Assembly (NCBI GenBank): GCA_017528425.1 | Contig: JAFXOV010000051.1 | Location: 1-48,961 of the forward strand | Length of the DNA: 48,961 nucleotides | DNA from: Elusimicrobiota bacterium | Lineage (GTDB): Bacteria > Elusimicrobiota > Endomicrobiia > Endomicrobiales > Endomicrobiaceae | Direction: 5' to 3' | In this document: positions 1-48,961 of the stretch, in pieces | Position numbering within the stretch: position 1 is the first letter of the stretch | Layout of the letters: each line of letters opens with the position of its first letter | The notes under the pieces: generated by a model | What the model was told of the DNA's origin: nothing | Databases searched by the model: none | The model's input: only the letters and a program-made list of their open reading frames with translations | Translations under genes and position numbers: made by a program

Positions 1-117
1 AACTTGATCCAAAACAACTTCTTTACCAACTTCTGCTTCGTCAAGTTTTTCAATAACTACGTTCATTCCTTTTTCTACTTTATACTGCTTTCCACCTGTC
101 ATTACTATTGCGTACAT
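1..117 (-). CDS. rplU: 50S ribosomal protein L21, N-terminal part (runs off the window)
   Basis: The first 39 codons read leftward from ATG at 117 and run off the left edge. The peptide opens [17 protein letters not shown], the hallmark start of L21 (consensus [14 protein letters not shown]), a 23S rRNA-binding protein of the large subunit. A Shine-Dalgarno GGGAG at 127-131 lies 9 bases before the ATG and fixes the start. A good sigma-70-type promoter stands upstream. L21 is normally followed by L27 (rpmA), which would lie outside the window. The call is by motif; only the N terminus can be seen. Confidence 0.93.
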
Positions 118-158
118 TTTAAATTACTCCCATTGACTTACATCTTTATAATCTGTAT

Positions 159-187
159 AATTTACAAAAATAAAACAAATATGTCAA
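159..187 (-). promoter_or_regulatory. sigma-70-type promoter of rplU
   Basis: Reading leftward, a perfect -35 TTGACA (182-187) is followed after 17 bases by TAAATT (159-164) as -10. The expected start is about 40 bases before the rplU ATG. An inverted repeat (AAGATA, five T, TATCTT; 186-202) overlaps the upstream edge of the -35 and could be an operator or chance AT-rich symmetry. Confidence 0.65.
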
Positions 188-282
188 GATATTTTTTATC
201 TTAACACTTTCGAATCATTATTTTAGCAAATTAATATATTTTTTTAAAGTATTTTTATTTATATATATATGTGAGGAATAAA

Positions 283-1470
283 ATGTACATTTCAAAAAGA
301 GTTCAATCAATAAAACCGTCTCCGACTTTAGCAATCGATGCAAAAGCAAAAGCTTTAAAAGCGAAAGGTGTAGATATTATAAGTTTCGGAACCGGTGAAC
401 CGGATTTCGACACACCTCAAAATATAAAAGATGCAGCAATAGATGCAATAAATAAAGGTTTTACAAAATATTGTCCCGTTCCCGGAACACCAGACTTAAA
501 AGACGCTATTATAAAAAAACTTAAAGAAGATAATAATCTTGAATATACAAGAGAAGAAGTTATGGCTTCTTGCGGCGGTAAACATTCATTATATAATTTG
601 TTTCAAACAATATTTGATGAAGGTGACGAAGTTATAATTCCCGCTCCTTATTGGGTATCTTATCCGGATATGGCTGTTCTTGCAGGAGCAGTTCCGATTT
701 TTATTACAACAAGCGACAAAAATCATTTTAAAGTAAAGCCTACCGAAATAGAAAAATTAATAACAAAAAAAACAAAAGCTTTTATTTTAAATTCTCCTTC
801 TAATCCTACAGGAAATACATATACCAGAGAAGAGCTAGAAGAAATTGCGGATATATGTGTAAAAAACAATTTGCTTATAATTTCAGATGAAATATACGAA
901 AAACTTGTGTATGATAATTTTAAATTTTTCTCGATAGCACAAGTATCACAAAAAGTTAAAGAACATACCATTATTATAAACGGAGTTTCTAAAGCTTTTG
1001 CTATGACAGGTTGGAGAATCGGTTATGCTGCAGGTCCTAAAGAAATAATTTCAGCAATGACAAAAATTCAAAGTCAGTCAACATCGTGTCCTACATCAAT
1101 ATCTTTAAAAGCCGCAACAGAAGCTTTAAACGGAGATAAAGCCCGTTTGGAAGTAATGAGAAAAGAGTTTGAAAAAAGAAGAAATTATATCGTTGACAGA
1201 TTAAACAAAATCGAAGGTATTACCTGTTTAAAACCCGAAGGTGCTTTTTATGTTTTCCCGAACATATCAGAACTGTTGGAAAAAGAATATAACGGAAAGC
1301 TCATAAATACGGATGTTGAACTTGCAGACTATTTACTTGATGAAGCAAAAATTGCAGTTGTTCCGGGATCGGCTTTCGGTGCAAAAGGATTTATAAGATT
1401 TTCTTATGCGACATCTATGGAAAACATAGTTGAAGGTCTTAACAGAATGGAAGCTGCTTTAAAAAAATAG
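283..1470 (+). CDS. PLP-dependent class I aminotransferase, aspartate aminotransferase type
   Basis: This fold-type I transaminase of 395 residues probably exchanges amino groups between aspartate and 2-oxoglutarate in the cytoplasm. Visible family features are the start ISKRVQSIKPSPTLAI typical of the thermophilic/Bacillus AspC subgroup, GTGEPDFDTP near the N terminus, the NSPSNPTG motif, DEIYEKLVY, the cofactor lysine in VSKAFAMTGWRIGY (K237) and the carboxylate-binding arginine in FIRFSYATS. Length is normal. An in-frame GTG lies 12 bases upstream at 271, but GAGGA (273-277) is placed correctly for the ATG at 283 and the family starts there. The biotin ligase gene follows after 2 bases, so the two are co-transcribed. 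Exact substrate (aspartate, prephenate or another amino acid) cannot be read from motifs. Confidence 0.93.
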   Translation: MYISKRVQSIKPSPTLAIDAKAKALKAKGVDIISFGTGEPDFDTPQNIKDAAIDAINKGFTKYCPVPGTPDLKDAIIKKLKEDNNLEYTREEVMASCGGKHSLYNLFQTIFDEGDEVIIPAPYWVSYPDMAVLAGAVPIFITTSDKNHFKVKPTEIEKLITKKTKAFILNSPSNPTGNTYTREELEEIADICVKNNLLIISDEIYEKLVYDNFKFFSIAQVSQKVKEHTIIINGVSKAFAMTGWRIGYAAGPKEIISAMTKIQSQSTSCPTSISLKAATEALNGDKARLEVMRKEFEKRRNYIVDRLNKIEGITCLKPEGAFYVFPNISELLEKEYNGKLINTDVELADYLLDEAKIAVVPGSAFGAKGFIRFSYATSMENIVEGLNRMEAALKK

Positions 1471-1472
1471 TA

Positions 1473-2267
1473 ATGACAGATACTAACAGTTTATCCGAAC
1501 AAGAAATAAAACAAAATCTTTCAGACAAACACAAAAATTTTGATATAAAAATTTTTGATATGTTACCATCAACAAACGATTTTGCAAAAGAGCTTATCAA
1601 TTCAAACAATTTTGTCCATGGTACGACAATAATAGCAAACTCTCAAACTAAGGGCAGAGGCAGATTCGCAAGGACATTTTTTTCCCCAGCAGATACCGGA
1701 ATATATTTTTCTACCATAATAAAAAAATCGTTACCAATAAAAGATGTTTCATTAATTACAATAATTTCCGCAGTTGCAGTATGTAAAGCAATAACAAAAC
1801 TTACAGATTTAAATCCTAAAATAAAATGGATTAACGATATTTATCTGAACGGCAAAAAAATTTGCGGAATACTTGTAGAAAACATTTGCGATTTTAATAA
1901 TATGCAAAGTAAAGCAATTGTTTCGGGTGTCGGAATAAATATCAACACAAAAGATTTTCCGAAAGATATACAAGATAAAGCCGGTTCGATTTTATGTAAC
2001 GGATTATCAAGGAATAAACTGATTGCAGAAGTTTTAAACAATTTATTTGATTTATCGAAAGATGTTTATAATAAACAAATTATAGAAGAATACAAAACTC
2101 TTTCTTTGGTATTAAATAAAAGAATCTGTTATACAAAAGATAACAAAACCTTTACCGCAACAGCTATAGATATAAACAACAACGGAAACCTGATAGTAAG
2201 AGATGACAACAACTGTATATCAATACTTGATTGTGAAGAAGTTACAACAAATACAATTAGTAATTAG
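1473..2267 (+). CDS. birA: biotin--[acetyl-CoA-carboxylase] ligase (monofunctional BirA type)
   Basis: The 264-residue protein attaches biotin, through biotinyl-AMP, to a lysine on biotin carrier domains. The BPL/LplA catalytic fold is visible: PSTNDFAKEL, then the adenylate-binding glycine/arginine loop TKGRGRFART, KWINDIYLNGKKICGILVE (usual KWPNDI; here Ile replaces Pro), and VSGVGININ. A small SH3-like C-terminal domain follows (about residues 215-260). No N-terminal helix-turn-helix precedes the catalytic core, so this is the non-repressor type. The ATG sits two bases after the aminotransferase stop codon, implying translational coupling. A strong terminator closes the unit. Confidence 0.92.
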   Translation: MTDTNSLSEQEIKQNLSDKHKNFDIKIFDMLPSTNDFAKELINSNNFVHGTTIIANSQTKGRGRFARTFFSPADTGIYFSTIIKKSLPIKDVSLITIISAVAVCKAITKLTDLNPKIKWINDIYLNGKKICGILVENICDFNNMQSKAIVSGVGININTKDFPKDIQDKAGSILCNGLSRNKLIAEVLNNLFDLSKDVYNKQIIEEYKTLSLVLNKRICYTKDNKTFTATAIDINNNGNLIVRDDNNCISILDCEEVTTNTISN

Positions 2268-2290
2268 GAATGAGAACTTAGCAATTAATG

Positions 2291-2323
2291 AAAAAAAAGG
2301 GAAGATAATTCTTCCCTTTTTTT
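2291..2323. terminator. bidirectional rho-independent terminator between birA and the giant gene
   Basis: The stem AAGGGAAGA / TCTTCCCTT (2297-2305, 2310-2318) with loop TAAT is flanked by an A run (2291-2298) and a T run (2317-2323). The runs serve both strands: it ends the rightward birA transcript and, 28 bases past its stop, the leftward giant gene. Confidence 0.88.
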
Positions 2324-2350
2324 GTTTTATTTGTAGTTTTATTTTTAGTT

Positions 2351-5300
2351 TTATGCGGCGGACAACATACTTCTGACAGCTTTTATCGACATATCAAGAC
2401 CGGCTGTAGTATCTTTAATAATCTTCAAGTTATCAAGCAATACAACATAGTTCTTGAAGTCTTCTATTGTCTTTGGTATATCTTCTTTTTCTATCTTTTC
2501 TATCTTATACTCGTTCTGTTTCAATATTTCTTCTATATTTATATTAACTTTTTCAAGAATAGAATCCAAATATTCTTTAGCTGTCATATCGGAATCGATA
2601 AAGTCTGTTTCTAATAATTCTGTTATATCTATATCTTCCATCATCAATTGAACTGCAATAGTAAGGAATGCTTTCTGATATTTACCATCGGCTACATTAG
2701 CAAATTTTTTCATATCCAAATTAAATCCTTTTTCTTCAAGACCTTTAAATACTTGAGTCCTTGCGGAGTTCATAGCAATACCTCTTATAAAACCTAACAG
2801 TTCTTCATCTCTGTTTTTATCTGCCAAATATTTTAAATAAGCTTTAGAATCGAAACTTAAATTTTTTAATAACTCCGATGAAAACTCTTCTCGGGAATTC
2901 TGTCCATATAAAGAAAGAATCCTTTTTAGTTCTTCTAATTTCTGTTTATCTAGTTTTTGCTTATATAGTTTTTGCTCATCTGTTTTTTCGGAAGCCTTAT
3001 TATCAACAATTTCGATATCCAAATAATTAGCCAATATTTTCACGTCTGCACAAGTATAATCAAATTTACTACTTAATGCAGCATTGTACCCCTTGTTGTA
3101 TTTATGTTCTTTCGAAAACAAATCTCTTAATTTGATCTTTTTATCCGCAAATGTTCTTGCATTATCTATAACAAAACCGACAACATTATTTTGTCTTAAA
3201 AATCTCTCTATATTATTGTCTCTTATTTTTTCAACTATAAATTTACCGATAATGGAATTGGTCATATATGAATCTTCTACAATGGGTAACATTCCGTAAG
3301 TATCAAAAATATTTATACCTGCACTATTGAACTTTCCGTAAGTTGAGTTACTGAATTTTACGGACACCGGCTTTGCAACTCCGGTTTTCAAAACATGTTT
3401 TCTTACTTTTTCCATAACAGGCAACAATTGGCTTATATCCTCATAGTCCGTTTTAGAATCGTCTATTATTAACCCGTCATAATACTTTATAGTCGATATA
3501 TCGTCAATTTTACATGAAACGATAAACTTAAAATCTCGTTCTTGTAATGTTTGTATTTCATAAGGAAACTCTTTTGCTTGTTCAAAAGTAACTATAAATG
3601 TTTTTATGCCTGTTGCTCTGGATTCCTGTTCACATACATTTATAATATTTTTTATAGATTTTCTCGAAGATAAATCAAAAGTTGTCTCTTTATTAGGTAT
3701 TGATACTGCTTCCGTATATGCAATATTTAACCTGTCTGTTATATCTTGTAAGGAACTGTCATTCACATCGGCAAAAGCTATAACATCGTCAAATGTATCA
3801 TCTTTTCTTTCGGAAAAATATTGTTCTGTTATCAAACCTTTTATTTCGTCTTCAGTTATATTTATACCTTCTTTCGAATATACAATGATTTTATTTTCTT
3901 TACTGTCGTATGTAGCTTTTATACCTTTTTGAACATCCAAAAAGCTACCTTCTCTTATATCGTATACATGATCCTTTATAACTTCCATTGTCACAACGGC
4001 AATATCTTTTTCTGCTCTGCCCGATAAAAGTTTTACAAAATCTTCTTCCTGTTGTTTCGAGGTTGCTATCAGCAATTTTTTATTACTAAATATTTTTGTT
4101 AAATCTCTTGTTCCAAACACCATATTTATCAATTTTGTAGCAAATGATAAATAATCTAAATTCTTTGAAATATATGTATAAATATCATTCGTAACACTTG
4201 TTTCAACATGTTCAGAAACGGCATAATTCGCCAACACAAAATTCAATATTTGTTTATATTCTTGTTGATTAAATTTATCTTTATTAAAATCTACCTTTAA
4301 TTCTCCGCTTACATTATTTATAACATCTATAATTCCGTTTATTACACCGTCAAAATTATTTTCAAGCTGTTCATATTCAACATTTTTCATTATATTCATG
4401 ATAAGTAAAACAAGCAACTCACTCTTAGAAAATTCAAAATTCATCATAAATGCATTTGAAAATTTTTCAAAAGTTTCTTTCATTTCTTTTGTTGTCGATA
4501 AAATTTCAGTCTTATATTCTTCTGTCTTTTTGTTACCCTTCAAAAGATTAAAGATATTGGGAGATGTGCTTTCTATAATTTCCATTACTTCTTTTACCAA
4601 TATTGTCCATGTTTGCATTTCTTCTATTTCTTTTTTCATATTTTCTGTTTCTTCTTTTGTTAATGAACCTTTTTCAACTGAACGTTTCATATACAAATCT
4701 AATATTCTTCCAAACATTTGGAGTTGATCCAATCCGGATACAGACAGATTCCTTATTACATCCAATAGTACATCCCAATCAATAGGTTTACCTGCTTTTT
4801 GATGCGCGGCAAACAAATAATCTAAGAAAGCAATCGGCGCGGAATGATCTTCCTGCTTAAATTTATACTCTTCTGCATTTTTATCAAACATACTATATAA
4901 AGAATGAAATTTCCGTCCCATTTTAATATGATCTATTACTCCGTCTGTTTGATGTATTGTATACAAATTTTGGGTTTTCGAATAAGCTTCAAAAGATAAA
5001 TTCATTATTTTCCTTAAAAATATATTCGGTACAATATAAGAAACAAACTCTTCCAACGTATCATCTGTATATCGTGGCTTATAAAACATACGATGTGCCA
5101 ATTCATGAATAACAATAAATAAGTCCACCTCGGCAAAAAGGCCATCATCTCTTGCCATCTTTTTACCGTAAGGATTAATTATTATTGCCCTGTTAATAAT
5201 ATCCGGAACATTTATTTTGTCCGCATGATCTCTAAGCATTAAATATACACCCATCATATATGCTCTTAAATCAAGATTATTCAAAACTTCAAATTCGTTA

Positions 5301-8300
5301 TTTTCTATTTGTTTCTTTAACTTTTTTACTATTGCCTTTTCAGCTTGATTGATACGAGTTCTTTCTTCGGAAGTTAAATCATAACTTAATTCATCCAAAT
5401 ATAACAACGCAAACAATCTGAATTTTAAATCTATGTTAGGTTGCGAAGCTATATTTAATAAAATATGTTTGTTTTCTCTGTTTTGTAATAAATATAAGTA
5501 TTTGGTGTTACCTCTAAAAACAAATTGATATGTTTTGGAAGAAATATCTTCCAACTGATCGTTAAAAAGTTCTATTGCATTTTGCCTTCTTTTTTCCTCT
5601 CTGCCTGTATCACTAAAATCAGGCAATCCTTCCATATGCTCAAACTGATTATAATCATCGGTAAGATTTATAAATTCTTCAGGAACTTGTTTTTGTTCAA
5701 CTTCTATATCAAAATTATATTCAATAACACTCCTAACAAGTTCAGGCAAGTCCTGTCTTAAAATTTGATTTTCGTAAGGATCCGGAAATTCAGACATTGA
5801 AAAGATATTATTATCTTCCAAATCTTGTCCTAATTCCGGGTTGTTTTGTTTGAATTGTTCTATAAATTCTTTACTGTAAAAATCCGACATTAAAAATATC
5901 CATGCCGGGTCATATCCCAACTGTATAAGTTTTGCTCTGTGCTGTTCACCGGCAACTATAAATACAGGTTGACTATTTCTTGGAACATTTAAATATTTAA
6001 TATATCTTGACCTGAAACCTTTTTTTAGATTTTCGTTAATATCTTTATATCTTTCATCGGAATTTAAAGTTTCAATATACTCATCTACCAACGGTCTTGT
6101 TTCGTTTGTTTCTCTTAAGGTTGCTTGAGATATATCGTAAAAAACACCGGCAGAATAAACTTTTGTACTTTGTTTACGATGTCTTTCTAAATAATCTTCT
6201 AACATTATATGCCAAATTGCACTTCTGTTTTCATTTGCGGAACAAATCATAACCGCAGCGAACTTAGTATTATCAAAATGAACACCTTCTATAAATTTTT
6301 TCATATTCGCATTTCTTTGTTCCGTTTCCAACTTGTTTTTATTAATTAAATCATTCTTGGTTATGATATCACACAAATAATCCGCCATATCGTTTAAAAG
6401 TGTTCCATTTTCATTTAACGCTTTAATCAAAATATTATCTTGTCCTGCACCTTTTTTCTGTTTGCTTACTTCAACATAATGACTTAACATACCTAAAATA
6501 TGTTGTTTTAAATCTTCGCCTTCTTTAGGGAAAAGATTGTAATTGAAATATCCGTTCTGCAACGCGTATGCTATATTTACAAATTCTATAGAAGATGTAT
6601 TCGGTATGCAATTTACATATTTAATGGAATCAAAGATTACAGATGCCAACAAATCTATTATCTCCAATTCTTCAGGTGAAAATTGTGATTCCAAAAATTT
6701 TTCTGCTTCTTTTTGAGCAAAAACTCTGTCGCCGGGATACATGTTATTCTTATATTCTATGGTTTCCTCTTGATTTTTATTGACTTTCGAAGTATCGATT
6801 AGTGCTATATCCAAAAACTTCTCCATTAAAGAAGAAAATCCCTGCCCCTGTGTTTTAACTGCCGTTATTGCAAAGTATTCTTTTTTATCAAATACAATTT
6901 CTCTGTTTTCTTCCGGAGTTACTCTTATAAGTCCTTCTCTTTCCAAATCTTGTATTATTTGTAAACCTCTGTGATTACCGGTTAACGTTGCTGCCGCAGA
7001 CAAATACAATCTTTTCAAACTTTTCAATCTGTTTCGTTCATCTTTGCTTGTTTGTTTTGCGTTGATAACCGTAAAACCGTCTCTGATAAATTTAATATAT
7101 ATAGGTTCTGATGTATCTGACAAACTCCCATGAACAAAAGCATTTTTCATAAACTCTTTAAGGATATATGCCATACTTCTTCTGTTTTTTATTTGCGGCA
7201 AGCAATTGTTATCTTCCAGCAATTCCTGTAAATCTAAAAATTTACTTTGAATATCGAAATATAAAGCATACAACTGTTCATCCGTCAAAGAATTTATATC
7301 ATATGTATGCGAGAAAGGATATATAACAATCAAACTGTTGTTTGCTATGGCTCGTTCAAGTTTTTCCAAAACTTTGTCCGGGGATTCATCAAGATAAATT
7401 GTTTCCGTAACTTCAGCATTTACAAGTTTTTCCACATCTGCTTGTTGTTGTCTGTCAATTGCGAGTATTTGTATAGGATATAAAGAAGAAACTATTTGAG
7501 AAATCTCTCTGTTTTTTACATACGACACATATGTTTCCGATTCCACGCTTTTTGCAACTATTGTGTTATCGGAAACCTCTATTTTTACACCGGTAAGTTT
7601 TTCTATATCTTCTAAAGTTTTATATTCGGATTGCGTTTTCGAAAAAGCATCGTCACCAACAGAACTTAAATAAACAATCCTTTTCTTATTCGGAAAACTT
7701 GTTTCAATGTAATCTTGTCTGATTTTATCTTCTTCCGTTATGCTGTCCAATGCAACTCTTACAGAATATATTTTTTCATCTTTGTTTATTATTAAAGTTA
7801 CAATTTCTCTTCCGTCATAATCTACTCTTATTTCGGTTCTTTCCGCCAAAAGAGCTTTGTTTAAAAGATCTTTAAATCCTCTTCTGTCATAATAACGATA
7901 CCCGGATATATATTCCAATAGTCTTATAAAACTATCTTGTTTTTTAATACTGAAAAGTTTTTCATATGTATCCTTATCTAAATTTGAAATTCTTTCTTGG
8001 CCGGTTGAAGATATAGTTTTTAAAGTTTTTACCATATATACAAAGTCCCGGTTATTCTCATCAATAGGAATATCAAGAGCTTTGCTTCTAAAAAGAATCA
8101 TCCCCAAACCAAATTCCGAACTTAATTTTATATCAAAACTTCTATCACCATAAGCAATATATTTAATAGTACCGACGGAGTTATTTTTTATGGCTAAATC
8201 AAAAAAATCTCTAATCTGTTCATCATTTTCATTGTTGGTAACAAAAACAGATAATATTATCAAACCATCTTTTCCGGAAAAAACATTTCTATAATCTTTA

Positions 8301-11300
8301 TACAAATAAATAAATCTTCTTACATTTTGTTCACCATTGCTTAACGTTCTGAGATTAAATTCAATATTATTTAATTCCGTTTCACTAAACGATGCTAAGA
8401 TTTCTATAACGTCACCATCTTCATCAAGAGACAAGTTGGTATCTTTAACAATGTTGTATAATGAAGACAGTTTGTTTTCTTCTTCCAATAATATTTTTGT
8501 AAGTATTACCGGCAAACCAAACAACAAATTTGCTTTTTCCAATTCCGATTTCGCATTGAACATAAATAATATATCTTGACTCGTGCTAAGAACGTCACCC
8601 TTCGCAAACATTAAAAGTCTGTCAAATTTCCTGTTCTCACTTAAAAAGCTCTTATTTTCATATACCAAATCTATATTCAGTTGTTCCGCTTTTACAAATA
8701 AAATCTCTATTTGTTTGTTTTCCGTAATTTCCGATATAATCTTTTCAATAGTATTTTCATCCAAACTCAACAATTTTTCTATATTTGCATCGGAGAAATT
8801 CGTTATTGAAAAGATTTTGAACAACAAACCTATCTTGTTGTTTTGTTCTGTTATTACTTTTTCTTTATATAGTTTATCCGCTAATTTTCCACATCTTATA
8901 AGTTGTTGCTTTGTTAAGCTGACAGTATTGCTTCTTATACTTTCCAAAACAAAGTTATCCAACGATAACAACAAATCAATCTCTTCGTTAGTTATATCCG
9001 GATAGCTTGATAAAAGCTTTTCCCTAAATATTTCTTCTTGTGTAATCTCATGACTTTCAACTTCCTGTTGTTTTTTACCAAAATGTATCTTTTTAACCAC
9101 TGAAACGATATATGTCAGAACATTATCCGCAATTATCTTGAATTGTATACCTCTGTCAAAACTTAAATTATTTAACAGAGACAGTTGATCTTCCTTACTT
9201 AAATTATCAAGATACCCGGCTATTTTACTTATAGCCTGTATAAACATCATAAAATCACTATCAACATTTTTCAAAGAGTTGAAAATTTCAAACAAATCTA
9301 CAAATTTGCTTTCTAAACTTGTTTTTCTGTTTAATATTTTTTCTATTTTATCAAGAGCATTTTCTTTCTCTAACTCGTCATAAATTTCACTATTATATGC
9401 TTTCAATGCATTTATAAAATCGACATATTTTCCGGAATACAAATACATGAATACATCTTTTAATGCTTTACTCTGTTGTGCGGTAACTTTCCCCACTCCG
9501 CCTAAATCTATAAAAGATATATTTCCGTCTTCATCCACAAAAATATTGCCCGTATGTAAATCGGCATGGTATAATGCCTGCCCGTTTTTTATGGGATCCA
9601 CAAAAACTTCGGTAAAAAATTCCTTTAAAACCTCAAAATATATTCTGCTTTTTTCTTTCTTTGAAACTTGTACTTTATCTAAAGTTGTCCCTTTTGCCGT
9701 TGTTTGTAAGAATAAATTTTGATTATATGCTTTTGTGCCGTTTATTGTTTGTATCAATTGAGACACTTTTATTTTGCTGTTTCTTTTTTGCAATTGTTTA
9801 CTAAAATCTTTTAAATTATCGGATTCTCTTTCAAAATCAAGTTCTTCATCAAACAAGGTTTTTAAAGTATCGGCATCCGGAAGAGTTTTTTTATAAACAT
9901 CATCAAGTAACGATTTTTCGCTTTTAAAATATTCTATTAACTTATCTGCAATTTTAAAATCTTCATCATAAGTTTTATTTATATTAGGCCTTTTTATTTT
10001 AGCTACAACCAATCCTGATATATCTTTTAATTTCAAGAAAAATGTTAGTCCTATGGATGCTGAGCCTAATCTTTTTCCTATATATTGTACAGCGGAGAAA
10101 ACCCCCATCTTTTCTAAATATTGGAACACAACAGATTTCGATAACGGTTCATTCTCACTTTTAACTTTAGCAACTTCTTCATTTATTATTGTTCCGTATT
10201 TATCATCCAATGCTTCGAAAACTCTGTTATTGGAAAGTATTTGTAAAAGTTTAACTACCGCAACACCGGAACTTGTTCCCAAAGCAACTATTAGTCTGCC
10301 TAATTGACGAGCTTTCTGTTCTTCACTAACAGCTTCTTCATTGGTTTTAATTTCTGCAATAGCCGAAATTAAATTATTAACAAATAAAACTTTTCTTTCA
10401 TCACTTAAATTATTAAATACTATTGAAAAAACTTCTTTGAATACAATGGATATGGAAGATGCTTTAATTTTTGAACTTCCCAAAGAAGCTATAAAGAAAT
10501 CATCAAACAGAATATTTTTTAAACCTTGCTCAAATTCTTTAGAATTTCTTTCCGCATTAGCTTTACCGTTTTCAATAATACCGGATTTTCCCAAAAGAAT
10601 TTTTCTTATAAAATTTTCTCTCTCTGTTTTCGTCATCAATCTAAAACTTTGCTGTAAAGAATCAAAATTTATTTCCCCGTCATAATTAAAATTAACAATT
10701 TTAACTTGTTTGAGCATTTGCGGTTTATATTGAGCATTACCGCTTATTAACCAGAAGAAAAACTTTATTTTTTCGGAATCCGACAATGTAGGTAAAATAT
10801 TGTTTATCATTTCCATGCTGCTAATATCTTCATTATTGTCTTCCGAATTTAAGCTGAAAAAATATAGCCTTGTTTTAGATATTATTTTCTTATATTCTTC
10901 AACTGTAATATTATAATTATCCAATAACTCTTTTATATAATCGTCTTTTACTACGGAAAAATCTTCAAATAACAGATCTAACAACTCTAAATTCTTTTCT
11001 GCAGAAGAGAACACGGATAAAGAAGAATTTCTTTTTAACAATGAATATACAAGTTTGGCATAAACATCTACCGTCTCCCGCGGCAACTCTTTTTTTATAA
11101 TAGAAAAAGCATTTATTAACTGCTGCGCTTGTTGTGCGGTAGGAATAAGTTCTGTATCATTAAGCAATTGTTCGCTTATTTCAAAATATGTATAAACAAA
11201 ATTTTCTCCATCATAGCCAAACTCAACATTTCTTTCTTCGGGGGCTAAATTAAATATTTTATGAAGTTCGAAAAGCCAAGCTTTTTCTATTTCCATATTT

Positions 11301-14300
11301 TTTATTTGTTTCTCAGGCACATCCGGATTACCCATTTCTTCGGTTTCGGAATAGTAAATTTGCAGATTATCGTCCTCTGCATTCGAAAATTCTTCTAAAT
11401 ACAAATAAGCATCGAAATGTTTCTTTATATCCTCAACAGTTTGTGCAAAAGGAGTTTCGGAATAATTCGGATGAAATGTTCTAAATTCCAAAAACGGAAC
11501 ATAAAAGTTAATAAAACTTGTTTCTTTAGCAGGCATACTTCTGCTTTGTTCGTAAATATCCTTATAAACAATCTGTAAATCCACAAGATTTTTTAAATAT
11601 TCGTAAGGTATTGCAGATATATCTCCATTTATAGATATGTTGCCGTTTCTTTTAGGAAGCAAAGTTAAAAGCTTCTTTATTTTTATTTTTTCCTCATCAT
11701 TTAAAGTTAGTACATTATCAACAATATAACATGCTAACAAAGACACACTTTGGCAATAATAATTATTACCCATCATAAAATTTTGAAATTCAATAAGATC
11801 TTCCAATGTTATATTTTCCAATAAATCTCTGTTTATTTTTTCTATATTCATATTAGGATACAAACATACACCATCGGAATATTTTTTATCATGAGTCGCA
11901 TATTCGTCCGTAACAAAATAAAATTTAACATTTGGATTTTTTATTTTTAAGAAATATCCTAAAAAGAAGACATCAAATTTCAAGGTGAAGTTTTTGATTG
12001 CAAAAGCAAAATTTTTCAATTCTTCCGCATCGAAATCATGTTCGGAAATACCGTATCTGTCTATCAATTCATTATAAGAAAAAATCTCTGTAAGACAATA
12101 TATATTTTCCGAAGCATTCAATACTTCAAACAATTGTACCAATTTTTCAAAATCAGTTTTGTCGGAATATAAATCATCAAACAGATTCAACAAAGTATTG
12201 GCCAACATCGGTTTATGTTTGTCCATATATCTTGAAAGTTTTAAAAGATATTCAAGCTTTTCCTGCTTTGTTAATACATCACTTGCCATAACAAAATTAA
12301 TAAAACCTACCGGATCAGTACATGAAACATATAAATCTTTATTTTCTGTCAAAACATTTAATATTATTTTGATACTTTCGTTTTTCTGTTCCTGACTAAA
12401 ACTATCAAATATTGAAGAAAGTTTATACTCGTCAAGCTCATGATACAGGAAAGAAAATCTATCATAAGGAATCAATTCTTCCAACAAAGAACTAATTTCC
12501 TCTCTGGTTAAATATTTATAATTTTTCAAGTAAAAATAAGCCGTTTCTTTCGTATAGGAAGAAATATTTTTTCCGTTATTTTTTCTAAAATCCAAATATG
12601 CATTTAAAGTTGCCTGTGTAGGATCCATAGTTGCAACCATATTGGAAAGAAGATTGGAATTTTTTATTTTTTCGGGTTCTAATGTACTAATACAAAAATC
12701 AAATAATTTTGTTTTTTGCTTATTTTCAAGTTTTTCAATAATGGTATCACTATCGGAAGAACGGAATAAAAGAGAATATATAAATTCTTTTTCTTCGGCA
12801 TTACAGTTTTTTATAAAATCATTTTCTGCTTCCGTAAAAAACTTATAATTACCGTTTAAAATATTATTGATAATAAAATCTTTTGTGGAACTATCATAAA
12901 AATTAACATCATTACTTATATCAAATATACTTATTTGGTCAAAAAATTCAGTTTCGGCAAGAATTTTTTGTAAAGCTTTCCCTTCAAGAGAATAAGTATA
13001 ATTAGTACCCTTGTCAAAATTTGCATCTAAATATTTTTGAAAATCCTGGCCGTATTTTTGCAGAGAAGAAACATTAAGAGTTTGTTGAGTTTTTGTCATA
13101 GATAAAAATACTAATGAAGGGTTCTCTAAAATTTCGGATATTTCTTTCAATCTGTCTTTTGTATCGGGATGTGCATCAAAAAAGACTTGTAACAAATTTG
13201 CATCCGAAAGAAAACTAAGTGCAGTCATCATTTCTTCAACAGCTCTGGGGTTATATCCGGCCTGTTCCAATATAAAAATAGATTCTCTGTCGGCATCATA
13301 TTCTTTCCTTTTATTGTCACCTCGAACAGCACTATAACCTTTATACACCTTGTTATTTTGTGTTGTATGTTGTAATTCATGGGCAAGTATTGCAGCTATA
13401 TGATCTTTTGTAAGCTCTTTTCCTTCTCGTTGCATTTCATTGGCTAATTCATATAACAATTCACTGAAAATGAATACATCTTTACTGTTTATTACGGTAT
13501 AAGCATTTGCTACCGGAGAATAATAATAGTGGATTCTGTATTGTTTTCTTTCTGCCGGTGTAATTTTACCTTGTGCAACCATTGCATCGAGCAAATTTCC
13601 GAATATTTCTTCTATATCTTTTTGCAGTTCCGGATTAGGTTGATATTGATATCTAATATCATTTTGCAAAATAGTCTTTTGCAAATGTTGTTCATATCTG
13701 TCCTTTTCTTCCTGTGATAAATCTCTTCCTTTTTCTTCTTTTGATTCCAATACCGGGATTGTTATTTCTTCTTCTTTTGATTTTTGTTGTGATGTTTGTA
13801 ACAAGAGGTCTTGTCTTCCTATTAATATTACAAATTGGTTCCAAGCATAATGTAAAACTGTTTCGGCAAGTAAAAGTGCCCAAATTGCACCTGTTGCATA
13901 ACCTATTCCGATACTTAATGCTCTTATTACCCATACAACAGCTATCATCCCGGGTTTTACGGAAGAGTCGAAATTATGAGCACTTATGAAATTAGGAAAC
14001 CAAAACGGAATTGCTTCTATAACTGCACCGAGAGCTAACCCAAAACTTGTAAATTTAAAATTTTTACCGGCATCACCTTTATATAATTTCTCACCTAACC
14101 AATCCAATATGTTTCGTGTTAAAGGGATACCTATTTTTCTTTCAATGGTTTTTCCTTTCTCAAAAGAAGAATCTTCAAGATCTTCAAAACCTTCCAAATC
14201 TAAATCCTCGAGATCTAAAAATTCGTCGTCTTCAAGCTCTCCAAAGCCAAAAGGAGAATCCCATTTACTGGATTCATCATAGTAGAATCTAAATACTTTT

Positions 14301-17300
14301 GCAATTGTTGCTTTATAATATTTTTCTTCCCCTATTTGTCTTATTCTTTTTTCTTGAGGTATTTCTTCTGTTATCAAATTTTTTTCTTGATAATGTCGTA
14401 TCGTTCTTGTTTCATCCTTTCTACCATTTACTATTGCTGTTGCTAAATTTTTTTGTTTTTCACTTATTGTTTCATTCCCTAATTCACAATATACGGTAAA
14501 GGGCTGTTCTCCTCCATCATAAGTACAGCTTATATATATCGGTTTTGATAAAGATGCATTCCCCGAAATAAAAGCATTTTGAATCATCTCCAATATTGAA
14601 AATCTAATAGCCGTAATTTCTTCATTATTTATTCTGTAAAAATGATTTCTGGAAGATAATGCCTCTGCTATATCTTCAAACGATTTTAAAAGTTGAAAAT
14701 ATAAAGCAAATAATTGTTCATCCGATAAAGAATCGATATCATAAACATTTGAAAAAGGATATAAAGCAAACAACACCTTATTTCTACCAAAAGACTCCGT
14801 CTTAATAGCTTCTTCTATTTTTATTTTATTTGACTCGATATTTTGATCAAGGAAGATATACTCTACAACATCACAACCGGAATCTTGTTTAAGAGTTTCA
14901 GCTTCCTCTTCCCGTAAAGCTACAATAGGATTGCCTTTTAAACCCGATACTATTTCAGACATGTCTTCGTATTTAATATATTTTATATCTGTTTGCATAT
15001 CTTCGGATGTAACAGAAACGGATTGATTTGAAATGTCTATTTTTATTCCCAAAAATTCTTCTATGCTTTCAACAGATGTATATTTTGATGTTTTTTTGGA
15101 AAAGCCCTCTTTACCTATCGAACTTAAATAAACGCTCAACTTTTTATTTTTTAAACCTATATCTACAGCATTATTGTTATCTTTTTCATACCATGAAGAA
15201 ACTAATTCCATGACTAAAGAATATTGAACTCCGTTCTTTTGTATCAGAACAACTATAGGTTCCGATTCTTCTTCTATTTTTATTTTCGCCTTTTTTGTTT
15301 TATTAAAAAGTCTTTTTTTAATAAAATCCGATAGTTTAAAAAAGCTCTTAAATTTTTCTTTTATAATTTGCATTATTAAAACAGAATTTGTTTTTGGTTT
15401 TAGCGAATAAGAATCTATGTTGTCCAACAATTGTTTCATTTTTTTTGACATTAAAGATTTTAACGGCATTTTAAAAGATTTTGGAAGATTCAAAGTATTT
15501 AAGATATTATTTATCAATCTTTCTAAAGCTTGTTTATCCTCATTTATTATAAACAGTTTGAAATTTGTTATAATATTTTGTAAATTTTCTTCGTTGGAAG
15601 CAACAAGTTTTTCTATTGCAAAATTTATTATTTTCCTGTATCTGTTGGGAACTATTTTTCCCAACAAACCGGAAATATTTGATAATATTTGTTTATTCTT
15701 TAACAAATCATATATAACGGTATCATCCAACAACAATAATATCTTCTCTTTTGCAGACAAATTATCAATATATTTTGCTATTTTACTTAAACCTTGTATA
15801 AACATGAGAAAATCATGATTTTGACTCATATCGATTTGATTAAATATTGTAAAAATTTTCCCGAACTTTATTTCCAAACTATCATTAGAATCCAAAATAG
15901 CAACTATTTCTTTTGTTTTAATACTCGTTTTGTTATACAAATCAATATCATATTGTTTTAACGATTCCATAAAATTGCTGCTATCACTGAGTAACAATGA
16001 AACAAACACCGTTTTTAAATTGTCACTTTTGCTTTTCTCAACATAACCGCAGGCACCCCAATCTATAAACGTTATATTTTTATTTTCATCTATAAAAACA
16101 TTCCCTTCGTGCAAGTCTGCATGGAAAAAGCCATCTACAAAAACTTCTCTAAAAAACTCCAACAATATTTTTGAGTATATTTCAGCTTTTTCTTGTTCGG
16201 AATATATATTTTTTGCATTATCAAAACTTTGTCCGGAGGCTAAAGTTTGTATAAAAGAATCTGCATTATAATTTCCTGCTATATCCGGAGTATGTATATC
16301 TGTTCTTGATAAATTTACTTTAGCTCTTAATAAATTTTCTACTTCATCTTCAAAATTTAACTCTGTATCAAAGACTTGTTTTAAAAACTTAATCGTCGGT
16401 ATCATGCTTCTATTTTGTTGAGGTAAAATATCGGAAAATTTAAAATAATCTATCAACTTTTCCGCTGTATTTAAATCCTGTTCATAATTTTTTAAAACGG
16501 AAGGTCTTTTTATTTTAATTATTCTCTTACTTCCGTCTTTCATATTTATTAAATAGGTAACACCTATAGATGCGGATCCTAAGCACTTACCTACACTTTC
16601 TACATCTTCTAAAATTCCTAAATCTTCCAATTGTTGGAAGACGACTCTTTTTGATAATTGTTCGTTGGAAGATCTGACTTTTGATATTTCTTCATTTATT
16701 ATATAACCTTGTTCTCCTAATCCTTCAAAAGCTTTACTGTTAGACAATATCTGTAATATCTTTACTACGGCAACTCCGGATGCCGCACCCATTGCAACTA
16801 TAAATCTTCCTATCTGTCTTGCTTCTTTCTCTTCCGGTGAAAAATTTGATTTCGATATTGATACCAAAGAATCCGTTAAATCATTTATAAATAATATCTG
16901 TCTTTCGCTGGTGGATCTATACTCATGAGAAGCCAAACTATCCAAAATAATTTTAAAGCTCATTTTTAAAGCTTCTGCTACTTTTTCGTTATTATCTTTT
17001 TTTAGAGAATCAAAAAAAGCATCGGCTAAAGTATTTTTAAGCGTTTCATAATTCTTACCATCAACACCTTCTTCTAATATATCTGCAATTAATTCTCTAA
17101 TAAATTCTGTCCTTTCCGATTTCATCATTGACCAAAAATAATTTCTAATTATTTCTATTTTTGCATCTTCCCCCAAACGTGTGCTCTTTGCATCCCATCC
17201 GTAATCATTTTGAACAGCTATGCCTTTTAGAAAATCAGGTTTGTCTTGTTTATCCGATATTAACCATGAAAGGAATTTTATTTTATCTTCTACAGTCATA

Positions 17301-20300
17301 CCTTTTTTACTTAATACGGTTGCCAATTCTCTATATAAAAAGTTCTTGCCGTTATCTTCAGCATCATTCTGATAGGAATAATATGTTGTTCTGCTCAGAC
17401 ACTCATTATAAGTATCAATATCGATATCGTAATTTTCTAATAATTCGTATATATAATCATCTTTTATTTCAGAAAAACCTTCAAAAAAGAAATCCAGTAA
17501 TTCCAAGTTTTTTTCAACGGATTCAAATACAGATAAATCATCATTATTCTTAATTATTTCATACAACATTCTTGCATATACAACAACTTGGTCTTTTGGC
17601 AAATATTTTTTTACTAAAACAAATGCATTCAATAATTCATTCGTTTGTTGTGCCGTAGGAACAAAATCATAGTCAGGAGTCAATTCGCACCAAACGTTCA
17701 ACACTTCTTCTCCGTGAATATTAATAAAAGCAAAGCTTTTGGTGTCTACCCCGAAACCACATATATTGTGTAAAAGATTTGCCCATAACATATCTACTTC
17801 ATTGCTGAATACAGCATTTTGATTATCGGCATTTTGGTCTTTCCAAGGATAGAAAACATCTTCTATTTCTTTAATTTTCCCTTCAAACTCATTAAAACTG
17901 TTTGTATCGTAAAAACTCTTCCCGAATATTTGTCGATATTGAGAAACTTTATTTTGCCAAATTCTCAACGCAAAAGAAGTACTTAAACCTATTCTTCCAA
18001 TACTGCGATTCATATAATAATCTTTACGTATAGGTATTTCTACGCCTAAAAATCTTTTTAAATGTTCTATAGGAATTTTTTTAAGATCTTCATTGTTTTT
18101 AATCTTGTGGTAAATATTATAAGGATACACATTATCTTTGTAAATGGAATATCTGTATTTTTCTTCTAAAGATAAAGTTTCATCAAATTTCTCAATTGTT
18201 TCTGTATAAGCATCGAAAGGTAAAATTTCACTTAAACGTAGATCTTTTTCATAACAAATCTTAAGTAAAAACTCCAACTGTTCTCTGTTCATACTATTTT
18301 GAACAAATTCTGTTGTGAATTTTTTATGTTCTTCGGAATAATCTTCTCCAAAATAACGTCTTTCACATATAAAGAATATTTTATCAAAATCAAGATTTCT
18401 TCTCTTATTGACAAGTGCAACCGTCATCAGATCAACTATGATCGAAATTTTATTCGAAATCCCCAGTTTGAATAAATCTTGAATATCTTCAGTTGTAAAA
18501 TTATTAAGAACTTCCCTATCAACATTTAATAAAATATTTAACATTGCCGTTTCCAAATCTTTTTTCGAAACATATTTTTCTTCATCAAAATAATTAACTA
18601 CAGTATTAAGAAAACTAAATAATTCTTCCGCACTTTTTATACTATCTATTTCTTTTTTCAATATTTTCGGAATACATTTGTCATAATCCATACGAGAAGA
18701 AACTTGAGAATCAAATTCCATAATGCCGCCCGGGAACAAGAAGCCTAACTTTTCATCCAAAGTACTAAACATATCAAACAATTCTGATTCATATTTTTCA
18801 AGCATTAAAGATTTATACTCACTTGTACAATAATCAGAAAACCATTTGTTTTTTTTCTCTTGAAGCCATTCTGCAAATAAATCTTCATCATGTTCCGATA
18901 CCCATTTATGATATTTTTCATCACCTTCCCATTTATTTCCCTCTTTTTCAAACTTTTTATATGCAAAATCCGTGTGTTTATATATTTCGTACATAGAAGT
19001 AACATCCGGATCTTTTTCTTTTTGATAAGCATCTTCTAATATTTCTCTATTCCTGGCTTCCTTAAAGCGATTATACTTTTCAATTTCTTCCTTCTCTATA
19101 TCCTCTAATATTTTCTTCTTTTGTTCTTCTGTTATGGAACTTACATAGGACTCATAGGTCATTTCCGGATATAACAACTCAAAAAAATCTAGAGTTCTAA
19201 ACATGTGATATCCTGCCGTACCGCCGGTATTAGGCGTAAAGAAAAATTTTCTAATCTTTTCCTTTTGACTTGCAGAAAAATTCTTTTCCTTAGAAAGACA
19301 ATTTCTAAGTTCGGAATATAAATTATACTTTTTAAAATTATCGAACAAATCAAATTTATCAATATAAAAATCAACGGTATCTTTATCTATAATAGCATCG
19401 AAAGAAGTGTATCCTCCAAAATTATCTTCGTTCATAGACAAAAACTTTTGTATTTTAGCGTAATCTTCTTCACCCAAATTACCGCTATTGTGTAAAGCTG
19501 TCACCAAGTAAGATATATTCAAAAAGGATATTCTTTCAAAAAAGTAAAAATAATTTTCAGGTTCTATAATAAAATCAAATATTTCTTTTAATTCGTCCAT
19601 ATTAGGGCATAATTCATATAATTCGGCATTAGAAGGGTAATATCCGTTAAAGGAGTTCATTAAACGAATTATTACTTTTTTCTGATTATCACTGAAATTT
19701 TTTATTCTATCATTAAAAAACGGATAATCTACGGAATTAATATAATATAAAACATCATTTACTTCTACAAATCTGTTAATACTATTAAATATATCTAAAA
19801 TTTTATAAAGTGTTATCTTTTCTCCATATTTTTCGAGTATTTCTTTAATAAATCCTTTTGAGTCTCTTGGACCAACACCTTTCTGGTAATATCCCAATTT
19901 TCCAACAATATCCGATCTTAAATTGTTCTCACCATAATATGGTATACTGCTTTCCAAATTCTTTAAAGGATTAGCTATGCTTCTTAAAAATATGTTTCTA
20001 TCAGATAAAAATGTTTTTATTTTTACAAGCCTGTTTTCTGCATCAGGATGAGCATCAAGTATAGTACGCAAAGAATTATCTTTTCCTTTTTTTTCAATAA
20101 AAACTAAAAACTCCATTAATTCCTGTACACTCATGGGATTATATCCGGCTTTATCCAGCATAAATATTGCTTGAATATCTGAATCATACTCATTTTTTTT
20201 CTGATCTCCTTTATCAGCTACCTTACTGCTATATACTCTTCTATCTTGAACAGTATGCTCCAATTCATGTGCAAGAATTGCAGCTATATGATCTTTACAT

Positions 20301-23300
20301 AAATCTTTAATTTGTTTATTCATGTATTGAGAATATCCAAACATATCCAAATCTTTCTCACTCATAACTTTGTCGCCTCTCATAACAATTCCTTGTAAAT
20401 ATAAAGAAAAAGAGTGGAGCATTCCTGTGGAAATAAATACTGTTTTGGACCCTGAAACAGTGAAAGCATTTATCTCATCGTCTAAATAAAAAACTAATTC
20501 ATAATCTTGCTTTTCTTCTTCAGTTATTTTCCCGAGCGCAACCATCGAATCCAACAAATTATTAAAAACTTCCTGTATTTCTGTTGCTAATTTTCTATCG
20601 TTTTCTTCTGTTATTTCAAGTGTGGAATGGTTTATTCTTACTTTTGTTCTCAATAATGCTTCTTCTGCTGCTTTTTTTTCTTCTTCCGTAAGTTCTCTCG
20701 CCTGTTTTTTTTCTTGAACGGAGGGGACTATAACAGGTTCTAATTTTTTAGATTTGATATATTTTGAGAGTTGTAATAAGAGATCCGTCCTTCCTATTAA
20801 TATTACACCACGATTCCAAAGAAAATGTGCTATTGTTTCGGTAACGAATATTGCCAAAATTGTGCCTGTTGCAAAACCTATCCCGATACTTAATGCTCTT
20901 ACCGCCCATACTACAGCTGTCATTCCCGCTTGTATTGACGGATCAAAATTATGTGCTTTTATAAAGTTGGGACTCCAAAAACTGAATGTTTCTATCAATG
21001 CGCCAAGTGCCACTCCCAAAGTTGTAAATCTGAAATTTTCTCCGGATTTCTCTTTATATACAGCCTTTATTATTCCTATATTTCCTATCTTGTTCAATGC
21101 CTTCTGTGTAGACGGAAGCATCATTTCAGCATAAACTTTATATGTTCCGGCATAAGCGATATCGTTTTTGGCAGTGGCTGTTTCTATATCTCCAACATTT
21201 TGTTCATTCATTATATCGAGAATATCGGCTTCCAACTTACTGTTTTCTTCAATTACTTGTTGATTCGTTACAAACATTGTATTGTTGGATAAATATCTCG
21301 GAGCATCAGCAACATCTTTAAAAGTTAACCTGCCTTTCATTTGTTTTAGTTCTTCTTCTGTTTTTAACTTTAAAAATTTAAGTAAAGAATAAAACAAATT
21401 TGAAACTCTGATTGTTGTTCCGTCTATATCAAGATCTTTTGTGTAACCATAAACGGTTTCTCTACCGGCATCGGTAATTATTTGAGGAAAAGTTGTAATT
21501 CCGTTTGCTTTTAATTCATTAATTATATTGTCGGCAAAGTTGTAAGAATGACAACTTTCAAACATCAACGTTAAATTTTCTAAATTAACACCGTTATTGT
21601 ATGCTTTTATCAGTGCTTTTGATATCTGTTTAACCGAAAGAGCCCCGTTTTCCGAATAAGAAAAAGATTCATCATGTCCATGTCCGTCGAAGATAAAAAC
21701 ACCTTTATCCTGCTTATAATCCTTGAAATGTTCTATAATCCTTAATAAACGATTTACTTCCACAAAATATTCGGTAGTTTTTAAACTGTTAAGATATTCA
21801 ACAAATTCATCTTTGGATATCTTTTTTTTATGTGACCAATCTTCTATAATATCATTTTTTATTATAGTACTTCCGTCCAGTCTATTAACGAAATCCAATA
21901 AGTCTTGTATATCTATTTCATCTTGTTCTATTCCGTTTATAAAATCAAGTACTTTATCCAAGAAAGAAAGTTCAATTACTTCAAAAAGCTCAGGCTTTAT
22001 CTCCAACATTTCAAGAACTTTTTTTAACCCGGCAGGAGTAAATCTGAATCCCGATCCATTATTATTTCTTTCATTGTTATGCAAAGAAAAAACTGCAGTT
22101 TTGTTTGTAAACAGAGTAAGCAGAGAAATAATTTGCCTTATACTGTCATAATATTTTAATGTTCTTTGTATTATCTTTTCTGTCTTATCATATGATAATT
22201 TAAAGAATTTATCACCTGTTATCGAATGTATTCTTCTCGATATACGAATTGCCAATTGATATTGTTTTACAATATCCGTGACATTATTTTCTTCACAATA
22301 TTTTTTAAAACCGACACTTGAAAACACAGACAAAGCTAAACCTTTGTTTTCTGTTTCCAAAGTATCTATTTGATATTGTTTTAAATCGTCGAATAAATCT
22401 ATTATATTTTGAATATTCGAATCAATAATTTTCATTTGCATACTATCGATATCACTAAAAAGCAAATCAACTAAATATTTATTATAAATACCTATATATT
22501 TAAATTGGTCAAGGACAAGCAAATTGACGTTCTTTCCTTTTAAATCTTCAATATATTTTTTCCCGGTATCATCATCCGTTAAATCTATAGAACAAATTAA
22601 ATTCATTATGTAATTAAATTGTTCATCCGTGAAATTATATTTATTCAAAACGGATAGTATGAAATCTATGGTTAATCGATTAATATTAACATCGGAGTTG
22701 TTTTTTGAAGATTTATCAAACTCATATAGCAATTTTCTTTTTTCTATGCTCAAAGATAAGAAATCATATATGTTTTTTCTTGTTCCAAGTTCGGCTATAA
22801 GTCTTGAATCTTCACAAATTTCAAACAGAAATTCAAAATCTCTATCTTCATATCTGTTTTTATTTACAAAATCCAATAATGCGCAAAAGAAATCTTCTTT
22901 TATGAAATCATTATAAGAATCAACAGCATTTGAAAACAAATCACAAAACTTTAATTGTAAAAGTTTTGGCTTTTCAAAGAAAGACATTATTCTTTCTTTT
23001 GTTTCTAAAGCTTTTTCTTCATCGGTTCTAGCCTTATCTTTGTCTATCAAAGCATAAAGGACACCGCAATATTCTTTCTTTATCTCGTTGTTTTTCACGG
23101 ATTTTAGTTCAGCAAGGACTTTACTCAATAATTCGTAGTCGGCCATATTATGGCGACCTAAATATGATATAAAACTTTCAATATCCCTATTATATTGACC
23201 TTCTCTAATAATTTCTCTGCATAAATCTATAATCTCTGAATCAGAAAACCAAAGATCCAACTCATCAGAATAATCATATTCAAAATCTTCTCCATAAAAA

Positions 23301-25324
23301 TCTCCTTCTTTTTCAACACTGCTTTCAAAGAAATCATCTATATCAAAATCTTCAACAGGAGAAAGAGGTTCTCTTGATTCTAATTTTTGTTTATCTGCAG
23401 AAACAACAAAAGAATCAAAAATACTATATAGATCATCAAGCATATCACTTATAAGCATTACTGCTTGTTTTGCGGTACCTTCACTCAACAAATCTATAAC
23501 TTTTTGTAAGTTTTCTTTATCTTTAAGCAATCTTTGTAAATTTTTTATTTCAGATACCAATTCCGGAGTGACTTTTTCTTTGTGATATTCATCTACTAAA
23601 TTTTTAATTATTTCATTAAGTGTTTGTTGAAGATCACCCAAATCGTCACTTTCCAATATTTTTGCTGCCATGAGTTCGGAAATTTCCTGTACTCTTTCGG
23701 CATCATCCATATTCATTATTTGTTTTACATTATCAGTGTCTTTATTTTCTGTTTTATTCAACAAAACAGCTTGAAGTTGCGGAGATAAAGACGCTATTAA
23801 CGGTGCTATTGTTTGGAATGAAATTTTACTTTGTTCTTTTGCTATTTCGTAATATATATCTTCTGCAACTTTTATACCATCGGTAACATTCGGTGTTATT
23901 ACTATATAACTTACATTTTGTTTTTCCAACAATTCGGTTACCGTTTGGGAATGGAATCCTCCGGTAACAACTATATCCAATTGTTTTACTTCACTCATAT
24001 TATCTATTATTTTATTTATATCATTTGTTGCCTGAACAGGATTTTCAATATATTGCAAGGGAGAGTCTTCTTCAAACATATTATTTGTGAAGTATATATT
24101 TCTGTCCATATTAACTTCATAAAATTTATCCGTTTTAATAATATACTCATCCAACAAACTTAACACTCTGTTATCTACATACTTGTTGTATATTTGTCTA
24201 AATGAATCGATGTTTTCTTTATAATATTTGTAATCATCAACCGTTATCTTTGTTGAAATATAATCTTTAAGATATTTTTCGAAATAAGCCAAAAATACAA
24301 CTTCTTTCTGTGCTCTTGTTTGTGAAAATCTTGTATTTATTTCCTGTGATAAATATTCGTCTTCCTTTACTAATTCTACAGGATTAATTTTTTTACTCAA
24401 TTCTATATACTTAAAATATTTGTCTAACTCTGCATATTTTAAAGATATGTCTAAATTATAAACTTTATCCAATTGGATTATATAAGAATATAACTTTTCG
24501 ACTTCCTGAAAATTGGATGTATTTTCCAACAAAGATTTGTAAACATTATATGGTAATTGTTGCTTTAACACGGAAATTAAACCTTGAAGTTCTCTTGTTA
24601 TTTGTTTATAGTTCAAATCTTTATGTAAATCCAACAATGTTACATATATCAAAGTGTTTTCATATTTCGTTAAATCTATTCCTAACTTATCTATATGTTT
24701 TGATAACAATGTGTAATACTTTTGAGAAGTTATTTTTCCGTCTTTATAATTTTTAAATAACTTTTCTATTTTATACTGTCTTTTCGTATAATATTTTTTC
24801 TTAACATCATTTATAGAATTATCAAGTTCTTTTAATATTAAATTTATTTTCGGCTGAGATTGTAACAAGTCTCCCAATCTTGTTATGTTCTCTAAGAAAG
24901 GTTCCTTTTCTTCCAAACCTCTTATCAATTCCGTTTTCCCGCTTAATGCACTATAATATTCCGCACCGGTTAATCTTCCGGTATCCAACATTTTTTCTAA
25001 TATAGAACTATCATTTTTTATTTTTTCCGTAATCCATTTTGTACTTACATCGCCGTAAGCACCTTCCAAATATATATTGTTTACTCCATATTTTTCATCA
25101 AATATTTTTATTATGTTACTGATATTTTTTTGAACTTTGGAATGACAATGTAAATCTTGTATATTTACTATTACTCTATTCGTTCCGGCAAAATGTGATT
25201 TTGATATTTTCCCGTAACTGTACGGTAAAATAAATTCCTTAAATATTTGGTTGTATTCTTTTGTATTTTGTTCGTTGTTTATAGCACTTGCAAAAGCAGG
25301 ACCAACAACGAAAGAAACCAACAA
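2351..25324 (-). CDS. giant exported-type multidomain protein: duplicated membrane/M48-peptidase/AarF-kinase modules
   Basis: One uninterrupted frame of 7,657 codons. Domains seen, by residue: 10-500 TIKI/ChaN-like region (IQDLHCHS with H59/C60/H61; VVTGGFHSQT at 458); acidic linker about 645-700; caspase-like pair, H1215/H1217 in FDGHGHD and C1258 in FESCHSYNF; module A: hydrophobic block 1434-1510, HELEH 1686-1690 with downstream EYDSD and DAHPDAENR (M48 pattern), a long helical stretch, AarF/UbiB kinase (K2937, HADLHEGN 3068, DWG 3088), GHKL-like N-box N3583; acidic linker about 3695-3720; module B repeats this order (3759-3835, HELQH 3982, K5109, HADLHTGN 5253, DLGG 5273, N6061); LMW-phosphatase loop C6361-x5-R6367 with DPY at 6515; HELAH 6740-6744; unrecognised C terminus. 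The TTG at 25324 is the first usual start after an in-frame TAA. The full signal peptide starts at ATG 25381, before that stop. Function unknown. Confidence 0.9.
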   Translation of the reverse strand: MLVSFVVGPAFASAINNEQNTKEYNQIFKEFILPYSYGKISKSHFAGTNRVIVNIQDLHCHSKVQKNISNIIKIFDEKYGVNNIYLEGAYGDVSTKWITEKIKNDSSILEKMLDTGRLTGAEYYSALSGKTELIRGLEEKEPFLENITRLGDLLQSQPKINLILKELDNSINDVKKKYYTKRQYKIEKLFKNYKDGKITSQKYYTLLSKHIDKLGIDLTKYENTLIYVTLLDLHKDLNYKQITRELQGLISVLKQQLPYNVYKSLLENTSNFQEVEKLYSYIIQLDKVYNLDISLKYAELDKYFKYIELSKKINPVELVKEDEYLSQEINTRFSQTRAQKEVVFLAYFEKYLKDYISTKITVDDYKYYKENIDSFRQIYNKYVDNRVLSLLDEYIIKTDKFYEVNMDRNIYFTNNMFEEDSPLQYIENPVQATNDINKIIDNMSEVKQLDIVVTGGFHSQTVTELLEKQNVSYIVITPNVTDGIKVAEDIYYEIAKEQSKISFQTIAPLIASLSPQLQAVLLNKTENKDTDNVKQIMNMDDAERVQEISELMAAKILESDDLGDLQQTLNEIIKNLVDEYHKEKVTPELVSEIKNLQRLLKDKENLQKVIDLLSEGTAKQAVMLISDMLDDLYSIFDSFVVSADKQKLESREPLSPVEDFDIDDFFESSVEKEGDFYGEDFEYDYSDELDLWFSDSEIIDLCREIIREGQYNRDIESFISYLGRHNMADYELLSKVLAELKSVKNNEIKKEYCGVLYALIDKDKARTDEEKALETKERIMSFFEKPKLLQLKFCDLFSNAVDSYNDFIKEDFFCALLDFVNKNRYEDRDFEFLFEICEDSRLIAELGTRKNIYDFLSLSIEKRKLLYEFDKSSKNNSDVNINRLTIDFILSVLNKYNFTDEQFNYIMNLICSIDLTDDDTGKKYIEDLKGKNVNLLVLDQFKYIGIYNKYLVDLLFSDIDSMQMKIIDSNIQNIIDLFDDLKQYQIDTLETENKGLALSVFSSVGFKKYCEENNVTDIVKQYQLAIRISRRIHSITGDKFFKLSYDKTEKIIQRTLKYYDSIRQIISLLTLFTNKTAVFSLHNNERNNNGSGFRFTPAGLKKVLEMLEIKPELFEVIELSFLDKVLDFINGIEQDEIDIQDLLDFVNRLDGSTIIKNDIIEDWSHKKKISKDEFVEYLNSLKTTEYFVEVNRLLRIIEHFKDYKQDKGVFIFDGHGHDESFSYSENGALSVKQISKALIKAYNNGVNLENLTLMFESCHSYNFADNIINELKANGITTFPQIITDAGRETVYGYTKDLDIDGTTIRVSNLFYSLLKFLKLKTEEELKQMKGRLTFKDVADAPRYLSNNTMFVTNQQVIEENSKLEADILDIMNEQNVGDIETATAKNDIAYAGTYKVYAEMMLPSTQKALNKIGNIGIIKAVYKEKSGENFRFTTLGVALGALIETFSFWSPNFIKAHNFDPSIQAGMTAVVWAVRALSIGIGFATGTILAIFVTETIAHFLWNRGVILIGRTDLLLQLSKYIKSKKLEPVIVPSVQEKKQARELTEEEKKAAEEALLRTKVRINHSTLEITEENDRKLATEIQEVFNNLLDSMVALGKITEEEKQDYELVFYLDDEINAFTVSGSKTVFISTGMLHSFSLYLQGIVMRGDKVMSEKDLDMFGYSQYMNKQIKDLCKDHIAAILAHELEHTVQDRRVYSSKVADKGDQKKNEYDSDIQAIFMLDKAGYNPMSVQELMEFLVFIEKKGKDNSLRTILDAHPDAENRLVKIKTFLSDRNIFLRSIANPLKNLESSIPYYGENNLRSDIVGKLGYYQKGVGPRDSKGFIKEILEKYGEKITLYKILDIFNSINRFVEVNDVLYYINSVDYPFFNDRIKNFSDNQKKVIIRLMNSFNGYYPSNAELYELCPNMDELKEIFDFIIEPENYFYFFERISFLNISYLVTALHNSGNLGEEDYAKIQKFLSMNEDNFGGYTSFDAIIDKDTVDFYIDKFDLFDNFKKYNLYSELRNCLSKEKNFSASQKEKIRKFFFTPNTGGTAGYHMFRTLDFFELLYPEMTYESYVSSITEEQKKKILEDIEKEEIEKYNRFKEARNREILEDAYQKEKDPDVTSMYEIYKHTDFAYKKFEKEGNKWEGDEKYHKWVSEHDEDLFAEWLQEKKNKWFSDYCTSEYKSLMLEKYESELFDMFSTLDEKLGFLFPGGIMEFDSQVSSRMDYDKCIPKILKKEIDSIKSAEELFSFLNTVVNYFDEEKYVSKKDLETAMLNILLNVDREVLNNFTTEDIQDLFKLGISNKISIIVDLMTVALVNKRRNLDFDKIFFICERRYFGEDYSEEHKKFTTEFVQNSMNREQLEFLLKICYEKDLRLSEILPFDAYTETIEKFDETLSLEEKYRYSIYKDNVYPYNIYHKIKNNEDLKKIPIEHLKRFLGVEIPIRKDYYMNRSIGRIGLSTSFALRIWQNKVSQYRQIFGKSFYDTNSFNEFEGKIKEIEDVFYPWKDQNADNQNAVFSNEVDMLWANLLHNICGFGVDTKSFAFINIHGEEVLNVWCELTPDYDFVPTAQQTNELLNAFVLVKKYLPKDQVVVYARMLYEIIKNNDDLSVFESVEKNLELLDFFFEGFSEIKDDYIYELLENYDIDIDTYNECLSRTTYYSYQNDAEDNGKNFLYRELATVLSKKGMTVEDKIKFLSWLISDKQDKPDFLKGIAVQNDYGWDAKSTRLGEDAKIEIIRNYFWSMMKSERTEFIRELIADILEEGVDGKNYETLKNTLADAFFDSLKKDNNEKVAEALKMSFKIILDSLASHEYRSTSERQILFINDLTDSLVSISKSNFSPEEKEARQIGRFIVAMGAASGVAVVKILQILSNSKAFEGLGEQGYIINEEISKVRSSNEQLSKRVVFQQLEDLGILEDVESVGKCLGSASIGVTYLINMKDGSKRIIKIKRPSVLKNYEQDLNTAEKLIDYFKFSDILPQQNRSMIPTIKFLKQVFDTELNFEDEVENLLRAKVNLSRTDIHTPDIAGNYNADSFIQTLASGQSFDNAKNIYSEQEKAEIYSKILLEFFREVFVDGFFHADLHEGNVFIDENKNITFIDWGACGYVEKSKSDNLKTVFVSLLLSDSSNFMESLKQYDIDLYNKTSIKTKEIVAILDSNDSLEIKFGKIFTIFNQIDMSQNHDFLMFIQGLSKIAKYIDNLSAKEKILLLLDDTVIYDLLKNKQILSNISGLLGKIVPNRYRKIINFAIEKLVASNEENLQNIITNFKLFIINEDKQALERLINNILNTLNLPKSFKMPLKSLMSKKMKQLLDNIDSYSLKPKTNSVLIMQIIKEKFKSFFKLSDFIKKRLFNKTKKAKIKIEEESEPIVVLIQKNGVQYSLVMELVSSWYEKDNNNAVDIGLKNKKLSVYLSSIGKEGFSKKTSKYTSVESIEEFLGIKIDISNQSVSVTSEDMQTDIKYIKYEDMSEIVSGLKGNPIVALREEEAETLKQDSGCDVVEYIFLDQNIESNKIKIEEAIKTESFGRNKVLFALYPFSNVYDIDSLSDEQLFALYFQLLKSFEDIAEALSSRNHFYRINNEEITAIRFSILEMIQNAFISGNASLSKPIYISCTYDGGEQPFTVYCELGNETISEKQKNLATAIVNGRKDETRTIRHYQEKNLITEEIPQEKRIRQIGEEKYYKATIAKVFRFYYDESSKWDSPFGFGELEDDEFLDLEDLDLEGFEDLEDSSFEKGKTIERKIGIPLTRNILDWLGEKLYKGDAGKNFKFTSFGLALGAVIEAIPFWFPNFISAHNFDSSVKPGMIAVVWVIRALSIGIGYATGAIWALLLAETVLHYAWNQFVILIGRQDLLLQTSQQKSKEEEITIPVLESKEEKGRDLSQEEKDRYEQHLQKTILQNDIRYQYQPNPELQKDIEEIFGNLLDAMVAQGKITPAERKQYRIHYYYSPVANAYTVINSKDVFIFSELLYELANEMQREGKELTKDHIAAILAHELQHTTQNNKVYKGYSAVRGDNKRKEYDADRESIFILEQAGYNPRAVEEMMTALSFLSDANLLQVFFDAHPDTKDRLKEISEILENPSLVFLSMTKTQQTLNVSSLQKYGQDFQKYLDANFDKGTNYTYSLEGKALQKILAETEFFDQISIFDISNDVNFYDSSTKDFIINNILNGNYKFFTEAENDFIKNCNAEEKEFIYSLLFRSSDSDTIIEKLENKQKTKLFDFCISTLEPEKIKNSNLLSNMVATMDPTQATLNAYLDFRKNNGKNISSYTKETAYFYLKNYKYLTREEISSLLEELIPYDRFSFLYHELDEYKLSSIFDSFSQEQKNESIKIILNVLTENKDLYVSCTDPVGFINFVMASDVLTKQEKLEYLLKLSRYMDKHKPMLANTLLNLFDDLYSDKTDFEKLVQLFEVLNASENIYCLTEIFSYNELIDRYGISEHDFDAEELKNFAFAIKNFTLKFDVFFLGYFLKIKNPNVKFYFVTDEYATHDKKYSDGVCLYPNMNIEKINRDLLENITLEDLIEFQNFMMGNNYYCQSVSLLACYIVDNVLTLNDEEKIKIKKLLTLLPKRNGNISINGDISAIPYEYLKNLVDLQIVYKDIYEQSRSMPAKETSFINFYVPFLEFRTFHPNYSETPFAQTVEDIKKHFDAYLYLEEFSNAEDDNLQIYYSETEEMGNPDVPEKQIKNMEIEKAWLFELHKIFNLAPEERNVEFGYDGENFVYTYFEISEQLLNDTELIPTAQQAQQLINAFSIIKKELPRETVDVYAKLVYSLLKRNSSLSVFSSAEKNLELLDLLFEDFSVVKDDYIKELLDNYNITVEEYKKIISKTRLYFFSLNSEDNNEDISSMEMINNILPTLSDSEKIKFFFWLISGNAQYKPQMLKQVKIVNFNYDGEINFDSLQQSFRLMTKTERENFIRKILLGKSGIIENGKANAERNSKEFEQGLKNILFDDFFIASLGSSKIKASSISIVFKEVFSIVFNNLSDERKVLFVNNLISAIAEIKTNEEAVSEEQKARQLGRLIVALGTSSGVAVVKLLQILSNNRVFEALDDKYGTIINEEVAKVKSENEPLSKSVVFQYLEKMGVFSAVQYIGKRLGSASIGLTFFLKLKDISGLVVAKIKRPNINKTYDEDFKIADKLIEYFKSEKSLLDDVYKKTLPDADTLKTLFDEELDFERESDNLKDFSKQLQKRNSKIKVSQLIQTINGTKAYNQNLFLQTTAKGTTLDKVQVSKKEKSRIYFEVLKEFFTEVFVDPIKNGQALYHADLHTGNIFVDEDGNISFIDLGGVGKVTAQQSKALKDVFMYLYSGKYVDFINALKAYNSEIYDELEKENALDKIEKILNRKTSLESKFVDLFEIFNSLKNVDSDFMMFIQAISKIAGYLDNLSKEDQLSLLNNLSFDRGIQFKIIADNVLTYIVSVVKKIHFGKKQQEVESHEITQEEIFREKLLSSYPDITNEEIDLLLSLDNFVLESIRSNTVSLTKQQLIRCGKLADKLYKEKVITEQNNKIGLLFKIFSITNFSDANIEKLLSLDENTIEKIISEITENKQIEILFVKAEQLNIDLVYENKSFLSENRKFDRLLMFAKGDVLSTSQDILFMFNAKSELEKANLLFGLPVILTKILLEEENKLSSLYNIVKDTNLSLDEDGDVIEILASFSETELNNIEFNLRTLSNGEQNVRRFIYLYKDYRNVFSGKDGLIILSVFVTNNENDEQIRDFFDLAIKNNSVGTIKYIAYGDRSFDIKLSSEFGLGMILFRSKALDIPIDENNRDFVYMVKTLKTISSTGQERISNLDKDTYEKLFSIKKQDSFIRLLEYISGYRYYDRRGFKDLLNKALLAERTEIRVDYDGREIVTLIINKDEKIYSVRVALDSITEEDKIRQDYIETSFPNKKRIVYLSSVGDDAFSKTQSEYKTLEDIEKLTGVKIEVSDNTIVAKSVESETYVSYVKNREISQIVSSLYPIQILAIDRQQQADVEKLVNAEVTETIYLDESPDKVLEKLERAIANNSLIVIYPFSHTYDINSLTDEQLYALYFDIQSKFLDLQELLEDNNCLPQIKNRRSMAYILKEFMKNAFVHGSLSDTSEPIYIKFIRDGFTVINAKQTSKDERNRLKSLKRLYLSAAATLTGNHRGLQIIQDLEREGLIRVTPEENREIVFDKKEYFAITAVKTQGQGFSSLMEKFLDIALIDTSKVNKNQEETIEYKNNMYPGDRVFAQKEAEKFLESQFSPEELEIIDLLASVIFDSIKYVNCIPNTSSIEFVNIAYALQNGYFNYNLFPKEGEDLKQHILGMLSHYVEVSKQKKGAGQDNILIKALNENGTLLNDMADYLCDIITKNDLINKNKLETEQRNANMKKFIEGVHFDNTKFAAVMICSANENRSAIWHIMLEDYLERHRKQSTKVYSAGVFYDISQATLRETNETRPLVDEYIETLNSDERYKDINENLKKGFRSRYIKYLNVPRNSQPVFIVAGEQHRAKLIQLGYDPAWIFLMSDFYSKEFIEQFKQNNPELGQDLEDNNIFSMSEFPDPYENQILRQDLPELVRSVIEYNFDIEVEQKQVPEEFINLTDDYNQFEHMEGLPDFSDTGREEKRRQNAIELFNDQLEDISSKTYQFVFRGNTKYLYLLQNRENKHILLNIASQPNIDLKFRLFALLYLDELSYDLTSEERTRINQAEKAIVKKLKKQIENNEFEVLNNLDLRAYMMGVYLMLRDHADKINVPDIINRAIIINPYGKKMARDDGLFAEVDLFIVIHELAHRMFYKPRYTDDTLEEFVSYIVPNIFLRKIMNLSFEAYSKTQNLYTIHQTDGVIDHIKMGRKFHSLYSMFDKNAEEYKFKQEDHSAPIAFLDYLFAAHQKAGKPIDWDVLLDVIRNLSVSGLDQLQMFGRILDLYMKRSVEKGSLTKEETENMKKEIEEMQTWTILVKEVMEIIESTSPNIFNLLKGNKKTEEYKTEILSTTKEMKETFEKFSNAFMMNFEFSKSELLVLLIMNIMKNVEYEQLENNFDGVINGIIDVINNVSGELKVDFNKDKFNQQEYKQILNFVLANYAVSEHVETSVTNDIYTYISKNLDYLSFATKLINMVFGTRDLTKIFSNKKLLIATSKQQEEDFVKLLSGRAEKDIAVVTMEVIKDHVYDIREGSFLDVQKGIKATYDSKENKIIVYSKEGINITEDEIKGLITEQYFSERKDDTFDDVIAFADVNDSSLQDITDRLNIAYTEAVSIPNKETTFDLSSRKSIKNIINVCEQESRATGIKTFIVTFEQAKEFPYEIQTLQERDFKFIVSCKIDDISTIKYYDGLIIDDSKTDYEDISQLLPVMEKVRKHVLKTGVAKPVSVKFSNSTYGKFNSAGINIFDTYGMLPIVEDSYMTNSIIGKFIVEKIRDNNIERFLRQNNVVGFVIDNARTFADKKIKLRDLFSKEHKYNKGYNAALSSKFDYTCADVKILANYLDIEIVDNKASEKTDEQKLYKQKLDKQKLEELKRILSLYGQNSREEFSSELLKNLSFDSKAYLKYLADKNRDEELLGFIRGIAMNSARTQVFKGLEEKGFNLDMKKFANVADGKYQKAFLTIAVQLMMEDIDITELLETDFIDSDMTAKEYLDSILEKVNINIEEILKQNEYKIEKIEKEDIPKTIEDFKNYVVLLDNLKIIKDTTAGLDMSIKAVRSMLSAA
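6900..14068 (-). repeat. module B of the internal duplication in the giant gene
   Basis: Residues about 3753-6140 repeat the domain order of module A. Matching landmarks are FKFTSFGLALGAVIEA, HIAAILAHELQHT, PTAQQAQQLINAF, the kinase signatures HADLHTGNIF and FIDLGG, YLSSVGDDAFSK, SLTDEQLYALYF and FMKNAFVHG. The offset from module A drifts from about 2,170 to 2,480 residues, so insertions and deletions have built up since the duplication. The GHKL-like part is better kept here, with a later GNHRGLQII. Confidence 0.8.
14400..21043 (-). repeat. module A of the internal duplication in the giant gene
   Basis: Residues about 1428-3640. Its landmarks pair one for one with module B: FRFTTLGVALGALIET, HIAAILAHELEHT, PTAQQTNELLNAF, HADLHEGNVF, FIDWGACG, YLSSIGKEGFSK, SLSDEQLFALYF and MIQNAFISG. 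Similarity is clear at protein level by eye and divergent at DNA level, which points to an old duplication rather than a recent unequal crossover. Confidence 0.8.
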
Positions 25325-25381
25325 ACATGTTGCGGTTAAAACGGCTATTGATTTTTAAATTTTGTTCGAAAAATATTTCAT
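25325..25381 (-). pseudogene. interrupted signal-peptide start of the giant gene (in-frame TAA at 25355-25357)
   Basis: Reading leftward from ATG 25379-25381 in the frame of the giant gene gives MKYFSNKI, a TAA stop, then KSIAVLTATCLLV running directly into SFVVGPAFASA. Together these make a textbook Sec signal peptide: basic n-region, hydrophobic core and AFA-SA cleavage site. The stop is the only break. A single T-to-A change would give lysine and restore the frame. The ribosome site before this ATG is weak (GGG, 5 bases away). It may be a real nonsense mutation with re-initiation at TTG 25324, a recoded codon, or a sequence error. Confidence 0.7.
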
Positions 25382-25392
25382 TTTTACCCAAT

Positions 25393-25429
25393 AAAAAAAG
25401 CTTGTATTGTTTTACTACACAATACAAGC
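25393..25429 (-). terminator. rho-independent terminator over the stop codon of the small secreted gene, just before the giant gene
   Basis: Leftward, GCTTGTATTGT pairs perfectly with ACAATACAAGC (11 bp; arms 25419-25429 and 25400-25410) around an 8-base loop, followed by seven U (25393-25399). The TAG of the upstream gene (25415-25417) lies in the loop. Only 11 bases separate the U run from the ATG at 25381, leaving no room for a promoter, so the giant gene would be transcribed by read-through. Confidence 0.85.
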
Positions 25430-25885
25430 CCTATCTATATTAATTCTATTATAATTTATTGATATAGATCTTTTTAACATAGTAAATATTAATTTTAATA
25501 TCAGTAACAGAAAGACACAATTCAAAAACGGTATTTTTATCGGATACTCAACATCCGCAACAAAATTTTCCGATATAAAAATGTTAACATTTGTGACCAA
25601 AAGGTTACTCAAAGTTGATATTGTGGGAAGTGTTATTTCTACAGGCAACAAGCATTCATAAAATAAGGACTCATTTTTTTGTTCTTTATTTTCTTTATTT
25701 TGTTGTGCAGATTCATCTGTTTGCATCATAGCTGACAATATATCCGACGGGGTTTGAACTGCAAATAAAATCTGTTCCAACGATGAGTTCTTTACAAAAT
25801 GATTCGCTGTACCATTAGAAAAAGGCATAGCTAAACAATTTGCAAAAACAAATAGAAAAACAAACAATGATACACATTGCTTCAT
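25415..25885 (-). CDS. small secreted, C-terminally membrane-anchored protein of unknown function
   Basis: I do not recognise this family. From ATG 25885 the protein has 156 residues: a signal peptide MKQCVSLFVFLFVFANCLA, a Gln/Glu/Lys/Asn-rich middle (NKENKEQKNES) and a hydrophobic segment near the C terminus (IPFLNCVFLLLILKLIF) followed by basic residues. The predicted topology is outside-facing with a short cytoplasmic tail. Another in-frame ATG at 25900 adds five residues, but the promoter places the transcript start at about 25901, so that codon would be leaderless and 25885 is preferred. The giant gene follows across a terminator in the same direction. This gene may be its partner and controls its access to the promoter. 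Confidence 0.6.
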   Translation of the reverse strand: MKQCVSLFVFLFVFANCLAMPFSNGTANHFVKNSSLEQILFAVQTPSDILSAMMQTDESAQQNKENKEQKNESLFYECLLPVEITLPTISTLSNLLVTNVNIFISENFVADVEYPIKIPFLNCVFLLLILKLIFTMLKRSISINYNRINIDRACIV

Positions 25886-25907
25886 AAAAGACACTTTCAT
25901 ACTTTAT

Positions 25908-25936
25908 ATTATAGTCCATAAGCATTGATTTTTCAA
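25908..25936 (-). promoter_or_regulatory. sigma-70-type promoter for the small secreted gene and the giant gene
   Basis: TTGAAA (25931-25936), 17 bases, then a perfect TATAAT (25908-25913), reading leftward. The start point falls at about 25901. No other good promoter lies before the giant gene. Confidence 0.72.
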
Positions 25937-25996
25937 TAATAACTTGTGAAAAATTTGTGAACAAAATTACCTTACATTTTTGGGAAGGAAACATTT

Positions 25997-26028
25997 CAAA
26001 AATCGCAAAATGTCTTTTGCGATTTTTG
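25997..26028. terminator. perfect 14-bp stem-loop in the gap behind rpsG
   Basis: CAAAAATCGCAAAA and TTTTGCGATTTTTG flank a 4-base loop (TGTC on the plus strand). It reads the same on both strands and its right arm ends in T5G, so it could back up the rpsG terminator. The rest of 25937-26161 is AT-rich and holds no convincing gene. Confidence 0.55.
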
Positions 26029-26161
26029 ACAAGGCCTTAAGATTTGCGCAAGAATGAAAAAACGCAACCACAAGAAAATATAAAAATATAATAAAAGATA
26101 AAGCTTTAAAATCAGATGCTATAAGAACATGAAAAAAAACTGAAAAATTTGTCAGTGAGAC

Positions 26162-26220
26162 AAAAAAATTCCGAGCCGTAGTGTACAAAAGTGTAAACGG
26201 TACATAAGGCTCGGAATTTT
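26162..26220 (-). terminator. terminator of the rpoB-rpoC-rpsL-rpsG operon
   Basis: Leftward, AAAATTCCGAGCC pairs with GGCTCGGAATTTT (arms 26208-26220 and 26165-26177), followed by a U run (complement of 26162-26168). The 30-base apical part contains two GTAC steps that can extend the stem. It lies 57 bases after the rpsG stop. Confidence 0.85.
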
Positions 26221-26277
26221 AAAGTCGCAACTAAAATATTTCAGTTTTTTATAATATTTAAGTTTAGTTTAAATGTA

Positions 26278-26757
26278 TTACCATTTGTAGTGAGCAAATG
26301 CTTTATTAGCTTCTGCCATTTTATGTGTATCTTCTCTTTTCTTCATAACAGAACCTTCTTTTTTGCTTGCATCCATGAATTCTTGTGCAAGTTTTTCACA
26401 CATAGGTCTGCCTGTTTTACTTCTTGCTGCTTCCATTATCCAATCCATAGCAAGAGTTGTTGATCTTATCATAGGAACTTCCATAGGAACCTGATATGTT
26501 GCTCCACCAACTCTTCTTGGTCTAACTTCCAATAACGGTCTTGCATTTTCAATAGCTCTGTTGAATACTTCCAACGGTTCTTCACCGGTTTTTTCTTTCA
26601 TTATTTCAAATGCTTTATAGATTATTTTTTCAGCTAAACTCTTTTTTCCTCTGTGGTCTAACTTATTTATAAATCTTGCTACTAATACTGAATTATAAAC
26701 AGAATCGCCTTTTGGCATTCCTCTTTTTTCTCTTGGTTTTAATGCTTTTCTTGGCAT
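26278..26757 (-). CDS. rpsG: 30S ribosomal protein S7
   Basis: This 159-residue protein is a primary 16S rRNA-binding protein that nucleates the 30S head and contacts the E-site tRNA. The family start [13 protein letters not shown] and the core [20 protein letters not shown] followed by TYQVPMEVP are unmistakable, as is the C-terminal [21 protein letters not shown]. Length is normal. It follows rpsL by 36 bases in the classical str order but is the last gene here: the usual fusA and tuf do not follow, and a strong terminator does. Confidence 0.98.
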
Positions 26758-26793
26758 ATTTGATTATCCTCTTTTTACTTATATACTTTTATA

Positions 26794-27177
26794 TTATTTC
26801 TTTGCTGCTTTAGCTTTCTTTGCACCATATTTGCTTCTTGATTGTTTTCTGCCATCTACTCCGGTAGCATCTAATGCTCCTCTGATGATGTGGTATCTAA
26901 CACCAGGCAAATCTTTTACTCTTCCGCCTCTTATAAGAACAATTGAATGCTCCTGTAAGTTATGGCCTACACCCGGTATATATGAAGTTACTTCATATCC
27001 CGATGTCAATTTTACTCTGGCTACCTTTCTCAAAGCTGAATTAGGTTTTTTAGGAGTTGTTGTATAAACTCTTGTACAAACTCCTCTTCTTTGTGGACAA
27101 CTTTTCAATGCAGGAGATTTCGTTTTTTGTATAACTTGTTTTCTTCCGCCTGAAATTAACTGATTAACTGTTGGCAT
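26794..27177 (-). CDS. rpsL: 30S ribosomal protein S12
   Basis: The 127-residue decoding-site protein. It starts [14 protein letters not shown] and contains the decoding loop [17 protein letters not shown] and the second loop [25 protein letters not shown]. The lysines equivalent to E. coli K43 and K88, where streptomycin-resistance changes occur, are both unaltered, so no ribosomal streptomycin resistance is predicted. The C terminus carries a lysine/alanine-rich tail. It lies between rpoC (47 bases upstream) and rpsG (36 bases downstream) in one operon. Confidence 0.98.
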
Positions 27178-27224
27178 TCTTCCCTTCCCTCTAATTTAAT
27201 TTATAATTTCTTTAAAATTATTTT

Positions 27225-30200
27225 TTATTTATCTTCTTGTGCTTTAAGTCCTGTACCAGCAGGTATTAAGTGACCTATAGCAACATTTTCTTTTAATCCT
27301 CTAAGAACATCTATTTGTCCCGATACTGCAGCTTCCGTCAATACTCTTGTTGTTTCCTGGAAGCTTGCTGCCGATATAAACGAATCCGATGAAAGTGCGG
27401 CTTTTGTTATACCTAACAATACCGGCTGTGCTTTAGGTAAAGATTTACCTTCTTTCTTCAATTTCTTTCTTTCATTTTCATATTTATATCTTGATATAAT
27501 TTCACCTTTAAGGAACTTACTTGATCCTTCTTCGGTTATTCTTACATTGGACAACATTTGTCTTACAACAACTTCTATATGTTTATCGTTAATTGCAACA
27601 CCCTGCAATCTGTAAACCTGCTGTATTTCGTTTACAAGATATTCCTGAACAACTTTCGGTCCTTTAACTTTAAGAATATCGTGCGGGTTTACTGCACCGT
27701 CGGAAAGAGCTTCTCCTGCTTCTACTTTATCACCTTCGTATACAACCAAATGTCTTCCTAACGGAATAACATATTCTTTTTCTATCTTTGTTTCAGGATC
27801 AACAACTTTAACTTTCAAAGCACCTTTCTTTGTTGCTTCACCGAACTTAACTATACCGTCAATTTCGGATACAACTGCAACATTTTTAGGTTTTCTTCCT
27901 TCAAACAATTCAGATACTCTCGGAAGACCTCCGGTAATATCCTTAACCTTTGTTGCTTCCTGAGGCATTTTAGCCAATATATCACCAACCTTAATTTCGT
28001 CACCGCTCTTTACCATAAGAGTTGTATCTACAGGTAACGGATATTCAACAACTGTTTTACCGCCGTTTTCAATAACGAATTTAGGTCTGTGTTTTCTTGT
28101 TCTGTCTTCAATAATTACTCTTTCAATCTGACCGGTAATTTTTGATTTTTCTTTCTGTAATGTAACACCGTCTTTTATATCAACATATTTCAATTTACCT
28201 TCATATTCCGAAATAATTGATTTTGAATGAGGATCCCATTTTGCAAGCAAGATATGTTTCTTTGTTTTTGTTGCAGGATCTTCTTTTAATGTAACATCCT
28301 GACCGTCTTTAACATATATTACCGCACCGTAAGGAATCTTGTGAACTTGTCTTCTTCTCGGAGACATTTCCGTAAACACAAGTTCCGTATTTCTGCTAAC
28401 TACCAATGTCTCACCGTCTCTGTTCTTAATAGATTTTAAGTTATAAAAATCTACCGTTCCGTCTTTTTCCGCGTATATTTCGGATTTCTGTGTAACCGTA
28501 CTTGCAGCACCACCGATGTGGAAGGTTCTCAACGTAAGCTGAGTACCGGGTTCACCGATTGATTGTGCGGCAACAACACCTACTGCTTCACCGACTTCTG
28601 CAAGTTTTCCTGTTGCAGGGCTTAATCCGTAACATTTTGCACAAACTCCGTGTTCTGCTTCACAAGTAAGTACACTTCTGATACCGATTTTATCGATACC
28701 TGCTTCCATGAGTTTCTTAGCTTGTTCGAGAGTTATAATTTCTCCTCTCTTTACGATAAGCTCTTCTTGTATATCATCACCGTGTTGAATAATACCAACA
28801 ACGTTGTCGAGTGCAACTCTACCTACAATTCTCTCGTCTATCTTTTCGATTGTTTCTTCGCCTGATTTCAAGTCTCCGATGAACACTCCGTTAGGAGTTC
28901 CGCAATCGTGTTCTGTTACTACAACATCGTGAGATACATCAACAAGTTTTCTTGTCATGTATCCTGCTTCTGCGGTTTTCAATGCAGTATCGGAAAGACC
29001 TTTTCTACCACCGTGAGTAGAAATAAAGTATTCCAATATTGAAAGACCTTCTCTGAAGTTTGCGATAATAGGTGTTTCGATAATTTCACCTACGCCTCCG
29101 GAGAGTTTTTTCTGAGGTTTTGCCATAAGACCTCTCATACCTGCGAGCTGTCTTACCTGTTGTCTTGAACCTCTGGCGCCTGAATCCGCCATCATATAAA
29201 CTGAATTAAATCTGTTTTTGTTTGGTTCGTACGGTTCACTTTCCGTCTTTTTCATTTCGTCAAACATGATATCTGCAACGCCGTCTGTAACCTTTGTCCA
29301 GATATCGATGATTTTGTTGTATCTTTCACTTTCCGTTATCAAACCTAATTTTGCTTGTTTTTCTATTGCTTTAACTTGTTTCTTAGCTTCGGAAACCATC
29401 TTATCTTTTTCAGGCGGAACATTCATAGCATCTATTGAAATTGATACACCTGCCAAAGTTGCATATTTGTAACCTAAGCTCTTGATTTCGTCCAATAAAA
29501 CTACGGTTTTGTATTGGCCGAGTTTCTTGAAACATTCATCAATTATAGAAACCAAATCTTTCTTACCGAAAGCTTTGTTTTTGTATCCCAATGCATAAGA
29601 ACCGTCATCGTTTTTAGGTAAATGTTCGTTAAATATAACTCTACCTACCGTTGTATAATTAATTATGCCTTTCTTATCGTCATTTTTCCATTTTGACAAA
29701 TCTTTTTGTTCGCTATCTTTAAGGTTAGGATCTCTTAATGATGTTATTCCCGCTACCTTTATTCTTGCCTGTAAATCTACTTCTTTTTGTTGGTAAGCAC
29801 TTATAACTTCATCAACGCTTGAGAATATACTTCCTTCTCCCAACACACCTTTTTTCTCTTTTGTTATAAAGCAACTGCCTAAAACGATATCCTGTCCGGG
29901 AACGGTTATAGGTTTTCCTGATGAAGGTGACAAAATGTTCTTTGTTGTCATCATCAACATTTTTGCTTCTAACTGTGCTTCCACTGATATAGGAACATGT
30001 ACTGCCATCTGGTCTCCATCGAAGTCAGCGTTGAATGCCGTACATGTTAAAGGATGTAATTGTATAGATTTACCTTCAACCAATATAGGTTCGAAAGCTT
30101 GAATACCAAGTCTGTGAAGAGTTGGTGCTCTGTTTAATAATACCGGATGATTCTTTGTTACTTTTTCCAATATTCCCCAAACTCTTACATCTCCTCTTTC

Positions 30201-31964
30201 AAGAATTCTTCTTGCAGATTTTAATGTAGCACCTTCCTGGTTAATAAGTTCTCTTATAATGAAAGGTTTGAACAATTCCAATGCCATTTCTTTAGGAATA
30301 CCGCATTGATTAAGTTTCAAAGAAGGACCTACAACGATAACACTTCTTCCCGAATAATCAACTCTTTTTCCCAACAAGTTCTGTCTGAATCTTCCTTGTT
30401 TACCTTTTAATGTGTCGGACAAAGATTTTAATACTCTGTTGCCTGCACCGGTAACAGGTCTGGACATTGAATCGTTATCGATTAAAGCATCTACAGCTTC
30501 CTGTAACAATCTCTTTTCGTTGTTTATCATCACTGCAGGAGCTTTTAACTGTTCTATATGTCTTAATCTGTTATTTCTGTTAATAATTCTTCTGTATAAA
30601 TCGTTTAAATCCGAAGCAGCAAATCTTCCGCCTTCCAAAGCAACCAAAGGTCTTAAATCGGGCGGAATAACAGGAAGAACGGTAAGTATCATCCACTCAG
30701 GTCTTGTATTGGAATTTTTGAATCCTTCCACAATTCTGAGTCTTCTGATAAGTCTTGATCTTTCCATATCGGAAGAACAAGCTGCAATTTCTTTCTGAAT
30801 TTGTTTTTGTTCTTCTTCAAGATTTATTTCTTCCAAAAGTTTTCTTATTGCAGAAGCTCCGATATCAACTTTCAAGTCGCTACCGAAACCATTTTTGAAT
30901 TTCTTTACATCTGTATCTTCCAACAACACAGGTGTTTCAGGTTTTGAAAATGTCTTTAATATAGGCATTTCCATTCTGAAAACTTCAACTTTCAATTTAC
31001 CTTCAAAAGATTTTAAACCTTCAGCATTTTTTCTTAATTCCAAAAATACTTTTTCTTTTTCGGTATCGAAAAATTCTATTCTCAATTTCTTGTCAGGTTC
31101 CGAAATAGAAACTTCAGGAGTTTTTTCGAATGCAGAAACAAGAATCTTTTTTATTTCTGATTTTTCCGAACCTTCAACATCATAAAAATATATTGAGTGA
31201 GGTTTAAAATAACATTTATAATATTTTGCACCGTTTGCAACGTTTTCAGATATTTTCTTTATTATTTCGGATTTCTTTTCTCCGCTGTAATCAGCCATTG
31301 TCTTTATAAGTCTGTCGAGCTGTTTCTTTAAAGCTTTTTCATCACTGTCAAGTTCGATTTCTTCTGCAACTATACCGTCAAATACATTTTTTAATTCATC
31401 TCTTACAACAGCACTTTTCATTCCGTATTGAAACAAGTTATATTCTTCTTCTTTCAATAAAGAACCTTTATGGAGAATAGGCACTATTCCTGATGCATCT
31501 TTCAATGTGCTTGTTACAACATACTTTGTATAATAGATAACCTTTTCAAGATCGGATATTTTCATGTTTAACAAAACACCTATTCTTGAAGGCGGTTTCT
31601 TTAAAAACCAAGGATGTGCAACAGGTACTGCCAAATCTATGTGACCGAATCTTTCTCTTCTTACTTTTGACTCGGTAACTTCAACTCCGCATCTGTCACA
31701 GATGATTCCTTTATGTTTTATATACTTGTATTTTCCGCAATGACATTCCCAATCCTTTGTAGGCCCGAATATACAATCACAAAACAAACCGTCTCTTTCT
31801 GGTTTGAAAGTTCTATAATTTATGGTTTCCGGTTTTTTTACTTCACCGTAAGACCAAGATCTTATATCCTCAGGACTTGCAACTGTCAATTTTACTTCAT
31901 CAAAATCCGTGAAGTTAAGATTTTGCGGCTTTTTCTTTGAATTTTTTAAATTTTTTATACTCAT
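27225..31964 (-). CDS. rpoC: DNA-directed RNA polymerase subunit beta-prime, with a long N-terminal insertion
   Basis: The catalytic largest subunit of RNA polymerase, 1,579 residues. Seen are the N-terminal zinc site (CDC, CHCGKYK, CDRCG around residues 60-90), PEWMILTVLPVIPPDLRPLV, the active-site NADFDGDQMAVHVP (645-651 for NADFDGD; Mg-binding Asp triad intact), the bridge-helix/trigger-loop region and the second zinc cluster CEAEHGVCAKCYG. NADFDGD sits at 458-464 in E. coli, so about 185 extra residues precede it. They lie between about 190 and the GASAIRKLLEE helix at 369 and look like a separate Lys/Glu-rich alpha/beta domain. rpoB ends 26 bases upstream. Confidence 0.98.
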   Translation of the reverse strand: MSIKNLKNSKKKPQNLNFTDFDEVKLTVASPEDIRSWSYGEVKKPETINYRTFKPERDGLFCDCIFGPTKDWECHCGKYKYIKHKGIICDRCGVEVTESKVRRERFGHIDLAVPVAHPWFLKKPPSRIGVLLNMKISDLEKVIYYTKYVVTSTLKDASGIVPILHKGSLLKEEEYNLFQYGMKSAVVRDELKNVFDGIVAEEIELDSDEKALKKQLDRLIKTMADYSGEKKSEIIKKISENVANGAKYYKCYFKPHSIYFYDVEGSEKSEIKKILVSAFEKTPEVSISEPDKKLRIEFFDTEKEKVFLELRKNAEGLKSFEGKLKVEVFRMEMPILKTFSKPETPVLLEDTDVKKFKNGFGSDLKVDIGASAIRKLLEEINLEEEQKQIQKEIAACSSDMERSRLIRRLRIVEGFKNSNTRPEWMILTVLPVIPPDLRPLVALEGGRFAASDLNDLYRRIINRNNRLRHIEQLKAPAVMINNEKRLLQEAVDALIDNDSMSRPVTGAGNRVLKSLSDTLKGKQGRFRQNLLGKRVDYSGRSVIVVGPSLKLNQCGIPKEMALELFKPFIIRELINQEGATLKSARRILERGDVRVWGILEKVTKNHPVLLNRAPTLHRLGIQAFEPILVEGKSIQLHPLTCTAFNADFDGDQMAVHVPISVEAQLEAKMLMMTTKNILSPSSGKPITVPGQDIVLGSCFITKEKKGVLGEGSIFSSVDEVISAYQQKEVDLQARIKVAGITSLRDPNLKDSEQKDLSKWKNDDKKGIINYTTVGRVIFNEHLPKNDDGSYALGYKNKAFGKKDLVSIIDECFKKLGQYKTVVLLDEIKSLGYKYATLAGVSISIDAMNVPPEKDKMVSEAKKQVKAIEKQAKLGLITESERYNKIIDIWTKVTDGVADIMFDEMKKTESEPYEPNKNRFNSVYMMADSGARGSRQQVRQLAGMRGLMAKPQKKLSGGVGEIIETPIIANFREGLSILEYFISTHGGRKGLSDTALKTAEAGYMTRKLVDVSHDVVVTEHDCGTPNGVFIGDLKSGEETIEKIDERIVGRVALDNVVGIIQHGDDIQEELIVKRGEIITLEQAKKLMEAGIDKIGIRSVLTCEAEHGVCAKCYGLSPATGKLAEVGEAVGVVAAQSIGEPGTQLTLRTFHIGGAASTVTQKSEIYAEKDGTVDFYNLKSIKNRDGETLVVSRNTELVFTEMSPRRRQVHKIPYGAVIYVKDGQDVTLKEDPATKTKKHILLAKWDPHSKSIISEYEGKLKYVDIKDGVTLQKEKSKITGQIERVIIEDRTRKHRPKFVIENGGKTVVEYPLPVDTTLMVKSGDEIKVGDILAKMPQEATKVKDITGGLPRVSELFEGRKPKNVAVVSEIDGIVKFGEATKKGALKVKVVDPETKIEKEYVIPLGRHLVVYEGDKVEAGEALSDGAVNPHDILKVKGPKVVQEYLVNEIQQVYRLQGVAINDKHIEVVVRQMLSNVRITEEGSSKFLKGEIISRYKYENERKKLKKEGKSLPKAQPVLLGITKAALSSDSFISAASFQETTRVLTEAAVSGQIDVLRGLKENVAIGHLIPAGTGLKAQEDK

Positions 31965-31990
31965 TTATAGTTGCCCTTCCGTATTATTTT

Positions 31991-34900
31991 TTAGTCTTCT
32001 TTACTGCTGTTGTTAGATTCTGCACCTTTCTTCAATAAATCAACATTTAATCCTAATGCTCTAAGTTCGTTAATAAGAACTTTGAAAGATTCAGGAATAC
32101 CAGGTTCTGATATTGCTTCACCTTTGATTATAGAGTCATACATTTTTACTCTACCGTCAACATCATCGGATTTTACGGTTAAAAATTCCTGCAATACATG
32201 AGCTGCACCATAGGCCTGTATTGCCCAAACTTCCATTTCTCCGAATCTCTGACCTCCGAATTGTGCTTTACCGCCCAACGGCTGTCTTGTGATAAGAGAA
32301 TACGGACCGGTTGATCTTGCATGCATCTTATCTTCAACCAAATGGTTAAGTTTCAACATGTACATTACACCGATTGTAATTTTTTCCATAAAAGGTTCAC
32401 CGGTTCTGCCGTCATATAATGTAATCTGGCAATCATCGGTAGGTAAATAATGAAGTTTGTAATCTTCTATCGCATCTGCCAATTCTTTACCTTTAAAACC
32501 TCTCTGTTTGAACTCTTCCGTTTTTTGAGATACCAATAAATCTTTAGCTTTTCTTATTTGTTCTTTAACTTGCTCTTCGCTGGCACCGTCAAATACAGGA
32601 GTTACCATTTGTGTGTTTAATATTTTACCTGCCCAACCCAACATAGATTCCAAAAGCTGTCCTACATTCATACGAGAAGGTATAGCTAATGGAGAAAGAA
32701 CACAATCTACAGGTGTTCCATCCGGGAGTCTTGGCATATCTTCTACAGGAAGTATTCTCGATACAATACCTTTGTTTCCGTGTCTTCCTGCGAGTTTATC
32801 TCCAACTTGAACTTTTAACTTTGCTGCTATGTATACTTTAACAATTTTATTTACAGAAACAGGTAATTCATCACCTTTTTTGAACATTTCTTTTTCTTTT
32901 TCATAATTTTGTTTAAGTATAGCTTCTTTAGCTTTATATAAATCTTCTATTTTTGTTTTTTCGGATTTCTTTGCATTGGCTAAAAGTTCTTTTTGTTCTT
33001 TATCCAATTTAGACTTTGCAGCTTTATATGTGGATGTTATCTCTTCTTGTCTTTTTTTGGCTTCTTTTTCCGAAAGTTTTTCTCTTCTTACAAAAGTTCT
33101 TACTGCCAAAACTTTACCGGAAATACCGGGATCAACTCTTAAAGAAACATCCTGAACATCTTCTGCTTTTTTACCGAACAATACTCTCAAAAGTCTTTCT
33201 TCCGGAGTAGTTTGCTGTTCTCCTTTAGGAGCTGTTTTACCTACAAGAATATCTCCTCTTTGAACTGTTGCACCTACTCTTATTACACCGTTTTCATCGA
33301 GATTTAACAAATCTTCGGCACCAACATTAGGAATATCCTTCGTTATTTCTTCAGGTCTTCCTTTTGTTTCTCTTGCTTCGGTTTCTAATTCTCTTATATG
33401 AATTGATGTAAATCTGTCATCTTGAACCAACTTCTCTGATAACAAGATAGCATCTTCGAAATTGTATCCGTCCCAAGGCATGAAAGCTATTAAAAGGTTT
33501 TGACCTAAAGACAACTGACCGTTCTTTGTTGCTTGTCCATCGGCAATTATTTCGCCTTTTCTAACCTTATCACCTACTTTTACTATAGGAATATGGTTAA
33601 TGCATGTATCTTGGTTTGATCTCAAATATTTATTTAATGTATGAACTTCTATACCTGATTTTTCGTTCCAAATTATAATTTCATCAGCTGAAACTGATAC
33701 TACTTCACCATCTATTTTTGCCGTAACACATACACCGGAATCTTTTGCAACTTTATCTTCTACACCGGTACAAACCAAAGGTTGTTCCGTTACCAACAAA
33801 GGAACACCCTGTCTTTGCATGTTACAACCCATCAAAGCTCTGTTTGCATCATCATGTTCCAAGAAAGGAATAAGACCTGCGGAAACAGAAACAACCTGCA
33901 TAGGTGAAATATCCATATAGTCAACTTTTTCAGGAGCTTTAAACAAGAAGTCGTTTAAATGTCTTCCCTGAACGGAATCCGTAAGGAAGTTTCCTTTATC
34001 ATCAACAGGAGTATTTGCCTGTGCTACAAACAAATCATCTTCTGCATCTGCTGTCATGTATTCTATTTTATCGGTTGTTTTTCCGTTTTCCACTTTTTTA
34101 TACGGAGTTTCTATCAAACCGTATTTATTAACTTTTGCATAAGCAGACAAAGATGTTATAAGACCGATGTTCGGACCTTCAGGAGTTTCGATAGGACATA
34201 CACGACCATAATGAGTGTAGTGAACATCTCTAACTTCGAATCCTGCTCTTTTTCTGTTAAGACCTCCCGGACCTAATGCAGAAAGTCTTCTCTTATGTGT
34301 AAGTTCGGATAACGGATTGATTTGATCCATAAATTGTGAAAGTTGCGACGTTCCGAAAAACTTTCTTATTTGAGCAACAAAAGGAGTAATGTTCATTAAA
34401 GATCTTGGAGTAATCGTAGATTTATCCTGGCTGTTCATATACTCTTTTGTAAGTCTTGCCATCTGAACAAGACCGATTCTTACTTGGTTTTCAAGTAATT
34501 CACCAACAGATCTTACTCTTCTGTTACCTAAATGATCTATATCATCCAATCCTAATTTTATCTTTTTACCGGCTTCAACGAATTCTGTTTCACCGTTATA
34601 AATCATCAAAAGATACTTTATTGTTGCAACAATATCTTCTCTTGCAACTGTTCTCTTTCCTTCTGCAGGAATACCTAATCTGATTTCCTTAGGATAATCT
34701 TCCGTTTTTCTTTTATAGAAATCGTATATAGGTGCTAATTTCTTAAGAATTTTATATCTTCCGATTGTTGTAAAATCGTATCTCCTAACGGATTTAAATA
34801 ACAATTCATCCAAGAAACCTTGTGCTCTTTCTTGAACAATAAATTCTTGTGTTTTTAAAACTTTATAAATATGATTTACAGCTTCTTTTTGTGTTTTGAT

Positions 34901-35770
34901 GGAATCTTTTTTCAATGTTAAAAGGATTGTTGCATCTTTCAAAACCGTCACCGATTTCAATCCTTTTGCTTTCATCTTTTCAATAACGGATTCCGTCAAT
35001 TCTTTGCCGGCATCAAACAAAACTTCACCGGTGGCTTGATCATAAATATCATCGGCTAAACATTCGTTTGCGAGTGCCGACGGAGCCAAATCCAAAGAAA
35101 CCTCTTTTGTTTCTTTGAAAAGGTTTAATATATCACTGTCACTTTCAAAACCGATTGCTCTCAAAAGTGTAGTTGCCAAAATTTTTCTTTTTCTGTCTAT
35201 TCTAACATACAAAAGACCATTTTGATCAAATTCAAATTCAACCCATGCTCCTCTGTAAGGTATTATTCTTGCAAAATATAAAGGTTTACCGAATATAGTA
35301 ACCTTTTTCTCTTCGTCTTCCTCGAATATTACTCCGGGAGAACGATGTATTTGGCTGACAACAACTCTCTCCGCACCATTTATAACAAACGTTGCGGTGT
35401 CAGTCATCAAAGGAATATCTCCGAAATAAACTTCCTGTTCGGAAATTTCTCTTTCTTTTCCGTCTTCTTTTTTCTGAACTAATCTTAATTTGATTTTCAA
35501 CGGAGCGGAATAGGTCTCATCTCTTGCAACAGATTCCGTTACCGAATATTTAGGCTCCCCAAATGAATAAGAAACATATTGAACTTCTAAGCTTTCATCC
35601 GAATTTTTAATAGGGAATACATCTCTGAATGCACCTTCAAGACCTTGAGCTTTTCTCTTCTCGGGAGGTACATTTCTTTGCAAAAAATCTGCAAAGGAAT
35701 TTCTTTGCATACCAAGTAGTAAAGGTGGATCAATTGGTGACTTTATTTTTCCAAAATTAACTTGTTTCAT
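31991..35770 (-). CDS. rpoB: DNA-directed RNA polymerase subunit beta
   Basis: The second large polymerase subunit, 1,259 residues. The rifampicin pocket reads SQLSQFMDQINPLSELTHKR followed by RLSALGPGG. The residues equivalent to E. coli D516, H526 and S531 are all wild type, so rifampicin sensitivity is predicted. Other core motifs are RPIETPEGPNIGLI-type sequence (here CPIETPEGPNIGLI), GRHGNKGIVSRILPVEDMP and GGKAQFGGQRFGEMEVWA. A Lys/Glu-rich coiled-coil-like segment (KEAKKRQEEI and onward) sits before the KVQVGDKLAGRHGNKG region. It has its own promoter in the gap after rplL, so it can be transcribed independently of rplJL. Confidence 0.98.
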   Translation of the reverse strand: MKQVNFGKIKSPIDPPLLLGMQRNSFADFLQRNVPPEKRKAQGLEGAFRDVFPIKNSDESLEVQYVSYSFGEPKYSVTESVARDETYSAPLKIKLRLVQKKEDGKEREISEQEVYFGDIPLMTDTATFVINGAERVVVSQIHRSPGVIFEEDEEKKVTIFGKPLYFARIIPYRGAWVEFEFDQNGLLYVRIDRKRKILATTLLRAIGFESDSDILNLFKETKEVSLDLAPSALANECLADDIYDQATGEVLFDAGKELTESVIEKMKAKGLKSVTVLKDATILLTLKKDSIKTQKEAVNHIYKVLKTQEFIVQERAQGFLDELLFKSVRRYDFTTIGRYKILKKLAPIYDFYKRKTEDYPKEIRLGIPAEGKRTVAREDIVATIKYLLMIYNGETEFVEAGKKIKLGLDDIDHLGNRRVRSVGELLENQVRIGLVQMARLTKEYMNSQDKSTITPRSLMNITPFVAQIRKFFGTSQLSQFMDQINPLSELTHKRRLSALGPGGLNRKRAGFEVRDVHYTHYGRVCPIETPEGPNIGLITSLSAYAKVNKYGLIETPYKKVENGKTTDKIEYMTADAEDDLFVAQANTPVDDKGNFLTDSVQGRHLNDFLFKAPEKVDYMDISPMQVVSVSAGLIPFLEHDDANRALMGCNMQRQGVPLLVTEQPLVCTGVEDKVAKDSGVCVTAKIDGEVVSVSADEIIIWNEKSGIEVHTLNKYLRSNQDTCINHIPIVKVGDKVRKGEIIADGQATKNGQLSLGQNLLIAFMPWDGYNFEDAILLSEKLVQDDRFTSIHIRELETEARETKGRPEEITKDIPNVGAEDLLNLDENGVIRVGATVQRGDILVGKTAPKGEQQTTPEERLLRVLFGKKAEDVQDVSLRVDPGISGKVLAVRTFVRREKLSEKEAKKRQEEITSTYKAAKSKLDKEQKELLANAKKSEKTKIEDLYKAKEAILKQNYEKEKEMFKKGDELPVSVNKIVKVYIAAKLKVQVGDKLAGRHGNKGIVSRILPVEDMPRLPDGTPVDCVLSPLAIPSRMNVGQLLESMLGWAGKILNTQMVTPVFDGASEEQVKEQIRKAKDLLVSQKTEEFKQRGFKGKELADAIEDYKLHYLPTDDCQITLYDGRTGEPFMEKITIGVMYMLKLNHLVEDKMHARSTGPYSLITRQPLGGKAQFGGQRFGEMEVWAIQAYGAAHVLQEFLTVKSDDVDGRVKMYDSIIKGEAISEPGIPESFKVLINELRALGLNVDLLKKGAESNNSSKED

Positions 35771-35824
35771 TAGTTATAAACCCACTATATTTTTATTTTG
35801 ACAAAAAGATAAAATTAAGTAATT

Positions 35825-35854
35825 ATTATATACTTAATTATTATCTTTTGTCAA
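35825..35854 (-). promoter_or_regulatory. promoter of the rpoB-rpoC-rpsL-rpsG operon, inside a quasi-palindrome
   Basis: Leftward, perfect TTGACA (35849-35854) and perfect TATAAT (35825-35830) are separated by 18 bases. The element lies in an imperfect inverted repeat (35798-35854) whose other arm carries a second TTGACA facing right. There is no clear terminator between rplL and here, so rpoB may be served by both this promoter and read-through. Confidence 0.78.
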
Positions 35855-35906
35855 GTATTTATTAATATTACAACTATTTTTTGGTTTTATTTTTAGCGAA
35901 CCAGAA

Positions 35907-36287
35907 TTACTTTAATTCTACAGTTGCACCTGCTGCTGCTAATTTTTTCTTCATTTCTTCTGCATCTGCTTTAGCAACATTTTCTTTAACTGTTTTTGGT
36001 GCGCCGTCAACTAAATCTTTAGCTTCTTTCAAGCCTAAACCTGTTATTTCTCTAACAACTTTAATAACAGCTATTTTGTTTGCACCTGCTGCTGATAAAA
36101 CAACGTTGAATTCTGTTTTTTCTTCGCCAGCTGCTGCTGCCGGAGCTGCTGCACCTGCTGCTGCTACTGCAACCGGAGCTGCTGCTGAAACACCAAATTT
36201 TTCTTCCAAAGCCTTTACTAATTCTGCCATCTCTAATACAGACATAGCTGAAATTTCTTCAATTAATTGATCTTTTGTTAATGCCAT
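35907..36287 (-). CDS. rplL: 50S ribosomal protein L7/L12
   Basis: The 126-residue stalk protein, present in several copies on L10, that recruits and activates translational GTPases. It shows an N-terminal dimerisation helix pair ([20 protein letters not shown] and onward), an Ala/Pro/Gly-rich hinge (about residues 36-54) and the conserved C-terminal factor-binding domain with [20 protein letters not shown] and [12 protein letters not shown] ribosome site GGGGGAG precedes the ATG. It follows rplJ by 80 bases. Confidence 0.98.
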
Positions 36288-36367
36288 TTTACTACTCCCC
36301 CATTTTATTTTTTAATTTCCTTATTTTATAGTACTAACTATAATTCTTTTTAATTTACAACGGTTAA

Positions 36368-36892
36368 TTATGCTGCTTTTTCTTTTTGTTCTTTAATTGC
36401 ATTTAATACGCAAACAAAGTTTCTTGTAACTGCACTAAGCACACCAACAAAATTTGAAATAGGTGCATTCATGCTGCCAAGCATTTTTCCGATAAGAACT
36501 TCCTTTGTAGGAAGAGATGCTAAAGCTTTTATTTCATTTAACGCTATTACTTTACCATCCAAAATACCTGCTTTTATAACTAACTTTTCATTTTTCTTTG
36601 CGAATTCAGAAACGATTTTTGCAGGAGATACAGGATCATCCCCTTCAACAACTATAGCTGTAGGACCTTCAAAATATTCGTTTGCAGATTCCATACCTAT
36701 TTCTTTAAGTGCTATTTTACTTAAAGTGTTTTTTACCACCAAGTATTCACAACCGCTTTTTCTTAACTGATTTCTCAAATCGGAAATCTGTTCAACGGAA
36801 AGGCCATGATATTCGGTCATTATCATACCTTTCATAGATTTAAACTTTTCTGTTAAATCTTTTAATGCTGCTTGATTTTTTAAATTTGGCAT
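36368..36892 (-). CDS. rplJ: 50S ribosomal protein L10
   Basis: The 174-residue stalk base protein that binds 23S rRNA and carries the L7/L12 dimers. Family features are KFKSMKGMIMTEYHGLSVEQ, the LRKSGCEYLVVKNTL motif, the GPTAIVVEGDDP loop and a C-terminal helix for L12 binding. An in-frame upstream codon at 36934 would add 14 residues, but the ribosome site GAGGGAAG sits 4 bases before the ATG at 36892 and the longer start falls inside the attenuator. Expression is probably autoregulated by the L10 complex through the structured leader upstream. Confidence 0.97.
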   Translation of the reverse strand: MPNLKNQAALKDLTEKFKSMKGMIMTEYHGLSVEQISDLRNQLRKSGCEYLVVKNTLSKIALKEIGMESANEYFEGPTAIVVEGDDPVSPAKIVSEFAKKNEKLVIKAGILDGKVIALNEIKALASLPTKEVLIGKMLGSMNAPISNFVGVLSAVTRNFVCVLNAIKEQKEKAA

Positions 36893-36932
36893 TTTCTTCC
36901 CTCTTATATTTCCAAAATTTATATACAAAAAC

Positions 36933-36960
36933 AAAAAAACTTCTCACGAGAATGAGAAGC
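36933..36960 (-). terminator. attenuator hairpin of the L10 leader
   Basis: Leftward, CTTCTCA pairs with TGAGAAG (7 bp) around a 6-base loop, followed by seven U (36933-36939), 40 bases before the rplJ start. Its position between leader and first gene is that of an attenuator. Confidence 0.75.
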
Positions 36961-37070
36961 AAATAAAAAACTATTACACTCAGTCTCGGCAAGGTAAAAC
37001 AAATATTAAACCATTTACGGTCCTTGCTGTCTTAAACCTTTATAAAAAAAATAAACTGCTTAAAGAACTG
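36961..37070 (-). ncRNA. ribosomal protein L10 leader (autoregulatory mRNA element)
   Basis: Just 5' of rplJ, the leftward transcript contains TTTAAGACAGCAAGG and, 37 bases on, CCTTGCCGAGACTGAG. CAAGG and CCTTG can pair. The TAAGACAGC and GCCGAGAC elements match what I remember of the L10 leader family, which folds into a kink-turn structure bound by the L10(L12)4 complex. The boundaries are estimated from the promoter and the attenuator. A covariance-model search with the L10_leader family would confirm it. Confidence 0.7.
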
Positions 37071-37076
37071 GTAAAG

Positions 37077-37105
37077 ATTTTACTACAAAAAATTTTTTTT
37101 GTCAA
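37077..37105 (-). promoter_or_regulatory. promoter of rplJ-rplL
   Basis: Leftward, perfect TTGACA (37100-37105), 17 bases made almost wholly of A and T runs, then TAAAAT (37077-37082). The start is expected at about 37070, giving a leader of about 180 bases before rplJ. rplK and rplA do not precede it. Confidence 0.8.
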
Positions 37106-37127
37106 GTACTTTTTTTATATTCACAAC

Positions 37128-37169
37128 AAAGAATTTAACTGCCATAAAAGTATGGCAGCTAAATTCTTT
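37128..37169 (-). terminator. long stem-loop after the DUF805 genes, probable terminator
   Basis: Arms of 19 bases (37128-37146 and 37151-37169) around a 4-base loop. The single non-Watson-Crick position is a G-U pair in the leftward RNA but an A-C mismatch in the rightward one, so the structure suits leftward transcripts. It lacks a U run after the stem, although the second arm itself ends UUCUUU. Confidence 0.5.
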
Positions 37170-37182
37170 ATACATGTTATAC

Positions 37183-37488
37183 TTATTTGCTTGGGAAACA
37201 AGCAAGAACTGCCAATATAATACCACCGATTCCGGGAATAATAAGTAACAGTGCCAACCAAGGAGTAAAACCGGCATCACGCAATCTTCTTACAAGTATT
37301 CCTAAAAAAGGTAATAAAATAACCAAAGAAAATATGTAAGCTAAAGTTAATAAAATCGCACTCAATATTAAATTTACAATGAAGCAATTCAAAACAAACA
37401 ACCAAAATACTTTTCTTCCTTCTTTTCCGCCAAAATCAAAAAAATGTTTTGTGATAATGTCTAAAAAATAAGTCTTTACGTAATTCAT
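37183..37488 (-). CDS. DUF805 family small membrane protein
   Basis: The 101-residue protein has the DUF805 pattern: an N-terminal amphipathic start YVKTYFLDIITKHFFDFGGK, then GRKVFWLFVLNCFIVN as first membrane helix, further hydrophobic segments, and the family motif VRRLRDAGFTPWLALLLIIP before a last helix ending in GIGGIILAVLACFPSK. Three to four membrane helices are likely. The biochemical role of DUF805 proteins is unknown. A paralogue lies 34 bases upstream in the same direction, so the pair arose by tandem duplication and is co-transcribed. Confidence 0.85.
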   Translation of the reverse strand: MNYVKTYFLDIITKHFFDFGGKEGRKVFWLFVLNCFIVNLILSAILLTLAYIFSLVILLPFLGILVRRLRDAGFTPWLALLLIIPGIGGIILAVLACFPSK

Positions 37489-37522
37489 TTTAAGCTCCTT
37501 TTTTTATTTATAAATACATTTC

Positions 37523-37921
37523 CTACTTTTGTTCTTCAACTATAGGCTCTTCAATTTTGTCCGCAACAACATCAACTATAGCCGGGCCATATTTATTTTC
37601 ACCTTCCGTTCCCGGAATACATCCAAAAACTATCAAAGCAATAAAGCCCAGAATAGGAATAAAAGCTAATAACACCCACCAACCGCTAAAATCTATATCA
37701 TGAAATCTTCTTACAATCAAACCTAAAAACGGGAAAAATATAAGAATTGAAAGTATCATACTTAAAAAACCGGCAGAAATATAATCCAAAGCAAGATTAA
37801 CAATCAATATATTTAATATAAACAACCAAAAAGTTTTTCTGCATTCTCTTCCGTTAAACTCAAAATACTGTTTAAAAATAATGTCCGTAAAATAAGTTTT
37901 ACAATAATTTTTAAAAGCCAT
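37523..37921 (-). CDS. DUF805 family small membrane protein (paralogue)
   Basis: This 132-residue protein aligns along its whole length with the next gene: KTYFTDIIFKQYFEFNGREC, RKTFWLFILNILIVN, VRRFHDIDFSGWWVLLAFIP, GFIALIVFGCIPGTEG. The signature VRRxHDxxxSGWW is closer to the classic DUF805 consensus than in its neighbour. After the last helix comes a short acidic cytoplasmic-type tail (KIEEPIVEEQK) that the neighbour lacks. A GGAGAGAG-like ribosome site precedes the ATG. The function is unknown. Confidence 0.87.
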   Translation of the reverse strand: MAFKNYCKTYFTDIIFKQYFEFNGRECRKTFWLFILNILIVNLALDYISAGFLSMILSILIFFPFLGLIVRRFHDIDFSGWWVLLAFIPILGFIALIVFGCIPGTEGENKYGPAIVDVVADKIEEPIVEEQK

Positions 37922-37998
37922 TGCTATAACTCTCTCCGATTATATTTATTCTTTATATAAAAGTAATACTTTTCATATATGATATTATTTTTTTTATT

Positions 37999-38721
37999 TT
38001 ACTGCAAATTTTTTAAAAATAATTTTATTGTTTGAGTTGACACTTCAGATATTTTTTTCTCAAACTCATTTTGATATTCTGCAGTTTTTCCGTCTGCCAA
38101 ATCGGAAATCGCCCTTGTAACAACGAACGGAATTTTGTTTCTTGTTGCAACCTGTGCTATAGCACAACCTTCCATTTCTACAGCTTTAGCACCGAAATAT
38201 TCGTTTATTTCTTTTTTTATTTCTTTACCTGAAACAAATCTATCACCCGAAGCAATTATCCCCTGATGAATCTTTTGTTTAGGCATACTTTGCTCTAAAG
38301 AAGTTTGAAAACTTTCTATTAAATTTTTATCACAATAATATTTTGTAGGTTTATCTTTTTCAATACCTGTACACATATATCCTTTTGCATAACCTAATGC
38401 AGTCACATCAAAATCATGTTGAACTAAATATGTTCCTATAACGATATCTCCAATATCAAGCCCCTCTGCAATTCCGCCTGCAACACCCGTATTTACAATA
38501 ATGTCAGGTTTGTATGTGTCTATTATATATTGTGTGTTAAGTGCTGCATTAACTTTACCCACACCGCTTTGAGACAACACAATTATTTTACCGTTAATTG
38601 TTCCCGTAAATATTTTCAAATCGGCATAATTCTGTTCTTTCAAATCGGACAATTCTTTTTTTATAGCGGCTATTTCACATTCCATAGCACCGATTATTGC
38701 TATTTTAGAAATGGTATTCAT
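37999..38721 (-). CDS. mtnN: 5'-methylthioadenosine/S-adenosylhomocysteine nucleosidase
   Basis: The 240-residue Pfs-type enzyme cleaves adenine from S-adenosylhomocysteine and methylthioadenosine, removing by-products of methylation and polyamine synthesis in the cytoplasm. Key residues are present: E14 in GAMECEIAAI, the phosphorylase-fold loop NTGVAGGI, the substrate-binding VEMEG (E184), and the catalytic Asp in RAISDLADG (D207). Its ATG lies inside the last codons of luxS (17-base overlap), so translation is coupled. The product S-ribosylhomocysteine is the LuxS substrate. Confidence 0.96.
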   Translation of the reverse strand: MNTISKIAIIGAMECEIAAIKKELSDLKEQNYADLKIFTGTINGKIIVLSQSGVGKVNAALNTQYIIDTYKPDIIVNTGVAGGIAEGLDIGDIVIGTYLVQHDFDVTALGYAKGYMCTGIEKDKPTKYYCDKNLIESFQTSLEQSMPKQKIHQGIIASGDRFVSGKEIKKEINEYFGAKAVEMEGCAIAQVATRNKIPFVVTRAISDLADGKTAEYQNEFEKKISEVSTQTIKLFLKNLQ

Positions 38722-39172
38722 AATTCATTTTCTCCACTGTCCAATCTTTTAAAACACCTATCATATCTATAGCAACAGTCTTTGCACCGTTTAAATCATG
38801 ATCTAAATAATTACCGCACTCTTGCCTTTTAGAACCGGGAATTTCTCCTTCAAAGTTCTTAACAAACTCTAAAGATCTTTTTACAATATCAAGAGCTTGT
38901 TGGTTTGAAATTTTGTTTCTTACAAGAAAATAAAAACCGGTTCTGCACCCCATAGGGCCTATGTATATAACATTGTCTTTGAACTCGGTATTTCTTGCAT
39001 AGGTAGCAAACAAATGTTCGAAAGTATGCATTGCACCGGTAGATAGGAAGTCATTATTATTCGGTTTTTTCATTCTTATATCGTAAGTAACTATATCTCC
39101 GTCTATTCTTGATACATACATTCCTTTTTGTAACTTGTCATGATCTATCTTAAAACTTGCGATTTTTTCCAT
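38705..39172 (-). CDS. luxS: S-ribosylhomocysteine lyase (AI-2 precursor synthase)
   Basis: The 155-residue metalloenzyme splits S-ribosylhomocysteine to homocysteine and DPD, the precursor of autoinducer-2. The metal site is intact: H49 and H53 in MHTFEH and C119 in RQECGNY, with the conserved GPMGCRTGFYF. An upstream in-frame TTG at 39184 would add four residues, but GGAAAA just before the ATG and the family start MEKIASFKIDH favour 39172. Together with mtnN it forms the complete two-step SAH recycling path. A TupA-like gene precedes it by 18 bases. Confidence 0.96.
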   Translation of the reverse strand: MEKIASFKIDHDKLQKGMYVSRIDGDIVTYDIRMKKPNNNDFLSTGAMHTFEHLFATYARNTEFKDNVIYIGPMGCRTGFYFLVRNKISNQQALDIVKRSLEFVKNFEGEIPGSKRQECGNYLDHDLNGAKTVAIDMIGVLKDWTVEKMNYEYHF

Positions 39173-39190
39173 ATTATTTTCCAATACTTA

Positions 39191-40165
39191 TTATAATTTT
39201 TTTTCAGGAAGTATAAATTCTTCACCGAATTTATAATCCCAATCTTTATTAAAAGCATTTAATCCGTTTCCATGTGAAAAAGTAAGTTCACCTATATAAA
39301 GATTCTTATTTATATCTTCATACATATCCACTCTAATTTGTGGAAAAGGCTTTGAAAGTTTTTCTGCAAGTTCTATCATTACATTATAATCAATTCCTAA
39401 TTTATAATCTTTATCTGAAGGATGATCATCTTTTATATCCAATAAGTTAAGTTTGGAATCGTAGTAATTACAATATCTGTTACCGGTTTTGGTTGTCGTT
39501 CTAACAAAGAAAACTTTAAACTTTCCTTGAAAACAAAAAACACTATAGTCTGCTGCTACAATATTTTCTTTCTTATTACAACAGTCAACAAACTGTTCAC
39601 AAATAATTTTAGGTTTTATATCCTTATATTGCCATTCGAAATAATTGTAATAATGATTGCTATGAGGATCCATCCATTTCTTCAACTTCCGTTTAATTTC
39701 TTCAATATTTAGTTTTGATTTATCTTCACATATTATATTTTGTTTACAACCCCAATTTACTTTAAGAGCAAACCTATTAGGTAATTTATTAAAATCTATT
39801 TCCTCAACGGAGTTATAAACACCTAAACAGGGAACCAAATATTTCTCGCCGACAACGTCTTTTATATATTCTCTTGCTTCAACCTTATCTGCACATTTTG
39901 TCATTAATGGGTCGTGATAATAAAATTTTTGCCACTGAATTTTCTCATTAAATGTCTTGGGATTATCCAAATTTAAAGGATAACCAAGTGTTGACAGAAA
40001 CTGGATTTCCAAAATATAACGAATTTGTTCTTGTGTTAATCCTTTAAATCTTTGTGCATACAATTTTTTATACTTACAAGGCGCCTTATAACTTAGTACT
40101 TTTTTATTAAAGAAATACAATTGCCTTTGTCCGGTAGGCTTTTTAATAAACTTTAGTATTGACAT
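39191..40165 (-). CDS. TupA-like ATP-grasp protein, copy 1
   Basis: The 324-residue protein belongs to the TupA-like ATP-grasp family (named for a teichuronopeptide synthesis gene of Bacillus halodurans), found in cell-surface polysaccharide loci and thought to ligate amino acids or similar groups to sugars. Landmarks are NPKTFNEKIQWQKFYY, KCADKVEAREYIKD, the ATP-binding strand RFALKVNWGCKQNI, FEWQYKDIKPKIICEQF, and the metal/ATP acidic pair in RVDMYED and ELTFSHGNG. The paralogues at 40947 and 45297 align end to end. The ATG follows a terminator U run with no visible ribosome site. luxS and mtnN lie downstream at operon spacing. Confidence 0.85.
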   Translation of the reverse strand: MSILKFIKKPTGQRQLYFFNKKVLSYKAPCKYKKLYAQRFKGLTQEQIRYILEIQFLSTLGYPLNLDNPKTFNEKIQWQKFYYHDPLMTKCADKVEAREYIKDVVGEKYLVPCLGVYNSVEEIDFNKLPNRFALKVNWGCKQNIICEDKSKLNIEEIKRKLKKWMDPHSNHYYNYFEWQYKDIKPKIICEQFVDCCNKKENIVAADYSVFCFQGKFKVFFVRTTTKTGNRYCNYYDSKLNLLDIKDDHPSDKDYKLGIDYNVMIELAEKLSKPFPQIRVDMYEDINKNLYIGELTFSHGNGLNAFNKDWDYKFGEEFILPEKKL

Positions 40166-40213
40166 AAAAAAAACAAAAGAAGCAGAAAAGACAAATCTCC
40201 TTTCTGCTTCTTT
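40166..40213 (-). terminator. terminator after the OmpA-like lipoprotein gene
   Basis: Leftward, AAAGAAGCAGAAA (40201-40213 complement) pairs with TTTCTGCTTCTTT (40176-40188 complement) around a 12-base loop, followed by a T-rich tail ending in eight U (40166-40173). The tail abuts the ATG of the TupA-like copy 1. Confidence 0.82.
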
Positions 40214-40227
40214 CTCCTATTATAAAA

Positions 40228-40872
40228 TTATTGTCTGTTCTTTTCTACCAATTCTTTGTTTGCGGTAATTTTCAATTCAACTCTTCTGTTCTTTGCTTTT
40301 CCTTCATCTGTATCGTTTGAAGCTATAGGTTGGTTAGGGCCATATCCAACATATGTTAAACCATATGTTTGTAATCCGTTAGCCAATATATAATCATATA
40401 CAGCTTTTGCTCTTTTTTCTGACAAGGTTTGGTTGAAAGCTTGTGTTCCGGTTGAATCTGTGTGACCTTGAACCTGAATTATGTTTTCAGGATATTTTTT
40501 CAAAACTGTGTTCAAATCGGTAAGAGTTTGTTTTGCTGCCGCTGACAATTCTGCACTACCTGTTGTGAACAAAATATCGTTTTTCAATGTTACTTCAATT
40601 CCGTTTTCGGTTTTCTTAACATCTGCGATTTTTGCCAACTCTTTTGCTTGTTTGTCATAGTAGTTACCAATTAAACCACCTGCTGCTGCTCCTGCCAATG
40701 CTCCGTAAATAGCACCTTCCGTAGAATTGCCGCCGGTATTATTTGCAATTATTGCACCTGCTGCTGCTCCCAAAGCTGCACCTGCTCCTGCACCGATAGC
40801 AGTTTTTTTACCCGGAGTTGTACATGCACTAACCAATACTGCACAAAATAACAACGCTAATACTTTTTTCAT
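40228..40872 (-). CDS. OmpA-family outer-membrane lipoprotein with glycine-zipper region
   Basis: The 214-residue protein starts with a lipoprotein signal peptide MKKVLALLFCAVLVSAC (lipobox LVSAC, lipidated Cys17; Thr at +2 fits outer-membrane sorting). A Gly/Ala-rich glycine-zipper segment follows (about residues 26-75, repeated AIGAGAGAALGAAAGAI pattern). The C-terminal OmpA/MotB peptidoglycan-binding domain has VQGHTDSTGTQAFNQTLSEK, RAKAVYDYI and KNRRVELKI, with the Asp and Arg that bind diaminopimelate. It probably ties the outer membrane to the peptidoglycan. The ribosome site AAGGAGAGGA is strong. The gene has its own promoter and terminator, so it is monocistronic. Confidence 0.93.
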   Translation of the reverse strand: MKKVLALLFCAVLVSACTTPGKKTAIGAGAGAALGAAAGAIIANNTGGNSTEGAIYGALAGAAAGGLIGNYYDKQAKELAKIADVKKTENGIEVTLKNDILFTTGSAELSAAAKQTLTDLNTVLKKYPENIIQVQGHTDSTGTQAFNQTLSEKRAKAVYDYILANGLQTYGLTYVGYGPNQPIASNDTDEGKAKNRRVELKITANKELVEKNRQ

Positions 40873-40909
40873 CTTTTGCTTCCTCTCCTTTTTTAATTTG
40901 TTTCCATAG

Positions 40910-40938
40910 ATTTTATAATTTTATATTTTTTATATCAA
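40910..40938 (-). promoter_or_regulatory. promoter of the OmpA-like lipoprotein gene
   Basis: Leftward, TTGATA (40933-40938), 17 bases, TAAAAT (40910-40915). The 5' leader would be about 30 bases and carries the AAGGAGAGGA ribosome site (40881-40890). Confidence 0.7.
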
Positions 40939-40946
40939 GTTTAATT

Positions 40947-41912
40947 TTAAACTTTCGGAAGATCTAAATATTCACCGAATTTATAATCATATTCTTCAGG
41001 TTCAATAGGTTTTGTTCCGTTCCAATTGGTAAAAGTTAATTCACCTATATAAATATTTTTTTCACTATCTTCAAACATATCAACTCTTACATGAGGAAAC
41101 GGTTTTGCCAATTTTTCGGCAAGTTCTACCATTTTTTTATAATTTGCTGTTTTAGGAACATAATTTGGATTATTCGGTAAACTTTGTTTTACAGGCATAT
41201 AATTCAAGTCAGCATCATAAAAGTTTATAAAGCGTCCATCAGCTTTTGTCAAAACAACAGAAAAGATTTTAAATTTACCATTGAAACAAAAAAATCTGTA
41301 ATCCGTTATAAATCCGTCATTTATTAAATCAAGATATTTTTCGCAAATAATTTTCGGTTTAATATCCTTATACTGCCATTCAAAAAAATTATAATAATAA
41401 TTTTGTTTAGGGGTTAACCAAGTTGCAAGTTTTTTCTTTGCTTGTTTTATATTAAATTTCGATTTATCTTTACATCCCACATTTTGTTTAGACCCCCAAT
41501 TGACCTTCAAAATAAATTGGTTAGGCAACTTATTAAAATCAATTTCTTCAACACTATTATAAACTCCATAACTAGGCACCAAATATTGTTCCCCTGCAAC
41601 ATCTTTTATATAACCTCTTGCTTCTACTTTGTCTGCACATTTTATTAATAAATCGTTACGATAATATAATTTAAGCCATTGCAGTTTCTCATTGTAAGTT
41701 AAAGGATTGGACAAGTTCAACTTTTTCCCCATTTTAACTTCGAATTGAATTTCCAAAATATATTTTATCTCTTCCGGAGTTAAATTATCCTCAAATCTCC
41801 TTTCGTACAATTTCCTATATTTACAGGGAACCTTATAACTTAATATTTTTTTGTTAAAAAAATACAGTTTTCTGTGTCCGTCAGGCATTTTCATAAAATT
41901 AAATATTTTCAT
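40947..41912 (-). CDS. TupA-like ATP-grasp protein, copy 2
   Basis: At 321 residues, it is homologous along its whole length to copies 1 and 3. It opens like copy 3 (DGHRKLYFFNKKILSYKVPC) and has NPLTYNEKLQWLKLYY, KCADKVEARGYIKD, QFILKVNWGSKQNVGC, FEWQYKDIKPKIICEKY, RVDMFED and ELTFTNWNG. The ribosome site AGGTAGGA lies just upstream, directly after the terminator of the small repeat-peptide gene, so this gene sits first downstream of that peptide. The role (amino-acyl or peptide ligation to surface glycan) is inferred from the family. No substrate can be read from the sequence. Confidence 0.84.
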   Translation of the reverse strand: MKIFNFMKMPDGHRKLYFFNKKILSYKVPCKYRKLYERRFEDNLTPEEIKYILEIQFEVKMGKKLNLSNPLTYNEKLQWLKLYYRNDLLIKCADKVEARGYIKDVAGEQYLVPSYGVYNSVEEIDFNKLPNQFILKVNWGSKQNVGCKDKSKFNIKQAKKKLATWLTPKQNYYYNFFEWQYKDIKPKIICEKYLDLINDGFITDYRFFCFNGKFKIFSVVLTKADGRFINFYDADLNYMPVKQSLPNNPNYVPKTANYKKMVELAEKLAKPFPHVRVDMFEDSEKNIYIGELTFTNWNGTKPIEPEEYDYKFGEYLDLPKV

Positions 41913-41923
41913 ATTTCCTACCT

Positions 41924-41956
41924 AAAAAGAACATCCCTCGGTAAAAACCGAGGGAT
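41924..41956 (-). terminator. terminator of the repeat-peptide gene
   Basis: Leftward, ATCCCTCGGT pairs perfectly with ACCGAGGGAT (arms 41947-41956 and 41933-41942) around loop TTTT, followed after GT by a U-rich tail (TCTTTTT). It lies 24 bases past the peptide stop codon and just before the ribosome site of the TupA-like copy 2. Confidence 0.88.
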
Positions 41957-41980
41957 ACTTTATTTATAAAATATTAAACA

Positions 41981-42133
41981 CTATTTCGGTACTGGTCCGT
42001 CTCCAATTTTACTCACTGCTGCTGGGCCATCACCAATTTTACTCAATACCGTCGGTCCATCACCAAATTTCAAAGCCACTACTGGTCCATCACCAAATTT
42101 CAAAGCCTCTACTGGTCCGTCACCTAATTTCAT
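41981..42133 (-). CDS. 50-residue tandem-repeat peptide, K-[L/F/I]-G-D-G-P repeats
   Basis: I do not recognise this family. From ATG 42131-42133 to TAG 41981-41983 the frame encodes Met followed by five head-to-tail 10-residue units (the last has nine) of consensus K-[L/F/I]-G-D-G-P-[V/T/A]-x-[A/L/V]-[L/S]. It has no leader, signal peptide or cysteine. Every unit keeps Lys, Gly-Asp-Gly and Pro, while positions 7-10 vary. Evidence that it is a gene: an excellent ribosome site AAGGAGGT (42141-42148) 7 bases before the ATG, a promoter at 42184-42212, and a perfect terminator 24 bases after the stop. Synonymous third-position changes between repeats (GAT/GAC, GGA/GGC, CCA/CCG) argue for selection on the peptide. 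It could be a signalling or bacteriocin-like peptide, a modified-peptide precursor, or a structural repeat. Confidence 0.78.
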   Translation of the reverse strand: MKLGDGPVEALKFGDGPVVALKFGDGPTVLSKIGDGPAAVSKIGDGPVPK

Positions 42134-42183
42134 TTCAACTACCTCCTTAAAAAAAATTAAAGGAACCTTACCTTATATTTCTT

Positions 42184-42212
42184 ATTTTATTATTAAAAAA
42201 GAAAAAAATCAA
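42184..42212 (-). promoter_or_regulatory. promoter of the repeat-peptide gene
   Basis: Leftward, TTGATT (42207-42212), 17 bases, TAAAAT (42184-42189). The expected leader is about 45 bases. In it, UUCCUU (42160-42165) can pair with the AAGGAG of the ribosome site, a possible translational mask. Confidence 0.65.
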
Positions 42213-42251
42213 CATACTAAAAATATATTGCCCGTATGTATTTTAATAAAT

Positions 42252-43112
42252 TTAATTCTTTTCAATTTTTATTTGTTTTTTATTTACTACCCAATCAAAA
42301 ACATAATTGTTTATTTCTCCGCCTATCAAAATTATGATGGAAGTAAAATATAACCAAATCATTAATATTGCAAAAGCCGCAATCGAGCCATAAACTTTAT
42401 TATATGAACCGAAATTGTTTATATATATTGAAAACAGCCATGAACCGAGCAGCCAAAAAAAAGTAAAGAATGCAGAGCCGGGGATTACCGTTTTTATTTT
42501 AACTTTTTTTGCGGGTAACACATAATAATTTATTCCCGCCAAAATAAAAATTAAAATAAACGTTACCGGCCATCTTAACAATAAAATAAGTTGAGATACT
42601 TCCAAAGGAATAATGTGAACATATTTTGAAATTAAGTTTAAAATAGTCTGACCGAAAATTATTAGATTAACGCTGAAAAACAAAAATATAACATAAACAA
42701 AAACCATACATATCGATAAAAGTTTTGTATAAATAAAACCTCTTGTTTCTTTAATTTTGTCAGATTGATTCAAACATTTTATAATAACAGATATTGAATT
42801 TGATGCAAGATAAAGTGTTGTTAAAAATCCGATAATCGCAACCAACGAATAACCTTTTAACAAAGTAACTTCTTTTAAAACCGTTTGAATTACAACAATA
42901 ACCTCCGCCGGAGCAAATTGAGAAAGAGTATTTAATGCTTCATTCACAAATGCTGTATTTCCAACTATAGAAAATATTGCCATAAAAGAAAGAAGTAACG
43001 GGAAAACACTTAATGTCAACATGTACGACATTTCCGCCGCAGAGCCGAAAATATCTTCTCTTAAAATAACGGATATAGCTTTTTTTATTGTAATATAAAT
43101 ATTCTTTATCAT
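42252..43112 (-). CDS. YihY/BrkB-family inner-membrane protein
   Basis: The 286-residue protein with about six membrane helices shows the YihY pattern: an N-terminal amphipathic stretch followed by AAEMSYMLTLSVFPLLLSF (family: A..lAYy..lSlfPlLl), a central LYLASNSISVIIKCLN segment, and near the C terminus VYGSIAAFAILMIWLYFTS then IILIGGEINNYVFDW. Once thought to be an RNase BN, the family is now regarded as a membrane protein of uncertain transport or envelope function. It starts 13 bases after the flavoprotein gene ends, so the two form one transcription unit. Confidence 0.9.
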   Translation of the reverse strand: MIKNIYITIKKAISVILREDIFGSAAEMSYMLTLSVFPLLLSFMAIFSIVGNTAFVNEALNTLSQFAPAEVIVVIQTVLKEVTLLKGYSLVAIIGFLTTLYLASNSISVIIKCLNQSDKIKETRGFIYTKLLSICMVFVYVIFLFFSVNLIIFGQTILNLISKYVHIIPLEVSQLILLLRWPVTFILIFILAGINYYVLPAKKVKIKTVIPGSAFFTFFWLLGSWLFSIYINNFGSYNKVYGSIAAFAILMIWLYFTSIIILIGGEINNYVFDWVVNKKQIKIEKN

Positions 43113-43125
43113 ATCAACACTCTTT

Positions 43126-44682
43126 TTATTTACTTTCGTGATACTCTTGTTCGGTATTTACCAACCAAATATTGTCTTTTGTTTTAATACCTTTTATTAT
43201 ATTTGAAACAGCTGTTATTGCAGTAAGCATTGAGTGGTCCATATTGTTGTATTTGTGCATACCGTTTCTTCCAACCAAAAATAAATTTTCAAATTTATTT
43301 ACAAAATTTTTGATTACATCAAACTCTTTATAAGTTCCGAAATATCCCGGATACGCTTTAGGAACTCTTACCACACACCCATCCAAAACATCTTCTTCTT
43401 TTATTATTTTTATTTGCGCCAATTCTTTTTTTGCAAAGTTTATAAAATCTTTGTCTTTCATATTCCACATATCATCGTTTTCGTCACAAAAATATTCAAG
43501 TCCGAGCCAAACCGTATTTTCATAATCGTTTACCAAGTACGGGCTCCAATTGTTAAACACCTGCAATCTTCCGAGTTTTACTTCTCTTTCCTGAATATAT
43601 ATCCAATCATCGGGAACTCTGTTTTTATATGTTTTTAGTTTTGTATTATTTTTTATTATCATATCTTTTACAAGAAGACCTACAGTAATAAAACTTCTGT
43701 ATCCTAACCCATCCGAAACTTTTTTAACATCGTCGGTTTTATTGTCAAAACCGTTTATCAAATCTCTAACAGGCATACTCGAAAAGAAATAGTCAGCGAC
43801 ATATTTGTTACCTGAATCATCCATAACGGATTTTACAATATTATTTTCAGTCTCAATATTAACTATCTTTTTCTTCAGTTCTATTTTGCCGCCGAGCTCT
43901 TGTACTTTTTTTGCTACCAACTGCCAAAAATGTCCCGGCCCGAATTTCGGATAATAAAACTTTTCTATTAAACTTGTTTCGGTATTTTTTTGTTTTAAAT
44001 CCTGTTTGTTTGTACCGAAAACTTTTTTTACTGCCTGCTGCAATAATTTTATTATTGATAATCCTTTTATTCTTTGCGTTCCCCAATCTGCCGGAATGTC
44101 TTTCGGTTCTACCCCCCAAACTTTATGTGTGTAATCTTTAAAGAACGTTAAATACAATTCTTTACCGAATCGGTTTATCATGAAGTCTTCAAGATTTTTT
44201 TCTTCTCTTTTGAACAACAAACTGTAGGAATAACTGAATCCTATTTTTATTATCCTTAATAATCCCAAATTTTTCATAGTTGAAAAGGATAAAGATACAG
44301 GATAATCAAAAAAAGTTTTCAAAAAATATATTCTTGAAAGTCTGTTTCTTACAAGCATAACATCATCGATTTTGTTTGGATCCTGTTCTTTTTCGGACTT
44401 CGATAAATCTATTTCTCTGTTTAACAAAATATCGTCTTTGGAAGGAACGGTTTGTATGGGCATTAAGTCCGTCCACCATTTCATAACGGTATCGGACTTT
44501 GAAAAAAATCTGTGACCGCCCATATCCATTCTATTTTGTTTATAATTAAATGTTTGCGATATTCCGCCGATATTTTCCGTTGATTCAAATATTATCGGTT
44601 TAATATCCGTTTTTGTAAGAAGTTCGTATGCTGCGGTAAGTCCTGCAGAACCTGCTCCTATAATTATTGCTGTTTTCGGCAT
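43126..44682 (-). CDS. FAD-dependent oxidoreductase, UDP-galactopyranose mutase-like
   Basis: The 518-residue cytoplasmic flavoprotein has an N-terminal Rossmann motif [17 protein letters not shown] (residues 6-22), the FAD-contacting [20 protein letters not shown] with [15 protein letters not shown], and the block [21 protein letters not shown] followed by [12 protein letters not shown] that characterises the UGM-like amine-oxidase branch common in polysaccharide loci. The C-terminal FAD motif is [19 protein letters not shown]. Classical UGMs are about 380 residues, so this is the longer relative. It probably acts on a nucleotide sugar or isoprenoid substrate for surface glycans, but the reaction is not established. 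Confidence 0.87.
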
Positions 44683-44767
44683 AAATCAATCCTATTTTTT
44701 ACTAAAAAAATAAATACAAATTTCAAGGATGTGTTTTAGCATTTTTAATACTTTTACAACAGTATTT

Positions 44768-45268
44768 TTATTTTATTTTTACAGCAGGAATAGTTTTTAA
44801 TTCTCCGCTTTTTGTATTGTATTGATAAATTCCGACTTGTTTTGCTGCTTTATTTTCCGGAATATCTATTTTTTGATCATCATAATATAAATCATCATCG
44901 TCACCAACAAGCAACATCAGTTTTTCGTTAGGAAAAGATCCGGATTTTACAAGAGCTGTATTAGGTTTTAAAATTTGAAATATTCTTATTTGTTCTTTTG
45001 TTATAATTTCTCCGTCTTTCTTTTTGGAAAACAAAGTTAATCCGGACAATTTTTTATCATCTGTATTTATTGTTTCCTGTTTTTCATCTTGATAAACAAA
45101 ATTTTTAAAACTATTCATAAATGTTTCAACAAAAGATGTCATTTCTTCAATATATTTTTCTGCCTGTTCCATTTCTTTTTTATTTAACACATCTTCTTTA
45201 TCATCGGCAAAAACACCAACACAACAAAACAGACTTAAAACAACCGCTAAACCAATAATTTTTTTCAT
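44768..45268 (-). CDS. small secreted protein of unknown function
   Basis: I do not recognise this 166-residue protein. A clear Sec signal peptide (MKKIIGLAVVLSLFCCVGVFA, cut before DDKED) is followed by a helical, acidic stretch, then a beta-rich half with LTLFSKKKDGEIITKEQIRI, FQILKPNTALVKSGSF, LMLLVGDDDDLYYDDQKIDI and a basic end. The alternating strands and the DDDD turn resemble small periplasmic carrier-like folds, but no named family can be supported. A GGAG ribosome site precedes the ATG. It lies 28 bases after the TupA-like copy 3 and is probably co-transcribed with it. Confidence 0.75.
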   Translation of the reverse strand: MKKIIGLAVVLSLFCCVGVFADDKEDVLNKKEMEQAEKYIEEMTSFVETFMNSFKNFVYQDEKQETINTDDKKLSGLTLFSKKKDGEIITKEQIRIFQILKPNTALVKSGSFPNEKLMLLVGDDDDLYYDDQKIDIPENKAAKQVGIYQYNTKSGELKTIPAVKIK

Positions 45269-45296
45269 TTTTATTCTCCAATAATTTCAATACAAA

Positions 45297-46262
45297 TTAT
45301 TTCAATTTAGGAAGAATTAAATCGTCACCCAATTTATAATCCCATTCAAAAGGTTCAAAAATATCTGTTCCGTTTCCCGGTGTAAATGTCAGCTCTCCTA
45401 AATAAATATCTTTATTAATATCTTCATAAAAATCTACTCTGCAAAGAGGAAAAGGTTCTGCTAATTTTTCTGCTAATTCTACCATTTTAGGAAAATCTTT
45501 TAAATTAACTTTTTCATCTTCTTTTATTGCTCCGCCGTTTTTTAAATTTAACAAATTAAGATTTTTATCATAGAAATTGCAAAATCTATTTTTCTCGTCT
45601 ATTGCACCGATAACTAACAATCGTTTAAAAACGCCATTACAACAATGAAATTTATAATCTTTCAAATATTTATCACCAACAATATACTTTTCACAAATAA
45701 TTTTGGGTTTTATATCTTTATACTGCCACTCAAAATATCGATAATAATTATTACTTTTGGGATTCATCCATTTTTTTAATTTCTGTTTCGCATCCTCAAT
45801 ATCAAGCTTCAACTTATCTTTTACGATAATATTTTGTTTACATCCCCAATTAACCTTCAAAACAAATCTATTCGGTAATTTATTAAAATCAATTTCATCG
45901 GGGCTATTATAAACACCTAAACACGGAATTAAATACTGTTCACCTACTGTATCTTTTATATAATTTCTAACTTCCACTTTATCCGCACATTTTGTCATTA
46001 GATAATCACGATAATAAAATTTTAACCATTGTATTTTTTCATTAAACGTTTTTGGATTATCAAGATTTAACTTATAGCCCAACATTGTTTCAAATTGAGT
46101 TTCTAAAATATATTTTATTTCTTCTTCGGTTAGATTATTTTCAAATCTTCTTTTATATAATCTTCTATATTTGCACGGAACTTTATAACTTAATACTTTC
46201 CTGTTAAAAAAATATAATTTTCTATGTCCGTCTCTTGTTCTTGTAAAGTCAAATATTTCCAT
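45297..46262 (-). CDS. TupA-like ATP-grasp protein, copy 3
   Basis: The 321-residue paralogue of copies 1 and 2 has NPKTFNEKIQWLKFYY, KCADKVEVRNYIKD, RFVLKVNWGCKQNIIV, FEWQYKDIKPKIICEKY, RVDFYED and ELTFTPGNG. The last is nearest the usual family form, so this copy may be the most canonical. Unlike the other two it is headed by its own promoter with a palindrome between the -35 and -10. It diverges from the glycosyltransferase gene across about 200 bases and is followed by the small secreted protein gene. The surface-glycan ligase role is inferred from the family. Confidence 0.86.
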   Translation of the reverse strand: MEIFDFTRTRDGHRKLYFFNRKVLSYKVPCKYRRLYKRRFENNLTEEEIKYILETQFETMLGYKLNLDNPKTFNEKIQWLKFYYRDYLMTKCADKVEVRNYIKDTVGEQYLIPCLGVYNSPDEIDFNKLPNRFVLKVNWGCKQNIIVKDKLKLDIEDAKQKLKKWMNPKSNNYYRYFEWQYKDIKPKIICEKYIVGDKYLKDYKFHCCNGVFKRLLVIGAIDEKNRFCNFYDKNLNLLNLKNGGAIKEDEKVNLKDFPKMVELAEKLAEPFPLCRVDFYEDINKDIYLGELTFTPGNGTDIFEPFEWDYKLGDDLILPKLK

Positions 46263-46307
46263 TTTTTAATTAAAAATACAATTTTATTCCATAAATTTGT
46301 GAGAGTT

Positions 46308-46336
46308 ATTATACAAATAAACGGTTTATTTGTTAA
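46308..46336 (-). promoter_or_regulatory. promoter of TupA-like copy 3 with a palindromic operator candidate
   Basis: Leftward, TTAACA (46331-46336), 17 bases, perfect TATAAT (46308-46313). The spacer is filled by a 17-base palindrome, AAATAAAC-G-GTTTATTT (46315-46331), perfect except for its central base. A protein bound there would block polymerase. Confidence 0.7.
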
Positions 46337-46385
46337 GTGTCTTACAAATCAAAATTTTAAATTTTCAATACCCAAAACAAATAAA

Positions 46386-46414
46386 TTAAAAAAGCACAAT
46401 GAAATTAGTATAAT
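46386..46414 (+). promoter_or_regulatory. probable promoter of the glycosyltransferase-aminotransferase pair
   Basis: A perfect TATAAT (46409-46414) stands 17 bases after a weak TTAAAA (46386-46391), about 50 bases before the GTG start. The -35 is poor, so an activator or chance are both possible. The divergent gap 46263-46464 otherwise holds only the leftward promoter. Confidence 0.45.
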
Positions 46415-46464
46415 AATAAAAACAATTTTGAATATATTATTGATTTTTTAGGAGAAAGGTTAAA

Positions 46465-47475
46465 GTGAAAGAAATAGGTGTCTCCGTATTATGTGTGGCA
46501 TATAATCAAGAAAAATATATTCGACAGACATTGGAAAGCTTTGTTATGCAAAAGACAAATTTTCCTTTTGAAGTTCTTATAAATGATGATGCTTCCACGG
46601 ATAAAACACCTGAAATAATAAAAGAATTTGCAGATAAATATCCGAACATAATAAAACCGATTTATCAAAAAGAAAATCAATATTCGAAAGGTGTATCAAT
46701 ACATAACGATTTTTTATTTCCAATAGCGGCAGGGAAATATTTAGCTTTTTGCGAAGGTGATGATTTCTGGACAGACGAAAACAAACTTCAACTGCAATAT
46801 GACATAATGGAAAAAAATCCTGATTGTCATTTATGCTTACATAAGGTTAGAGTTGTTTCCGAAAACGGAAATGAACTAAAAGAAACTTATCCGAAACATT
46901 TAAGAAAAAAAGTAATAACCACTAAAAAATTTTTAAAATTAATTTTTTACACTTATACTTTTCAAACAAGCTGCTATTTTGTAAGAAAAGAAGATTATAA
47001 AAATTTTACCCGAAATTTTAATGAATCACTATTATTATATCGATTATATCTCGAACTCAGAATCGGCGACGAGCCTACACTTCTTTATTTCGGACTGTTA
47101 GGTAACACATATTATATAAACAAAGTTATGTCAAAATACAGAAAGAATTCTTTAGGAAGTTGGACTTCAAGAATGAATTCAAAACCTAATGAACAAAAAG
47201 TACAAATATTCAAATATCTAATTAAAATTACCGAAGAAATAGATAAATATACTTCTTATAAATACCATAAACTGTGCGTTGTCAGGTTCCTTCGTTTTAG
47301 TATTGAAATAGCTAAATATACCTTAAGCAAAAAAGATTTATTATTAAAAAACAGAAAAGAATTTTTCGGAAGATTTAATTTGTTTCATAAATCAATTCTG
47401 TTTATATATATTTTATTTCCGCTTTTTGGAAATTTTATTTATAATATATACTTAAGTTTATACAAAAAATTTTAA
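46465..47475 (+). CDS. family 2 (GT-A) glycosyltransferase
   Basis: The 336-residue enzyme probably adds a sugar from a nucleotide donor to a growing surface glycan at the inner face of the membrane. The GT-A core is visible: VSVLCVAYNQEKYIRQTLES, the nucleotide-binding LINDDASTDKT, AAGKYLAFCEGDDFW carrying the metal-binding acidic motif, and the acceptor-side TSCYFVRKED. A hydrophobic segment near the C terminus (SILFIYILFPLFGNFIYNIY) may anchor it. The start is GTG, fixed by GGAGAAAGG six bases upstream. The aminotransferase gene follows after 15 bases. Confidence 0.91.
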   Translation: MKEIGVSVLCVAYNQEKYIRQTLESFVMQKTNFPFEVLINDDASTDKTPEIIKEFADKYPNIIKPIYQKENQYSKGVSIHNDFLFPIAAGKYLAFCEGDDFWTDENKLQLQYDIMEKNPDCHLCLHKVRVVSENGNELKETYPKHLRKKVITTKKFLKLIFYTYTFQTSCYFVRKEDYKNFTRNFNESLLLYRLYLELRIGDEPTLLYFGLLGNTYYINKVMSKYRKNSLGSWTSRMNSKPNEQKVQIFKYLIKITEEIDKYTSYKYHKLCVVRFLRFSIEIAKYTLSKKDLLLKNRKEFFGRFNLFHKSILFIYILFPLFGNFIYNIYLSLYKKF

Positions 47476-47490
47476 AAGTAAAATGGTAAA

Positions 47491-48597
47491 ATGAAAAAAA
47501 TAATAAATGTCACACGTTCATCAATGCCAACTTATAAAGAATATTGCAAAGAAATAAAAGAACTTTGGAAAACGCATTGGCTTACAAACATGGGAGTAAA
47601 ACATGAACATTTTCAAAAAGAATTGAAAAAGTTTTGCAAAGTTCCGCATATAGCATTATATACTAACGGACATTTAGCTCTTGAAAATATAATTACCGCG
47701 ATGAACTTAAAAAAAGACGGAGAAATAATAACAACACCTTTCACTTTTGTTTCTACTACACATGCAATAGTCAGAACAGGTTTTAAACCTGTTTTCTGTG
47801 ATATAAATGATAAAGATTATACGATAGATGTCACAAAAATAGAAAAATTAATAACAAAAAAAACGGTAGCAATAGTTCCCGTTCATGTATACGGGAATAT
47901 ATGTAATATTGAAGCAATAAATAAAATAGCAAAAAAGTACAAATTAAAAGTGATTTACGATGCCGCACATACATTCGGAGAAACTTATAAAGGAATATCA
48001 CCGGCAAATTTCGGAGATGCATCAATATTTAGTTTTCATGCAACAAAAGTTTTTAACACAATAGAAGGTGGCGCAATCTGTTTTTCCGACAATAAACTTG
48101 TTCAGATTTTAAATGATATGAAAGATTTCGGCTTTAGAGATGCCGAAAATGTAGCTTATATCGGCGGTAATGCAAAAATGAACGAGTTTCAAGCAGCAAT
48201 GGGAATATGTAATTTAAAAACAATAAAACAAGAAATTCAAAAAAGAAAAAAAGTATATGAACATTACAAAAAAAGATTACAAAATACTAAAGGAATAAAG
48301 TTTTGTAAGAAACAAAAAAATGTTAAATATAATTATAGTTATTTACCGATAATGTTTGATAACTATAAATATACAAGAGATGAAATATTTGAAAAACTTA
48401 AATCACAAAACATAATGGCAAGAAAATACTTTTATCCGTTAACAAGCAATTTTGAATGCTACAAAAATTTACCAACAATAAAAAAATATAAAACGCCGGT
48501 AGCAAAATACATTTCCGAAAGGATTTTAACATTACCTCTTTATGCAGATTTATCTATAAAAGATGTAGATAGAATTTGTGACATTATTTTGAAATAA
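47491..48597 (+). CDS. DegT/DnrJ/EryC1-family nucleotide-sugar aminotransferase
   Basis: The 368-residue PLP enzyme transfers an amino group, usually from glutamate, to a keto-sugar nucleotide to make an amino-deoxy sugar for the cell surface. Seen are WLTNMGVKHEHFQKEL at the N terminus, the TNGHLALENII loop, TTPFTFVSTTHAIVRTG, VPVHVYGNICNIEAI, the cofactor-binding YDAAHTFG, the Schiff-base lysine in FSFHATKVFNTIEGG (K186) and the closing AKMNEFQAAMG. Length matches the family. The exact sugar (for example dTDP-4-keto-6-deoxyglucose) cannot be told. It is paired with the upstream glycosyltransferase, suggesting they build and attach the same residue. Confidence 0.92.
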   Translation: MKKIINVTRSSMPTYKEYCKEIKELWKTHWLTNMGVKHEHFQKELKKFCKVPHIALYTNGHLALENIITAMNLKKDGEIITTPFTFVSTTHAIVRTGFKPVFCDINDKDYTIDVTKIEKLITKKTVAIVPVHVYGNICNIEAINKIAKKYKLKVIYDAAHTFGETYKGISPANFGDASIFSFHATKVFNTIEGGAICFSDNKLVQILNDMKDFGFRDAENVAYIGGNAKMNEFQAAMGICNLKTIKQEIQKRKKVYEHYKKRLQNTKGIKFCKKQKNVKYNYSYLPIMFDNYKYTRDEIFEKLKSQNIMARKYFYPLTSNFECYKNLPTIKKYKTPVAKYISERILTLPLYADLSIKDVDRICDIILK

Positions 48598-48644
48598 TAT
48601 ATTTAACAATCCAAAGCTTTAAATTCTTTGTAGTTGTCGTTAGA

Positions 48645-48752
48645 GACTTTAATATTTTAGGTTAGAATGAAGCAACTAACGAATGAAGTGTACATAAGCG
48701 AAGCAGTACTCGATTGAGTTAGTTGCAAAATTATAACCAAAATATTAAGGTC
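48645..48752. repeat. long imperfect inverted repeat between the aminotransferase gene and 5S rRNA
   Basis: The outer arms (from GACTTTAATATTTT at 48645 to AAAATATTAAGGTC at 48752) pair over about 35 positions with a few mismatches, including a perfect GCAACTAAC/GTTAGTTGC. The 37-base apex contains GTAC/GTAC and, at its centre, GCGAAGC, a sequence known for very stable mini-hairpins. It contains no frame and no tRNA. It could be a miniature mobile element, a repeat-family member or a structured RNA. 48598-48644 holds nothing recognisable. Confidence 0.6.
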
Positions 48753-48781
48753 GATATAAAATGTATGGATATTTTTTTGAC

Positions 48782-48819
48782 AAAAAAAATAGACATACAA
48801 TTTCTTGTATGTCTATTTT
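48782..48819 (-). terminator. terminator of the rRNA operon
   Basis: A perfect 15-bp stem (48786-48800 with 48805-48819; core AGACATACAA/TTGTATGTCT) with loop of four bases, followed leftward by a U run (complement of 48782-48789). It begins 10 bases past the 5S 3' end. Confidence 0.87.
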
Positions 48820-48829
48820 ATATAAAGAA

Positions 48830-48945
48830 TCTGGCAACGACCTACTCTCCCGGGACCCTGCGGTCCAAGTACCATCGGCCCATATGAGCTTAACTTCCGA
48901 GTTCGGAATGGGATCGGGTGTGACCTCACAGGTATAGTCACCAGA
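48830..48945 (-). rRNA. rrf: 5S ribosomal RNA
   Basis: The leftward transcript of about 116 bases begins TCTGGTGACTATACCTGTG and ends GAGTAGGTCGTTGCCAGA, so the two ends pair as helix I. Internal hallmarks are CACACCCGATCCCATTCCGA, GAACTCGGAAGTTAAGC and GGTACTTGGACCGCAGGGTC. A terminator follows at once. 23S rRNA is expected beyond the right edge, so the window catches the 3' end of an rRNA operon. Confidence 0.96.
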
Positions 48946-48961
48946 AATTTTTCAATTTCAA

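Follow-up and report, generated by a model that had tools for sequence, protein, structure and literature searches.

Graspetides are defined by a core nucleophile (Ser, Thr, or Lys) and an acidic partner (Asp or Glu) (PMC13097080), and in the MvdD, PsnB, and MdnC types a small peptide is encoded beside an ATP-grasp ligase; closure of their macrolactone or macrolactam rings releases water. TupA-like ATP-grasps of capsule loci perform amide ligation on uronic acid, e.g., the TupA-like C-terminal domain of Cj1438, which converts the C6 carboxylate of glucuronic acid to an amide (PMC11800379). In the ACGX system (TIGR04341/TIGR04340), a short Lys-rich repeat peptide is found upstream of a modifying enzyme. 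Finally, CtA, a cargo of the PCAT1 exporter of Clostridium thermocellum (PDB 6v9z), is built of ten-residue repeats (K-aromatic-G-x-x-P-aliphatic) and is associated with a double-Gly leader and a C39 exporter (PMC6959990).

A 48,961-nucleotide stretch of an Elusimicrobiota genome (the window; contig JAFXOV010000051.1) contains a locus that shares aspects of each of these systems. As in graspetides, a small peptide is encoded beside a ligase of the ATP-grasp superfamily, but this ligase (TupA1) belongs to PF14305 rather than to the MvdD pre-ATP-grasp type, the peptide has no separate leader, and the acidic partner is not conserved. As in the ACGX system, which is present elsewhere in the window genome, a short Lys-rich repeat peptide precedes a putative modifying enzyme, but there is no radical SAM gene, no Cys repeat, no ACGX-type N-terminal region, and no TIGR04341 match. 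TupA1 shares its Pfam family with the capsule-locus enzymes; the latter act on polysaccharide and lie among glycosyltransferases, whereas TupA1 lies behind a repeat peptide. Like CtA, the peptide has ten-residue repeats.

The peptide gene and its neighborhood

The open reading frame (ORF) at 41981-42133(-) encodes exactly MKLGDGPVEALKFGDGPVVALKFGDGPTVLSKIGDGPAAVSKIGDGPVPK, a predicted peptide of 4.9 kDa with a pI of 6.0. In the window genome it consists of five units at 10-residue spacing with invariant K-x-G-D-G-P, the final unit being nine residues followed by the stop. Across the six reading frames of the window, K-x-G-D-G-P occurs just five times, always within this ORF, and tandem-repeat detection scored its array far above the window's other arrays. 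The initial annotation described a complete leftward gene, with promoter, ribosome site, start, stop, and terminator, directly upstream of one of three TupA-like ATP-grasp paralogues, and all of these elements were recovered:

42252-43112 (-), upstream flank, BrkB/YihY-family membrane protein (PF03631); this flank is conserved in relatives
42184-42212 (-), promoter-like pair TTGATT-17-TAAAAT, aligned and kept in two relatives (G003 and G008)
42142-42148 (-), ribosome-binding site AAGGAGG, 8 nt 5' of the ATG
41981-42133 (-), 50-residue peptide ORF, five K-x-G-D-G-P-x4 units
41930-41959 (-), intrinsic terminator, stem ATCCCTCGG/CCGAGGGAT with a T-rich tail, kept in G003 and G008
40947-41912 (-), tupA1, TupA-like ATP-grasp ligase of 321 residues (PF14305, 158.5 bits against a cut-off of 25, E 2.6e-46)
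40228-40872 (-), downstream flank, OmpA/glycine-zipper lipoprotein-like gene, directly after BrkB in three further genomes (G006, G001, and G013)
39191-40165 (-), tupA2 paralogue, without an adjoining repeat peptide
45297-46262 (-), tupA3 paralogue, without an adjoining repeat peptide

Only 68 nt separate the stop of the peptide ORF from the start of tupA1. Promoter-like matches as a class were no commoner than in shuffled sequence; the pair ahead of the peptide gene is conserved in two relatives. Among the neighbors scanned, no leader, peptidase, or exporter was found beside the peptide gene. Elsewhere in the window, a single open frame of 7657 residues (2351-25324(-)) lies between a biotin/lipoate ligase-family gene and a ribosomal protein S7/S12 region.

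The terminator hairpin has 13 pairs and forms alone in both the minimum-energy and centroid structures. Immediately ahead of tupA1, conserved control elements (promoter, ribosome site, start, and terminator) surround an ORF body that is poorly conserved and maybe frame-shifted, and this arrangement could belong to a regulatory leader ORF, whose translation would control terminator read-through into tupA1 while the peptide itself is idle. This is improbable: no competing antiterminator is predicted, no Rfam regulatory RNA was found at the locus, tupA is not an amino acid biosynthesis gene, and silent changes preserve K-x-G-[DG], something that would be unnecessary in a leader ORF. Rfam matches at 36923-37033(-) and 48829-48945(-) are ordinary features (a ribosomal protein L10 leader [RF00557], barely above the cut-off, and 5S rRNA, respectively).

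Conservation of the cassette in related genomes

Searches with the peptide (tblastn) against 100 related genomes, GTDB contigs, phages, and plasmids gave no significant match; synteny, unlike tblastn, located counterparts in relatives. The promoter-peptide-terminator-tupA1 cassette, with the same two flanking genes, is present in two genomes of the same genus, G003 and G008. Promoter (TTGACT-17-TAAAAT in G003 and TTGATT-18-TAGAAT in G008), ribosome site (GGAGG in both), start ATGAAATTAGG, and terminator (66-69 of about 80 positions identical) align across the three genomes, around a gap-rich ORF body. In G006, G001, and G013, members of the same family, the peptide and tupA1 are both absent at the locus and BrkB runs directly into the OmpA gene. 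The peptide and tupA1 therefore behave as one cassette across six informative genomes, three with it and three without. A short ORF beside a co-inherited tailoring-type enzyme gene is a feature of RiPP precursors. Carriers are restricted to three species, one of them with a broken frame.

The frame is intact in one of the two relatives and shifted in the other; the initial annotation had listed frameshifts in close relatives as a sign against the gene. The G003 orthologue (MKLGGGDIKFGGPMIEKCGGSELLKNGGPSVEAMKNGGATPK; L152:7345-7473, between BrkB and TupA) is complete but diverged, and the invariance of Lys, Gly-Asp-Gly, and Pro reported initially is therefore a property of the window genome only: all five G003 units have Gly for Asp and two of five keep Pro, while Lys and the first Gly persist. 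No distinct leader is apparent; between the two species only the opening MKLG[DG]G stays constant. In G008 the locus (L153 from 2628) contains a 17-residue ORF, MKLGGGGIGDDGGGEDW, with AAEKIGDGELD in another frame; this is either a homologue of the KIGDG units that has undergone a frameshift or a fault in the assembly.

The silent bias expected of selected repeats was present. Silent codon variation exceeded chance in the window genome (column-permutation p 0.0046; five units by eight codons) and in G003 (p 0.0003, with unit boundaries set by the motif, which favors this result); a version with four units by ten codons gave p 0.055. One antisense frame has an equal number of silent codons (three) but none of the conserved start signals. 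The permutation result is moderate evidence for a selected peptide frame. TupA1 is under purifying selection among the three cassette species (dN/dS 0.125-0.151), so the enzyme is functional in all of them, G008 included.

The G008 frameshift, the lack of peptide relatives outside the genus, a promoter and terminator that would suit a small RNA, and the three silent codons of the antisense frame are also consistent with a decaying or noncoding locus, such as a small RNA that happens to contain an open frame, or a precursor gene that is being lost. The strong ribosome site, the intact K-x-G-[DG] units in two species, and the permutation test make this a rather improbable account, and 41981-42133(-) is supported as a short gene of its own.

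The TupA1 clade and a possible role in lysine modification

TupA1 has the invariant ATP-grasp K, D, and GELT columns and matches PF14305 only, not a graspetide-synthetase family. Its structure model has an ATP-grasp fold (pLDDT 85), and a fold search retrieved LysX/ArgX, the graspetide ligase PsnB, DdlB, and RimK, a similarity at the superfamily level only (TM about 0.4). The nearest solved folds are peptide- or protein-modifying ATP-grasps (LysX/ArgX, PsnB, and RimK), again only at that level. In the tree, TupA1, TupA2, TupA3, and the ACGX-linked TupAs of the window genome (G000:C58) and G006 (G006:C35) form one genus-specific clade (100/99), apart from the phylum's other TupAs. From reading of adjacent frames, the wider-phylum TupAs are surrounded by glycosyltransferases and by genes resembling flippases or polymerases, and no convincing short ORF was found beside other TupAs. 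Within the clade, one branch goes with an ACGX peptide-modification cluster and another with the repeat peptide; for TupA2 and TupA3 no associated peptide was found.

At G000:C58 and G006:C35, TupA directly follows a TIGR04340 radical SAM/SPASM enzyme (ACGX family, E 3.9e-173) and a Lys-rich Cys-repeat peptide, so that the ACGX system of these two genomes carries a TupA from the clade of TupA1. At C58 the stop codon of the radical SAM gene and the start codon of the TupA gene share the sequence ATGA, i.e., translational coupling. This cluster (L172, G000:C58:102000-112000, 3088-6351(-)) comprises a Cys/Lys repeat peptide, TIGR04340 radical SAM, TupA, and Caps_synth and is of the ACGX type with additions. 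TIGR04340 occurs in 3 of 248 phylum genomes, with TupA adjoining in two of the three; TupA is not needed for an ACGX cluster, since G003 has the ACGX pair without it. The window locus itself is not an ACGX cluster: the sole TIGR04340-family radical SAM of the window genome is on C58, and the peptide has no NCBIfam match. What the peptides beside the TupA clade have in common is recurring Lys and Gly rather than acids. This is not diagnostic, because the ACGX peptide without TupA is also Lys rich.

The initial annotation proposed a precursor modified by ligation and, more specifically, a graspetide-type cross-link between Lys and Asp. Ligation in general fits the co-inheritance with tupA1 and the sister TupA in a recognized peptide-modification cluster; the Lys-Asp chemistry is not supported. 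Lys and Asp occur once per unit in the window genome, and the ATP-grasp fold is common to TupA1 and PsnB, but several lines of evidence make cross-linking of Lys to Asp within each unit by TupA1 very unlikely. First, Lys is kept and Asp is replaced by Gly in all five G003 units, though the TupA1 of G003 shares 79% identity and evolves under purifying selection. Second, the ACGX peptide that accompanies the sister TupA in G006 lacks acidic residues throughout its repeat part. Third, no MvdD-type graspetide synthetase was found in the window genome (no TIGR04184 match at E 1e-5), and a single BLASTP comparison of TupA1 with an MvdD-like enzyme of the genus gave no convincing similarity (E 0.008 over 78 residues). 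By the features tested (an enzyme that is not MvdD-like and acidic partners missing from the G003 units and the TupA-linked G006 repeat part), a graspetide identity was rejected. A genuine-looking graspetide precursor does occur in G006 and is quite unlike the 50-residue peptide: the graspetide-like cluster L210 (G006:C54, 1498-2771(-)) has an MvdD-like ATP-grasp and a 115-residue precursor with TRTVTxVCKEDSDSD repeats. A second MvdD-like ATP-grasp (L211, G006:C12) adjoins a membrane-metalloprotease-like gene.

Lys as the amine, with TupA1 activating a separate carboxylate, is the simplest joint reading, because the peptides share Lys and Gly rather than acids and the Cj1438 domain performs amide chemistry. 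The explanation tentatively favored here is that the ORF encodes a fast-evolving, genus-restricted precursor and that TupA1 attaches a carboxylic acid (a sugar acid, perhaps) to its Lys residues. Placing a terminator after the precursor gene and before the enzyme gene is a common means of obtaining more precursor than enzyme. Starting from the cassette, we infer the following. (i) The ORF would be translated and would open a cassette of two genes (in the order promoter, peptide, terminator, and tupA1). (ii) Most transcripts would end at the terminator and a minority would read through into tupA1, so that the peptide would be made in excess over the enzyme. (iii) TupA1 would phosphorylate a carboxylate (of a uronic-acid sugar or an amino acid) and join it as an amide to Lys side chains, one Lys per unit. 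Any export of the product would be a further conditional step.

Several observations count against the proposed Lys modification: the G008 peptide frame is shifted (possibly an assembly error) although selection still acts on TupA1 there; no repeat peptide adjoins tupA2 or tupA3, TupAs elsewhere in the phylum lie in polysaccharide loci, and G003 has ACGX without TupA; and no leader, peptidase, or exporter was found beside the peptide, in a cassette of three species only. It is more doubtful still that a branch of TupA, a family whose only known role to date is amidation of polysaccharide, now acts on ribosomally made Lys-repeat peptides and places sugar acids or amino acids onto Lys side chains, which would generate either conjugates of peptide and glycan or a modified-peptide class of a new kind. 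If TupA1 does act on the peptide, a large capsule-annotated enzyme family gains a peptide substrate, and the blindness of gene finders to ORFs of 17 to 50 residues would hide TupA substrates. Even if it does not, this is a clear case of a repeat peptide that is confined to one genus and combines conserved control elements with a rapidly changing body.

Relatives and look-alikes of the repeat peptide

No family for the peptide was found in Pfam, NCBIfam, or PHROGs, the phrog_29797 match (E 0.023 over 18 residues) not being meaningful, and the literature searched contained no paper on the repeat, on TupA-like RiPPs, or on ACGX. The nearest PDB sequence match was CtA, whose K-Y-G-V-x-P repeats (VIKYGVGPIVGIKYGVEP) are very like ALKFGDGPVVALKFGDGP, but with an E of only 0.57 the similarity is not statistically significant. 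This likeness, the position of phylum TupAs elsewhere among glycosyltransferases, and the GT2 and DegT aminotransferase genes adjoining tupA3 would suit a small peptide that works unmodified (bacteriocin-like, signaling, or structural) and is a mere neighbor of tupA1, the latter serving cell envelope polysaccharide. Such a role is somewhat unlikely, as the peptide and tupA1 are gained or lost together and as the double-Gly leader and C39-peptidase exporter of CtA were found neither in the peptide nor among the neighbors scanned.

Short ORFs with three K-x-G-[GD] units, sought in the 96 genomes of the class, were found only in the window genome and, beside TupA, in G003. Additional triple matches across the phylum were rejected, the DNA reading as GC-rich, KPGDG-type low-complexity repeats. 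A scan of GTDB contigs for GDGP pairs, with Lys left out of the pattern, gave only unrelated GC-rich or low-complexity frames among the matches listed. The strict K-x-G-D-G-P pair had no match in IMG/VR, and K-[FY]-G-x-x-P pairs gave no relative in the phylum or IMG/VR, the L247 match lying within no plausible gene. Two Lachnospiraceae contigs (L049 and L060) contain intergenic-looking tandem repeats with GDGPVSQK in one frame, which are motif look-alikes and probably not genes. A different kind of repeat protein is represented by L013 (G039:C33), from another genus of the family, whose long open frame contains many GKGDG and GDGPIVPPAVQDD repeats.
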